From Heligmosomoides polygyrus polygyrus (taxonomy: Eukaryota; Nematoda; Chromadorea; Rhabditida; Heligmosomidae), in assembly GCA_947396885.1 (NCBI GenBank), contig OX377206.1, positions 11,958,778-12,022,777 of the forward strand: a DNA stretch of 64,000 nt, in the 5' to 3' direction. Below the pieces are notes generated by a model. The model saw nothing but the letters and a program-made list of their open reading frames with translations. It was not told where the DNA came from and did not search any database. The stretch's first letter is position 1. Each line of letters opens with the position of its first letter. Position numbers and translations under genes: made by a program. Below are positions 1-64,000 of this stretch, in pieces.

Positions 1-1932
1 CTCCATTCGCCTTCAAATTTAGAAAAATTCCAGTATGTTCAGCGACAAGCGGATATCGAAAATCACGTAAAGCTGCATTCGGCGGCTGCAGCACAACGGT
101 TGTCAAACACATTTGTTTCCATTGAACTGCAGCAAAGTGCACCCGGATGCAAAGAGGACACCACGCGAGGACACCAGCAACCGTTCGCAAGTGCTCGCAG
201 CTTGATGAAAGCGATGCCTCTCACAGAGAGTATAAGCACAAGCTAGATGACTTGAGGAAGTGTCTCATCTTGTGGCATTCGTCTAAGGTCTACAACTATA
301 TCCCCCAATGAATACAAACAATTCAGAAGCAGAGAGATGCGGAGGAAGGGTGTTTGGAACGATGCAAACAGCGGGCTTATCGCGATTTGTCGGCGAATGC
401 GACGAAAAAAGGTTGAAAAACAGGCGTCATTTACAACCCAGTGGTAAGATCGAGCAGCAAATCAGAGCGGAACATTCGAAAGACCTTGGCTGATAACAGA
501 ACCAATATTATGGCCTTTCTTTACAGGTTGTTCCTGAACGACAATGACCTCCGGATTAAGTGGAACCCTTCGACTTTTCTCAAGAAACAGAGCAAACAAA
601 CAGGAGTAGGCTAGGAAACGTATACGCTCGCTATAAATACTATTCATAAGTACTATTTCTTGCAGTGTATGCTTTTGTAAGAGGGCAGATCACTCTTGTG
701 GCAAAGTAGATCACAACCGGTTGACGTTCTTTTGTAAAATGCATGAAGAACACGTCGAAGTCTCGTAATCACTCGAAGAGCAAAGGAAGTGATTGTGAAA
801 CTGTACGAAAGTAGTCCAATACAAGAAAAACAACGCGATTTCCAAGAAAATTGCCCTCCGCTGGCGCGTACCACAGCAGCTGCATGCGTTTGGGTTGCGC
901 GCCGCGGTCGACGCCACGCGCGCGCCACCACCTTAGCTGACCAACAAACAAGGGCGCCCGCTTGGCGTACGATGTCTGATCGGCTAGCGCCGAGCAGCTG
1001 AATCACACGTGAATAAGCGCCGTCATATTATCGAACACCACCGCTCATCGGGGCCAACCCGCTTTGCGGAACTGCCTATGAGAATTATGAGCGTGAACGC
1101 ACCATTAAACGTGAGAGTGCGAAAAGGGATCTTTCGAAGTTTTCAAAGGTTCTATCTCAGGCAATCGCTGCAGGACCGCGCCAATGGTCCAGTCTCATCT
1201 ACTCCAACCAGCGGACGGGATGTCGTTATTGCCCGGCCAACGCGATGAACCCCTAGCAACTTGCAGAACAGCCCGTGAAAGCTATAAGTATAAGCTGCGG
1301 TTAAACGTACATGTAGAAAATGGATCGCCCTGTCTTACATGTTGTCTTATAGAGCGGGAGTGCGACGAGTACGAAAATTGCTATATTTCTCCTGTCTAAT
1401 TTAGGCAGTGGATCAAGCGAGGACACCGTTACCACACAGCTGACGAGATGAACCCCTCACAGCTTGCAGAACTCCCCTAAGCGCTATGAGGGCAAAGGCG
1501 TTATGCGTATTGTGCGGGAAAAGAGATCGATCTGTCTCACCTACAGGGAATCGTCGCGGGACCACAAGAGTACTGCTCACTGTGACGGCGAGGCTGCCCT
1601 GGTACTGTTTTCGTATGGGGTTAGTGGATTTCGGAATAGAAGAGAAAGAAACAGAGAAAAGCGATGCGTTCAACTCGTTACGACAAAACGGTGAGTACAA
1701 CTGCACTCGCATGATGGGTTAGGATCATAGGCAAACGATTATGTTCTTCAATTTGCCTATATCAGCTGATGGACAGGGCAAAGCTATCGCTACATCCCAA
1801 TTATTTGCTGCTAAATTATGCACAAGACACCTTTCAGGACATTAGTCTTTGGAACATGAAAGACATATGGGAAGTTGAATTGCACACGACCACTAAGTAG
1901 GAACAGAGGGAAGACAGTTGCACTTGCGATCA
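1..1932. other. Unassigned region, no gene recognised
   Basis: I find no convincing gene. All ORFs are short, on both strands, and unlike known families. Two short stretches resemble each other weakly (about 213-246 and 1266-1300, sharing an 'agctataagtataagct'-like run), so part of it may be an old diverged duplication. The composition is mixed, with a GC-rich patch near 890-990. Confidence 0.4.
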
Positions 1933-1940
1933 AATTTCCA
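1933..1940. repeat. Target site duplication, left copy
   Basis: AATTTCCA, repeated exactly at 2809-2816 on the other side of the foldback element. It marks the insertion point and shows the insertion is young enough to keep both copies unchanged. Confidence 0.85.
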
Positions 1941-2808
1941 GGCACTATTGTACTTTCACAACTCCACGAGTCGAGGAGAGGTCGAAAAAATTTTTTTCGC
2001 CCAAACTTCGGCTAGGGGGGTTATTTTGGGTGCTGATCACGAATCTGAGATCCGTTTTCAAAATTACGGCCGATTACGGTAGGTTACGGTAGGTACGGGT
2101 GACTAAGGCTGCCAAGGTCATGATCGCCGATTTCGCCCAAACTTCGCAAATGGGGGTTATTTGGGATGCTGATCACGAATCTGACATCCGTTTTTCGTTT
2201 TACGCTGGAGTACGGTAGGTTACGGTAGGTACGGGTGACTAAGGCTGCCAAGGTCATGATCGCCGATTTCGCCCAAACTTCGCCTATGGGGGTTATTTGG
2301 GATGCTGATCACGAATATAACATCCGTTTTTCGTTTTACGCGAGTTTGGGCGCAATCGCTGACCATTACCTTACTCACCGGTACCCACTGTAACCTACCG
2401 TACTCCAGCGTAAAACGAAAAACGAATGTCAGATTCGTGATCAGCATCCCAAATAACCCCCATAGGCGAAGTTTGGGCAAAATCGGTGATTATGACCTCG
2501 ACAGCCTTAGTCACCGGTACCTACCGTAACCTACCGTAATCGGCCGTAATTTTGAAAACGAATCTCAGATTCGTGATCAGCACCCCAAATAACCCCCCTA
2601 GCCGAAGTTTGGGCGAAATCGGTGATTATGACCTCGACAGCCTTAGTCACGGTACCTACCGTAACCTACCGTAATCGGCCGTAATTTTGAAAACGGATCT
2701 CAGATTCGTGATCAGCACCCAAAATAAGCCCCCTAGCCGAAGTTTGGGCGAAAAATTTTTTTTTCGACCTCTCCTCGACCCGTGGAGTTGTGAAAGTACA
2801 ATAGTGCC
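1941..2808. mobile_element. Foldback element with 8-bp target duplication
   Basis: The two ends are inverted copies beginning GGCACTATTGTACTTTCACA, and the whole 868 bp is close to a palindrome centred near 2370. It is flanked by a perfect direct repeat AATTTCCA (1933-1940 and 2809-2816), the signature of insertion with an 8-bp staggered cut. The arms are built of a ~136-bp subrepeat: the motif 'gggttattt' recurs at about 2019, 2155 and 2291, and in inverse in the right arm. There is no coding capacity, so it is non-autonomous. An 8-bp duplication fits hAT or Merlin-type transposases, but the terminal bases are not hAT-like (no CAG). A half copy occurs at 12616-12720. Confidence 0.85.
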
Positions 2809-2816
2809 AATTTCCA

Positions 2817-3382
2817 TGAACAACGAAAAGATCTACGCCAAATTTGGCGGGTTTTACATATTCTCTCACAGTCAGGCGACCGCTGCGGGACCAGTGGAAC
2901 GCTCCGCCTACTTCAATCAATGCCACTCATGTCTGTGTCAGTGACCTTAAGTCAACAAAGTAAGGGAGACATCTATCTATGACTGGTCATACAACAAGCT
3001 CGGGAAATGTTAAATAGAAGTATTTGTTAGAAAGACCTAGGAGGTAAACCGGATATGATAACCGGATCAGGATAGGATCGCTAAACGGGATGAACAAAAG
3101 AGAATCACTGATAGCTGGAAGAATACCGACCTCCACATAAACCGACTACTTCCTCAGTAAATCATTCTCACCATACTCGTGTAGAACACACTGACTATAT
3201 TAGAGTATGCAATTTAGAAAAGTGGCTCAACGTTTTTCAAAAACATGAATTACAAATCATCTGTGAAAAGTCAACTCCCAGAAGAACCTAAGTAAGTAGT
3301 GACGAAAATTTTCCGTTTTTCTCGGTTGGCGAATTGGTGCTGGACTGTCATTGAAGTGTAGAACAGTGATTTGTTTAATGAA
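2817..3382. other. Unassigned spacer
   Basis: Between the foldback element and a SINE fragment. I see no gene, tandem repeat or terminal repeat here. Confidence 0.4.
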
Positions 3383-3494
3383 TGGCCATCACAAATCATT
3401 GCGTCGTCATTGCCTCCACATTCTCCGCGATATCCCGTAGAAATGGAATGCGTGACGCATTCCGCGAAGAGATTGCTTAACGCCGTTCTTTATT
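3383..3494 (+). repeat. SINE fragment (3' part), tRNA-derived family
   Basis: A diverged 3' end of the window's abundant SINE. It has the run 'cgatatcccgtagaaatgga', then 'atgcgtgacgcattccgcga' and 'taacgccgttctttattct', matching the tail of better copies such as 43313-43605. The tRNA-like head is missing. Confidence 0.65.
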
Positions 3495-3891
3495 CTCAAT
3501 CTTTTAACCACGAGATGTATGCATATTTTCTGTAGCACTCGCATTCTCCTTGCATTTTTGTGTTTCTTTGACGTTTTATCCACGTTTCCGCCGTTAGTAA
3601 TTGTTTTACTAGTTGTTCTCATGTTTACACACAGTTTTTCAGTTGTTTTTGCTCAGTGTTTTTTAAGGAAAAAAACTGTATGCACAAGCATATCGCTAGA
3701 ATAGGCGAAAAAGTGCTACAGAAACCTAAAGAAATGCTAAAAGTGAATGAAACGCTTTATGAATATGGTAGATCCAAGTAGGACAGTCTTTAAATGCGAA
3801 AGACAATAAAAAACCAAAACAAAAAATCCACTACTGCGAAGAAATGTGGAAAAATCGCCCTCCATTTCCAAATATATCATTTTTTAATCAA

Positions 3892-5140
3892 GGAGGTTGG
3901 AAAAAAGTATTTTCAATTTTTTTTCGAAGATTTATTAATTCACAACTACAAAGTAAATCAATTGAGATAAAATCCATTTTGTTCCACTACACTTCTCCGA
4001 AGACCGGGTAATTTTCCAATTCCTCTCGCTTAAAAGACTGCACTTCTGGAGTCGAACCATTACTGAATCCAATTTTTGAGGTCTTCATGCGTTTCGAGTT
4101 ATTTCTCTCCAATTTCTTGCTTGAGAGCACGGAAGAGATGGAAGTCGGTAGGGGCGAGGGCTATACGGTGGATGTGGCATTACCTCCCAGCCCAGCTCCT
4201 TTATTGTTTCTCTTTGAATCTTGCAACATGTGGATTTGCATCGTCATGCAGGATCATCATCTGCTTTGACTTCTCCGGCTCGTTTTCTTGGAGAACTGCT
4301 GGAGTTGGCCACTGTACGTAGCAGCAGTAAGTGTCTCTCCACTTCTGAGGGTTTTCCAGCAAATCACTCCTCTGACATCCCACCAAACACTCAAGAGAAT
4401 CTTCCTTTCGTCAACATTGGCTTGAGATCAGGCTTAGGGTTCTCTCCTTTTTGTACCCATTGCCTTTTTCTTCGGAGGTTGGCATACAGAACCCAGGACA
4501 CATCGCCTGTCGCAATCCGCGGCAGAAACGATTTTCTTTCGTATCTGGACAGAAGAGAAGCAGCGATGGAGAGCCGTTGGCCTTCCTGAGTGTTTGACAG
4601 GGTATGTGGAATCCAAGCTCCAAATTTCCATGCAAAGCGAAGACCCTTCAGATGGATTCCCACTATCCTATGAGACACTTCGAGCTTCTCTGCCAATTGA
4701 CGTATCTTCTGCCTACTGTCGGTACGATGAAGATGGAGTACTTCAGTGTCGTCCAATTCAGTTGGCCTTCCTGACCTTGTTTTGTCCTCGAGTGAATAAT
4801 CTCCCTTTAAAAACTTTCCGAACCACTCGTAACAGACGCGATGAGTATTAGATCCCAAGCCGTATATATGGTTAATTTGGTCGGCTGCCTGACGTGCTCT
4901 AGATCCATTAGTGAATTCATGAAGAATGTCGTGCCGAAAATGGCCATGAGGTAGATCTGGCAATGAGTCCGGAAGATTGGATAGATAACGAAGTACAAGA
5001 AGGGTCTTGACCTGTGTCCGCGTGCGAACGGTGGACAGGTGTGATAGGATTACGAAATCAGCAATCAATACTGGCTAGTGTGTTGACAAGGAGAACGGTA
5101 AAAAACTTTTCGAAGTGTGAAGAGACTTTTTTCCAACCTA
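3892..5140 (-). mobile_element. Mariner-type transposon, degenerate
   Basis: About 1.25 kb, the usual mariner length. The ends are inverted: AGGTTGGAAAAAAGT near 3894-3908 and its complement near 5125-5139. A mariner-type transposase, read on the minus strand, fills the inside. The left terminus has drifted, so the exact first base and TA duplication are uncertain. It abuts the inverted GTGTCC array that starts at 5141. Confidence 0.85.
4085..5068 (-). pseudogene. Mariner transposase pseudogene
   Basis: Would encode a DD34D-type mariner/SETMAR transposase that binds the terminal repeats and moves the element by cut and paste. The longest open piece (4391-5068, 225 aa) has the N-terminal helix-turn-helix region with the family motif 'WFGKFLKGDYSLEDKTRSGR', then the second helix-turn-helix 'AEKLEVSHRIVGIHLKGL' and the first catalytic stretch 'ATGDVSWVLYANLRRKRQWV'. 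The second catalytic region (MILHDDANPH) and the third (APTDFHLFRALKQE, near 4120-4160) lie in other frames after stops and frameshifts. All three acidic positions can still be traced, but the gene is broken and cannot make a full protein. Confidence 0.85.
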
Positions 5141-5990
5141 ATAAATACTTTTGAAACCAAATTATGCACATTTCAAAGCAAGCTGGACAATTCTGACCGA
5201 ACTGAAAATCTTCCAATTCAAAAAGGACTTCTTTCAGGTTAAAGCAGACACTTTCTAAGAAGATAATAATAAATTTTTGACGAACGAAAATTTTCCATTA
5301 TTTCCTAAGAAAATTCATAAATAACCTGTCCCAAAAACATGAGCACTGTGTTCCAATCTTTATAAAATTTTTATTGTTTGTAATTTAGCTTATTTAAAAG
5401 TGGATAAAAACAGAATATTTCGCGCATATTAAAGAATTGGTCGCGCCATGCATTTGTCCACTACGTCGCAATTTTCATTTGATTGATAGTGTAAATGACG
5501 CGTACTTGAAATTATAAACTGAGAATATGTCGGTCTTCTACAAATGATTTTGTTCTATCGTAAACTATTGTGTAATGCCGCGCAAACAATTTTTACTACC
5601 AATCGACGTAAAATTACGACGTGCCGGACGAGGTCATGGCGCGATCTCCTCTTTCAGTAATCTAAAATGCTGTTTTACTGTACATACTTTAAACTAGCTT
5701 TACTTCAATACCGAAGAAATAAAAATGTTGTAACGTTTCAAACACTGCGCCCGATTTTTGCAGCTGGTGAGTTGTGAATTTTGCAAGAAAGTATAAGCAA
5801 ACTTTCCTTGGACAAAACCTTATTTGGACCTTCCTAGAGAGCGTACGTTTTAATCCGGATGATGATCCTTTTGATATGAATTCAATGTTCATTTTAGTTT
5901 CAAAAGTGTCCAGGTTACTTCTAAAACTGTACACCTTGCTTTGAAAAGTGTCAAATTTGTGAAAATAGTATAGCCGAAGTGGATAGAGTA
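5141..5990. repeat. Inverted GTGTCC-array element, small copy
   Basis: The left side (about 5141-5330) carries repeats of the type 'gaaaccaaattatgcacatt', which are inverse copies of the 'caaaagtgtccaggtt' and 'tttgaaaagtgtcaaatttg' units on the right side (about 5860-5980). The same organisation bounds larger elements at 35801-37974 and 48838-50285. The core (5330-5860) has no recognisable gene. Boundaries are approximate. Confidence 0.5.
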
Positions 5991-7154
5991 ATCCAAAGGT
6001 CCCGTAACGATTTCCTGCGGAGGAGCGAGAAATCGGTACAACTGTGTGGATAATAAGTGGCAATCCAGAAAGGTTTATTGGTGAGTAACGGCTTTCAAGG
6101 AAAACCCGACAAAGACAATATTTATTTATTTATTTATTTATTTATTGAATACATCACATTAGACGTGCCATCGCCAGAAACGTTAAACAGGAACAAGGTT
6201 AAAACAGAACGCGTAATGGCAGCTGGCTAATTTCAGGCAAAAAATTAGGCAAGATTGAGAAAAGAAGCAAAATTGGAGGAAATGAAAATAAAATCTGAAT
6301 AAAATCTAATATCTTCAGTGAAGAAAGGCGACGTCCTCGGTGCGAAGACGATTGAAACGGAAAATGCTCTGATATAAAAGTTTCTACTTTACATCATATC
6401 TTCACCGTATGCAGAAGCCCTCGTCCTTAACTGTTGCAGTTTCCCGATTCCTTGGTGCACAATAACAAACACTTCTTTGGAAGATCTTCATCGCGGTAAT
6501 TTCTTATGGAAGGCGCTAACTTTAATAGAGAAATAATTCAATGTCGGAGTAGAGTAGACATTATTCTTTTTGAAAAATATTCAGATAATTTTCAAAAATG
6601 AAGACAGAATAAGGTGACGCAGATTAGTACTCATTTCGACAGACTTCATCCGGCTGGACTGCGATGAGCCGGACTCCCTATTGACTCTCTCGAATCTCCA
6701 TTGAATCCTCTATTCTTGGCCGGACAAGTGTTAGGCGTTGTTTTCTGTCATGACACCCATTTCTCTTGCGGATAAACCCCTCTAAGTGATAAACAAGACT
6801 CTCAGACAGCAGGACGAGAGCCACTGGACACAAAATGCTTCATAACAGCAGGGAAATCGCTCACCCCGCATAATTGCGGGCGGTATAGAAGGGACGTGCG
6901 ATATGTCATGCAATAAGCGAAGACTGGAGCGCGAGGGCTGGATGAGAATGATGAGGAGACTTTATTCAACTTCCGGGAGTGCGCCACGAATTCAAGAACG
7001 AGTATCCGCACAATTTTATGGGGTAACACTTGGTGCTGAAATCGCGCCCAGTTCAATGCATGCGAAAACAGATCTGCCTCAATTAGATGAATGAAGATTT
7101 TTACTTTGAGCACCGGGACGGCCTCGAATCATGCCACTGCGCTAGCAGCAAGTG
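5991..7154. other. Unassigned region with a LINE-type tail
   Basis: No gene recognised. At 6121-6145 there is a (TTTA)n run, probably the tail of a short LINE-type insertion lying on the minus strand and extending to perhaps 6300. The ORFs at 6802-7113 match nothing I know. Confidence 0.4.
6121..6145 (-). repeat. (AAAT)n tail of a minus-strand retroelement
   Basis: A clean (TTTA)n tract followed by non-repetitive sequence. The same tail type ends the LINE at 18200-18222 and the small insertion at 25111-25227, so it most likely marks a retroelement 3' end. Confidence 0.5.
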
Positions 7155-7157
7155 TTA

Positions 7158-7286
7158 GGCACCGTTTATACTTTGACGCTGAACGACGCGACGCCATGTA
7201 TTGTGGCCACATTGATCGAGCGACGCGATCGATCAATTTGGCCACTATACATGCCATCGCGTCGCTCGACGAAGTATAAACGGGGC
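7158..7286. mobile_element. Harbinger-like MITE, family A
   Basis: A 129-bp near-palindrome. The ends read 'ggcaccgtttatac' and, inverted, 'gccccgtttatacttcgtcg'; the flanks are TTA on the left and TTG on the right. It has no coding capacity. A related copy at 11148-11414 has a clean TAA duplication. Three-base TWA duplications are characteristic of PIF/Harbinger elements, so the superfamily assignment is an inference from the flanks. Confidence 0.75.
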
Positions 7287-7319
7287 TTGGGCGTAGTATA
7301 TGCTAAGGACTAAGGTCTC

Positions 7320-7842
7320 CAAAGCATTAACAGATTTTATTCCGTGAAATGTTATACAGAATCGTTTAGCATATTGTATTAGAGCGATTAACAAATCTTA
7401 TTTCATGAAATTTTAGATAGAGGCCCATCGGCAAATCTTATTTCATGAAATTTCAAGAAAAAAGCTCATTAGAAAATTGTATTTCATGAAAATTAAAAGA
7501 AACCGTTAGCGATTAGCAATTTTTATTTCATAGAATTTTATGAAAATACGGTTAGCAAAATTTATATCACAAAATAAGACCCATTAGCAAAACTCAGTTC
7601 AAGATTTTTTTGTTGAAAAAATGCCGATTAGGAAGTTTTCTTTCATGGAAATTGAAAAAGCCGTTTGCATTTTTTAACTGATGAAATTTTGTGAGAAAAC
7701 CATTCGCAAAATGTATTTCCCAAAGATCTATAAAACGCAGGTTAGCAAAACTTCGTTCATAAAAATTCTAGAGGAAAGTCCATTAACAAATCTTATTTCA
7801 TAAAATTTTTAGAAAAAATCCATTGAAAAATTTTATACTAAC
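7320..7842. repeat. Degenerate ~40-bp tandem array, about 13 units
   Basis: Units begin attagcaaa-like and carry 'cttatttcatgaaattt' followed by an A-rich run and 'cc'. Starts can be followed at about 7389, 7428, 7469, 7513, 7552, 7582, 7627, 7663, 7701, 7741, 7781 and 7821. Most units keep a central TTTCATGAAA palindrome. It is AT-rich, non-coding and strongly diverged between units. Confidence 0.8.
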
Positions 7843-8768
7843 CAAATACCAAAACTGCTAGGAGTTAGCAACAGGGAGGGCGTCAGCCAATCACAGATGG
7901 GAGTGCGCGCAATTTCGTAATGCCGCCAAGTTTACCAACTCTAAGCGGAAAGTACATGAACTTTAACATACATATTTGGTTCACTAGATTTGTCCGTTCC
8001 TGTCAATCACACTGCAATTTTTTCTTGAAAGCGAAGCAATTTATAGTTCAGTATTTTAAAATCATTAAGCGGCAACGATATGCTGGTGAGACACGAAAAC
8101 TGAGAAGTGAGCAGGGCGTACGTGCAGGAAAAAGCACGTCGAAATTAATGGCATGTAGTAACGGATAACGTGAGAGCTACAGGCAGTCCACTGATGGCGA
8201 TTCACTTATCGTATTTTGTGCAGATAGTGATGACTAAGTGATGATAGGAATGTTAGGATGAACTTATCTCACTACAATAGCGACGGTTCTGCTAAGACTA
8301 ACTTTCCGCTTGTGTTGCACGCAGCATCTTACTGTATCTAATCGAGCTAATCCGTCCGTGCTTATGTCAGTGTGCCACAGTGTCGCGAGTAAGGTCCTGT
8401 CAATCACATCAAGCACGTCAACGTCATCTGCGTGTGCAAACTGCAGGTCCATGCTGCAGCTTCACGATAAACAGGGCCTGACAGAGTCTATGGTCAATCA
8501 ATATCGGCCGATAAATCAACCCATAACAATTTTTGCGAAGACATGGATAAGGATATGGAGTGGGTCTGACTCCGGATATCATAGTAGCTGAGAAGCAAGG
8601 AACTGGCAAAGCGTGATATATGAAAGAAGCAAGCTCAAAACCGGATGAGTAAAAGAATATTTTATACAATCGATCATTAAAAACCACCTAGCTGTAGCTA
8701 ACATATCTTTTTGTTATAAAAATTGAAGCCAGGAAGCCTTTCTCGAAATAATAGCTGTACAATACTTA
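7843..8768. other. Unassigned spacer
   Basis: Between the 40-bp array and the foldback at 8769. Short ORFs only, none recognised. I see no terminal repeats or tandem structure. Confidence 0.35.
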
Positions 8769-8950
8769 CAAGGAAAGGTTCCCAAATCAAAGTGGGCTTT
8801 TGCGATGCTATTTTGACAGGATGTAGGGTTGTATGAGCGGAGTCTAGAATTACAGTTAGTTTTTGCTAAACGCATTTTTAAAGACCGGAAAAATAGGTGT
8901 GAAAACGTGAGCGCAACACTCATCAACCCCTATGACACCCTATGAGATCT

Positions 8951-9038
8951 GCCTCGGTGGCGCAGTCGGTAGGAGTGCCGCGTCATAGAAGCACACCGGC
9001 GGGTTTTTGGGTTTTTGAGTTCGAGTCCGCGTACTGCC
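8951..9038 (+). repeat. tRNA-like SINE head, left arm
   Basis: It contains an A box (TGGCGCAGTCGG) followed, about 50 bp on, by a B box (GAGTTCGAGTCC), the internal Pol III promoter arrangement. A D-arm-like stem can form (GGCGC with GTGCC), but no full acceptor stem pairs, so it is tRNA-derived and not a functional tRNA. Confidence 0.6.
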
Positions 9039-9527
9039 AATATCTTTGCACACATTAGTTTATTGTTATTACGCTTTTTCATGATCACATGAGGCGATTT
9101 TAAACCATAATTGGTTACAACAAACCAACGCGGTTTATTTGTGCCTTCATATGTGCTAGTTTCTCAACGATGCGTATCTGCACCATATCATTTCTCTTGA
9201 ATTAAAAGGACTTATCGCTCTTCCCTTTTAGTCAGCAGCTATGGTATAAACCTATGAAACGAATAAACCACAAGCGCTTGTCACAGTAGCATCTGACAAA
9301 AGCCTGGGTTGATCATATTTAACTGCAAGGTATGCGCATGTGTGCAGCTTGGTGATATGGTATGATATGGTGGTGCAGATACGCATCGTTGAAAAACTAG
9401 CACATATGAAGGCACAAATAAACAGCGTTGGTTTGTTGTAAGCATTTATGGTCTAAAATTGCCTCATGTGATCATGAAAAAGCGTAATAACAATAAACTA
9501 ATGTGTGCAAAGATATTGGCAGTACCC

Positions 9528-9596
9528 GGACTCGAACTGAAAAGTCCGCCGGCGTGCTTCTATGAGACGGCACTCCTACCGACTGCGCCACCGAGG
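9528..9596 (-). repeat. tRNA-like SINE head, right arm
   Basis: The inverted counterpart of the left-arm head. It has the same A box, and the B box reads CAGTTCGAGTCC. It is shorter than the left copy because a short GT-rich insertion before the B box is absent, which suggests this is the less altered version. Confidence 0.6.
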
Positions 9597-9778
9597 AAGA
9601 TCTCATGGGTGTCATAGGGGTTGATGAGTGTTGCGCACACGTTTTCACACCTTTTTTCCGGTCTTTAAAAAAAGCGTTCAGCAAAAGCTAACTGTGATTT
9701 TGGACTCCTCTCACAGGGCCCTACATCCTGTCAAAATCGCATCGCAAGAGCTCGCCATGAGTTAAGAACCTTTCCTTG

Positions 9779-10396
9779 ATATGCTCATCTCAGACTACGA
9801 GAGCTAGGAAAATTTTACGTAGAGCAGCTCATCAGTCAACAACTCTACTTAAAATCGCCAAAAATTCTACTGTTGAATGGATGTTAAGGAATATGATTTC
9901 GAATTTCACGATTAAGTAGCTATGAAGGCTTACACCATACGATTAGGGAGAAAAAGTATATGGCAGGAGGTACGAGGTGATGTGGCCTGTACTTTACACG
10001 ATTTAAAGGTTAAATTCTAGGCCGCACTGCTGACTGAGAATATGAGTAGTATGCATCGTCGCAACGTCTACATAATGTTTACGATATTTTGATAAAGTCC
10101 ACCGATCATCACTGAATATTTACAAAGAAGAGGTATTTCTGTTATCCGAATAGAAAAACGATCCATGAAACTTATTTTCTGATCAATAAAAGTCGCCCAT
10201 TTTTCGGTTTTCTTTGTATCCTTGTCAAAGAAGCAGTGGAAGACGGCTGAAAGAAAAGACTTACAACAGTATCAATCTTGATACGTTTTCTGGTTGCTTA
10301 TTTCCGATCTTTGGAGCGAAGCCCCAGCCAGCGTTGAATGCGGCCTCTAGGCCTCCTGCGTACTGCTAAAAATACAAAGAACGCTAATAATCAAAC
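9779..10396. other. Unassigned spacer
   Basis: No gene or repeat structure recognised. Confidence 0.35.
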
Positions 10397-10502
10397 TCTT
10401 TCAGATGCTCCACACACTGCACTTCTGTCGGATGTCGTGGGGGCAATTTGAATGCGTATTTGGCTTATACAATGATTCGTGGTCAGCTGAAGACAACTTA
10501 GC
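10397..10502 (-). repeat. SINE fragment
   Basis: A piece of the abundant SINE in reverse: 'cggatgtcgtgggggcaatt' then 'tgaatgcgtatttggc' and 'gattcgtggtcagctgaaga'. Compare the same segment in 38381-38671. Both ends are lost. Confidence 0.6.
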
Positions 10503-10860
10503 GTTTTATCATTTTTAGACCATTCTACTATGTATATGATCACATAATATCGAGAACAAGAAGGCCTGTTGGTACGTAAGCGTGAAATTAAATGAACTGA
10601 CATCGAATGGGTGGTCTCGAGCGACTGACGACAACTCCCCGTTAATCGTCACAAAAAGTGCTGCCGTCAATGAAATCGGCCTTCGAAAGATTATGCGTCA
10701 GAGAAAAATCAAATTGCGACTGAAGCTTAGTCGTGGCAGATGCTTAGCCTCAGCTGTAGGAGCTATTTATGGCTTGCAGATGATATGTGTATATAATGTC
10801 ACCGTTTCTGTGACGTAACACTACGTGATGTTTGAGTGAAGAAACTTTGGGTATAAACAG

Positions 10861-11046
10861 TATAGTTGTGCTCAAACGGGATTATTCGATAATTTATACG
10901 ACAATTAATTGAATACTCGAATATTCGAACTTTCAAGATTTTCGAATGTTCATTGGAATTCTAATATCAATGGTTTTAAGAAGTCGAATATTCGTTCAAA
11001 TTCGAAGATCGAATATCGAATGAACTTCGAATCTTTTAGCACAACA
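10861..11046. mobile_element. TTCGAATATTCGAA-type AT-rich MITE
   Basis: Starts TATAGTTGTGCTCAAAC and ends with the inverse TTTTAGCACAACA. The inside is full of tcgaatattcgaa motifs. Relatives lie at 44272-44492, 50739-50955, 52548-52605 and 60189-60492, all with 'agttgtgct'-like termini. It is non-coding. Confidence 0.65.
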
Positions 11047-11147
11047 TTGAGCTGCTTGGATCATGTCTGGCCCAGTCAATAACTTTCAAGGGCACGTCAT
11101 CCTTCTGAGAATGGTGAAATGCTACCAGAGATGCCGTGGACGGATAA

Positions 11148-11414
11148 GAGCCCGTTTATACTTCGACGTCGAGCGACGCGACGTCACGTATTGTGGGCGG
11201 AGTGGCGTTCTACCCCGCCCTTTAAACAGAGGCGTGACAAATGTCTGCGTCTCTACTATCTCGTAAGGCAGCCACTGGACTCTCGAGCAAGCCCGGGGGT
11301 TGGGGGTGGGCCAAGGGGACGAGGGGGTAGAACGCTCGACTCCCAGCAACACTGATCGAGCGACGCCATCGATCAATGGCGTCGTCGCTCGGCGTCGGAA
11401 GTATAAACGGGGCC
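11148..11414. mobile_element. Harbinger-like MITE, family A, with nested insert
   Basis: The ends are 'gagcccgtttatacttcgac' and the inverse 'ggccccgtttatactt'. The flanks are TAA at 11145-11147 and TAA at 11415-11417. Compared with 7158-7286 it has an extra block at about 11202-11337. That block is itself bounded by GGCGTTCTACCCC and its complement GGGGTAGAACGC, so a second small inverted-repeat element seems to sit inside the first. Confidence 0.8.
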
Positions 11415-11469
11415 TAAGGCATTGGGTCCATCGTTTACCACCCCTCACTGCGAAGCCGAAATAAGAGTC

Positions 11470-11562
11470 CAAATTTCCTCCATGATATCGTGACACAAAG
11501 TGGAATGCTTGGCGCATCCTAAACAGGGATTAGTTGACGCCGTTCATTCCTTATCTTTTAGA
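11470..11562 (+). repeat. SINE fragment (3' part)
   Basis: Matches the SINE tail: 'tcctccatgatatcgtgaca', then 'ggcgcatcctaaacagggat' and 'gttgacgccgttcattcctt'. The head is lost. Confidence 0.6.
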
Positions 11563-11837
11563 GAGGAAGAAATAGCACCAATGACGTTGTGGGCCAACAC
11601 AGCCACAATCTCACTGGGGTCGATTCTGCACCTCGATCTACGAATTCTTCTATTTTTTTATAAGGCAATAAAATGCTGGCAGCGCTGAGGTTTTGACAGT
11701 GTTAAGGCCAGATCTCGTCATGGACCGTAGGTCATAAATCATTCAATATGCAGTTCATTTTCTGTATATTATATTTCTATATGTCTTCGCCTAGGAGTAA
11801 CATGCTTGCCGTATTCAAATGGAAGTTTTTCTATCAT

Positions 11838-12006
11838 TTTTGTTCGTTTTAAACTGACACTTTCCAGATCAAACTGGGCACCTTTCAAACCAAGGAAAAT
11901 GTATCTCAGGTCCAAACTAGAAACTTTTTAACATAGTGAGAGTAAATCTGTGTTTAAGAAATTGTTTAATAAAAACCCACCTAAGAAAAGTAATTTTAAA
12001 AATTAC
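11838..12006. repeat. GTGTCC-array remnant (inverse orientation)
   Basis: Short repeats such as 'ccagatcaaactgggcacct' and 'ttcaaaccaagg' are the inverse of the gtgtcc-tttgatttgaaa units found elsewhere. The tRNA-headed foldback at 12010 has inserted at its right side. Confidence 0.45.
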
Positions 12007-12227
12007 TAACCAGGAAAGGGTCTCAGGCGTAGGTCTGAACGGGGAAAATGGATAGTATGCGAGAATCTCCACCATTCATATAGTAGTAAAACATCTTTCA
12101 TTTCTGCTGAGTCCTTGAACCAAAAGAACTACCAACCCTCGAAGGCGGGGTACAGTAGCTCACCGTCAGCACGTGCCCACGCGCGCCATGTTGTATGGGA
12201 CACGGCGAAAGGCTCTGTGGCAAACGA

Positions 12228-12296
12228 GTCGGTGGCTCAGCAGGGTGCGGAGCTGCTTCAAAGGTGCTCAACCAGGTGTTCAATTCCCGTACTGTG
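12228..12296 (+). repeat. tRNA-like head, left arm
   Basis: The A box TGGCTCAGCAGG fits the Pol III A-box consensus exactly, and the B-box-like GTGTTCAATTCCC follows about 40 bp later. The acceptor stem is not conserved, so this is a tRNA relic that may keep Pol III promoter function. Confidence 0.6.
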
Positions 12297-12615
12297 TACT
12301 AATTTTGCATTTTTTCATAACCGCTGCCTCCTTCACCAATTTGCTTCCTACACATCTACCACACATTTATTTCACTTTGAATTGACAAAACGGTCAGATC
12401 TGTGATCAGCACCACATGACCTCAACACCCTAGTCACCCGTACCTGCTGTAACCCGTATCTGCTATGAGGTCACTGTTTAACATTCACTGAAAACACAGT
12501 AGAAAGTGAGAGAAGTGAGTGAAGCACAGCTCAAAGTAAACCCTTATTTGAGAACTTAGAGTGAAATAAATGTGTAGTAGATGTATAGGAAGTAAGCTGA
12601 TTTAAACTGTCATTA

Positions 12616-12720
12616 AGGCACTATTGTACTTTTCACGACTCCAGAGGTCGAGGAGAGGTAAAAAAAATCTTCGAAACCTCCCCTAGGGCGATTGTTTGGG
12701 ATGCTAATCACGAATCTGAC
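12616..12720. mobile_element. Half copy of the 1941-2808 foldback family
   Basis: Begins GGCACTATTGTACTTTTCAC, then 'gaggtcgaggagaggtaaaa' and 'tgtttgggatgctaatcacg', matching the left end of the element at 1941. The inverted half is missing. It lies within the loop of the 12010-13102 foldback, which implies an order of insertion. Confidence 0.7.
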
Positions 12721-12829
12721 CGTTTTGACAATTTGGAGTGAAATAAATGTGTGGAAGATGTGTAGGAAACCAACTGGTGAAGGAGGCAGCGATTATGAAA
12801 AGATGCAAGACTAGCGCACAGTCGAACAT

Positions 12830-12883
12830 CCGGTGGAGCACTTTTGAAGCAGCCCCGCAACCTGCTGAGCCACCGACTCGCCT
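12830..12883 (-). repeat. tRNA-like head, right arm
   Basis: The inverted partner of the head at 12228-12296. On the minus strand it reads GGTGGCTCAGCAGGTTGCGG and ends with a B-box-like GATGTTCGACTG. The region after the B box has diverged more than in the left arm. Confidence 0.55.
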
Positions 12884-13105
12884 GCCTCGGAGCCTTTCGC
12901 CGCGTCCCATACAACAGCGCGCGCATGCACGTGGGCACGTGCTGACGGTGCGCTACTGCACCCCGCCTTCGAGGGTCCGTAGCTCGTTTGGTTGAAGGAC
13001 TCAGCAAAAACAAGACATGTTTTTCTACTATACGAAGGGTGGAGATTCTCGCAGTACTATCCATTTTCCCCGTTCAGACCTACGCCTGAGACCCTTCCCT
13101 GGTAA

Positions 13106-13651
13106 GCTTCTTGAATGAGAACAAAAAATTTTCATCAGATTGGAAACATCAAGGTTTTTAGGTTCATTTCAAAGTGAAGTGGTGCAGAGAATTCTCTGGT
13201 GTGTCACATATGTAGTGAGATTGCGCCGTGGTCTCGTCTCATGCATCATGATTGATTGCTCAAATGCAGCCAACCTTCACTTGCACAATGAGGAGTGGTT
13301 ATACGATTCTTATTTCGATCCTTTCTGCTGTTTACAACTACACACGCGTAGGCGGCATCCACACTACCGATCAAAAAAGCACGGCGATGTATAGGACAAG
13401 TACCATACGTGTCACAATCCCTCTATATGACACATCGAAAATTTCTTTACGTTTAAGGAGCATAAAATATAGTAGAGCTACTATTTGAGCTGCGAGGATG
13501 AGCATTGTTTTCTTCAGGCAGTATGATCAATGGTAAGTTGTTGCGAACTTGACATTTGAAAAAAACTTAATCAATTAAAAATTCAGTTCTACAATTACTT
13601 AAAACAAACGGCTATTTCGACCTCCCTAACAACTTTCTATTTAGACTCTAA
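13106..13651. other. Unassigned spacer
   Basis: Two overlapping ORFs of about 80 codons (13140-13488) resemble nothing I recognise. No repeats were recognised. Confidence 0.3.
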
Positions 13652-13942
13652 AAAGGATAAAGGATAAAGAACGGCGTTAGTCAATCCCTTTGGGATGCGC
13701 CACGCACTCTACTTCTACGGGATATCTTGAAGGCGATTTGAATGCGTATTTGGACATTCAATGACTGGCGGTGGCCAGCCGATGAACAATTCGGCGCCCT
13801 ATCCTTCCCAGACAAGTCTGGTACCAATTCATCGACCCCGGAGGGATGGAAGGCTTGGTTGGCCTGGGCGAGAAATCCGAACCAGGAACCTGGTGTCGGG
13901 TGCACGCGACAGTCGGCGCCTCCTCCGAATGCGCTACGCGCG
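13652..13942 (-). repeat. tRNA-derived SINE, nearly full length
   Basis: In reverse orientation, so the (GGATAAA)n-type tail is at the left (13652-13675) and the tRNA-like head at the right. On the minus strand the head has the A-box-like 'gcgcattcggaggaggcgcc' and the B box 'ggttcggatttctc'. The body contains the family's conserved run ending in 'tcccgtagaagtagagtgcg'. ORFs here (13681-13979) are artefacts of the repeat. Confidence 0.85.
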
Positions 13943-14832
13943 CCCAGGGGCTCTAAATATAGATAATAATAAGTTCTGAAAATGTGTTTATTTGAACATT
14001 AGTACGTTTGCTTTATGCAAAAATGCCCAGCTTGTTTCGAAAGGTGACCGGTTTGCAACTAAGAGTTCAATTTAAGGTGGAAATGGTATCTTATCTGATT
14101 GAAACACCATTTTCCTTAAGATGCTTTTTGTTTTCATTTTGCTGACGGTACACAGGATTCGAGCATAGTGATGACCTACTCTAGTAATACCCTAAAAGTG
14201 CAGAAAAATAGTATGACTACGAATAAATAAAAAGTAAAAAATAAAAAGAATATACTTCAATGGGCCAAGTTCGGTCTAGATACGCATTAGATGGTGACTG
14301 GATTTGGATCTAGTGGTATAAATCATGGAGCTCAAGTCTCTGTTAATAATCCATTTCTCGTGCTTAAAAGAAATTCACTCCAAGCATGCTGATAGAGAAG
14401 AAAGGAAAGTTCGTTTGAACAAGAGCTTTGAAACAGCTCTACGTAGTGAGGAGATTCGATATGCCTTGAAGATGTGCCATTCGCTTAGAAGAGATTTGCA
14501 ACGTTTCGAGAGAGTGATATCTGAAACGCTGACGACAGCACTTTCTTAGCCGATGCAAAAACAGCTGTCGTCATTGAAATCCGACTGAAACGATTATAAA
14601 TCGGTTAAGCTCACGAGTAGCATCGGAAGTAGAAAACGTGTACAGCTGGTGGCACTCCTGCCTTGTAAGCGAGATGACGTTACTCGACTCGATTATGTGG
14701 AGTGCCAATAAGTTACAACAAACAAGGCTGGGTACTGATTTACGCCTAATTGGTTTAATTAAACGTCTCAAAGGGCATGCCTGTCGTCTCCATATAACAA
14801 GAACATGGTGTGCTGATCTAGTCCAGTCTAAC
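13943..14832. other. Unassigned spacer
   Basis: A 74-codon ORF at 14325-14549 is rich in K, R and E but resembles nothing I can name. No repeats were recognised. Confidence 0.3.
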
Positions 14833-14834
14833 TA

Positions 14835-16070
14835 CAGGATGTTCCAAAATAACGTGATGTTTTGACGTTCTCCCATGCGAACGCATCAATCTGCAGCACG
14901 GCGGAGAGAGTGCCATTGTTTTTGAGCGCATCTTTCTATCCGTTCTAGAATTTTTTAAAAATTCTTTTTTCCCAATTACAATTTTCTCAAGACGTCAAGC
15001 CATCGGACTGCGACTTTGGAGCCTCATCGTCAAGGAAAGCGCCAATGCAACATCGTTAACTTGCTCGGTCGACTGTCTCCACAGAAACTCGTTGATATAA
15101 GGAGCTTGGCCATGAGCGTAACCGTCCAGGACAAGATAGACATAGCACTGTCAATACGCTGCAGATCCGGAAAATCATAGAAGAGAGAAAATCCCAAATC
15201 CGAGGGTCTTCTGAGAAAAATCGCCCATGATATCTGTGTCAGTTGCACATCAGTGCATCGAATAGCCAGAGAGAAACTCAAGGACTCAAGTCTTACAAGT
15301 TCCATAAAGTCCAGCTCCTGATGAACAAGAATAAGCACGAAAGGCTTCATCGATGCCGCCAGCTCAAGCTACGGGCCGCGGGCGGGAGCGAACACTGTCC
15401 AGCTGTTCACCGTCCAATAGGCTCACAACCTCCAACACGTCAAGATCTGATCTAGAGGGGCTCCAGCCATTATTTCCATCCCCGAACATCATCAAAAGCC
15501 GTAGGCGCTCAAGGTTTGGGGTGGAATCTACACCAGAAAAAAAGAAAGACCCCTGGTTTTTGTGGACGAAAGAGTAAAAATGAATCAAGATGTGCACCGT
15601 TAGGACCCATCTTCGAATTTGTGGCATTTTTCTGGTTCCAGCAGCACTTCAGCGATGCGCAGTGGGCGTTTCAAGAACACTCCATTCCTGCACACAGTGC
15701 AAAAAGCACGCAAGCATGGTGCAAGATTCTCAGGAGTTTTCAGGACCATGTCTGCGGAATGGTCACCGCACTCTCAGGATTTGAACCCGAGGAACTACAG
15801 AACGTGGTCCATTTTGAAGGCCAGGGTCCGTGCCAAGCGTCACTACAACCTGGAGGCCCAGAAGACATCTCTGCGTTGGGAGTGGGAACGACTGTCTCCA
15901 GGTGACCTGCGGCCCATCGCCAAAAACTTCACCACGGGTTTTGACCTCTGTATTCGCGACAAGGGGGACCCCCTTCGCATCCAGAGTAATATGGAGTTGA
16001 ATATAGTTTATGTCGTTGTTATCTATATATTGTTATGTAACATTGTGAGTTGTTTCATAGTTATAATTTA
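14835..16070 (+). mobile_element. Tc1-like transposon, 3' end lost
   Basis: The left terminal repeat CAGGATGTTCCAAAATAACG starts right after TA (14833-14834), as expected for a TA-inserting element. It is followed by 'gcgaacgcatcaatctgcag', shared with the fragment at 34234. The inside encodes a broken Tc1-like transposase. I could not find the matching right terminal repeat before about 16100, so the right end is truncated or too diverged to see. Confidence 0.8.
15010..15980 (+). pseudogene. Tc1-like transposase pseudogene
   Basis: Pieces of a Tc1/mariner DDE transposase occur in order but in different frames: 'GLKSYKFHKVQLLMNKNKHE' plus 'RLHRCRQLK' (15265-15370), 'DAQWAFQEHSIPAHSAKSTQ' (about 15650-15712), then 'WSPHSQDLNPRNYRTWSILK' and 'ARVRAKRHYNLEAQKTSL' (about 15758-15875), ending 'LRPIAKNF'. 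The family signature FQQDSAPAH has become FQEHSIPAH, and the later PLDY has become PRNY. Both acidic catalytic positions are therefore lost, and the copy is long dead. Confidence 0.8.
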
Positions 16071-16074
16071 AAAA

Positions 16075-16700
16075 CCTTCATCTGTAAGCGATGTGCGTGA
16101 GATGTTAAGCCTCGATGTGTTATGTTTTAGAATCTTGGCTGACTCTTGTCTGACTCATAGGCTTTCAGAGCGCGGTTCACTCGAGGATAAAAGCCACGGG
16201 TCTGATCGATGAGCAAGAAGATCTTCTTCATCGTCCTTCCCCACTGCCGCCTTCCTCTCCTCTCCTACGCCAAGCCGTAACCGATCGAGGAGCGGAGAAA
16301 CTCTCCCAGTCGGCGCGACTGTGTCACCCTGCCAGATCTTTGATCTCTGCCTGCCTAACATGTGCTTTGATGTGTTGTTAATAACCCTAATAGGATCACG
16401 TGCATAAGGCAGAAGTAGAAAGAGCAGCTTCCGCTGGGCGACGTTGTTTACTGGTAGCAGCGAGTGGTTCGCCCCTCGCTGAGGATGGAAGGCAAGGCCT
16501 GATGCCGGCCGGAACCACCGGCATTCGTCGGCGGAAGGACGACTGCGAGGAGCTACGTCTAGTAGGTTTAGAAATATTTTTTTTGAGGGACCAGCTACCA
16601 AAAATATTGTCGGATTTTTCTCATCCATATTCGACTGACCGTAGCATTCAGAATTCTAAAATTACTAGGAGCATGTGGTGAGTTGTAATGATGATAACAT
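16075..16700. other. Unassigned; possible LTR-like or 5' retroelement sequence
   Basis: A C- and pyrimidine-rich region containing a 157-codon minus-strand ORF (16155-16628) without recognisable domains. The segment 'cgaggataaaagccacgggt' looks a little like an LTR promoter, but no second copy is in the window to compare. Confidence 0.2.
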
Positions 16701-16701
16701 T

Positions 16702-16870
16702 ATAGCACAGCCGGGAAGGTGTCGGCTGTTGCGTGCACTGCGATTCAAAGCTCTTGGTTCGGATTTGCTGCCGAGGCCATTACAGCCTCCCTCCCGAGTC
16801 GGCGAATTCGCACCAGGCTTGCCTGGGGAGGATAAAACTCTAACTTGTTCATCAGCTGGCCACTTTGAGT
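16702..16870 (+). repeat. SINE copy, 5' two-thirds
   Basis: Head 'tagcacagccgggaaggtgt', B box 'ttggttcggatttgctg' and body 'cttgcctggggaggataaaa', ending near 'ggccactttgagtcattatg'. Its tail is replaced by the LINE end that begins about 16872. Confidence 0.75.
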
Positions 16871-16871
16871 C

Positions 16872-17330
16872 ATTATGTGGGCTCCCAGGTCTGGAGTCCA
16901 TTCACTAAGAAACAAATGCTTAAGATTGAAAGAGTACAGCAAACGTTCTCTTGCTTAGAGTATTGCAGATTACAGCCAGGTTTAAGTTGGCTGCACTTGC
17001 CGGCGTACAGCGAGCGCTTAAAGTTTCTAGGCCTGAAAACTCTACTGTATAGAAGGGTAGCTGCGAATCTTATCTTCTGCTTTCGCATTTTTCGAGGTGA
17101 AGTGAAATTGGCTCCCAGCAAATATTGGGTCTTTAGGCCTTCCAGCTGACGTTCAGATGGGTTTAAACTTGACTACGCTAAACTGCGGAATAAAAAACGC
17201 CTGAGAACATTCCACCTCGTACTCTTTCGATTAGCTAGGTGGCTCCATTTCTTACCTAATAGCCTCTCAAAACAGCCACGTCTTCAAAAGAAAGTTAGAA
17301 AAGATCGATTATTGCAATGCATAGGAATTG
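16872..17330 (+). pseudogene. CR1-like LINE reverse transcriptase, C-terminal remnant
   Basis: The C-terminal end of a non-LTR retrotransposon ORF2. The first 90 or so codons are open: 'GSQVWSPFTKKQMLKIERVQ' matches the typical 'G..VWSP...K.I..IE.VQ' motif after the RT palm, followed by 'PAYSERLKFLGLKTLLYRRV' and 'AANLIFCFRIFRGEV', the usual 'Y.ERL..LGL.SL..RR...DLI..YKI..G' block. A stop follows, then 'WLHFLPNSLSKQPRLQKKVR', like the conserved 'WN.LP..VV......FK..L' ending. The protein would copy LINE RNA at the insertion site. It is 5' truncated, as is usual for LINEs. Confidence 0.75.
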
Positions 17331-18224
17331 AGGAGCTTCAATAATGTACAATAGTAAACAGACGTTCAATTAGAATTCTCGTTCCCTCGCCCAAGCGTCG
17401 CATACCGGCTTCGAATCTAATCCATCAGTTGATGTTTCGAAGGACGCAAATATTTCGCGCTCTTGCAGCTTATACTGACTCTTGTGCTTTCAAGTAGCCT
17501 GGTTCATGTTCCTTTTTTTCTTTCTTGTTTGAGGATTAAATGTGTTTCTTAACGAATTTTTCCAGTATTCGTCACAGTGTAGAATTAATTCTTTCCTGTT
17601 CAGTATTAGTAATTTCTCTGTTAGTTCCATACGTGACGTATTCAAGTTCATATGGGTTGCGGGGATCTATAATACGCTAAATGGGCTTTTTTCCTTACTG
17701 GTAGCCGATTGTTTTTACAGTTTTTGAATTCAATGCCACAAGTTTGTCTCTCCTAGATGCCGGTTCCGTGGGGCGGCCAGCGTACCCATGTGCCGAAGTG
17801 CCGGTATCTACTCAGGGCGTCATAGCTGGCTGACGCGGACAGGCAGGCTTCGTCGGCTACAACAAACTTAAATGCTTACTATAACAGATTATAAGGTATT
17901 CTGCCGTAATCGTTCACTTGATCTACATAAATCACTAGAAACCAGTATAAGTAAGCAATGCTTTTCTGGGCTACCTGAGAGGATTTCATTTAGCATCTAA
18001 CTTGCCCTCCTTACTTTTAGATCATGTCATATTATATAGACTCTCGCAACCCAAACGGTTGGCTTCTGAAGTTCCTGCTTTAATGTCTAACGCTGCCGTT
18101 TCAATCTTACATTGTTGCCTGGTTCGTGATTCTTTTTTTAGCTGCATGGCCTATTTTTTTGTTGTTCACACATATAGTGCGCGTTCTTGAGACGCAGTTG
18201 AATAAATAAATAAATAAATACACA
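17331..18224 (+). mobile_element. Probable LINE 3' region ending in an (AAAT)n tail
   Basis: There is no ORF of interest after the RT remnant, and the stretch ends in (AAAT)n at 18200-18222, the same tail type seen on other short insertions here. It may be one LINE 3' UTR or two separate inserts; the region 17730-17850 is GC-richer and could be foreign to it. Confidence 0.4.
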
Positions 18225-18233
18225 ATCAAATTG

Positions 18234-18308
18234 TCTCCACGACGTCGCGTAAAAGAAGAATGCGTGGCTTATCCCTAAGAGGGGTCGATTAACGTTATCC
18301 TTTACTGT
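18234..18308 (+). repeat. SINE fragment (3' tail)
   Basis: Contains 'ctccacgacgtcgcg', 'gaatgcgtggcttatcccta' and 'taacgttatcctttac', the diverged end of the SINE family. It lies directly after the LINE tail. Confidence 0.55.
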
Positions 18309-18801
18309 TTGATCATTTTAATTATGTCACGTTCGACTGTCTCTGGCTTTAATAGCATGTGGCGTATCGCTATAATGGTTAGTATTGAACATGACGAATT
18401 GTTGGGCATTATTCGAAAATAATTGGAATTCGTCTCTTTAGGAGGTTTTTTTCTGATGCGCAAAGTACCGCTTTATAGTCGTTTTGTTTACGAACCCAAA
18501 ACTACTGCCATGTCCACAAATAAAGGACGGCATTGATAAATCTATTTTGAGGTACGTCGCGAAAAACACTGAGCAATAGCAGGAACAACTGTGTATAGAC
18601 ACAAAAACGAAGTTTTCATCTACATTAAATGCGTATAAAAAACAGTTGTTACAGCATGTTGTTGAGGTTTGCTCTCACGATGGATGGGTCTTCTACCAAC
18701 CGAGGTTTTGCAAACCGAGAGTAGTCTTGTTTCAAGCGGAAACTGGTGAAAGTTGATTTATTACAGCTACAGCTATAATAGAATGAGAGCGCTTAGACAA
18801 A
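18309..18801. other. Unassigned spacer
   Basis: No gene or repeat recognised. Confidence 0.3.
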
Positions 18802-18803
18802 TA

Positions 18804-20009
18804 CAGGGTCTCAAAAAACGTAACTTTGCTAATGGTAAAGTAAAGGAAATAAAAAAAGTTAGGAGCTCATATAAAAGCTTAAGAAAACACAAAATTTCTG
18901 ACATATGAGCGGCATAGAATGCGCCATGCACTCGTCTGAAATCTTGCATTTTACACTCGATTGATTGAATACTTGTTATAATTCTCCCGCAAAGTGGCTA
19001 TATTCATTGATTTGCACTTTTTTCAAGGTTTGTAACCTAAAAACACGCTATGGCTTGCGAAAAATGCAGAATCTTCTAAAAATGCAAGTACTATTCGAAA
19101 GGTTTTAACATTGCTGCTAGTGAAGCTTTTAAAAACGTTTGGAACTAATATGAAAGCACAGGGTAACGAAACTTCTGTCTCGTGTAAACAGTCAAGATTG
19201 TGTCACGTCCCCGCCTATAACCTTGCATTTCAGACTCGATTGATTGTGCATGGGCTGAATGCTTGTTATAATCTTGTTATTACTTGTCCAGATTAACATG
19301 TGCTGTATTTCTTTTAACGTATTTCGTCGCCCAGTAGCTGCTATTATGCCCGTTAACCTCTCCATTCAGCTTGAATCTTGCTTCATCAGTCCACAGAATC
19401 GGTCTTGGAAAATGGGACTCCCGCTCACATTTAAATTGTGCAATCAATAAACTCGTATGTCACGTGTCTTTCACGTGACTGACAAGTACTAAACGCACAG
19501 CGCAGGTTAACGTGGCCTAGTAGTAATAAGACTGCAACAAGCATTCAGCCCATACACTATCAATCGAGTCTGAAATGCAAGGTTTCAGGCGGGCGCCTGA
19601 TGCAATCTTGACTGCTTGCACGCCACAGAGATCTCTCTACACTGTGCTTTCATAATAGTCTCAAATTCTTCAACAGCGTCCCTATCAGCAATGTTTGAAC
19701 TTTCAAATGGTACCTTTAGAAAAATCAGCACTTTATCAAACCATAGTGTGTTTTTAAGATCTAAAGCTTGAAAGAAGCCGAAATCAATCGAAACAGCTAC
19801 TTTCTGAAGAAATTATAACACGTATTCCGGCGAGACACCATCAGTCGAGTGTAAAATGCAAGAATTCAGATGAGTGTATGGAGCATTTCGTGCCGCTCAT
19901 ATGTCAGAAAATATATATTTCCTTAAGCTTTTACATGAGTCCTTAATATCTTTGCTGTGAGCAAAGTTATCACCTTTCAAACAGTGCATACTTTTTTTTG
20001 AGAGTGTGG
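18804..20009. mobile_element. Foldback element, family B, copy 1
   Basis: Arms of about 480 bp (about 18804-19290 and 19500-20009) are inverse copies. The left end CAGGGTCTCAAAAAACG follows TA; the right end in inverse reads CACACTCTCAAAAAAAAG. Each arm contains two related units built on 'cttgcattttacactcgatt', followed by 'ttgttataat'. A relative lies at 29190-30285. The TA plus CAGGG start suggests a Tc1/mariner-mobilised foldback, but no transposase is encoded. Confidence 0.75.
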
Positions 20010-20072
20010 GGATGTTAGGACCACCGCTACACGGTTATTCATGGTATTCCTTCGTTTATGTCGTTTGCCCGG

Positions 20073-20990
20073 CGGGGTCAGACATAACTCCAATGCCGCG
20101 CGAACCCCTGGCGTCGCGCACGGTGCGCGGCGAAATTGGACGAGCTGTCGCGGTCCGATGCTTCCGACGGCTGAAGCGCTTCCTACACGGACATGCGGCA
20201 CGCCTTTGCCTTATTTCAACGTTTCTTGGAGATGGGATATGAATGTGGTTTCAACGGGACGATCAGCGACAGTTATACAGGAATCCTGGTCATTTGATGG
20301 TTTCTGACGTCAGTATTTGCCATCTACAACTTCGGTCAATTTTTACCCGTGATTATGGTTATACTACGCAAAAAGGTCACTACCACCCATTCTCGAATCA
20401 ATTGTCCTACTGCAGACCGTTGCCTACCACATTCTGTGGGATCTTAAGTTCCTTGCTAGAAACGTGGTCTGGGAGCTTAAACACTGAGAACATTTCGTGC
20501 TCCGCGGCTAACCATGCATCACCGAGCGCCGGGGGCAGACATAACTCCAACGCCGCGCGAACACCCCTGACGTTGCGCACGGTGCGCGACGAAATTGACC
20601 AGTTGTCGCGGTCCTATGCTTCCGACGGCTACAAACGCTTCCTACAGGGACATGCGGCACGCCTTTGCCTTATTTTAACGTTTCTTAGAGATGGTATATG
20701 AATGTGGTTTCAATAGGACGATCAGCGACAGTTTATACAGGAATCCTGGTCATGTGGATAGTTTCTAGCGACAGTATTTGTCATCTACAACTTTTTCACT
20801 CAATTTTTACCCGTGATTATGGTTATCCACGGGGAAAGGTCACTATCACCCATTCTCGGATGAATTGTCCTACTGCAGACCGTTGCCTACCACATTCTGT
20901 GGGATCTTAAGTTCCTTGCTAGAAATGTGATCTGGGACCTTAAACATTGAGATCATTTCGCGCTCCGCGGCTAACCATGCGTCACACCGG
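20073..20990. repeat. 458-bp tandem duplication
   Basis: Two direct copies (20073-20530 and 20531-20990), offset by 458 bp (for example 'acataactcc' at 20081 and 20539). They share long near-identical runs including 'catgcggcacgcctttgcct' and 'cctactgcagaccgttgcct'. A 152-codon ORF (20243-20701) spans the junction, and its C-terminal half includes 'RTVRDEIDQLSRSYASDGYK'. I do not recognise a family. It may be a degraded coding repeat or satellite-like DNA. Confidence 0.8.
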
Positions 20991-21000
20991 GCACACGTCC

Positions 21001-21110
21001 CCGTTTCAGCGCCGCGACGTCGCGTTGGAGTTAGGTCCTGGAGCCACCGAGCGCACGTCCGCGTTTAAGCGCCGCGACGTCGCGTTGGAGTTAGGTCCTG
21101 GAGTCTCTGC
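21001..21110. repeat. 60-bp tandem repeat, two units
   Basis: The run starting 'gccgcgacgtcgcgttggag' occurs at 21011 and again at 21071, with almost identical surroundings. It is GC-rich, next to the 458-bp duplication, and in part the inverse of its 'gttggagttatgtc' segment. Confidence 0.8.
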
Positions 21111-21910
21111 CCAGACCAGGACCCTTGAACGGGGAGTGTACGCGACGGCTGACTCATCTTCCGATAGGGCTACTAAGCTTTCTACAGCTTGCATAGTTGG
21201 AGATGATCACCTTGGTACCATGAACTTCACAGCGAAAGTCAATGCCTTCAATCACCGAAAAATCGTAAATGAGTGCTAGTTATTGAGACGTTCCTTATAG
21301 AGAAGGTAACAAAGATGACATCAAGTTGGACGATCATGGACAAAGAGTGAGAAACGGGCTTTCAAATGCACGTACACTGACTGCATTTACATTTGAAGAG
21401 AGAGAGGAGAAGATCCTAATGAGCCTAATACGGCCTCCATGAGTTGGGCGACGAACAAAACAACACTAATTAGTAATTAGTGGGAGAAGGGATTAGGCGT
21501 TTGCAAAACTGCCGGCAACTATTTCTCACATACTGCTAGAAATGAACCATACACGATATCTACACGTTGAATCGAATTGATGTATGGGATCCACAACTTC
21601 CAAAGACGAATTCGTACCGAAATTGTATTGGTTAGAAGAACCGAGAAATCCCATGAGGGAATAACGACAGTGTAAAGGTCTTGGAACGACAAAAGATTTA
21701 CCAGAAGCTGGATGTATTATGAAACGTTTGGTTAGGAGATGTGAAGGTTTCAACGTTGAGGTGATTTTCGATAGCAACTTAAAAAAAAAACGACTCTCGA
21801 GAACCTTTGTGAATTAGGCCTTACCCTGTGTACCACTCGGGAACTAGTTACCGTATAACCAAGTGCATCTCAGTTTTGTTTGGAGTGAGTATCAGCTGAG
21901 TCAAAGAAAA
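21111..21910. other. Unassigned spacer
   Basis: Short ORFs only (for example 21526-21777 on the minus strand), none recognised. Confidence 0.3.
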
Positions 21911-21932
21911 GGTTTAATTACCCAAGTTTGAG
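21911..21932 (+). other. Perfect genomic copy of the nematode SL1 spliced leader
   Basis: All 22 bases match the conserved nematode SL1 leader, from GGTTTAATTACCCAAG to the final TTTGAG. This is not an SL1 RNA gene: such genes continue straight into a splice donor (GT), whereas here the next bases are GCTACG. The likely origin is reverse transcription of a trans-spliced mRNA, with the leader marking the old mRNA 5' end. The downstream sequence resembles that after the SL1-like copy at 43225. Confidence 0.85.
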
Positions 21933-22115
21933 GCTACGAAGAAGGGAAAACCACCGATATGTTTGCGGGAATAAACATCTGCAACAATCTCGGCTCAGAT
22001 GAATAATCAATTCTCAGACGAATAATCAATAATAATCGCTCCAAGCAAATGCAACGACAAAATGCCAAAATTCACATAAAGTCGAACGCGGGCCCTCCCA
22101 ACTTTACAGCGAACG
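21933..22115 (+). pseudogene. Possible SL1-led retrocopy, parent unknown
   Basis: The sequence directly after SL1 starts 'gctacgaagaagggaaaacc'. If ACG is a decayed ATG it would read M-K-K-G-K-P-P before losing frame. The copy after 43246 starts 'actctgaagaaagaaggcaa', which aligns with it, so both may descend from one trans-spliced transcript. I cannot name the parent gene. An in-frame ATG at 21957 opens only a very short peptide. Confidence 0.35.
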
Positions 22116-22160
22116 ATATATATATACATATATATATACATATACATATATATATATAAA
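22116..22160. repeat. (TA)n-rich microsatellite
   Basis: Alternating 'tatata' and 'catata' units with no other content. It lies about 180 bp after the SL1 leader. Confidence 0.9.
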
Positions 22161-22852
22161 ATACTGAAGCAATAATAAAGCAAACCTCAACGCATACGTC
22201 TGCCCCAGAAGTCTTTGGTTTCACGACGTTGAAACTCTAGCCCCAGGCCTTTGTCAGGAGAGCTGCTGAGATTGTGACAGCTTTTCTTTAAGCTGAAGAA
22301 TCTATCAACGAAGATGTTTGAATTTCAAGGTGGCAACTCAAATCTAACAATAATCAAGGAATATCAAAAGAGAGCTCGTACGTTTTTCTAACCAATTTCA
22401 GGACCGGATAGCTAATATGCGCTGAAATTGTTGTGCGTTTCGGAAGTGATTATTAAATCATACGTCACCGCACGTCTCGATCTGTACAAAACACTAATTC
22501 AGACACGTAGTGCTTCTCTCAGAAGAGTAAAGACAAGCGTTTGCGTGTGTATGGTAAGGAGTAAGGCGCCTTCGGGTAGTGGATTTATACGGAGCGAAGT
22601 GACTGGGAAAAACTGGCACTTAGTAAGACTTTTTAGAAAATACAGCAGTCTTTCATGGGATCCAAACAGGTTTAGAGCAATAAAATGAGCGGCGTCGACA
22701 TGGGTATTACTGCAGAAAATTCTTTGAAATGCAAAAAACGCAGAGGCGAGGCAAATATATAGGAACAAAGTCCTCCTGAAAGTCCAGCTTTTTCCCTGCA
22801 CACCGATAACGACATGTGTCTTCGCAAGCACGTGAATAACCGCTCGAGCTAT
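22161..22852. other. Unassigned spacer
   Basis: Opposed ORFs of 86 and 110 codons (22428-22831) overlap each other and match nothing I know. Confidence 0.3.
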
Positions 22853-22854
22853 TA

Positions 22855-24117
22855 TTAGGTTGTCCGGAAAGTTTTTAGACTAATATCGGGGAACAATGTA
22901 TAGTTAATAACTTTATTAACAACCATTCATTCAACAAAATATTCACTATTATGATCTATCACATATTGCCATCTTTCCGGTAGAGAGCCAATACCACGAG
23001 CGAAGAACTCCGGAGACTTGGACAGCAAGAAGTTGTTGACACCACTTTTGACTTCCTCCCGATTTGCGAACTTTTTTCCAGCTAAGAAAGACTGCAGCGA
23101 CCAGAAAACGTGGTATTCACTGGATGCAAGATCAGGTGAATACGGCGGATGGGGTACCAGTTCAATCCCGAGTTCCTCCAATTTCTTCTGCGTATTCTTT
23201 GCTGTGTGAGGTCTGGCGTTTTCCATGAGAAGAAGAACTTTTCCTCTTCTGGGATTGTGATTACGTAGGATTTCGCTCGTTTTCTCCAACTGAGCGCAAA
23301 AGACGTTCGAGTCTATCGTGGAACCGGTAGAAAAGGATTCCCAGAATACTAGGCCATTGACGTCCCACTAGATGGAAAGCAACTCCTTTTTCTCATGATC
23401 AAGACGTTTCGGCCGTGGTTGAGGCAACTCATCGAAGTCCACCCATTGCTTGCGACGCACCAAATTGTCGTAGACGCAATACTTTTCATCCATCGTGACG
23501 ATCGAGTCGATCCAAGCAAATTTACGATTGAGGAGAGAAGTGCAGGTATCAACACGCTTCCGTTTGTTCTGAGGCGTCAAAGCATGCGGTACGACTCGAG
23601 GCAACTTCGCGACTTTGCCAGAAGACCGAAGAACATGGTGTTCTGTGGACTTAGAATTATTTGAAAGGTCTGACAGTTCGCGTACAGAAAGATCAGGTCG
23701 AGCACCGCAGGTGGCGAGTACGAGCTGTCTGTTCTGCGTATGTGGTCGACCTGTGCGTCGGGAATCCTCGAGCGATTTGTCACCGTTGTCGAACTTGCGG
23801 TACCAATTGTAGCACGTCGCCCGAGAGGAGGCTTCCTCCTTCATTGTCTCTTGTAGAAAGCGATGGGCCTCGTTCGCGGATCGGCCGAAGCGGTACTGTA
23901 GAAGGAGAGCTGGTCGGTAGAGCATCTTCTTGTCGTCCATTGCGAAGGCGCCACTGGGAACAGGAGACGATATTTCGCACATGCTGCCGTTGGTTACATA
24001 TACAGGACATGAAACACAAATTTCCTAAGTCCGGCATTCTCACAACTTCAGCCGGCAAAGATACTTTGTTTTGAATCTTACCATGCAATTAGTCTAAAAA
24101 CTTTCCGGACAACCTAA
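22855..24117 (-). mobile_element. Mariner transposon with complete ends
   Basis: 1,263 bp. The terminal repeats TTAGGTTGTCCGGAAAG (22855) and its exact complement (ending 24117) are flanked by TA on each side (22853-22854, 24118-24119), the standard mariner target. The element is almost intact, with one transposase reading frame on the minus strand interrupted by a single stop. It is among the younger insertions in the window. Confidence 0.95.
22927..23982 (-). pseudogene. Mariner transposase with one in-frame stop
   Basis: A cut-and-paste DD34D transposase, about 351 codons in one frame. It has the N-terminal helix-turn-helix with 'YNWYRKFDNGDKSLEDSRRT', the linker 'LPRVVPHALTPQNKRKRV', the first catalytic stretch 'IVTMDEKYCVYDNLVRRKQW', then 'LLLMENARPHTAKNTQKKL' and 'PHPPYSPDLASSEYHVFWSL'. 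The frame is broken only by a TAG just before 'WDVNGLVFWE', where family members have WWD, so it is probably a W-to-stop change. The second and third catalytic positions read E (MENARPH, SEYH) where mariners carry D, with the usual 34-residue spacing. Even without the stop, activity would be doubtful. Confidence 0.95.
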
Positions 24118-24253
24118 TATGTAAGACGGACGAAACTTTTTGGCACTCTTACCGCTTTGAGTGATCCCGTCTTCGTTTACGTTGTATATTCGTATTTGGT
24201 ACCAATACTTAGAGAAACGTATGTAGTTTTAAACAGTTGTGGATCTTTGGGAG

Positions 24254-24538
24254 CATGTGGCGCAGTCGGAGGAGGTGTCGGCTGTCGCGTGCAACCGACA
24301 CCAGCTCCTGGTTCGGATTTCCCTCCCAGGCCAACCAAGCCATCCACACTTCCGAGGTCGGTGAATTGACTCCAGACTTGTCTGAAAAGGATAAAGCGCT
24401 GAATTGTTCATCGGACGGCCACCGCGAGTCATTGTATGGCCAAATACGCATCCAAATCGCCTTCAAGATATTCCGAAGAAGTAGAACACGTGGCGCATCC
24501 CAAAAGGGATTGAGTAACGCCGTCCTTTGTCCTTTTTA
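24254..24538 (+). repeat. tRNA-derived SINE, nearly full length
   Basis: Head with A box 'tgtggcgcagtcggaggagg' and B box 'cctggttcggatttccct', body with 'gacttgtctgaaaaggataa', then 'gagtcattgtatggccaaat' and the tail 'taacgccgtcctttgtcctt'. It is a good reference copy for the family. Confidence 0.9.
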
Positions 24539-24542
24539 TCAT

Positions 24543-24977
24543 TATAGAATCTATCCACTACACATGCGAAGCAAGCATAAAACCAGTGGCCTTTATCAGA
24601 ATTAAAGAAAGATGCTCACGTAGGGTAACTCAGTAGATTTTCTCCGTAAAATAATGCACCGTCCATTTTTTCCATTTTTTTATCGCCCACTTAAATATAT
24701 CTTCCATTGCAGACAAAAAGCCATATTTTTGTGTCATGGCGCGTTGTGGTACAAACCTCGGAGAGGGTACATATTTATTTATTCATTTATTTATTCATAA
24801 TTCAAGGTTAGGCCAAATTTGAGTAAACGTTCTTCACTGCTTAAGCAGCCAAAGCTGGTGTACTGGCAGAAAGCACTTTGAACGGAATCTATAAGAACTT
24901 CATGGAAAAAGAAGGGTTGAACAAAAATAGACGATTGATTAAAGATATATAGTAAAATCAGAAAACACTATACAAAT
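24543..24977. other. Spacer with a minus-strand (AAAT)n tail
   Basis: At about 24770-24799 there is a 'tatttatttattcattta'-type tract, probably the tail of a retroelement on the minus strand reaching toward 24950. Nothing else was recognised. Confidence 0.4.
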
Positions 24978-25385
24978 GATAAAAAAGGATAAAGAAAGGC
25001 GTTACACTTTTGGAATGCGCCGTGCATTCTACTTCTACGGAATGTCGTGGAGGTGATTTGAATACGTATTTCGCCATTCAATGACTTGCGGAGGCCAACC
25101 GATGAACAAGTTTACTTTGTTGATCAGCGTTGTCGACCATAGCTGTGCTGGATTGTTTTGTTTAGTTCTTATTTTTAACACTTTGTAAAATGAGCGCAGT
25201 CAAGGTTCAGTTATAAATAAATAAATAAACAAGTCAGCGCTTTATCCTTTCCAGGCAAGCCTGGTACCAATTTACCGACCGCAAAAGGATGGAACGTTTG
25301 GTTGGCCTGACCGGAAAATCCGAACCAAAAGCCTGGTGTCGGCTGCACGCGACAGTCGACATCTCCTCCGACTGCGCTATACATG
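24978..25385 (-). repeat. tRNA-derived SINE split by a retroelement insert
   Basis: A reverse-oriented SINE: tail and 3' body at 24978-25110, head and 5' body at 25234-25385. The two parts join exactly if the insert at 25111-25227 and one AACAAG copy are removed. The head on the minus strand has 'gcgcagtcggaggagatgtc' and the B box 'ggttcggattttccg'. Confidence 0.85.
25111..25227 (+). mobile_element. Short retroelement insert with (AAAT)n tail and TSD
   Basis: 117 bp ending in an 'ataaataaataaa' tail and flanked by the direct repeat AACAAG (25105-25110 and 25228-25233). A 3' tail plus a target duplication is the mark of target-primed reverse transcription, so this is a severely 5'-truncated LINE or a small SINE-like passenger. 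It dates the SINE as older than this insertion. Confidence 0.75.
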
Positions 25386-25776
25386 CACCCAGATACCATA
25401 CAACTTAATTTCATAAAGCAAGCAACTTTATCTTCTCTACGATACCATGATCAACGATCATCAGGTAGAGGAAAGACAAGAAGGCTTCTATACCCTGTGC
25501 TGTGGCATCTCAACCGGAAAGGGTATCAACAACAATATTTTCCCTTTTTCTTTCTTAAATGGAAAAACGTACGTTTTTTCAAAGAAGCTGTTTATACATG
25601 CATTACAACGCCTGTATCACTTTCAATAGCATAGATAGATTGCCGAAAAATTCAGACAACAATTGGCCTCAACAAAGCATTGCGAACCTCTCGATCACAC
25701 CCAGGGGATCATTTCTGTATTTCGTCGTACTTGTTAGTGTCGTTTAGGACCAAAATCCAAGAAGCAGGCAACTCAG
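25386..25776. other. Unassigned spacer
   Basis: Overlapping plus-strand ORFs of 60-83 codons (25383-25747) without recognisable features. Confidence 0.3.
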
Positions 25777-26095
25777 TTACATTACAGTACCGGACAGGCT
25801 AGAAGCATTTTCTAAGTAGAACGACTGGGAATTTCGCTAAAACCCCCGAAACGGTCACTATACAGGTTCTCGCGCCCACTCGTCCTCACTCTGCGAGTGG
25901 TCGCGCCCACTCGATTGATAGGTTCGATTCTATATGCATTGTTCTCGGCGCACTCTAAAGGCAAGCTGGACAGTCTTAAGGCAATTTCTGAGTAGGGCGG
26001 CTGGGAATTTCAATAAAATTCCCCAAACTCTCACTCTACAGGCTCTCGCGCCCACTCGATTGATTATGTCCGGCCTACATGCATTGTTCAACTCC
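25777..26095. repeat. Two direct repeats of a 'ctcgcgcccactcgattgat' family
   Basis: Copy A (about 25777-25962) and copy B (about 25963-26095) share 'ggctgggaatttc', 'caggctctcgcgcccactcg' and 'catgcattgttc'. Two inverse, more diverged copies lie inside the element at 53005-54823 (53480-53705), where they carry 'gtgcacaatgtatataggat'. It is non-coding. Confidence 0.65.
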
Positions 26096-26185
26096 ATTGA
26101 TTTATACGCCAAAAGATAGAGCTCGGCCTGCTGAGCTCGAATATATGTTTTTTCACAAGCGCTTGATTTTGAAGAAAGTTATTTA

Positions 26186-26221
26186 AAAAAGCCGCTTTGG
26201 AACGCTCCAAAGCGGCTTTTT
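26186..26221. repeat. Perfect 16-bp hairpin with A/T flanks
   Basis: AAAAAGCCGCTTTGGA, the loop ACGC, then the exact complement ending in TTTTT. The shape resembles a bacterial terminator, but in this eukaryotic context it is more likely a tiny inverted-repeat relic or a transcript hairpin. No second copy was found in the window. Confidence 0.8.
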
Positions 26222-26634
26222 CGGGAATTGACCAAAAGACATGCGCGGTACTGTAGAAAATGCTCATGATGATATTCAGGTTCTGATCATACTGATAGAA
26301 ATTTGGGGCACAATATTGAAAAGTGTTGTAAATTCCAAATTCTCGCTGCTATAGTACATGGATGGAAAGTCTCTAGCCAATCAAACGATATCTCCAAATA
26401 ACACTAGAAGATTTTGAGTTTGATTTTCTCATTCATTGTGCATAATCTATAGGCATATCGCGTAAACCCGTCGTTTTCTTGATTTTCTGAGAAAGCTTCT
26501 GAAAGAGAGATCTGGCCGTGTAAAAGACGATGTCAGGGTTTAGAGAGTCAATGAGCTCTAGCAGGATAGTTATCCACTAGTAAAAAGTGTTTTTCGTTGC
26601 TACTCGAGCTGCCTCTCCCTACCAAGATCATCTT
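26222..26634. other. Unassigned spacer upstream of the SL1-CHMP4 copy
   Basis: No gene or repeat recognised. The bases just before the leader (ctaccaagatcatctt) would hold the upstream target duplication if the retrocopy kept one. I could not match it downstream. Confidence 0.3.
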
Positions 26635-26656
26635 GGATTAATTACCCAAGTTTGAG
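26635..26656 (+). other. SL1 spliced leader copy joined to a start codon
   Basis: 21 of 22 bases match nematode SL1 (GGATTAATTACCCAAG in place of GGTTTAATTACCCAAG, then TTTGAG). The next three bases, 26657-26659, are ATG. There is no GT donor, so it is not an SL RNA gene. It is the 5' end of a retroposed, trans-spliced mRNA. Confidence 0.9.
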
Positions 26657-27010
26657 ATGAGCTCCTTTAGTAAGATATTCGATGGAAAGAAGCAGGGGTG
26701 GCACCGTTGACGCAGGATGCGATCTAGAGGCTTCGAGACGGGACGGAAGAGATGCCCATTAAGAAGCAGAACTTCTTGGAGAGGAATATCAAACATGAAT
26801 TAGCTACAGCGGTGAGACATGAGACCAAGAATAAGCGATTGGCATTAGAATGCTTTTGGTAGGAAGAAACAGTTCGAGGAGCGGTTGAACCATATTGACG
26901 GAGTTTTACAAACTACGGAGCTTCTAGTCGCTTCAGACGAATTGTTATGCAAAACACAGCCGCTCACACTGTTATTAAACTGACTAACTTCGAAAAGGGT
27001 TGTAAACGTT
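26635..27010 (+). pseudogene. SL1-tagged processed pseudogene of CHMP4/Snf7 (ESCRT-III)
   Basis: The parent protein is the Snf7/CHMP4 subunit (VPS-32 in C. elegans), which polymerises on endosomal membranes in the ESCRT-III complex. The copy starts with SL1, then ATG and 'MSSFSKIFDGKKQG'. After a frameshift near 26698 it reads 'APLTQDAI', a TAG where CHMP4 has Q, then 'RLRDGTEEMPIKKQNFLE' and 'KHELATAVRHETKNKRLALE', the characteristic basic first helices. After another shift (about 26858) come 'GRKKQFEERLNHIDGVLQTT' and 'FRRIVMQNTAAHTVIK' (about 26929-26976). At least three frameshifts and two stops make it non-functional. The later acidic C-terminal part is not visible. No intron interrupts the similarity, as expected for a retrocopy. 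Confidence 0.9.
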
Positions 27011-27469
27011 CGAATTCAAAAGTCGGAAGCGGCGGAAACTTTTGGTCCGACCTAATGCACGAGTTAGCTGCATGAGAAGTTATTCTTCTGCAGCAAAGGA
27101 AAGAAACCGTATACTGTGGTCAGTTGAAACTGCTCAGAACTACAGAGTGGATGAATCACGGGAAAGACACCGGAACCCGTTCGAGATTCAGCCACAGAAA
27201 ATCCAACACGGTTGAAAGGGGTTTGAGGTTGCTACAGAAAGGTAGAGCAGAAGAATGGACGAAAACATCGTGAAGGACAAACACATAAAGGGAGGAAAAA
27301 CGGCTTGAGACTAGAAGAGAAGACATCGATGCATAGCGAACGAAATGTGCGTTGTAATACGGAACACTGGATCCAGCTCGATGCCATTCTGTTTATTCCT
27401 GAGCAGATTTGCTTTCGAGCTTGCAGGTTGTTTTGTTTTGTTGTAGCAGTGGGTGACACCCCTAGTAAC
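27011..27469. other. Unassigned spacer
   Basis: May include the decayed end of the CHMP4 copy, but I can trace no more similarity. ORFs at 27232-27459 overlap on both strands and are not recognised. Confidence 0.3.
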
Positions 27470-27860
27470 GGATTATTTTATCAGCGACAACATCAATTAA
27501 GCCAACAATATAGCCAGATCGCACAACAGGCCTGCGGAATTGTGCGTTTTCGAAGCCGTTCAGGGATAAGAAACGCCATTGCTTTGTCCAAGCCATCAAA
27601 AATTGGGTGGGCCAATCACGTAAAGGGCTTCTTTTGTTAAGCGCTGGACGAAAGCTGTACGCATTTGGACTCTGCATGTCAAAAGAGAACCATGAGACCA
27701 AAACGCGTTGGACAATCCTCTTCGTGAAAATCTGAACAAAAGGCACGAAATTGTTCGTGCCTCTGGAGCGAGAAAGACCACATGGACTACTCTGGCATGC
27801 GACAGGGATGAGTGGGAACATTACAGCGCGATCAGTGGGACCGCATGTGATGCAGTTCAT
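27470..27860 (+). pseudogene. Non-LTR retrotransposon (RTE-type) 3' coding remnant
   Basis: Fragments in changing frames match the C-terminal tail of nematode RTE-type reverse transcriptases: 'KPSKIGWANHVKG' (like K.RW.GHV.R), a 'RWT'-like piece near 27708, then 'ASGARKTTWTTLACDRDEWE' just before 27830. The last block is the highly conserved 'HWATLARDRDEW' ending. From memory, this block is common in hookworm gene models of retroelement origin. A SINE has inserted directly after it. Confidence 0.65.
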
Positions 27861-27862
27861 AA

Positions 27863-28148
27863 CGATAAGGATAAAGGACTGCTTTACGCAATCCCCTTTG
27901 GGATGCGCCGCGTTTTCTACTTCTACGAGATGTCGTGGACGCGATTTGAATGCGTATTTGGCCATTCAACGACTTGTGGTGGCCAGCCGATGAATAAATC
28001 AGCGCTTTACCCTTCCCAGACAAGTCTAGTATCAATTCGCCGACCATGGAGGGATGGAAGGCTTAGTTGACTTAAACGGTAATCCGAACCAGGAACCTGG
28101 TATCGGGTGCATGTGACAGCCGGCACCTCCTCCGACTGCGCTACACGC
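27863..28148 (-). repeat. tRNA-derived SINE, nearly full length
   Basis: Reverse orientation: tail 'gataaggataaaggactgct', body 'acttctacgagatgtcgtgg', and head at the right with the complement of 'gtgtagcgcagtcggaggag'. It lies between two LINE tail remnants. Confidence 0.85.
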
Positions 28149-28254
28149 CTCCGATGAAGGTGATACAGGCGACATCTTTAGGTAGGGACATAAGAAGTCG
28201 AACGAAGGATGCAGGAAATAACAAGGTTCATGTACAAGAAGGGCTAAGTTCACA

Positions 28255-28560
28255 AATCGTGACGCTTAAGAATAAAAGACACGGATGCCTGGCTGAAGTC
28301 GTCGCAAATTAAGTGGGCCAGCGTTTCGCTGACACCTTGCAGATCGAGAATCGTAGGCGATTGGATTCTGCTGGATGAAAAAATATCACCAGAATAATAC
28401 TGGTTCGTTGGTGATACGTATTCCCAAAGAGGACGCAAAATCAAACCGGCACGCCACAGGGACGAGTGGAAATGTTCTGGCACCCGCGCGAGAAATTCGA
28501 TGACCAACAGGACGAGAAGTGATGCATTAAGTCAGGCACTCGAAACAAGACCATGTAAAG
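28255..28560 (+). pseudogene. Second RTE-type tail remnant
   Basis: Reads 'RHRDEWKCSGTRARNSMTNR' near 28461-28520, again the DRDEW-type end, preceded by a poor match to the 'K..WA.....D.R' region. It is probably a separate 5'-truncated LINE of the same superfamily as 27470-27860. The similarity is short, so the call is tentative. Confidence 0.4.
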
Positions 28561-29187
28561 GGTGTCTGAGATTTGCGAGCGTTGGTAAAGCCTTCCGCAA
28601 TGACCAATGCCTCGAAAAATGAAAGAAGTTTAATGTAGTTAGATTGTCAGCAACAGGCAAAAAGCTACAAACGATCTGTTGTTGAGCGCAGGCGCTTTGT
28701 TTTGCACACTATCTGTTACTTCTTAGATGATCATGGCTATTCTCATCACCTGACAGGGAGCTCTTATAGATGATGGAAAAGTCATTACGAAAGACGAGGC
28801 GAGGCCATAAATCTGCCAACTTCGGCAAAAATCGTCGCACTTTGGAAGAGTTGTTTTCAAATGTGGGCACGAACCCGTTCACGACCCTGAAGCTCTCAAC
28901 AAGTTGAAGAAACGGAGATTGCTGTCAGGTGACATTACTATTGCTACAGCGGCTCTGCTGAGCTAATTCCGTTCCAGATTTCTGCCGAAACAGCTGGTTG
29001 CTAGAAATAGACCTTCATCTGACCGAACTATTCCATCTATCAAGAGTGGTTTTGATTGTTTGGTGAGCAGAAATAAGTGCAGTAGAAAGGAAATAACAAG
29101 AAGGTAAGCGTCAACAGAATATGCAGAAATAGAGAGATCACACGCTCAGCAAAATTGAGGATCTCATTGACACTAACATCAGAAATG
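28561..29187. other. Unassigned spacer
   Basis: Contains long stretches open in one frame or another (for example 28780-28930) but without recognisable motifs. Confidence 0.3.
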
Positions 29188-29189
29188 TA

Positions 29190-30285
29190 CAGGTTGTCCT
29201 AAAAAATGAAAGCCCTGTCTGAGAAGTGATAGCTTAGCTGCCAGTAAGAGTACTAAAGAAGTTAAAAGCTCATATTAAAGAGCAATAAAATGGAAATTTT
29301 CTGACATATAAGCGGCTGGGAGTGCGCCACGCACTCCACTCGTGCGAATTCTTGCATTCTATACTCTATCGATTGTGCTTCGCTTGAAAACTTGTCATAA
29401 TTTTCCCCTTTTCTTTATTTTCTTTTTCTGCACATACCTTGTTTCTCCTTTTTCCAAATGTTGAGCACGATTTCGTGACGTGTACAGTAAAGTAAAGTAA
29501 AGTAAAATAAATAAATAAATAAATAAATAAACAAATAGAGTGGTTGTATCAAATAATTTCTGTTTCTTTTAAAGTTTAAAACTTGTCTTATTTCTCCTGT
29601 CTTGCCTGTTTCTCTTTCTTTTTTCTCTAATGCTGAGCACATCTTCTTAACGTGTAAATTAATAAATAAAAAATAAGTAAAGTAGCGTATCAATTAAATT
29701 GCGTTTCGTTAAAGGTTTAATACTTAAAAGCACACTTGCGGCAAAATGCAGGACTCCTTTAAAATGCAAGTTCTGTTTGAAAAGTTCTAACAGTACCTGC
29801 ATTTTTAGGGTACCTGCACTTTTCGCAAGCATTGGTATGCTTTTATGTTTTAGACCCTAAATAATGCACAAACCAATCGATACGGTCATTTTGTGAAGAA
29901 ATTATAACAAGTGTTCAAGCGTAACAGTCAATCGAGTGTAAAATGCAAGAGTTGAGACGACTGCATGGCGCAATCTATGCCGATCAGATATCAGAAAATT
30001 TCCATTTTCTTAAGCTTCATTAGGGGCGATGTTAAGAGCCTTTCGAACAGTACCTGCATTTTCTAGGATATCTTACACCTTGTCTCAAGCTGTGGCGTGT
30101 TTTCAACTTTAAATGAACCAATCGATTCGGCAACTGTATGGAGAAATTATGGCTAGTATTCAGGAAAAATACAATCTGTCGAGTGTAAAATGCTAGAGTT
30201 CAGACGAGTGCGTGGCACAATCCCTTCCTTTTATATGTCACAGAATTTCTATTTTCTTGCGCTTTCATATAAAACATAATGCCGA
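29190..30285. mobile_element. Foldback element, family B, copy 2
   Basis: The left end CAGGTTGTCCTAAAAAATG follows TA at 29188-29189. The left arm has 'ttgcattctatactctatcg' and 'cttgtcataattttcccc'. The right side carries two inverse units (about 29745-30015 and 30030-30275) with 'cgagtgtaaaatgcaagagt' and 'cttaagcttcat'. The right terminus is missing. The loop is filled with two short retroelement tails. Confidence 0.65.
29411..29680 (+). mobile_element. Two tandem short retroelement tails
   Basis: Two related segments each carry a 'tttctcctttttc'-type pyrimidine stretch, then 'tgctgagcac' or 'gttgagcac', then 'cgtgtaaa'-like sequence, ending in AATA repeats (29502-29531 and 29660-29677). 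They look like two 3' ends of one LINE or SINE family inserted inside the foldback loop. Confidence 0.5.
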
Positions 30286-30573
30286 CTACAGTAGTACACA
30301 AAAGCGGAGCAGTAGCTACAGTCCACACCTAAAACTTAGCGGATTTTCTCACGTTTTTTGGACTTTTCCTAAATACGAGACTCAAAGACTGCTATTGCCG
30401 TTTCTATAAATTAAGATCCTTAACTCCTAGACTATATAAAGGAACAATACGATATACTGAAGAAGAAAAAATTAGTAAAGCGGGGAGTAGATGTTGAGAT
30501 CGCGCCAAGCATCTGTCATATACAGGTGGTCCATAAGTCCTGCAACAAAAACATAAGCGTATAAAAAGACTAA

Positions 30574-31535
30574 CCAGAGAAGGGTCTCAGGCGTAGGTCT
30601 GAACTGGGGAAATGGGTAGTATTACGAGAATTTCCACCTTTCATATAGTAGAAAAACATGTTTCGTTTTTGCTGAGTCCTTGAATCAAAAGAGCCGTCGA
30701 AGGCGGGGGTACAGTAGCGCACCGTCAGCACGTGCCCACGTGCGTGCGTGCGCGCGCCCTGTTGTATGAGACGTGGCGAAAGACTCTGCGACAAACGAGT
30801 CGGTGGCTCAGCAGATTGTGGGGCTGCTTCAGAGGTGCTAGGCCAGATGTTCGATCCCCGGGCTGTGTACTGTTTTTGCATTTTTTTCATAACCGCTGCC
30901 TCCTTTACCAATATGCTTCCTACATATCTCCTACACATTTATTTCACTCTAGATTGTCGAAAGGGCCAGATTCGCAATCAACGCCCCATGACCTCGACAG
31001 CCCTAGTCACCCGTACCTGCTCTAACCTACCGTAATCAACCAAAATTTCAAAAGCGAATGTCAGATTCGTGATCAACACCCCAAATAACCCAGCTAGGAG
31101 AAGTCTGGGCAAAATCGGTGATCATGACCTCGAAAGCCCTAGTCATCCGTACCTGCTGTAAGCCCTACCTGCTGTGAGGTCACTGTTTACGCCGAAAAAC
31201 ACAAAACGTTGTATAATTCAGAAACTGGGAAAAGTGAGTGAACCACAGCTCATAGTAAGCCCTTATTCGACAATTTAGAGTGAAATAAATGTGTAGGAGA
31301 TGTGTAGGAAGCAAACTGGTGAAGGAAGCAGCGCTTATGAAAAAATGCAAAAATAGTGCATAGCACGGGAGTCGAACATCTGGTCTAGCACCTTCCCTCC
31401 TTCGAGGGCCCGTAACGGTTTTGGTTCAAAGACTCAGCAAAAACGAAACATGTTTTTCTACTATATGAAGGGTGGGGATTCCTGCAGTACTATCCATTTT
31501 CTCCGTTCAGACCTACGCCTGAGACCGTTCCCTAA
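30574..31535. mobile_element. tRNA-headed foldback, copy 2 (nested)
   Basis: Same family as 12010-13102: left end CCAGAGAAGGGTCTCAGG, right end the complement of 'agggaacggtctcaggcg', flanked by TAA (30571-30573) and TAA (31536-31538). The left arm keeps the GC-rich segment and tRNA-like head; the right arm has lost the GC-rich part. It inserted only about 50 bp inside the left end of the TA-flanked element. Confidence 0.85.
30807..30873 (+). repeat. tRNA-like head in the nested foldback
   Basis: A box TGGCTCAGCAGA and B box ATGTTCGATCCCC, separated by about 40 bp. This B box is closer to the Pol III consensus than that of copy 1. The inverse partner at 31352-31385 retains only the B-box end (minus strand AGATGTTCGACTCCCG). 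Confidence 0.6.
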
Positions 31536-32752
31536 TAAGAACGCACCAAATTTGATACACATTTTAAAAAATGTTTGCCCATGGTTTGTAGATTATGGTG
31601 GAGCGGTATTATTCATAAGGGACCACTTCTAAATTAATAAGAGCCTTCAGATCGAGTGGGTTGCTTTGCAGCCCGCATCGCAGCACCTCGTACGGAGTAT
31701 TATTTCTTTTTCGTTCCAAAGAAGATATTGAACAATAGTTTTTACAGGCTTTATAGAGCAGAACATTTTCTTAAAAATGGTTAATAAAAAAGATTAAAAA
31801 TCTAAAGATTCAGGAATTTCACAGCTAGTCTTTCGCAGGTGCAATATTTTGCAGATGCACTGAGAACTGCTACCACGTCCTTTTCTTTTGCTGTTAAAAG
31901 AATCGCTCTACCAGAATGCGCATTTTGCCTTTAAACAGCGCGATTGAGTCTCCAATATATGGTGCTATGTTTTTGTTCCTATCAAGCGAACATTTTTATT
32001 GATTTTCACTCTTTTTACAGAAAAACCTAGGGTGTGAGGGGAGATATTTTGGAAAATCCTGTATGACAAAAACCTGCCATGCGTGGCCATTGTGTTTATT
32101 TCATCAGGTTTCCGCAAAGGTAGTATTAAACGCACTATTACATATTTTGTCATTTCTGGGATCGCTCATCTTCGAGAAATTTTTCATCAAATGAGGCAGA
32201 GGCTGAATACCCATTTCGACCGCACTTACAAATTTTCTCTCTACCTTCTTCTCCTCATAGCTGAGTCTTCGCATTACTCGTGGTCTTATAGAGCTTTCCT
32301 TGTAGTTTTCTAGAAGTTACATATTGCTTAGTTGTAGACTACGCACATGGCTGAGTATTGCATTTGTTCCAGCTGGTTGCTGCGTCGTGTATGATCAGAA
32401 AATTAATAGCGTTCTTCTATTGTAGCTTCGATCCGTTCATCTAATATTCACTCTTGAGAAGTCTCTGAACTGCCCTACACAATACCACCATAACCTGTGC
32501 TCAACAACCAATCTTCCGAATTTTAGTCACATCGGAATGGGAGCGCTCCACCACAGGCCAGAGAAGAATTTTCGGTAGTTTTACGTGAGAGCGCATTACT
32601 TTGTAATAAGAGCAGCTACAGCCATGATACTTTCCAGAAGTATAGCACTATGTATATGCTACATAACAGTTGGTATGCGGTTCTTTGCAATTGGAAAAAT
32701 ACAACCAATAAGGTCGCCTAATTTTCTTGCAGGACTTATGGTCCATCCTGTA

Positions 32753-32839
32753 TATGTATGCCGCGATGCTGACTCGAATGGTAGTGTGGATGCCATTTAC
32801 AACAAGTATTGAAATTGAGGAAAGGAGATTTTACGCGCC
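32753..32839. other. Short spacer
   Basis: Between the composite element and the next MITE. A 75-codon ORF that began inside the element ends here and is not recognised. Confidence 0.3.
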
Positions 32840-32842
32840 TTA

Positions 32843-32967
32843 GCCCTAGTTTATACTTGCGCCGCTCCGCGGCGCGGCGCGATGTTTGGGATAGATATCG
32901 ACCGGGCGACGCGAAAGATCGATATCGTGGTGCCGCTCCGCGTGGCGGCGCAACTATAAACTAGGGC
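32843..32967. mobile_element. Harbinger-like MITE, family C
   Basis: A 125-bp near-palindrome: GCCCTAGTTTATACTTGCGC and its inverse GCCCTAGTTTATAGTTGCGC. It is flanked by TTA on both sides (32840-32842 and 32968-32970) and is GC-rich in the arms. A diverged half copy of the same type starts at 34516. Confidence 0.85.
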
Positions 32968-32970
32968 TTA

Positions 32971-34181
32971 CTCTTCAATGTCTCCCTGGATATCCAATTA
33001 CTAATTTCATCTATAAGCACAGGTTCTGGTACAGTCTTATGCTTGGCTTTGGGCAATCAAAGTAATTGTTTAGAATAAATATTTGTCAAAGCACGGCACA
33101 AAAATTAAGGCATTTTCGCCTGCAAAGCCTTGCAACTTCTACATTAAATAGCGTCTACATCATCAATCAAATAGAAAACATTAACACTTAGGCACACTCA
33201 TGACGTGTTCACTAGATTCGGAGAACCGCATGATTTCCCACTTCATGACATTGAAGTTAAATTTAGTTTAGTTCGTTGTAGCTAAACTATCATAAATTTA
33301 TAAGCGTTCGAACAGCGTCGACATTTTGTACAAACTTAAACACAATTTTTTTAAATGCGCAATTCCTAATATTTTGCAATGGTCACATTCTGTGAGGACC
33401 TAGGATTCTCCAAATATGAGAGTCGCTCCTTCACCAAATACTATTGATATCTAAAAAAAATCAGATTGCAATAGGCTTAATGAGAAGACTTCAGAATATT
33501 CTGCTAGTGCCTATTACATTTTCTAAGATATGTAGCAACAGTATTTGGGTGAATATGTACAACGCATGCGAATCTCCTTTTTAGAAGAGTGTTTGATTTG
33601 GGAAACCTTTTTGGCTGCTGGAATACTTAACGTTACCAAAAAAAGAAATCCAAATAAGAAAAAAGTTTTACTGAAAAGTTGATCTAAGCAAAGACGATTT
33701 TTTAGCGTGATGTCGATGCGAGGAAGCTCTCTGGTTGAATAAAAACAAATACCAAAAACAAACAATGTATAATAGCGAACTCAGTGAGCAAATGAGCAGA
33801 GCAGCTGAAAAGAAAGGAATTTGGCGTGGAAAAAGCAAAAGCGATGATTGACGACGAAAAAGGGAAATCAATGAAGGCAGGAAGCAAGCCGCCCCCCCCC
33901 CCCCTCCCTTCCTCTCAGTCTCCTCCCCTACCAACTCAGTCATCGTCGTTATCACGCTCATCGTCGTCGGCACGTTATTAAACTCGAACACGTGTGCCCG
34001 TGAAGCATAAAGTGCATGAGAGAACGCAGTGTTTCTTCAGAATGAAGGGACGGAGGCTAAAAGATAATGCCAAACGTCCACGCGTGCAGCTTTAAGTAAG
34101 ATGCTGCTAGGTTGTAAGGAATCATCGTCGTCATCTGCAAGTGTTGACCACTCCTTCAGATGAATACATATTAGATCATAA
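32971..34181. other. Unassigned region with a poly-C tract
   Basis: AT-rich, no gene recognised. The minus-strand ORFs at 33523-33991 overlap in different frames and are low in complexity. A run of 13 C lies at 33892-33904. Confidence 0.35.
33892..33904 (-). repeat. Poly-G tract (13 G on the minus strand)
   Basis: Thirteen uninterrupted C on the plus strand. It is one of six G or C runs of 11 or more in the window. Confidence 0.95.
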
Positions 34182-34231
34182 ATGATAAGGGTCGGCCCTA
34201 GTCAATTCCTTTTGAGACGCGCCACGCATTC
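34182..34231 (-). repeat. SINE fragment cut by a Tc1-like insertion
   Basis: The reverse-oriented SINE tail 'gataagggtcggccctagtc' and 'gagacgcgccacgcattcta' stops exactly at TA, where the Tc1-like terminal repeat begins. Confidence 0.75.
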
Positions 34232-34233
34232 TA

Positions 34234-34512
34234 CAGGGTGCGCCAAAATAACGGCTTGAGAGTTTGGTATTTTCCTGTGCGAACGCATCAACCTGCAGCA
34301 CTACGGCAATGGTGCCAATTGTTTCGGCACATCTTTTTGTATCGGTCGGTTTCCTTCGAGTTCAATTTGGAGCCATCAGCCGTGTTCCGCACAATGTCAA
34401 ACCAGTCAGAGTGATATCGTTCGTTCGCTCGTTGTCGCTCAAACGACTGTTTCTAAAGCAATAATTCCGTACAAGTAGCTGGCCATGAAGGTGACCGTCC
34501 AGGCCGAGGACG
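34234..34512 (+). mobile_element. Tc1-like element, 5' end fragment
   Basis: Starts CAGGGTGCGCCAAAATAACG after TA (34232-34233), then 'gcgaacgcatcaacctgcag' and later 'tggccatgaaggtgaccgtc', matching the element at 14835. The transposase part is reduced to a short, frame-broken piece. It ends where a Harbinger-like MITE half begins. Confidence 0.75.
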
Positions 34513-34515
34513 TAA

Positions 34516-34600
34516 GGCGCCTTTTATACTTGCGCTGCCGCGCGGCGCGGCGTGATGGTTGCCATAGCTATCGATTTTTCGCGCCTCCCTGCGGCGTCGC
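34516..34600. mobile_element. Half of a Harbinger-like MITE, family C
   Basis: After TAA (34513-34515) the sequence 'ggcgccttttatacttgcgc' resembles the end of the element at 32843. No convincing inverse end was found. Confidence 0.5.
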
Positions 34601-35522
34601 ATCGCTTTCATACCCCCACGCCTCAAAACACCACATTTGACGGAATTTTGGGTTACGGTATTCGGCGAATCGCGTCGAAGAAGAGAAGGGCGGGGCGCGG
34701 CGCGATCAGCCGCGCGGGCTCAACACAAACTCGCGGAACAGCGGGATCCAGTTCCAAAACGGCCTGGTAATGAAGACTTCTCTGCTTCCTCTCCTTATCG
34801 ACGTTGCATTCATCCATTTCTAATAGTTTGATGGCGAAATACCTCCAGGAACGTGGTTCTGAAATCGATTAATTGAAGTATACGAAAGAAGGTGTTAGGG
34901 CGAACGTTGATCTTCCTTCCAAACCAGTAGTGATGAGAGCTAGTCGATAGCCTTCTAACAAGGACTTGTAAGACGCAACGATCTGTTGTAGGGTGTTCTG
35001 AAGCTTCCTTCTCTTCGTAAACAATTAGATTCTCGCCGGCTGTTCGGAGATTCCACCGAAATTGAGGCGATGGTGCACGTTCGCCGCTGTGTAGGCGACT
35101 AATAGAACGAGAATCGATAATCTTCATGAAGCTGGAGAACAACGCTTAGGGGGTGAATATGGATTCGTACGCGTTTTTGCTGGCCAATTTTGCGCGAATT
35201 AGGGTACCGAGCGAGACACGCACAGGACTTTTGAAGTAATGAATTGTGTAGATTTTGAAGCGCTGCACGTTTACAACATGGAACAACCTGCAAAAAAAGC
35301 CTTTGAGCCTGCTAAGACGAAGTTTTACACGACATGTGGTGCAGTGCTTCATGTATATACATCTAGGGCAGTGGTAGAAGTGTCCATCTTCAAGCAAATG
35401 AGTGCACCAAGGTTGGGCTTTGCGAGAGACGAGGTCCGTAGTTGTCTTCGCTAAAGATTTCGAGGAACGAAGGACCGCCTGCTGCTCTTAACCTCCTCGC
35501 AAAACTTCCGGTCGGTCAAACA
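34601..35522. other. Unassigned region
   Basis: Contains a 110-codon minus-strand ORF (34810-35142) and opposed ORFs at 35146-35454. None has a recognisable domain or good splice context, and opposite strands are open over the same bases, so I do not call them genes. Confidence 0.3.
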
Positions 35523-35594
35523 GCGCCGATGATGCAAGGCGTAGCATCGCTGCCTGGGAAGCAGATGATGCGGGTTCAAGTCCTGCCTGGCGCA
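35523..35594 (+). tRNA. tRNA-like gene, anticodon GGG (Pro)
   Basis: 72 nt fold into a complete cloverleaf. The acceptor stem GCGCCGA pairs with CTGGCGC (six of seven, one G-U). The D stem ATGC pairs perfectly with GCAT around an 8-base loop containing GG. The anticodon stem has four pairs around the loop CTGGGAA, the variable loop is four bases, and the T stem GCGGG pairs with CCTGC (one G-U) around TTCAAGT. The invariant T8, A14, GG, T33 and the T-loop bases are present. The anticodon GGG would read proline CCC/CCU codons, but G34 tRNA-Pro is unusual in eukaryotic nuclei. With two mismatches (7-66 and 27-43) it may be a tRNA pseudogene or SINE head. Confidence 0.55.
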
Positions 35595-35800
35595 AGAGCT
35601 TTGATCGCAAGAAAACATCCCTTTAACAACTGAATTATTCATTAGCTAGCCATCTCCATTCACTACATAAGCCAAACGCGCTCTCAAACATTAACAGGCT
35701 GTCATGCTGCAGGCCTGTTTCGAATTTATTATTCATATTAGATGTTGGATAAAATATTGGATGGAAACATGAACACACACTTGTAAAACAATAGGAAAAA
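35595..35800. other. Spacer
   Basis: Nothing recognised. There is no obvious T-run terminator for Pol III within 20 bases after the tRNA-like gene. Confidence 0.3.
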
Positions 35801-36280
35801 TATACAATTTTCACGTCGAATTGAAACACTTTTCAAACCAAATTTAACAACATTTTTCAATTCAAATTGGGCACTTTTCAAAAAAAAAGACACTTTCCAA
35901 ATCAAATTGGGCACTTTTCAAACCAAATTGGACACTTTAAAAAATGGACACTTTTCATGTCAAACTGGACACTCTTTTAAGCTAGCCTAGGGCTTTTGAA
36001 AACAAACCGAACCCTTCCAAATCGAGAGCTTCTTCAACATTAAAGTAGAGACACTCCAAAAAAGGTTGGAATAGGTTGGAATAATTTTTTGTTCGAGGAC
36101 AATTTTAATATAACTTTCTTTGAAGTATCATATCATATTTCATACTATATAATAGTCCACTAAGCGATGAGTCACAATACCGATCGACGCGATGAGTCAT
36201 AAAATAGGGGAAATTAAGGGAAAGTTACGGGGCACAAATTAAGGCAAGAAAATAGCGGAAAATAACAAGACGCCTTCTAC

Positions 36281-36488
36281 GTGCCTGGCGACTCAGTAGA
36301 CGAGCTAAACACGTCGCCAAAGGTGCCTGGCGACTCAGTAGACGTGCCGAACACGTCGCCAAAGGTGCCTGGCGACTCAGTAGACGTGCCGAACACGTCG
36401 GCAACCGTGCCAGGCGATGCAGTAGACGTGCCGGACACGTCGGCGACCGTGCATGGCGAGCCGTACACATGCCGAACACGTCGCCAAC
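36281..36488. repeat. 42-bp tandem array, five units
   Basis: Units start at 36281, 36323, 36365, 36407 and 36449, each of the form gtgcctggcgactcagtaga then cgtgccgaacacgtcgcc. Because 42 is a multiple of three, several frames stay open (one gives 14-residue repeats VPGDSVDVPNTSPK). Open frames on both strands mean this is no evidence for translation. Confidence 0.9.
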
Positions 36489-37260
36489 TTCAGCACTGGG
36501 GGTAATCGAGATCGCTGAACACGATTATGAAGTTCGCTTTCGAAGTGTAGATCACCATCTATCGATATCGATCAAATTATCGATTCTTATGGATATCGTC
36601 CAAGCGGTCCGAAACTTCAGCCCTGGGGTAACCGAGGCCGCTGAACATGATTATGAAGTTCGTTTTTAAAGTGTAGATCACCATCGATCGATATCGAACA
36701 AAGTATCGATTTTTGATGGATGTCGTCCAAGCGGTCCGAAACTTCAGCCCTAGGGGTAACCGAGGCCGCTGAACATGATTGTGAAATTCGTTTTTGAAGT
36801 GTTGATTACCATCGATCGCTATTGAACAAATTACAGAAGACGTGCCGAAAGCGGTCTGGGGATTCAGAAGACGTGCCGAACACGTCGCCCACTTCAGCCC
36901 TGGGGGTAATCGAGGTCGCTGAACATGATTATGAAGTTCGTTTTTGAAGTGTAGATCACCATCGATCGATTCTGATCAAGTTGCGGAGCGCGAAAATAGC
37001 GGAAATTACCCAGATGTCTTCTATCATACTCTATAATAACGCGCTAAGCGCTGAGTCATACTATCAATCGGCGCCGCCGCCGCAGAAATTAGTCATAAAA
37101 TAGGGGGGGGGGGAAATTACGGCAGTAAAATAGCGAAAATACCCAGACGTCTTCTCCCTGCCTGGGAACTTTAGCCCTGGGGCAATCAAGGTTGTTCAAC
37201 ACGAATCTGAAATTCGTTTTTAAAGTTTCGATCGCCATCTATCGATACTGATCAAATTAG
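36489..37260. repeat. ~127-bp tandem repeats
   Basis: The marker 'cttcagccct' recurs at about 36490, 36617, 36744, 36894 and, diverged, at 37171. Each is followed by 'gctgaacatgattatgaagt' and 'gtagatcaccat' next to cgatcgat palindromes. The spacing is first 127 and then larger where 42-bp-like units have been added. Confidence 0.8.
37103..37113 (+). repeat. Poly-G tract, 11 G
   Basis: Uninterrupted G run inside the satellite core. Confidence 0.95.
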
Positions 37261-37589
37261 GGGCACGAAAACCCAGACGACTTCTACGTGCCAGGGGATT
37301 CAGAAGACATGCGGAATACGTCGCATGACGTGCCTGGGACTCAAAGGACGTGCCAAAGGCTTCAGGTGTGCCGAAGACGTCGTCCGCTAAGGGTGGATCA
37401 TTGAGGGGGACCAATACCAGTAAGGGGACCGTTTCACTAGGGGAGGACCAGTACTGAGGAACTAATGGATCGCCCTATCATACTATATGCTGTACGTGGT
37501 GGAACCTTTTGTACTCCTAGGTCGGGAAAAAGCTGTACAAGTAGAGCAGCTAGCTTGATGTGATTGTCCTTAGCTTAGTGATACTGCAA

Positions 37590-37645
37590 CATCGCGCGGA
37601 GCGCGCAAGTGCGAGGCACGCCGACGGGCGTGACGGAGCACTTGT
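37590..37645. other. Double-hairpin motif, copy 1
   Basis: The first hairpin is TCGCGCGGAGCGCGCA. The second pairs CAAGTGC and GGCACGCC with GGCGTGAC and GCACTTG around the loop GACG. The same pair occurs at 52490-52546 with compensating differences. It could be the terminal hairpin of a transposon or a structured RNA. Confidence 0.6.
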
Positions 37646-38081
37646 TAATTATAATAAGAGAACACATAATTTTTAAATTTATAACTTTTTCTTAAAATAA
37701 ATTTAAATTCATTATTTTTTCTCAGAAAATAAAAATTTTGTAAAATTATTTCACTCATTTGGCAGTTAAAGTAGAAGAAAATTAAAAAAAGTTATTCTAA
37801 GTTTTCCTTGAACAAAAAAATGTTCTAACTATGTTATAGAGTCTTTAGTTCAACTTGTAAGAAGATCGTCTCTATTTGGAACACGTTCAATTTGATTTCA
37901 AAGTTCATAGGCCAGCTTAAAAGAGTGTCTGTATTTGATTTGAAAAGTGTCCAGTTCGACGTGAAAATGGTATAAATAACTTCTACTAGAAATTAGAAAA
38001 TCGCGAGAGGTTGATAGAAAGTAGATAGGAGGCATTCGCAACAACTACGACAAGTATTTAGTCAGCAGCAATTTCTTGAAT

Positions 38082-38348
38082 GGGCACGTGAAGCTCAGTC
38101 GGTGGAGGCGCCGGCAGCGGGCACTCGCATACCAAGTTCTTGGTTCGGATTTCCCACATAGGCCACGAAGCCTTCCGACCCTCAGTCGTCGACGAATTAG
38201 CACCGGGGTTGTCTGGGAAGGACAAAGCCCTGATATCTTCGTCAGCTGGCCACCGCAAGTCATTGTATGCCATTCACATTGTCTTCACAACATCCCGTAG
38301 AACTAGAATGCGTATTGCGCATCCCAACAGGGATTGAATAGCGCCGTA
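38082..38348 (+). repeat. tRNA-derived SINE, nearly full length
   Basis: Head 'gaagctcagtcggtggaggc', B box 'cttggttcggatttccca', body 'ggttgtctgggaaggacaaa' and end 'ggattgaatagcgccgtata'. The head is more diverged than in other copies. It is followed after about 30 bp by an inverse copy. Confidence 0.85.
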
Positions 38349-38380
38349 TATTAACATTCATCTTAATTTCTTAAATGCAT

Positions 38381-38671
38381 AAAGGATAAAGGATAAAGGA
38401 TAAAGGACGGCGCTACTCAATCTCTTTTGGGATGCGCCACGCCTTCTACTTCTACGGGATGTCGTGGAGGCGATTTGGATGCCTATTTGGCCATAAAATG
38501 ACTTGCGGTGGCCAGCCGATGAATAAGTCAGCACTCTATCCTTCCCAGACAAGTGTGTTACGAGTTTATCGACCCCGGAGGGATGGAAGATTTTGTTGGT
38601 GGGATATCCGTACCAGGAACCTGGTATCGGGTGCACACGACAGCCGGCACCTCTCACGACTGCACTACACG
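38381..38671 (-). repeat. tRNA-derived SINE, nearly full length
   Basis: Tail with three 'aaaggat' units (38381-38407), body 'acttctacgggatgtcgtgg', head at the right. It forms a tail-to-tail pair with the copy at 38082-38348, which can fold back on itself. Confidence 0.9.
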
Positions 38672-39398
38672 AGACCAGATGCTCTTATTATTATATTATG
38701 ACATTATTCTACACATAGAAGACAGTGATCTCTGCGTAATGTATTGCTGTTAAAAATGAGTTGCACCAGTTTTACGCTTCTAAAAACCAAAGCTTCTTCG
38801 AACGCGGAATTTTTAAACATCCCGAAATATGGAAAAAGGTCATCCAACAAAGCAGTCTAGTATATTACAAAGATTAATGTTTGTTGTCATTATAAATAAA
38901 TTCACTTTGAAAAATATGAAGAAGCTACATTAATTATCGAACAACCCATTTCTATATTGCCTCATAAGCGATCCCACGATCCCATTTTCCAATGCCATGG
39001 GCAAGTGGCGATTTGAAACACCAGCACTCTTCGAAGCTCTATGCTAGAGGTTTTCGACACTATCGTGCTTTCATGACTCCAGACGATGGAAAGTAGTTCG
39101 AGACTTCTCAAGTCCGCACTGGAAATTTTTGTTGACGACCTAGACTCATGAATCCACTTGGTCATCCGGTCATCCTTATATTTTAGGTCGAAGCAAGGAC
39201 TTACACAGTGATGTGGAAACGAAATCTATAAGCAACGTGAAATGTAAAAAAAAAAAAATTAAAGTAAATAACAAAATTTTAGGGCAAAGAAATGGAAGCA
39301 CAAGCAGTGAGACCTATCTGGTAAAGCGGAGAACGACACAGAAGCAATGAGATCGGAGTCGGACTATGAGACGGCTGAATGTGAGCGGTAGACTTTAC
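38672..39398. other. Unassigned spacer
   Basis: AT-rich. The minus-strand ORF at 38962-39165 is preceded by a reasonable splice acceptor (tttccag) but has no recognisable protein similarity. Confidence 0.3.
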
Positions 39399-39521
39399 AA
39401 CAAAGTCGCGTGAATGAAATGTGAAATGTCGCGCCACCTTTGTTCCAGTGGATCCGAGCAGGATCGATTCCTCGTGTTGGTCATCGAAACAAATTGCATT
39501 GATTTTCGGATACTGATCCTC
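39399..39521 (-). CDS. Candidate internal exon, protein unknown
   Basis: On the minus strand a good acceptor (tttcccgcag) precedes GAG at 39521, and a good donor (gtaaag) follows GTT at 39399. The piece between is 123 bp, exactly 41 codons, open throughout: EDQYPKINAICFDDQHEESI followed by LLGSTGTKVARHFTFHSRDF and V. 'INAICFDDQHEESILLGST' is faintly like a beta-propeller strand pair, but I cannot name a family. It is the only piece in the window with exon-like boundaries and natural-looking composition. Neighbouring exons were not found, so it may be chance. Confidence 0.25.
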
Positions 39522-39944
39522 CTGCGGGAAACACATTGAGCGATAATCGCAGTTTCATCCCAATCGCACGCACACTAGAGTGGTGCTGTGGCAGGAAGCG
39601 CCACAAACCGCACTGAGCTCGAGACCGCAACCAGGTCGACGAAACACGATATGGCTTCTTGAAAACTTGGAGCATTTATGCAATTCTGCTCAAGGGTCGC
39701 TTGTCACTCTGGGTGTAGGAAACATGAAATGAACAATACATTATACATAGGTGATAAACGATGACGAACGGCACAGAATAACTTCACTCCAAAGCCTTGG
39801 ATACGGCTTTACGGTGGGAATTGCTAAGACCACCAGAAACAGATCGGAATAGATGCATGGTATAGGAACGCGTTGGAACTGGAGCACACTTGCTCGACGC
39901 GCCGCTCACGTGGGCATTCGACCGATGCGCATTGGTCTCCTCTA

Positions 39945-41117
39945 CAGTGTGGTCCACATGAAGTGTTACGCGGAAAACTATGTACAACTACGAGTATTGG
40001 AAAAGCAAGAAAGTTCTGCATAAAATAGCATACATCACATTCAGAATGAGTTCCTTTAGCTTCAATGCAAGCGTCCAACCTCTTTTGGAAATTCTCGAGA
40101 ATGCGCGCGATCATTTCCAGTGAAATTTTGTCCCGTGCCTTCTTCAGAGCTCTTTTCAGCGAATCCAGTGAACTGCGTCCGAAAGAGCAGCCTTTTTGCT
40201 CCAAGATTGACCAGATGGCGAAACCCATAGGGTTGAGACCCTATGGATAGGGTGAGTTTGAAGGCCAAACATCCTTCGTCCACAAATCTGGAAGATTGGT
40301 CTCACTCTTCTTGGCACCGTGAGCTGGTGCTCAATCTTCTGGAAGGTCCAATCCATGTCCTTAACATTTTCTTGTGCCAAGGTATTACCACGTTTTCCAG
40401 GATTTGCTTCTAGTAGATTTCGGCTTTGATCTTCACTTCTTTTTGAATAAAAACAAGCTTAATTTTGCCCTCCTGGCCCGACATTTCAGCCCACACAATA
40501 AAGGACTGTGGAAAATGAGCTCATCCGACGTTGACGGCTCTTGTGAATCCTTCTGGCAGCAATTTGCGTTGATTCTGCGCGTTTTGGAGTGGTTCGACGG
40601 TAAATATGTATCTTCTCGTCTGTTAAGAGAACTCAGTCGCGCTTGTCACCGCGCGTAAGGGCCTTCATCTTTCTGCATTTCTCCAATTTTGAAGCCTTCA
40701 GTTCTTCCGTGAGGTGCTGTCCTTTGGCAGATTTGTAGTAATACAATCATAGATCATCACTCGTCAGTCGTTACATAGTTGAACGAATTACGATGTGCTC
40801 CTTAGCTAGTTTCCTATTGTTTCGGTGTAACATGTCTTTGACGGACTTTCGAAGGGCAGAAGTCCTTGCAGTTCGTCGTGGTCTTCCTCTCGGACTATTT
40901 TAGATCCCTCCAGTCTCTTCGAAACGTTGGATGACGCGGTGTACTTGAATCCGATGCAGTTTGAGCATCTTTGAAGTCGTGGAAACGGATGACCCGCGTT
41001 TGAATGTATCGACTACTGTTGAACGATCCCTAAACACCGCAGCAAACCACAGAAAAAGAAAGAAATTTTTGAAAATGGACTTTTTGTAGCGCGTAACACT
41101 TCATGTGGATCACACTG
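39945..41117 (-). mobile_element. Tc1-like transposon with both ends
   Basis: 1,173 bp. The left end CAGTGTGGTCCACATGAAGT and the right end, the complement of CAGTGTGATCCACATGAAGT, are flanked by TA at 39943-39944 and 41118-41119. A minus-strand Tc1-like transposase in pieces fills the inside. Confidence 0.95.
40000..41080 (-). pseudogene. Tc1-like transposase pseudogene
   Basis: Minus-strand fragments: near the N-terminus a helix-turn-helix block ending in a 'HRVIQRFEETGGI'-like segment (about 40905-40950), then 'DWTFQKIEHQLTVPRR' (about 40350), 'NPMGFAIWSILEQKGCSFGR' and 'SLDSLKRALKKARDKISLEM', ending 'FQKRLDACIEAKGTHSECDV' (about 40035-40235). The catalytic FQQDSAPAH and DLNPLDY motifs are both degraded. 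Frameshifts separate the blocks, so no active protein is possible. Confidence 0.8.
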
Positions 41118-41123
41118 TACATC

Positions 41124-41212
41124 AGCGGTGGCGCTTCTGGCAGGCAGTGACGCCGTGGATGGCGCCTCGCTTCGTGCGATGGAGGTTGGGGGTTCGGTCC
41201 TCCTGCTTCCAG
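41124..41212 (+). repeat. Possible tRNA-like SINE head
   Basis: Starts GGTGGCGCTTCTGGCAGG and reaches a B-box-like GGGTTCGGTCCTCC about 60 bp later. The A box is imperfect. It sits directly after the right TA of the Tc1-like element. Confidence 0.3.
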
Positions 41213-42129
41213 CGTTTTTTGAATTTAAACTGACTGATTGAGATTTGAGGGGTTTTGACGTCTACACAATTTTGTGGTGTTCTGTGCGCATTTTCCCGCT
41301 GTATGCGGTTCCGCAGAACCCAGCTGCGGACCCGCCTGAGCGACGAAGGTAGTTTCCACACGAGCAGCTTGGATGTATTCCGATCTGGTTTTAGTGGCCA
41401 TAGATCCACTCCTTTACGGTTATGATAAATTTCGAAGTGGGAACAACATGAAAGCGGCAAGAAGCCAGAAAACTGCTTCATATGGAATGTATTAGTGTCG
41501 GTGAGGTGAGTGCCACCACAGTGTATTCGCAATGTAGGAGGGGACCTCTTGATCTTCAGCTTGACCTACCACGTGGATAAATATTGGTGGAGGAAGAGGT
41601 TTGATTATGCTAGACTGTTAGCTTTCACAAGGTAGACAACCGGGAAAATGGGACCGTATGGCGATTCCAGGCTCGGGCTGCAGAGAAGTACTCCTGGGCA
41701 GGAACTGCGAAAGAATCTCGCAACAGATAAAGTACTAGCTACCACTTTAGATTTCTCTGAAAAAATGAAACAAATGAAAATGAAACATTATTATCAACAT
41801 CGTCATCATCACACATCTTGGTTGCTTCGAAAACCCGAGTGGAATGGCATTCCCGGAAGACCAAGGCCCATGTGATGAGTCAGGATGTGAAGAAACTGCA
41901 ACGCTCATACGTTACCCATACTGTGATCGGTCCTACTGCCTTATGCACTTTTGCCAGTGTATAATGGGTGTTGAAGGCTTTTCATGAACATTCTATATAA
42001 CATCGTATTTTACATATTTGAAACACTACTGATGTATCAAGAGATGTCGACAAGGAATATGTAGTAAAAACATCACCGAACTCCTAAAAAAGGACAAATA
42101 TGGAAAGCTCTATGGAAATCCGATACTAT
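41213..42129. other. Unassigned spacer
   Basis: A 136-codon minus-strand ORF (41122-41532) runs over the tRNA-like head and is probably spurious. ORF 41648-41875 is not recognised. Confidence 0.3.
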
Positions 42130-42400
42130 GGTAAAAGTGCAAAAACACGACGTAGCTCGGGAGCCGAACCCTCGACGCAATGACCGTGAGGCGGCACCTC
42201 CACCACTGCGCCACCCAGATCACGGCGCGTCCTTGCGCTACCGTGGTAAGCTCGACGCTGTCGACCCTTAACCATTACACCACCCTACTCATTTGCCTTA
42301 AGGATTCGGCAAAACAAAACATGTTCTGTTACTATTTGGAGGACGGAGATCCTTCCAATAGTATTCGTTCTTGCAGCTCCGGCGCACCGTTCAAACAGTT
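42130..42400 (-). mobile_element. Half of a tRNA-headed foldback relative
   Basis: The part at 42300-42400 ('ggcaaaacaaaacatgttct', then 'actatttggaggacggagat') resembles the right arm of the 12010-13102 family. Inside it lies a tRNA-like head in reverse. No left arm is seen, so this is a single-arm version or a progenitor-like copy. Confidence 0.5.
42154..42222 (-). repeat. tRNA-like head
   Basis: On the minus strand: A box GGGTGGCGCAGTGGTGGAGG, then about 30 bp, then B box GAGGGTTCGGCTCCCG. Both boxes are close to the Pol III consensus, better than in the foldback copies. A full cloverleaf does not close. Confidence 0.6.
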
Positions 42401-43224
42401 CTCTTGCAAGAATAAAGCGCTTCCAAAAAAAAAACAACAAAAAATACAGCAGGGGATCATAGCACATTTTCACAGCCCTTAATTTCCTGCAATAAAATGT
42501 TCTCCGAATTCACCCTTTAGGGCTGCCACATACTGGTAGCTTTTAGGATAACGACTGAGTTGTTCAATTTGTCTTCTCTTGAAGCTTGTTCCCAAGCGTT
42601 CGCCCATCTGCTGCCTTCATATTTCTTCGAAAGTGTCTGCATAAGAAGATGATATGAATAAATGCTTCTGGCTTCTGTGCGTTTCGCACATCATCAATTA
42701 TCCAACGTTGAAGGGCTTGGAGTGAGCGCTTCACTTTTAAAGTTATTCATTATTTTCAGCCGCTCGATACTTTCCTCACACTTTTGAAATGCAACATTAA
42801 AAGAGGCAATTAGGCAGTAGACTTTCTGTTTTAGCCATGTAATGCGAAGAATACTTCTACAAACGTCAGAGCGGTCATTGCTCGGCTAATCCATAGAAGC
42901 AGAAGAAAAAACCACTCCATTAGGAGATTGAATTACGTCTTGGTCATGGGATTCCTAAAAGTGATGTCATAGTTCATGGAATGAAAAGATCGCCGCAAGA
43001 CTCAGTAGACGTCTAAGCCCTGGCTCGGCCAAATGACACTTCACGAGATGACTCCATCAGGATAGCGGCATCGAGGGTCGTTCGTAAAAGGATGGTGTAG
43101 CTCCTCATCGCAGCTCCTGTATGAGCAGCTGCATAATGCAATACCATCAACACCTACTTAAACTACTTGCAAATTCACAACTAAAAGGCATTAAACTGAC
43201 CATAAAAGTGGGGAGTATAAGAGT
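42401..43224. other. Unassigned spacer
   Basis: No gene or repeat recognised. Confidence 0.3.
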
Positions 43225-43246
43225 GGTTTAATTACCCAAGTATGAG
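43225..43246 (+). other. SL1-like leader copy
   Basis: 21 of 22 bases match SL1; the single change turns TTTGAG into TATGAG. It is followed by ACTCTG and not by a GT donor, so it is not an SL RNA gene. The next ~30 bases align with those after the perfect SL1 copy at 21911. A SINE begins about 65 bp downstream. Confidence 0.75.
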
Positions 43247-43312
43247 ACTCTGAAGAAAGAAGGCAATCTCACCGAAACTTCAATCAATAAGTTTTATATG
43301 ATCTCGGAAGGG

Positions 43313-43605
43313 AGCGTGGAGCGCCGTCGGAGGAGGCGCAGGCTGTCTCCAGCACCCGATACCAGGTTCCTGGTTCGGATTTCCCGCCCAGGTCAACCAA
43401 GCCTTCCTTCCCTCCGGGGTCGGTGAATTGGTACCAGATTTGTCTGGGAGGGATAAAGCGCTGACTTGTTCATCAGCTGGCCACCGCAAGTCATTGTAAG
43501 GCCAAATACGCATTCAACACGTCTCCACGACTCCCGTAGAAGTAGAATGCGCTGGCGCATCCCAGAAGGGATTGAATAACGCCTCCTTTATCCTTTATCC
43601 TTTAT
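43313..43605 (+). repeat. tRNA-derived SINE, nearly full length
   Basis: Head 'ggagcgccgtcggaggaggc', B box 'cctggttcggatttcccgcc', body 'ttgtctgggagggataaagc', and the tail ends in two to three 'tttatcc' units at 43582-43605. It is one of the best copies, with the clearest repeat tail. Confidence 0.9.
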
Positions 43606-43624
43606 TATGGCGTGCACACCAAAT

Positions 43625-43855
43625 CGATTCATGGATCGGGATCCGTGCAGGTCAATCAAGTCTTCCTTCCGTCTCTCAGGGATCAACAGCTGCTAGACTT
43701 GGAGCCGGTGGACTGTAGAAGACGAAACTAATCGGGTGGTCACCGCAAGTCTTCGTATAAGCCCAACACGCAGGAATGTTGTCTTCCCGCAAAAGTGGCA
43801 TGCGTGGCTCATCCGGCAAAGTGATTAATTAACGCCGAATTTAGTCCTATACCCT
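43625..43855 (+). repeat. Old diverged SINE copy
   Basis: 'gcaggtcaatcaagtcttcc', 'gtggtcaccgcaagtcttcg' and 'gatt-aattaacgcc' correspond in order to the body and tail of the SINE just upstream. The head is lost. Two same-strand copies in a row suggest insertion near an older copy's tail. Confidence 0.6.
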
Positions 43856-44271
43856 TAAGCTATAAACTGAAATTCGGCGAGTAGATCGGAGAGGCTCGGC
43901 CTGGGTTCTGTTCCTCGTAGAGTGGAGTGAAGCCTTCTATCCTTGCAGAGTATTCGAATTAGTAATAACAGCACCTATCCTTGAGAAGGAGGAGGGGGTG
44001 GGGAGGGGATTCATCCTGGCTCTGTGCCAACGAGGCAATGCTGAAAGTAATCCGTTACATAAATGCCTAAATTAAAATAAACTGAGAAAGGAGAGGACAT
44101 CGTCTTGTAATTTCCTATCCGGAGGATGCCACCATTGATCTGTGGGCTTTCTATGGTCGTTCTAACTGCGCTTCCACCCCCTCCCACTAAGATAGATCCA
44201 AAGAACCGAATAAAGAAGGGATGAGGCATTGGCTACGTAAAAAATACGTAGTAGCAAACCATCGTCATGAC
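43856..44271. other. Unassigned spacer
   Basis: G-rich patch at 43985-44010, otherwise nothing recognised. Confidence 0.3.
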
Positions 44272-44492
44272 ACTATAGTTAAGTTCTCGAAAATTTTTCG
44301 AATATTAAAGTTTCTTTTAGAGTTCTCGCAATTTTCGTACATTTGAGATCGAGTATATTCGAAAAATGTAACTTTACTGAAGACTCGAACTCGAATACAT
44401 TCGAAAAATGCGATTTTTTGGTATTCGAGTTCCAGTGATCAAATTCGAATGAAAATCAATCAATCGAATACCTTTCGAGTAGGTCATACGAG
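44272..44492. mobile_element. TTCGAA-type AT-rich MITE
   Basis: Starts 'actatagttaagttctcg' and ends with the inverse 'tacgagcgaaactatatg'. The inside is filled with 'ttcgaatatt' and 'tcgagttcga' motifs. Same group as 10861-11046 and 60189-60492. Confidence 0.6.
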
Positions 44493-44962
44493 CGAAACTA
44501 TATGCGGCACGTAGCCATGGCAGGCACATAAGAGGGCACATCCTTGAACTTCAAGCTGAAGTAGACAGCATCCCAGAAAAGACTCCGCGAAAATTGCGTT
44601 AATCTGATATCTGCAGTTTCTAACTGCGCATGGACAAGGCAAATTATAGAGATTAGACACGCAGCACAACTGGACTGCAAAGGCGTCAAGCCAAAAGGGC
44701 ATCTATTAGACAGACACACTCAGGACAAGCAGCGTATTCGGTATCAAAACATGAAGTCGGCACTGCACTTTGAGCAGCACATCTGGCCTGCAGTCATGCC
44801 AATGGGCATGGACCGCAATGAGACGGGAAGGAAGAGGAGCACTTGGAGCTGGAGGGGTGGAGACGAGGCGGACCCGGAAGTGAGTAAGGGGCCTAGGCGA
44901 TGACTCATTGTCAGTTTAGAAGATTTCAAGTCAGGATACATGTCTACTGTAGATAGTCAGAA
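44493..44962. other. Unassigned spacer
   Basis: Overlapping minus-strand ORFs at 44484-44941 have no recognised similarity. Confidence 0.3.
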
Positions 44963-44965
44963 CAA

Positions 44966-45228
44966 AGGATAAAGGACTGCGCTAATCAATAGTTTTGGAA
45001 TGCGCCACGCATTCTACTTATACGCGATGGCGTGGCGGCAATTTGAGCGGCCTATACAAAATGATTTGCGGTGACAACGGATGGAGATGTCAGTGTTTCA
45101 ACTTTTCAAGTTTGGTAGGAATTCACCGACCCTGGAGTGATCGAAGGTGGCCTGGGCGGAGAATCCGAACCAAGAACCTGGAACAAGGTGCACACGACCG
45201 CCGGCCCCTCCTCTGACCGCGTTACTAC
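44966..45228 (-). repeat. tRNA-derived SINE, diverged copy
   Basis: Tail 'aaaggataaaggactgcgct', body 'gcgccacgcattctacttat', and on the minus strand the B box 'ttggttcggattctccg'. The middle is altered around 45090-45120. Confidence 0.8.
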
Positions 45229-46099
45229 AGGACCTGATAGACAGAATATGTATGTTTGAAATGGAAGTGGCAAAAACGAATGAATGAATGAATGAACGGA
45301 AGTCAAGAAGGTAAGGAATTAGGAGAGGACAAAGGATTTTAAAGAGGTGAAACAAACATAAACGCCAGGACTTCAAAGAGGTGAAGGCAAAGGATTTTAA
45401 GGAATTCAAATTTCAATGGAAAGAAGTTTTCGTTCAAAAAGGCATTCTTAAGGGTATTAAAAATTGTTGCACTGTTCAAGTGACCATGATTTATTCACCT
45501 TTCTAGCTACAGAGAAGTCCGGTAGTTGCTTTAATGCCCAAGGAGGAAGTGCTCTAGTACATATATGAAATGTTGAAGCCGCGCCGATCACCTGTTCAGA
45601 GTAGGTTGATGTTCAGTCGATCAATAATGTCAATACCACATGAAGCTCGCAGTTAAAAAGTATTTCCATTTTGTGCCTGTTTTCGTTGAACTTTTACTTG
45701 TGCAACAATACTGATTACGTAGGCTTACTTGTTAGAAATCGCTCTTTCGCAACGTGCATACAAAGTAGAGAAATCGGTACTTATCGGTTTTTTGCCCCAT
45801 AAGTACCAAGTAACGGAAGAATGGAGCGGCTAGCCAATTAGAGCACGGACCGACTAGCTACCTGTGGAATTCTTGTATTACCGGCTCTCTTGCATTAAAG
45901 CCGACATCCGATTTGGTTTTCTACTGCAACCCCCGCATGTAACCCTGCTGGGCGAAAACCCCGCCATAAGTACCCAAAAATTTTTACGAGCGCGATAAAG
46001 AAGCTGTATGTACGTTATTCAGCCAAATCTTAAAACGAGAATGTATTTGGCGCTCTAACATCCGACCATTAGTAGTGAATAGTAATAGTAGAATGGATA
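45229..46099. other. Unassigned region with a (GAAT)n microsatellite
   Basis: A short 'gaatgaatgaatgaa' run lies near 45277-45296. No gene recognised. Confidence 0.4.
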
Positions 46100-47075
46100 G
46101 ACAACGTATTCTCTCCAAAGACTTCTCAAAAAGGTTGGAAAATTTTTTGTCCAAGGAAAATTTTAGTACGACTCTATTTCCTGTTTGAATTCTCCTAGCC
46201 ATTACATAAGCACGTAGTTTGAAATTTGAGAAAAACAATGGTTTACAGCTTGTTCTAAAGCAAAGGAAGGCGGCCATCTTATAGTGTTAAAAGAGGAGAT
46301 TGCGCAGCGTCCTCGTCCAAGACGTCGCGATTTTTCTTCGATTGATAGAAGGATTTACGCTTGCCTGGAGCTTTACACTTGTAGAAGATACAACAGAAAC
46401 AATAGTAAAAAAACGCACATGCTCTCGCTTTGGCTTTGCTTCATGTAGACAGCATTTACATTGTCAATTCAATAAACATCGCGATGAGTCTCTCAAGTGC
46501 ATGGCGCGATCTGGTCTTTTAATGCAGCATGTGATTGCTGCCTTTTTGCGCATTGAAACAAATGCAATTTTTTATAAACTCCAAGTTCTCTCATCTTGAA
46601 ACCTCGGCATTGTCGTTTAATACGTATTGTGTCTTCTTTGCCAAAGAGGTTGTTAGGTGGAATATTTATTTTGGCCTGACGTTTCGACCCTGTCGTCGTC
46701 TTCGGAGGCCTAAACATGGCTCGAGGCATTAGACTTATACTCTACCCGACCAAGCGCTCCATCCGCGCTAGCATTTTTGACCTAGAGTCGTAGCAATTTT
46801 TTATTTTTTATTTAAAAAACAAGCATTTCATTTAATGTAATTAATATTGATATTTAATAATTGATTCTGGCAAGTTATCTAAAAATTTTTTTGGAAAGTT
46901 GCACCAAATTTTTCTTGAAGAATTTTTTTTTAAATCTTGGGGAGTCTGTAGTTTAATCTGCCTAAAGATCATTTCGATTTGGAAAAGTTGGCTTTGATTT
47001 CAAAGCTCTTTAAGCTAGCTTAGAAAACGTCGACTTTGATTTGAAAAATGTCCAATGAAAATGATATATATGTGT
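46100..47075. repeat. Possible GTGTCC-array element
   Basis: The right side (46930-47075) has the direct units 'gctttgatttcaaagctctt' and 'ctttgatttgaaaaatgtcc'. The left side (46110-46190) has 'caaaaaggttggaaaatttt' and 'ttgtccaaggaaaatttt', like the inner left boundary at 36056-36120. The pairing is weaker than at 35801-37974. ORFs inside are unrecognised. Confidence 0.4.
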
Positions 47076-47872
47076 ATACACCGATATTATCGAGCATTAT
47101 CGATCGATCTTGTCTAGAGTTAAACGATCGAGGCAGGGGTCACGCTTACATGCTAAACAGATAGTGGAACAATTCATCAGAAGTAACCAACACATTTCGA
47201 TACTACCAACCACCGGCGATCGATTTTATCGAATTTTGACCGCAGTTGTCCGCTTAAAGAAGGAAACGAGTAGATATGCTGGGGTTGAAGAGTCTTCACG
47301 AGAAATAAGCAGCATCTGCCGTTTGTTAGCAACGTACTGGGCGAAATCCCATCCAGTAGTCACAGACCCGACAATTTGGCCAGCTGGCTCCGGGGTCACA
47401 ACACATGACGACTTGTAACGAGAAGAACCGACAAGAGCGCAGAGCGTATGGAACAGGTCGTGCAGCTTGATGATGGAAGTGATGCAAACAAGAAAAAAGC
47501 GTTGCAGAGACGGGTGCAGCGCAGCGGGAGTTCAGAGGCAGCATAATCCATCCCAGTGCCGAATACGTAAGAAGTTACGGACAAAATGCACGGATTGTGT
47601 CGGTAAACAAAGAAATACACTCGATCAATGTTTTTGACAAGCGACGTCAGTGTAATAGTTACTGCAGATAATCACGAAACTGATCTGAAATGTTGCCTGT
47701 TGACAACATCACTAGACGATGGTACGTGCAGCTCTTCTGCAATGATCTAGGCGGCTGCTTCTATCTACATTCTTGATCCTGAATCGAAACTCCTTCAAAC
47801 GGCATCCAATACTATTTAGTTTCAAGAATTCTGTGGCTTAAGGTATAGTTTTCTGTATATGAACTTACTTAC
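47076..47872. other. Unassigned region
   Basis: A 102-codon plus-strand ORF (47110-47418) is basic and S/T-rich, without recognisable domains or splice signals I trust. Confidence 0.3.
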
Positions 47873-47943
47873 TATTAGGGTGGGCCAAAAGTAATGAGAC
47901 AAATTCAACAAATTTCTTTATCTCTTTGTAACTCAATTACAAC

Positions 47944-48620
47944 TTAACGGTGCTGAGGAATGTATTCGCCATTAAGGTCAACGACCTTGCTGCCACCGAT
48001 CAGCCAACTTCCTGTTCCCATTCTTCCAGAACTGCTTGGGCCTGGTGTAGGGGGGGGGGGGGGAGGGAACTGCTGGTTGTCAAGGACTGCTTGGTTTCTT
48101 GTGTCCCTTCCGACCAGGAAGTCCTGTAGGCTTAAGAAGTAATGGTAGTCGCATGGAGAAATGTCCGGCGAATACGGTGGGTGAGGCATGTGAACGAACC
48201 CAGCTGAGCAAGCTTATCCGTGGTCACTTCTGCCCGATGGGGTGCGGCGTTGTCGAAGAGGAGCACCTTCTTGAAGCGCTGAGACCAAACAAGTGCGAAT
48301 CGCCGGCCCACCTCTTCTATTTCGTTCACCATGGCCTTGGAGTCGTGCTTTTGGAAAACAGTTTCCAGTATAGCGGTCCATGGGCGCAGACTCAAAAGCT
48401 CAGAAGGTGCATCTCGCCGTGAACATCCCGCCGAACGAAGGTCGGTAACAGGTCACCAGTCCTCACCCAGACTCGCTGCTTGGCAGGGTTAAGGTAGAAG
48501 ACGTACTTCTCATCTTGCGTGACTACTGAGTCCAGGCTGTTCGGGGTTGGGAATTGGGCGAGATTTGCGCGACACAGGTCTCTTCAGACTGAGGTTTCGG
48601 CGTGAGACAGACTGGGGTTT
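47944..48620 (-). pseudogene. Mariner transposase pseudogene, N-terminus deleted
   Basis: In order on the minus strand: 'SVVTQDEKYVFYLNPAKQRV' (about 48465-48530) with the first catalytic D, then 'KKVLLFDNAAPHRAEVTTDK' (about 48220-48290) with the second, then 'MPHPPYSPDISPCDYHYFLS' (48130-48190) with the third. All three D are kept, but a frameshift lies between the last two and the DNA-binding N-terminus is gone. A 14-base G run (48050-48063) has expanded inside the C-terminal coding part, giving a proline run in translation. Confidence 0.85.
48050..48063 (+). repeat. Poly-G tract, 14 G
   Basis: Uninterrupted G run inside the mariner relic. Confidence 0.95.
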
Positions 48621-48837
48621 TGGCATGCTTCTGGAAAGGGCGGAATTGGTAACTTATCAGGTGGCCTGCAGTAAGTAGCTTACAAGCACACAAACACGAT
48701 AAGTACGAAACCAGGCTCCAGACACGACATATATGGGCACGGCATGGAGAGTCTCATTACTTTTGGTTCTCCTCCCTAATAATAACGCTGTGTAAAAATT
48801 TGTCGTTTTTTACAAAATAGTGCTGAAACTGGTAGGT

Positions 48838-50285
48838 GGCATCTTCGCTTGAAAATAGACACTTAAAATCAAATCGGACACTCTTTTAAACTAGTTTAAC
48901 GCTATTAAAGTCAAGCTGAACATCTTCCAACTCAAAACGTCTTTTTGAACAAGAAAATAGAAACTCTTCAATTATGTCAAAACGATTTTTTGTTCAAAGA
49001 AAATTTACTATGACTTTCTCTAAAATTTTTTAATTCAACTTCTCAATAGAATGGTTTGGTCTATCAGAGCATGTATTGCATTTCTTTTTTCATCATGAAT
49101 TTTGTCAATTTTTAGGTCGTTGAATTGAAAAGTGAAAAAGTGAAAAAGTAGCCATTTGCGCTCTTGTTCTCTCCGCTTAGTTTTGTAATTTTTTGCGCAG
49201 TTTTTACAGCATTTGGAACTGAATGTTTCGTACTACAAGAATACGTGTTAGTGCTATTTGCTCATTTGTCCTTTATTGATTTTTAGGTCATCAAATTGGG
49301 ACGTTCTAAGGCGGATGGTTATTTTTGCCGACAGCTCCTGTTCTGTGGTGGACTTTTTGGGTTAGTGTTATATGTTGTTCGAAAGAGAATGTCTTGCTCT
49401 ATAAGAATATGTGTTGCGTTTATTGATTGCTATTGAGTGTCAACAAAATGCCAAAAAGGGAAAAATCATCCTCACCAACAACTCCTTCTCCTTCTTCAGT
49501 TGTTGATATTCGGCAGAAATCAGCATGAGCCAATAAACGCGACACAAATTCTTACTGAGAAGACATCCTCTTCCAAACGACATATAACACCAAGCAAAAA
49601 AGTCCAACCATACAACCGGAGTTTTGGTAAAAATTCGGACGGAAAAGTCGGAATTCCCAATTTGATGGACTAAAAATCAATAAAGGGCAAGTGAGGAAAT
49701 AGGACCAACACATATTCTTGTAGTACAGAGCATTGTATTCCAAACGCTATAAAAAACTGCGCAAAAAAATGCAAACCTAAGCGGAGAGAACAAGTGCGCA
49801 AATGGCTACTCACTTTTTCACTTTTCACTTCAACGACCTAAAAATTGACAAAACTCATGGTGAAAAAAGAAACGCAATACATATTCTGATAGAGAAAATC
49901 GTTCTCTTCCGAAAGCTATGCAGCGCTATGCAAAAGACCGCCGGCGAAATCTGCAGTGAATCGTTGAAAAAAAACGGCGGAGACTTATGGGACAACCTAA
50001 TACACGTTGACGCCATTCCTACCACAAACGTATGTTCACTTGTAGGGCTGGTGAATAAAAATTCATAGAAAACTAAACTGAATCTTCCTCGAAGAAAAAA
50101 TATTCTAGTTTGTTTCGGAGAATCTATTTTAATGTGAAAAATCACGATTAAATTTGGCAGATTTCATTTTGATTTCAAAAGCGTCAAGCTTGCTTAGAAG
50201 GGTGTCCAGTTTGGTTTGAAAAGTTTACAGTTTGATTTGAAAGATGTCCAATCTAACGTTAGAATAATACAGTATCTTAAATAGT
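48838..50285. mobile_element. 1.45-kb palindromic element with GTGTCC arrays
   Basis: The outer parts (48838-49030 and 50090-50285) are inverse GTGTCC-type arrays. The inner arms pair over long stretches: the 'tttttaggtcgttgaattga' region near 49110-49170 with its inverse at 49785-49860, and 'ggactttttgggttagtgtt' near 49350 with the inverse near 49590. The centre is near 49480. Almost the whole element can form one long hairpin. There is no transposase. Confidence 0.8.
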
Positions 50286-50738
50286 CTGCACCTTCATATG
50301 CTTGAGAAGCGCGTTGTATTTGGCTAAGGTTGTCCTTTATTTCCTAAATTTACGAATGGATCAAAGACGCATTAAACAGAGAAGAGCAAAGGCGACTAGT
50401 AGTCAAGTCAGAACCACAGTTACTCTGAAGGAAATCAAGAAGCAAAAGCACGTCGGAAAGCACAAGGTGATAATGCAGTTGGCATCCTATTGCTTACGTG
50501 ATTCGTATGGGATTCGATAAGACATTCCAAGAGGATTGTAACAATGGAGCATGTGCTAGATGATTCAAAAAATTTGAGAAATTGGAGTGGGGAGAGGAAG
50601 TGGAGCCATCGATAATGCTTCGAGTACTCGTTGAATATACGGAAATACCAAACATCCAGCTAAACACGGAGAAATCATGGAAATGCGAAAGTTCTAACAT
50701 GGAGGGACCATTGGAATTATGAAATTCACGTAGTACTG
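50286..50738. other. Unassigned spacer
   Basis: The ORF at 50302-50520 is basic (MDQRRIKQRRAKATSSQV...) but I cannot name a family. Confidence 0.3.
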
Positions 50739-50955
50739 ATAGTTGTGCCTCTAAGAAATTTTATCGTACGAATGAATGAACGAATCTATTCGCTCATCAA
50801 TTTTTTGGATAATCGAAAATCGAATAAGCTCCATTTTTGTTTATTCGAATATCCGGATAGTCGAACATGTTCTTCGAATCAGATTTTCTGCTTAAAAATT
50901 TAAAGTTTATTCGATATTCGAACAAAATTATTCAATTTTCGATTAATTCTAGTGT
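50739..50955. mobile_element. TTCGAA-type AT-rich MITE
   Basis: Starts 'gatagttgtgcctctaag', and the inside has 'attcgaatatccggatagtc' and 'tattcgatattcgaac'. The right end is uncertain. Confidence 0.5.
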
Positions 50956-51050
50956 ATGGCTTCCTTTCGATGTTCGAATTCGAACAAATATTCAAAAATC
51001 TCAAAATCTACCACTATATAATTGAGTTGGTTCCCTGCCCTGTAGATGAT

Positions 51051-51095
51051 GAGGCGTATCTCACTCAGGTTGGAAACCTGGCTGTGATACGCCTC
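51051..51095. repeat. Perfect nested hairpin
   Basis: GAGGCGTATC (51051-51060) pairs with GATACGCCTC (51086-51095). Inside, CAGGTT pairs with AACCTG around GGA. It lies at the left edge of the GC-rich palindrome cluster. Confidence 0.85.
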
Positions 51096-51139
51096 GTGGA
51101 ACTGTTAGCAATCTCATGGAACCCTTACGATGCCTCCGC

Positions 51140-51840
51140 GTACCTCGCGCGGGCAGCGTCTGCCGTTCAAAATGGGATGTTGTTACAGCAGAGGAAGCGC
51201 AGCCGCCTCCTCCTGCTTGACACAACGGCGTCAGCGCGCGTTTTTGGGTGCCTGAATCCAGAAGGCGGGTTCCCTTCGTCGCACCACAACCGTCTCGAGT
51301 CAGATCGAAAAGAAAGGAAGCAGAGGTCACATCGTCGTCGTACGACGAGCGGCCGCATGCAGCAATTAGCATTATCCCATGTTGAACGGAAAACTTTACC
51401 AGCGCCAGGTACGCCTCTGCGTACCTCGCGCGGGCAATGTTTGCCGTTCAACATGGGATATTGTTGCAGCAGAGGAAGCGCATCCTCCTCCTGCTTGACA
51501 CAACGGCGTCTGCGCGCGTTTCTGAGTGCCTGAATCCAGAAGACGGGTTACCCTCGTCGCACCACAACCTTCTGAAGTCAGAAGAGGAGATACCGTCGTC
51601 TTACGAAGAGGGCTCGCATTCAGAATTGAACATGAGATACTGCTGCAGCAGATGAAGTGCAGCCGCCTCCTCCTGCTTGACACAACGGAAAATGTTACCC
51701 GCGCCAGATATGCCTCTGTGTACCTCGCGCGGGTAACGTTTTCCGTTGCGTCAAGCGGACAGCGTTTGCCGTTCAACATGGGATGATGCTGCAGCAGAGG
51801 AAGCGCAGCCCTCTCCTGCTTGACTCACCGTCGCCCCTAA
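51140..51840. repeat. Cluster of GC-rich palindromic repeats
   Basis: The segment 'cagaggaagcgcagccgcct' with 'cctgcttgacacaacgg' recurs at about 51191, 51472, 51651 and 51797. Between copies are long hairpins: CCCATGTTGAACGG (51377) with its complement ending at 51457, enclosing GGTACGC-CTCT-GCGTACC, and CAACGGAAAATGTTACCCGC (51682) with its near complement ending 51746. Opposed ORFs of up to 193 codons are by-products of repeat structure. Confidence 0.75.
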
Positions 51841-52489
51841 CTCTGCGCAGAGTTGTATTGGGGTCGAGATACCTGCAGTTTGTTACTTCCCAAGGAGAGG
51901 CGGTGTATACAACACTTAGGCCGTTCCGTTCCGACCTACCGTTGAGATGGTATCCTGGTCAGCGGAACTGCGTGCGTTTCTGAGCATCCTGATTCCGAAT
52001 ACGTGTCACCGACGTCTGCCATGAGCATGGGAGGACCACTAAGAGGTGGTGAAGAAGGGAAGTAAGGGGCCTCTAGGGTGGACCAGGTGAGCGTCCAGGA
52101 AGGAAAGGAACGACCTGAAGAGGGACCAGGACGGGGAAGCCAGCAAGAAGAGACCAGTAAGGAATCAATAGTGAAAACAAGGAAGTGGGCCAGGGGTTGA
52201 GACCAGGAAGGTGGGGGGGGGGGGGGGGTGGACCAGTAAGGGCGGACCAGCAATTAGATCTAGAAAGAAGAAACGAGTGAGGGGGAAGCCCGGATATCAA
52301 CAGTGGAGGGGCCGAACTACTGTGCAGCACAAACCAATGACGTTATTGGACGACGTTGAGGAAATGTCTATGATGAAAGGTACCGAAGTGGTGAACGGCT
52401 TCATGCCGATGAAGTACGCAGCAGGTCCTAGATGTCAGCGAATTTTAAGTTTGACAAAAACTACTTTCTTTAGGTCAGTGATGCTGCAA
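51841..52489. other. Unassigned, purine-rich region
   Basis: 52040-52300 is strongly purine-rich (aggaccagga-like units) with a 16-G run. The 119-codon ORF 52211-52570 is not recognised. Confidence 0.35.
52213..52228 (+). repeat. Poly-G tract, 16 G
   Basis: The longest uninterrupted G run in the window, within purine-rich sequence. Confidence 0.95.
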
Positions 52490-52546
52490 AGTCGCGCGAA
52501 GCGCGCAAGTGCGAGACACGCCGTTAGGCGTGTCGGAGCACTTGTA
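52490..52546. other. Double-hairpin motif, copy 2
   Basis: TCGCGCGAAGCGCGCA, then CAAGTGC and GACACGCC pairing with GGCGTGTC and GCACTTG around GTTA. Compared with copy 1 (37590-37645) the inner stem keeps pairing although bases differ. The preceding 'gtgatgctgcaaagtcgcgc' is also shared. It is followed directly by a TTCGAA-type fragment. Confidence 0.6.
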
Positions 52547-52547
52547 T

Positions 52548-52605
52548 TGAATATTCGACTTATCGAATAATTATTCGCACATATTCGTTCGAGCACAACT
52601 ACAAA
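52548..52605. mobile_element. TTCGAA-type MITE fragment
   Basis: 'gaatattcgacttatcgaat' and the end 'cgttcgagcacaactac' match the termini of the family seen at 60189-60492. Confidence 0.55.
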
Positions 52606-53004
52606 AGTTTGTCGAAAGTCGCCTTAGACCGTCAAACCGTATATCGCAAATTGCAACTAAACACACCCCTGCCCCCATGAGTGATTGTTGGATCTGTTGG
52701 TAATTTCTCAAACTCCTCTTTTATTTTCCAGGCTCTGAAGGAGGCGGTTAAGGTTCGATATCAATCTTGTCAGGGCAGCTCCACGACATACCTATCTACT
52801 GTTCAAATGGTAGAAAGCTCCATCTGAATAATTTTAAACTGGAATCCTGAAGGCTCATCTTCTTACTCAATCTAATCGGTTTCCGATAAATGTTTTCGTT
52901 GCCATTTAACACGTAAAGCTTCCGCGATTAGTGTCGGGTTTCATAAATTACGAAAATTCTGGGTTCCAGAAGAACCGATCCATAAATTATCAGTTCTACA
53001 CCAT
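52606..53004. other. Unassigned spacer
   Basis: No gene or repeat recognised. Confidence 0.3.
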
Positions 53005-53479
53005 TACAGTACCGGACGCGTCTTTCGAATAGACGCCGCAAAAACCGCGATTTTGCTGTTTTTTTTTTGCGTCTTTTTGATATAACTCGGTTAAAATTCA
53101 TTCATTTCAAAAACTAAGGATATATTTGGGCTCAAGAGCTCAAGCTGTATCGTTTGGTATACACTGTTTATATGGAGCCATGAAAATGGCCGAAATTGAA
53201 AACTTGCGCTCCATTGCGAAGGGCGGTCGCGGACGAGTTGTCGGTCGCAAGCCGTCGAAAACCGTTGCGTGCTCACAATTCCTCTAGTTTGAGGTTTTCT
53301 GGGAAACGGTGGGTATCGTTCGATTCGTCTCTTCGAGATCTACACAAACTTGTATACATCTTCGCCAGACCACCTCGTTTTCGCGGTGGGTGGTCAAAAG
53401 TGACTGGAGCAGACTTTTTGGAGAAGCTTATATTCCAGGACTTGCATGTTCTTGGAGTATCTCAAGCATAGCGTGAAAT

Positions 53480-53705
53480 GTTCTATCATGCTAGAAACCC
53501 TCTGAGAGTGCGCGGGGCACAATGCATATAGGATCAAACCTATCAATCGAGGGGGGGGGGGACAGCTTGTTAAGTGAGAATTTAGAGAGTTTTATGAGAA
53601 ATTGTCAGCCGCCCTTCTTAGGATTTACTGTACTTTGTCCCGGCGAGACTTTGGAGTGCGCTGTGCACAATGTATATAGGATCGAACCCATCAATCGACT
53701 AGGCG
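53480..53705. repeat. Inverse copies of the 25777-26095 repeat family
   Basis: Two diverged direct copies with 'gggcacaatgcatataggat' and 'gtgcacaatgtatataggat', each followed by 'caatcga'. They match the complement of 'ctatatgcattgttctcggc' at 25930-25950. An 11-G run lies between them (53551-53561). Confidence 0.6.
53551..53561 (+). repeat. Poly-G tract, 11 G
   Basis: Uninterrupted G run between the two repeat copies. Confidence 0.95.
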
Positions 53706-54601
53706 CCACAGTTCGCAAATTGCACCGCGGGCGTGTTCTGAGCCCAATAATTCTGTCAAGTTTGAATCTTTCCGTCTACAACTTACGGATTTTGTAAGCA
53801 GTAGAAAGTTCGAGAAGTGCGCTGAAACACAGCGACGTAGCTTATGACTGAACAAAGCTACAGCGGTGCAAAAATGCAGGTTAGACTTGGGTGATACGAT
53901 CTTTTCCTAGTTCAGTCGACTACTACGGGAAGACGAGGCGAGGTAATGGGATGCAAATGAACGGGCAAGCACAAGACTGAAAGAGCTTTACGATGACATC
54001 CTCGTAACGTCCCAATTGCTTAAACTGCTTTAGCCCCACCTGCCGTTTTAGAGCGGCGGAAGACAGCGGTGACGTATGTTCTGCCTTTACTCGCTAATAT
54101 TTGAGTTCTCGACACTCTCAACGGTACAGTTCTGTTCAACTCGAAAAGCTCTATCGAACGGTGTCAATATCGCCCAATTCCGGGAAAATTGATCTTTTGA
54201 TTATTTCACTCGAGGACGAGGGCCGAGCGTGCCCGGACGATGACGTCGTCGAAAATCGATATTTTCAAACCTGGCCAAATTTCCTCGTCCAAAATCATCT
54301 AGGGGTTGTTTAGGGCGCTGATTACGGATCCGACGTCCGTTTTGAAAATTCCACCGATTTTGGTATGTTAGAACCATTTGAGGTTGGTAGGGTCAGGATC
54401 ACTGACCACTCTCAGTTATCGGTATGGGTGGTCTCCTGCCTTAATCGGCTAAATGGACTTCGGCATCGTATTCGGCACTGAACGGAACAGAACGGTACCA
54501 TCACGTGTGTCGAAAATTCAAATGTGGGCGAGTAAGGGCGGAAGAAACTTCACCGCTGCCCTCCACAGCTCTAAAATGGCAGCTGGGACTAAGGCAGGTA
54601 A

Positions 54602-54727
54602 AGGCCGCCACAGACTTCTGCGGCGCCGCCAGCGGCGCCGCTGGAGGCGAGCTCTGCGTCTCTGCCCTATGGTTAAGCATAGGGCAGCGGCGCCGCCGAG
54701 CGGCGCCGCAGAAGTCTGTGGCGGCCT
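54602..54727. mobile_element. Harbinger-like MITE, family D (GGCGCC-rich)
   Basis: A 126-bp near-perfect palindrome with ends AGGCCGCCACAGACTTCTGC, and TAA on both flanks (54599-54601 and 54728-54730). The centre reads 'gccctatggttaagcatagg'. A decayed copy lies at 59790-59920. It is nested inside the inverted-repeat element 53005-54823. Confidence 0.9.
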
Positions 54728-54924
54728 TAAGGCAGTTGGAGAGCTATGTGCACTTCATCGTAAAGTTCCGCCAAATCGCGGTTTTTTCGGCGTCTATTAA
54801 AAAAACGCGTCCGGTTCGGTATGTTATGTTGTTCTATCCATCGTGCCGCCATTCCTCGAACGCACTTGTTTTACCTTGAACCCTTTTAGACATGTCGTGA
54901 GGGGACGTAGGAATGGATCAGTAT

Positions 54925-55985
54925 CAGAGATGTGCGGAATTTCCGTTTCCGTGTCCCGAATTCCGGTTTCCGGCCGTTTTCATCCCTTCCGTTCCGTTCC
55001 GTGTTCCGCTCTCATCTGGGACGGAAGACGGAACGGAAATGGTGACTCATCACTCACTCATTAATTGTTCGGCACTGCCTTCATTCACCTCTTGAACAAA
55101 AACGAAAGGCTGAAGAAAGAGATTAACTATGCGTCGTCGTTTTTGTGATTGGGGGGGGGGGACGGTTTTTGACTGGTGGAGTATAAGGCCAGAAAGGTTT
55201 CATGAGTGTTTGAATCAAGAGTCAAATTTCTTAAGTCTTAGGTCTGCCCTAGAACACGAGTTCTAGATCAGAATTCTATAAACACTCTTAGTTTGTTAAC
55301 AATGCCTTCCATAGGGGACATTGGATCCATCCTAGACCGAGAAGGATGTACTACCGAATAGTATTTATTGACATGCTGTGTCTTGCCTCTTCACCCCTCC
55401 TTTGAGGTTGTCCTAAAGCCTCAGCTACCGCCAAGTGATACTGTGGTACCCGTGCGAACTCAGAGAGTGGATGTCGTGTCGTGAAATGCTGAACGCAACT
55501 GTAACCTTAACTCTGTCCCTCCCAATTAGGATAAATGTGGGACATTCAATAAGACCGGTTGTGTTATGTGTTATGAGTGGCGAAATCTCTGGCAACTTAC
55601 TCGTCCGCTGGGTTCATTGTGTTTAAAATACTTTCTTCCTATTTACAGAATAATTTTGCACCCACTTCGATTTGTTACACTTGTAATGTTTGAAAATACA
55701 TCTTATCGTTAGTAATGATACGAATAGAAGGATTTTTTTTTGTTATATGTTGCTGGAAAGGAGTCGCCTGCTGCCGCCTTGCCCGCTTTCTAAATTCGTT
55801 AGTGGCAATATTCTTTTTACTACCATATGAATATATATTTTAAAAAATCATTTTTTGAAAATTTAAGTGAAGTAACGAGTTTCGAGTCATTTCCGTTCCC
55901 GCGTTTCGTATTCCGGTTTCCGCCTGTTTTTGAGCTTTTCCATTCCGTGTTCCGCTTTTCTCGAAAAAATTTCCGCACATCCCTG
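54925..55985. mobile_element. hAT-like non-autonomous transposon
   Basis: 1,061 bp. The ends CAGAGATGTGCGGAATTTCC and the complement of CAGGGATGTGCGGAAATTTT are typical of hAT terminal repeats (CAG start, short). It is flanked by the perfect 8-bp duplication ATCAGTAT (54917-54924 and 55986-55993). Subterminal sequence on both sides is built of ttccg-like repeats. No transposase is recognised, so it was moved in trans. Confidence 0.95.
55151..55161 (+). repeat. Poly-G tract, 11 G
   Basis: Uninterrupted G run inside the hAT-like element. Confidence 0.95.
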
Positions 55986-55993
55986 ATCAGTAT

Positions 55994-56863
55994 GATTGAT
56001 AGCTAGTAAAGCTTTTTCGTGACCAATAATGAAGCGGTAGAGAATGACCAATGAGGAAATATCTAGTGTTTATAGAAAGAACAGAGCACTGTATCAGAAA
56101 GGAGCAGAGGTCCTTTCTTTGCAGGACCCGTTTGGACAGTTCCGGCTAAACCTGAGGGTAAGCAGAATAAACGGATGAGAGTGACGAGAAACTTCGAGTG
56201 ACGTATTACAGGCTACTGCGTCTTATGCATTTAGAAGTACGTGAGCAGACAAATTACTGGACGCACTCAGCATCACTCTCTTTTTATCGTCACTGGGATG
56301 TTGGTAGCCAACGTTCCAGTTAGAGGAACATTTGCAGATGTTCGATCATCCGTAGGTAAAACTTGTTGTACGATCTCTGGAGTCAGTCACTAGCTTCAGA
56401 GTCATCGAGAATGTAATCCTCACACTTGCTTGAGAACCACAAAAGATTTGTTCAAGGTGAGCATAGCTATATGCACGAAGAGGAGTGAAGCAGCGCTGCA
56501 GACATAGAAGCGGTCTAAATCATATGAGAGCTATTATTCAGCGAGAACAATGATTCTGAGGCAATTGAGTTTTCGAAATCCGACATTACGCCTCCAGAAA
56601 ACGGCGTTTCTGCTGTCAAGATCATAACAAAGCCGAGCACGGGGCTACACTAAATTATTAAAATTCGGTAAATCCGTGTCTTCCAGATACAATGTCCCTA
56701 GAGGATAGTTTATTAAGAGTTTATTATGCAGTAAAGTCTTTCCACTATTTATTCACTTATTTATTTGGGCGCGTGCTTTACGGTTATGATTACGCCTCCA
56801 CTCCACCTTTCAGTGTTCGTTACAAAATTTCTACTTTTTCTTTTCTATCATCTCATAATGGGC
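55994..56863. other. Unassigned spacer
   Basis: No gene recognised. A short (TTTA) tract near 56750-56767 may be a minus-strand retroelement tail. Confidence 0.3.
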
Positions 56864-57147
56864 CCGTGTAGCGCAGTCGGAGGAGGTGCCGGCTGTCGCG
56901 TGCAACCGATGTCAAGTTCTTGGTTCGGATTTCCCGCTCAGGCTAACCAAGCCTTAAATCCATCCGGAGTCGTTGAATCGATACCAGACTTGTCTGAAGA
57001 GGATAACCTGTTCGTCGGCTGGTCACCTGAAGTCACTGTATTGTCAAATATGTACGGATTCAAATCGCCTCCACGACAGTCCTGGCAGAAGTAGAATGCG
57101 TGGCGCATCCAAAAGAGGCTGACTAGCGCCGTTCTTTATCCTTTTAT
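56864..57147 (+). repeat. tRNA-derived SINE, nearly full length
   Basis: Head with A box 'gtgtagcgcagtcggaggag', B box 'cttggttcggatttcccgc', body 'gacttgtctgaagaggataa', end 'gactagcgccgttctttatc'. A short deletion lies in the middle (after 57000). The 109-codon ORF over it is spurious. Confidence 0.9.
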
Positions 57148-58011
57148 CGATTATCTGGAAGAACACACTCTTCAGCCACTATGTGTAGCTCAGTTCTGGT
57201 TTTGAATCAGAATCCCATAACTATATTAGCCCTCACAGCTCATTGATGGTTTCTGACATTTGCTTTGGATTCATAACGTCGCCTCTATAATCTGTTTATT
57301 GATGTTTTTCTCACTTTATTTCTTACTTGTTACTTTTTACCAGCTTTTCTGATGGTTTACGTTTGTCTAGTTCGTTACCATAGCACGTCTCTGAGATGTA
57401 CGTAGATAAAGGAGGAAACGAATAATACGCTGAAATTGCATAGATTTTTCTCAGGTTACTGAAGGCGGTGGACCGAAGTAGGCAAGATTTCAGTCGATCT
57501 TTACTCAAACACGGCGACTCAGCGGCCATATTTAATTCATAGAGGCGTGATACATATTTGGACAGATTACCAGCCCAAGTGATCACTTTACAATTCGAAA
57601 GGAGCCCAGAAGTGAATCAGGCTCATGCCTGAGAGGCTCGGTAAAAATCATACTATCACATGAACTTAGGAAAGATAAGAAGTTATGACTATAAGTACTA
57701 TAATTGTTAATACATTTAAGGTCATCAGATTTGCTCGGACAAGCGAAATACTATTCTTCGAAAAATAAATGAAAAACTGCATGTAACGAACACTAATACT
57801 CCAAAACAAATGACAACTAATTTTAAATCTTTATTACATTTTACCTCAAGAAACATGATACGTAGCAAGGTTTCGGTGAGGAGCCGTTTAGATCGGTCTG
57901 GTGATATGATGTTTGACATCCTTTTTCTGTCATCTTAAAATATACACAACGATACCTATGCCAGTTAAATTATCGTGAAATTCCGACCTATTCAGCTGTA
58001 GCAACATTCTG
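57148..58011. other. Unassigned spacer
   Basis: A minus-strand ORF of 87 codons (57323-57586) has natural-looking composition but no recognised similarity and no clear splice sites. Confidence 0.3.
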
Positions 58012-58918
58012 TTGCTCATATTAAGCTTGCGCAATGCTTTCAAGGTGAGGCCAAATTCAACCACTCATGAATTGGTAGCGATACTTGGATGTACGCAAAG
58101 CACCGTCGTGAGGCAGCTGGAGATCCTTGGGTACCTCAAAGTTTTGTCGTCTTGGGCACCACACGAGCTGCGGGACTCTGACATAGCATGCCGAATCAGT
58201 GTTGCTGAGTCGCTGCTTCTTCGCCCGCACAGAAAGGATTTTCTGAAGGACACTGTTACTGGGTTCCTTATGTTAACCACCCCCGCAAGAGCCAATTTCT
58301 TCCACGCGGAGAACCTGCTCCAATACAATCGAAACGTGGACACCCCGAAAAGAAGGTTCTTTTGTGTTGCAGGTGGGACTCAGAAGGCATGCTTTACTGG
58401 GAGTTGCTGGATAGTGAGACCACAGTCACAGCATCTGTCTACGCTACTCAAACTCCAGAGCTTGGCCGACGCCATGCGCCAAAACGTCCAGAACGGGAAG
58501 ATGTCTACCTGCTGCACGACAATGCCTTCCCCCCAGACTAGGATAGGTCCCGCACGTCCTCATGTCGGAAAAGTGAGTCGCGAGAAGACCCAGGAGTTAG
58601 GCTGGGAAGTTCTGCCCCATCCACCGTACTCTCCAGACCTCACTCCTTCTGACTACCACTGTTCCGAGCTCTGAAGCAGCATCTTCGAGGTAGAGAGCTC
58701 GATGACCGATGTCAACTGGAAATGGAGGTTTTTGAAGTCTTTTCCTCACAGCCCTCAGATCACTGGCGGGAAGAAATTGAAAGGCTGCCTGAAGATGGGA
58801 CAGGATCTTAGAACTGGATGGGGAATATACCGTGGACTGAGCTTTTGCATATTATATTATATTATAGTGTATTGTAATATTGTTGCGCTAGTGTTGCAAA
58901 ACTTCGATCAACCTAATA
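58012..58918 (+). mobile_element. Mariner relic, 5' end missing
   Basis: The right end carries 'aaaacttcgatcaacctaat', like the inverse of a mariner terminal repeat starting ATTAGGTTGATCGAAG. No left terminal repeat is present upstream of 58012. The transposase begins in the middle of its DNA-binding region. Confidence 0.75.
58015..58820 (+). pseudogene. Mariner transposase pseudogene, N-terminus missing
   Basis: A 220-codon open stretch starts 'NSTTHELVAILGCTQSTVVR' and 'QLEILGYLKVLSSWAPHELR' (second helix-turn-helix), then 'RISVAESLLLRPHRKDFLKD' and a damaged first catalytic site (TVTGFLM where TGDEKW is expected). The second site appears in another frame (VYLLHDNAFPPD). The third, 'EVLPHPPYSPDLTPSDYHCS' (about 58606-58665), is intact. 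Frameshifts and stops follow before 'SDHWREEIERLPEDGT'. Confidence 0.85.
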
Positions 58919-58997
58919 GAAATTATTAGACTATTATTATTATCTATTAGCTATTATTACTACTATTATTAGCTAATAATATTATTATTTCTAATAC
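58919..58997. repeat. (ATT)n-type low-complexity tract
   Basis: An alternating 'attatta' and 'ctattat' stretch right after the mariner end. Confidence 0.8.
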
Positions 58998-59789
58998 AAA
59001 AGAATGAAAGAATGCAAGCAAGCGAAAGATTTGCACTTCTTTGCTCTTCAAAATAAATCGTAGAAAATCATTTCAATTAGAGAAGTAGAAATTTTATAAC
59101 TGCTTTAACAAGAGGAACATATTTTTTGTGACGTCCTATAGTTGCGAAGCAATCTGTAAAAATATGTGATCCAGAGGGGTAGAGGGTTGTTTTTCATTCA
59201 TGACTTGAGGACCGCATTTCTAGAACGTCAACCTTTACACAGTGCAAGCCAAAATTACGCGTGCTCTTTCATGTTACAAACGATAGCGACGGATGCAAAG
59301 TCCATCTTGTGGCTGGATAGGCTCCGCGTTCACCTCTGTCATTAAACTGTATGCACGACAAGAAAGATGAGGGTATTCAGATATGTCCAATGACATAACA
59401 TACCCTTCCAGGACAAAAATTGTGTAATTTTAATTTATTTATTGGATTATCCAAACAAGCTACAATATGAAGAAGTTACGAACACATGTACACATAGTCA
59501 ACAAAACCCGTTTTTCGAACCTTCCCTTCGTTTTCTAGCTTCTTCAGGTGCAGCTGAACGGATCGAAAGGCAGCGACATGAACGCTTCGAGGAAGACCTT
59601 TGAACAGTGCACGCGTAACCTCAAGCGGATTCGCCCTTTCAACCTGAATAAAGCCATTGTAATTTGGGTGGCATAATACATATTAATGAAATCCATAATG
59701 AGACTGTAGCTTTGAGAGACGTCCAAACGGAGAAGTCTTCTCAAAAGCCACGACCTGCACACTTCTTAACTGTTTATATCTGCAAGGAA
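58998..59789. other. Unassigned spacer
   Basis: No gene recognised. A short 'atttatttatt' tract near 59434-59445 may be a retroelement tail. Confidence 0.3.
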
Positions 59790-59920
59790 TCTCTGCGGCG
59801 GGCGGCGGGCGAAATCGCTGAGCGGCGCCGCCCAGCGGCGCCGCTGGCGGCGAGCTCTGCGTCTCTGCCCTATGGTTAAGCATAGGGCGGCGGCGACGCC
59901 GCAAAAGTCTGCGGGGGCCT
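59790..59920. mobile_element. Harbinger-like MITE, family D, decayed
   Basis: Shares 'gcggcgagctctgcgtctct' and 'gccctatggttaagcatagg' with the element at 54602-54727. The right end 'aaaagtctgcgggggcct' is followed by TTA; the left end is altered. Confidence 0.75.
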
Positions 59921-60188
59921 TTAGGGTTGTTAGAAAGTCTTGATATTATCTTTTGAAAATTCCTCGACTCTCCATTATTGATCTTTACTCACGATCTGAC
60001 ACGAGTCACTTCTAGACCATTCGCGGAATTTCTCCGTCTTAGGTATGTATTGCTACGTTACCTTCCATATCGTTAATCACGATGTTAATTTCACAACTAC
60101 CTTCGGGCCATCATCTTCTGTTAGTGGCGTCGTGACACTGAAGCAACGACAACCGTTCGAAACATCAACAGCGCATCGGAAGGAGAGA

Positions 60189-60492
60189 CTATAGTTGTAC
60201 TTTTGAAAATTTTCGAATATTCGAACGCTTTCGAATGCTCGCAAATTTCGAATTCTCTAACATGAATATATTCGAAAATCGCAGTTTTTCTGAATAATTG
60301 AATTTCGATACACTCGGAAAACGCGATTTTTTGAATATTCGAATTCGAGCACAATCGAAAAGTGCGATTTTTTGAATGTTCGAATCGAATGCATTCGAAA
60401 AGCGCGATATTTCGAAAATTCGATTTCGAATATTAATTCGAATAAAAATCATTCGAATACCTACTTGCATAGGTCATTCGAGCACAGCTATA
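60189..60492. mobile_element. TTCGAA-type AT-rich MITE, largest copy
   Basis: Starts TATAGTTGTACTTTTG and ends with the inverse CATTCGAGCACAGCTATA. The inside consists of recurring 'gaatattcgaattcgagc'-like units about 60 bp apart that carry 'aaaagcgcgat' or 'aaaacgcgatttttt'. Ends in TATA on both sides. Confidence 0.7.
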
Positions 60493-60519
60493 ATAGGCGA
60501 CACCAGCTCCAAGTACTTA

Positions 60520-61415
60520 TCAAGCGCCGGTTCACTCTCTTCAAAGGAGAAGACACGGACTTCGGAGACAAGCTTCGGTCTGGCGCGCCCACACAGTGGA
60601 GGACTCCCCACTTTTCGACGCCGTCATAGATAATCCTGAGGTTAGCAGCCCCAGTTCTGCAACGAGACTCAGGTGCACCCATCCAACAGTCCTCAGTCGT
60701 CTCCAGACCTTCGGCTACAGAAAAGTTCTGACTCGATGGGTCCGTCATGTCTTGGCCGATGGCCCATCGAGGAGGGACCATCGAGTCAGCACATGGCCGA
60801 TGGCCGGTTCACTCGGGTACTAATTTGTCGGTCTCGCTTTCTACACTCCATCGAAAATATTTTCCGGAAGGGCCGATTACTGGAGATGAGAGTTGAGCCC
60901 TCTGCGATTCTGAGACACATCGTGCTGTGCGGCCAACTCGAGAAGAAAACCCGCCAGCGCAAACCAAAATGCACCTTCACCCCAAGGAGTGTCTCTTTTG
61001 TTGCTTCCGGGATTCGCGAGGAATGTTGTACTACGACCTGCTCCCGCAAGGACACACCGTAATCGGCAACGTTCATGCCATTCGACTGCAGGAACGGACA
61101 AACCCGGTTCAAGAAATACGGTCGAGACGTAATTCTGTTCACCTCCTTCTCGACAGCATAAGGCCTGATGCAGCTAAAGAAACACGTGAAAAATTCGAAG
61201 AGCTGAACTGGGACAATGTTCCCACCCACCCTATTCCCCTGATATTGTCGCCTCTGACTATCGCTCATGTCGACCCCTTTAGGCATACCTGGCGAAGAAA
61301 AAAATCACCAAAACCTAAAGATGTTGAAAGGGAGATCGGCCGATTCTGTGACTTTCAGTCTCTCCAGTTATGGAGAAGGAAAGCGCTATTAGGTGGCATA
61401 CAGTACCGTCGGTAA
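60520..61415 (+). pseudogene. Mariner transposase relic
   Basis: Fragments in order but in several frames: 'FKGEDTDFGDKLRSGAPT' (about 60540-60595), 'RCTHPTVLSRLQTFGYRKVL' with 'TRWVRHVLADG' (60670-60765), 'RFLHSIENIFRKGRLLE' (60838-60888), then 'HLLLDSIRPDAAKETREKFE' with 'ELNWDNVPTHPIP' (61140-61240) and 'WRRKALLGGIQYR' at the end. The second catalytic D is kept in LLLDS; the third site is frameshifted. No terminal repeats are recognised. It begins right after the AT-rich MITE. Confidence 0.75.
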
Positions 61416-61436
61416 ACGTTCGCCAAAACGCGGCCG

Positions 61437-61454
61437 GCGGCGGATTAATCCGCC
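61437..61454. repeat. Perfect 18-bp palindrome
   Basis: CGGCGGATTAATCCGCCG, its own complement. It lies in a short GC-rich island, close to 'tacagtaccg', a string also found at the start of the element at 53005. Confidence 0.7.
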
Positions 61455-61815
61455 GTTTCTGCCGCCTTGTCATAACTCTCTTCAAATTCAATTAAATTCA
61501 ATGAAATGCACATTGTTGGATTCAGAACAACATGACCTACCCAGTGGCGTAAAAATCTTGACAAGATTCTAGAATTTTTGGGTTCGAGATGACCTAGATT
61601 AGTCGAGCCCGTAATTGTCTTGACCTGACCAACATTCGCTACTGAGTCTCGCCTAATTATGCCCCTTGGCTCAAATGGATCTGCCCAGTAGAATTTTTAA
61701 ATTTTTAAACGGTGTCGAAAATGTATTTCATGCCAATTTTAGGTTTTGCCTCATCATGGCGACCTATTTGATATCAAATTTGACTAGTTTGGCCCCAAAT
61801 TCGTCATACCATGCA
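61455..61815. other. Unassigned, probably the outer part of the next element's left arm
   Basis: No gene recognised. If the inverted repeat continues beyond the window, its left arm could begin anywhere in this stretch. Confidence 0.3.
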
Positions 61816-64000
61816 TTCCCAACTGTCGATTTTTTCCATTTTTGCTAATTAGTTACGACCGAATCACTTTTGTTCTAGGGCTGATTTTTGCCAAGTTTCC
61901 TGTTATAAGGTGTGGAATACAACTACAGGTTTCAGGTTTAATTTGACCAAAGGTAATATAGTAATCATCCACCAAAGTGGCAGTGCATCAGGGTACCAAT
62001 GAGACACGTCCTGCAAAGGCTACCTCGCTCGTGTAGATCTGTGTCTCCACGATCAGCATAAAAGCTGGATATGTGGTCAGACATCATGCAGAGATGCTGC
62101 CCCCACAAATACGACGAAGCTGGCAGCTCACGTCTCGCAGTATCACTCCTTCAAAAGGGCAGCTTTCTTCTAGTTTGACCATGAGACTCAACACCGACGT
62201 CTGTCGAAATCTCACAGAAGAGTCCCTACCATTTAGCAAAGCCCATATTTGCAATATCTTTCGAAAAAAATTTCACTCGACCTCAATCTAATTTATTACT
62301 TGGGATGAGTCGAGCACTGGAGTCCAGACTGTTGCTGTAATTGCAGTGACCTGACCTGCCCTACCAGGCATCTTCTTTGGACATACAATCACTGCCTCTC
62401 TCCTCTCACTACTCACACTAACCATTTTGTACTCAATAAAATATCGAGTGTTAATTACTAATAATGATTTAAGTCTTTTCCTCAAAAATTTTTTTGAACC
62501 GCTCTTCGAATCTATGACCGAGTCGAAACCGAAGGATTGACTTGTCACGGAAATAATTTATTCCATCTGTAGAAAATAACACCAGGGAACGAATATGTAT
62601 CCCACAAAAATTTAAGCTCTAAGTGACATACAGTAAAAAAATTCCGGTACGATCAACGCTTTTCCGATACGATCTTCGATTTGATTAGGGGGTTCGACTT
62701 TTGGCCGATTTTCGGCCAAAAATCTAGCCTCCTAATCATATTGAAGATTTCACTTTTGAAAGCTTTTTTTAGGTCGTAGAGTCTACTTTTTACCTAATTT
62801 GTAAACACTGGTTTTCAATACGCTACTGTTTTTTCCAGCGTTTCCAAAAGCTCTTCGATTTATGACAGTTTAAGACAACCGCGATCTCTGACTTCGATGG
62901 TCTATTCGAAGGATTAACACGTCACGGAAATAGTTTTTCTCATGTCCGAAGGAAAGACTTCAAAGCTTTGTGCATTAAAAAATCAAGTTATTATGCAGCG
63001 ATCTTCTATGCGACCAGTGGGGTTCTATTACTCGAACACTTTTTTTTTGCGAATGGGAAAAATCGAGGCACCATATCATATTGAAGGTCGTTTCAGAAAT
63101 CCATGATCTTTTCGCTGTATATCGAGCAAAACTTGGGTCTATTTGATGCAAAATTTCTTCTATATGTGTTGTATGCTTTAGGTAGGAAACCACTTTGTTT
63201 TCATAAACAACAGAATTTTGTAGACGACCCCCTAAATCATATCGAAACTCGCGGCGGATGAACTTGTTTTTTTACCGCGTTAAGAGCAGTTCAAAAAACA
63301 TTTCTAAGGAAAGCACTTGAGTCGTCGTTAGTAATTAACACTCGATATTTTATAGAGTACAATTTCGATTGCAGATGTTTGGTAGAAAAATGGTTGCTTC
63401 AGGTAGAAAAATGTGTCGTGTTCATAAAATCCTGGTACAATCTGCGAAAATTGAAGCGGACCAAGCTAATTTGAAGACCGCCAAAAATAAAAGAGTTGAG
63501 TTCTTTGAAGTAGAAGAAACTCCGAAAAAATACAATTAACTCCGCCGAAATGAAGAGAGAGTACGACGCCCCACCACAAAAAAAAGACGTCACAGTAGGA
63601 CCCTTCTGATTCTCGAACCGCAAGCCTCACCCTGCGTTGGGCTCGTGTGAATTGTGGGAAGAGAGATTGTATGTCCAAAGAAGATGCCTGGTAGGGCAGG
63701 TCAGGTCACTGCAATTACAGCAACAGTCTGGACTCCAGTGCTCGACTCATCCCAAGTAATAAATTAGATTGAGGTCGAGTGAAATTGTCCGTCTGTTTGT
63801 CTCAGGACGTGTCTCATTGGTACCCTGATGCACTGCCACTTTGGTGGATGATTACTATATTACCTTTGGTCAAATTAAACCTGAAACCTGTAGTTGTAAT
63901 CCACACCTTATAACAGGAAACTTGGCAAAAATCAGCCCTAGAACAAAAGTGATTCGGTCGTAACTAATTAGCAAAAATGGAAAAAATCGACAGTTGGGAA
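61816..64000. mobile_element. Large inverted-repeat element, right end outside window
   Basis: 61816-62013 and 63803-64000 are inverse copies of 198 bp with a single difference that I could find. 62270-62390 and 63665-63785 are a second paired block that looks identical. 62430-62500 and 63275-63352 form a third, more diverged pair. The left arm has about 250 extra bases between blocks one and two; the right arm has about 310 between two and three. The centre (62530-63270) has internal direct repeats ('gaaggattgacttgtcacgg' and 'gaaggattaacacgtcacgg') and a hairpin. There is no transposase. The right arm runs off the window, so the true ends are unseen. Confidence 0.85.
62672..62746. repeat. 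Imperfect hairpin inside the large element
   Basis: 'cttcgatttgattaggggg' pairs with 'cctcctaatcatattgaag' around the inner hairpin GGCCGATTTTCGGCC. Confidence 0.6.

Follow-up and report, generated by a model that had tools for sequence, protein, structure and literature searches.

An apparent DNA copy of an SL1-trans-spliced CHMP4 mRNA in a nematode genome

The window, by which we mean the whole 64,000-nt stretch of DNA analysed here (C60:11958778-12022777 of assembly G000, 656,174,362 bases in 1130 contigs), contains at 26635..26656 on the forward strand a 21/22-base match to the nematode SL1 spliced leader; the match reads GGATTAATTACCCAAGTTTGAG. As the initial annotation had stated, ATG follows directly and without a gap (ATGAGC, the ATG lying at 26657), so that the splice donor GT is absent after the leader, unlike in an SL1 RNA gene. 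At up to 3 mismatches the window holds three SL1 strings against 0.01 expected from 100 shuffles, at 21911, 26635 and 43225 with 0, 1 and 1 mismatches respectively; all three lack a GT directly after the leader, and no further SL1 string was found in the window at 2-5 mismatches. No RNA family matched 26580-26880 in Rfam at E<=10, and the SL RNA family was not among the Rfam matches at the three window SL1 sites.

From its ATG onwards, the sequence is that of CHMP4 (VPS-32), in a decayed state. Exon 1 occupies 26657..26796 (+), identified by profile and by alignment to the parent mRNA, with a 1-nt deletion near 26696, an in-frame TAG at 26725 and a 3-nt insertion near 26740; the first 118 of the 129 nt of exon 2 follow at 26797..26915 (+), joined exactly to exon 1 in the parent-mRNA alignment and with a 1-nt insertion near 26848. 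The frame slips and the in-frame TAG disable the reading frame, which makes the copy a pseudogene. A frame-aware profile built from 117 CHMP4 proteins scored 207.6 here, against 56.0 for the next best among 230 overlapping window tiles, and a single unmended frame (26659-26850, stops written as X) matched human CHMP4B at E=3.4e-10. The description of the sequence as broken but clear CHMP4 thus stands, and the similarity is firm. Because the reading frame is broken, Pfam scans of three separate frames of the copy gave no match and a first PDB search with another frame gave weak matches only (best E 0.51 to a ribosomal protein; CHMP4B 0.75). Among the near-invariant CHMP4 codons 11 of 45 are changed, from which the age of the copy was estimated at about 0.12 changes per site; at that rate at most one change in the 22 leader bases has a probability of 0.24 and is unremarkable. 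What remains of it today is neutral debris.

A protein search of the same assembly with CHMP4 returned 12 matches in all. Five are the exons of one gene at C13:101612527-101627077, the intron-bearing parent for which a search had been proposed; one is the window copy, four form two inverted pairs (C13:88.60 Mb and C371), and the remaining two lie 4.4 kb apart at C13:95.73 Mb. This last region (C13:95725629-95730135, in part L074) looks like a second, more distant CHMP4-like gene, probably intron-bearing. Exon 1 of the parent starts at C13:101612527, where the DNA at the trans-splice acceptor reads TTCTTCCAG directly before ATG and continues from TTCTTCCAG into ATGAGCTTG. The initial annotation had named a leader-like string upstream of the parent's ATG as evidence against its reading; in the 227 bases fetched (L069) there is no SL1-like string upstream at up to 8 mismatches, and the only string with 8 mismatches is situated downstream, where exon 1 ends.

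When 26635-26915 was aligned with the spliced parent mRNA carrying SL1 as a prefix, 243 of 277 aligned bases were identical, and the aligned part, from base 1 of SL1 to mRNA position 278, includes the junction of exons 1 and 2 at position 160. SL1 in the copy is fused exactly at the parent's trans-splice acceptor, with SL1 before ATG where the parent has TTCTTCCAG before ATG. Intron 1 of the parent, about 10.7 kb long, is missing with an exact join at 26796/26797, and the copy ends before the position of intron 2. Because SL1 is absent from the parent DNA and the intron has been removed exactly, we infer that a mature, trans-spliced mRNA was reverse transcribed and inserted, as the initial annotation had proposed for this ESCRT-III mRNA. 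Judged by sequence, 26635-26915 is very probably a DNA copy of the mature, SL1-trans-spliced mRNA of this genome's CHMP4 gene, now decayed, with its 5' end complete and its 3' part cut off, and it would follow from the copy that the parent CHMP4 mRNA carries SL1.

The end of the feature had been placed at 27010, which is too far. The copy stops at 26915, 11 nt short of the parent exon 2/3 border: when 26916-27200 is compared with the mRNA beyond position 278, its score is equalled by 404 of 2000 shuffles, and mRNA positions 279 to the end show no similarity within 26916-28900 (102 of 200 shuffles as good), so that no exon 3 was found. Near-invariant codons are changed at 24 of 29 positions beyond 26915 versus 11 of 45 before it (Fisher 1e-6). 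An exon-3 continuation at 26932 (residues 92-138), about 4 SD above the local mean, was rejected; among the 63,857 positions of its strand in the window the candidate comes only second, and like scores occur elsewhere on both strands. The stretch after the copy, 26916..27497 (no strand assigned), is not recognisably CHMP4 by alignment and shuffles. Its part 26947-27497 matches 152 of the 184 residues of P0121, an ORF that comes from another data set. Because a DNA search found no second copy of 26947-27497 in this genome, P0121 was rejected as a second retrocopy; it probably represents this same flanking sequence in a different animal or species. Scans with SL1, P0121 or the copy yielded nothing in viral, bacterial/archaeal and plasmid collections.

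A poly-A relic and a target duplication had been suggested as marks to look for, and neither was found around the copy: there is no run of A6 or longer in 26657-27900, no target duplication of at least 8 nt anchored at SL1, and none of at least 6 nt at the outer borders 26590-26603 and 26906-26935. Together these results describe an insertion without a classical mark, and the copy lacks three classical features of a LINE-type processed pseudogene, namely poly-A, target duplication and the mRNA 3' end. Age could hide a target duplication here. One possible interpretation is therefore that LINE activity made an ordinary processed pseudogene, which afterwards lost its 3' half, poly-A and target duplications by deletion or decay, since the copy is old by its 11/45 changed codons and decay can hide tails and duplications; we consider it rather unlikely in the light of the younger and paired copies described below. 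The SL1 tag does mark the 5' end, as had been claimed. It does not by itself find full-length retrocopies, because the window copy is 5'-complete but 3'-truncated.

Immediately upstream of the leader, an antisense stretch at 26598..26627 (-) corresponds to parent mRNA 217-246 with 26 of 30 bases identical. It is 30 nt long, ends 7 nt upstream of SL1 and contains no part of SL1. Its score was reached by 0 of 2000 shuffles and by 10 of 2981 random 100-mers from the window; when it was compared with the decayed copy itself, 90 of 2000 random anchors were as good, and in a uniform inverted-arm test it scored 19, with the 95% level at 18 and the 99% level at 26 (455 mismatched pairs). Taken together, this stretch is a probable inverted antisense piece of CHMP4.

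Further copies of SL1-tagged mRNAs were found elsewhere in the genome. At C13:88.60 Mb (L072:286-903), alignment to the parent mRNA reveals two SL1-CHMP4 cDNAs head to head, in both orientations: the antisense arm has SL1 (20/22) and mRNA 1-250, the spacer is about 17 nt, and the sense arm, whose leader is decayed, covers mRNA 3-375 with both exon borders spliced, so that the 3' cuts fall at two different internal points. The same arrangement occurs on the 17.5-kb contig C371 (L073:340-963), and because the two are 96% identical over 1150 nt they were counted as one event. Their flanks are not common to the window copy. To the left of both lies what appears by eye to be coding-like antisense sequence of another gene.

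These additional CHMP4 cDNAs at C13:88.60 Mb and C371, together with the presence of an SL1-headed repeat family in the window itself, could suggest that a transposable element captured an SL1-CHMP4 cDNA once and then spread it. We regard this as very unlikely: a DNA search with 26560-27500, which missed the diverged L072/L073, returned only the query itself, the parent exons and two 46-50-nt matches (query 446-500), while L072/L073 share no flank with the window copy and are cut at other points. Moreover, SL1 also tags copies of RACK1 and FAM91.

One of these is an intron-less RACK1 cDNA with an exact SL1 at L045:1501-1949 (C1:6965941). Against the joined exons of its parent it is identical at 419 of 427 bases (98%), and both introns in the copied part are exactly absent. 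Its protein corresponds to RACK1 residues 2-130 of 317 (E=4e-59 to RACK1 chains); a higher-scoring match is to a protein of many like WD-40 repeats (E=1e-97). The match ends inside exon 3, with 5 extra A at the 3' junction, which a short A tail could also explain. The RACK1 parent is an intron-bearing gene at C39:45749624-45753346 whose acceptor, TTTAGTTAAG followed by GCTGTAAC, is without SL1. A second intron-less RACK1 cDNA with an exact SL1 lies at L097:150-800 (C1:84960329), where 438 of 456 bases aligned to parent exons 1-3 are identical; the introns are absent, with 7 bases missing at the first exon border and the second border exact. This copy is longer than that in L045, its 3' limit being judged by eye. 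Both have an antisense SINE border on the left, and because this border is common to them the two RACK1 copies may stem from one event. The third cargo is a FAM91 piece at L076:121-700 (C1:97654418), in which SL1 and ATG precede a broken FAM91_N domain (Pfam E=2.5e-10); SINE-like sequence follows this N-terminal domain by eye. Parents were identified for two of the three cargoes, CHMP4 and RACK1.

The LINE interpretation can be judged against these copies. LINE-made copies usually show 5' truncation with the 3' end intact, and the combination of an intact 5' end and a truncated 3' end reverses this pattern. The 5 extra A at the L045 junction fit a LINE origin. Yet this copy, still 98% identical to its parent, is missing its 3' part, and the CHMP4 pair in L072 is cut at two different internal points.

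In the whole genome, exact SL1 occurs 2235 times (1197 + 1038), whereas the backwards control occurs 0 times. GT follows in 1465 cases (820 + 645) and 770 strings are non-GT. The scan for SL1 without GT that the initial annotation had recommended thus does find such strings, but they are a mixture and not all retrocopies. SL1 directly before ATG occurs at 30 places, of which the first 21, in 20 stretches, were sampled; a further sample consisted of 60 stretches with the first 67 exact SL1 places listed, all on contig C1, which divide into 39 with GT after the leader and 28 without it. The two samples together contain 49 non-GT sites (28 from C1 and 21 with SL1+ATG), and coding content was assessed at 10 of them: at the Pfam cut-off, the 10 frames gave 2 host-gene domains (WD40 and FAM91_N), 1 mariner transposase (L040) and nothing in 7. 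The SL1 near the transposase in L040 is followed by ATAAAC. In L027:501-1533, six SL1+GTAAAC units about 200 bases apart are likely an array of SL1 RNA genes.

The abundance of GT after SL1 (1465/2235) raises the possibility that the string at 26635 was left by a former SL1 RNA gene and is only by chance a neighbour of a CHMP4 fragment. At least four SL1+ATG sites (L078, L083, L086 and L088) do look by eye like such GT-to-AT relics and not like mRNA copies; in them AT replaces GT after SL1, and they otherwise resemble L010, L020 and L060, with ..CCGCGTGGC downstream (by eye). For 26635, we give this explanation practically no chance, because the join at the parent's acceptor and ATG is exact, exons 1 and 2 are spliced, the same exact join recurs in RACK1, and Rfam has no RNA family there.

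The other two SL1 strings of the window are of a different kind. An exact SL1 at 21911..21996 (+) heads a short repeat, in which SL1 is followed by GCTCTGAAGAAGGCG....CGCCGAAACG..., and blastn aligns this stretch, SL1 included, with both arms of a palindrome in L049 (77% over 87 nt, E=1.8e-12). The SL1 (21/22) at 43225..43278 (+) heads the same repeat, with a SINE next to it, and matches L012 by blastn at 81% over 54 nt (E=5e-9), again with SL1 included. Genome neighbours thus place 21911 and 43225 in one repeat family; a first pairwise test of the three window SL1 strings had shown nothing beyond SL1 itself, and a common origin of all three was rejected. Members of the family (L012, L017, L018, L025, L029 and L049) have a complete SL1 and then CTGAAGAAGGCG....CGCCGAAACGTTAGCC, forming a hairpin, and are sometimes arranged as head-to-head palindromes. 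A strict form of the repeat pattern was found at 10 of the 67 C1 SL1 places, 2 of them in the GT class; the repeat at 21911 failed this strict pattern, and its membership is by blastn match. The core of the repeat presumably resembles a hammerhead, and a hammerhead-bearing Penelope-like element was considered for the repeat at 21911 and 43225. This candidate was rejected, as the hammerhead model gave no match: among 20 Rfam matches at E<=1 in L012, L017, L029 and L049 there was no hammerhead. The sequence after SL1 gave nothing above chance in Pfam (21911 and 43225) or PDB (21911).

The window also contains other mobile elements. A mariner at 22858-24118 has matching terminal repeats of about 30 bases and a transposase in two pieces on the minus strand, and other mariner pieces lie at 4391-5074 and 60897-61415. 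A dispersed SINE of about 300 bases, tRNA-like by eye, gave 13 matches by blastn within the window, the query itself counted; copies include 13652-13945, 24249-24535, 27867-28148, 38386-38671 and 43301-43606, and one SINE starts 60 bases after the SL1 at 43225.

To see how often SL1 strings stand next to inverted sequence, inverted arms were scored against the 99% level of 455 mismatched pairs (largest 57), with 200 nt and then 300 nt after SL1. In the C1 sample, a small one from a single contig on which the head-to-head counts rest, 5 of 28 non-GT sites versus 1 of 39 GT sites exceeded this level, and the result was the same with 300 nt; among the SL1+ATG sites 1 of 21 (L084) did. The five C1 sites represent four distinct places, two being the arms of one palindrome, and all five fit the repeat family and not mRNA copies. 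The palindrome in L049 is near-perfect with a 15-base centre, and that in L017 has no centre.

An inverted half-leader was seen at the RACK1 copy in L045. Here an inverted half-SL1, CTCAAACTT, stands directly before the GG that begins SL1, together with 17 inverted 5'UTR bases; the inverted-arm score of L045 is 24, below the 99% level. In its exact form the half-palindrome is CTCAAACTT joined to GGTTTAATTACCCAAGTTTGAG. A half-leader scan of 92 sites flagged only L045 and, weakly, L016. SINE borders were scanned at 50 non-GT sites outside the window, with L097 included as a RACK1 copy, and three of them have the antisense 5' end of the SINE upstream of SL1, at a distance of 1 nt in L097, 5 nt in L091 and 35 nt in L045. 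No such border was seen at the GT sites (0/39). L089 has a 17-base antisense SINE match away from the SINE 5' end.

The arrangement at the SL1-tagged, 3'-truncated CHMP4 copy of the window could have arisen as follows. Reverse transcription would have begun inside the CHMP4 mRNA and not at its poly-A tail, and the cDNA would have run through to the SL1 end. This end would then have been joined to a second, antisense cDNA, either by two-sided priming, in which the second cDNA is primed at the opposite side of the target break, or because the cDNA folded back on itself at SL1, and the joining would have left the antisense CHMP4 piece upstream of SL1. Both two-sided priming and fold-back fit the data. 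That the cDNA was joined at its SL1 end to a second cDNA has, in our estimate, not quite an even chance. Somewhat more tentatively, we propose that the genome is being seeded by a distinct route, in which internally primed cDNAs of SL1 mRNAs reach the leader and, through two-sided target priming or fold-back, enter the chromosome in head-to-head arrangement with a second cDNA; this partner may be the antisense of the cDNA itself, a further copy of that mRNA, or a SINE.

Genomic relics of a spliced leader have precedents. In dinoflagellates, DinoSL-tagged retrogenes are established (PMC12014239; PMC6050394), in agreement with the initial annotation, which had pointed to them, and as here the leader relic in the DNA marks the 5' end of a copy of a trans-spliced mRNA. 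DinoSL retrogenes are described as abundant, expressed and re-trans-spliced, whereas the nematode copies examined here are partial or broken, and some of them face another cDNA or a SINE in a head-to-head arrangement. In flatworms, one study set aside 597 partial-leader loci beside mobile elements as possible integrated transposon transcripts (PMC12582326); these too are leaders in the DNA of an animal genome without a functional SL RNA gene, but there the cargo is transposon RNA and the leaders are partial, whereas here the cargoes are the host mRNAs of CHMP4, RACK1 and FAM91 and the leaders are complete. Retrocopies in Caenorhabditis (PMC3532220) are likewise mRNA-derived gene copies in nematodes; 'spliced leader' and 'SL1' have 0 occurrences in the main text of that paper, and its available passages report no leader relic. 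Co-alignment with repeats is described for about a third of the trans-spliced genes of a cyst nematode (PMC6362198), and the available part of that paper describes no re-insertion ('reverse transcri' and 'integrat' have 0 occurrences). In C. elegans libraries, SL1 cDNAs are reported to form self-primed hairpins in vitro, the 5' GG of SL1 pairing on an internal C run (PMC9984361). L045 shows this SL1 fold-back in genomic DNA, whereas the C. elegans hairpins are described there as an in-tube library artefact, and the window copy is without that exact fold. Among the best-ranked literature records, which included few subscription journals, we recognised no description of SL1-tagged mRNA retrocopies in a nematode. 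The kind of element is already known; to judge from this literature, what is new is the host, the cargo and the shape.

These observations bear on how gene copies are recognised and how they arise. A leader that exists only in RNA, when found in a chromosome, is a base-by-base proof of passage through mRNA. Most nematode genes carry SL1. The SL1 tag makes retrocopies in nematodes countable and gives their exact 5' ends, and the present results are also a warning that SL1 strings in assemblies include sequences other than SL RNA genes. If the proposed route is true, the genome would hold a large number of gene fragments, perhaps hundreds, that are SL1-tagged and 3'-truncated and lack poly-A. 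The head-to-head, 3'-truncated shape of the copies gives an indication of how reverse-transcribed RNA can enter animal chromosomes outside the LINE poly-A route.
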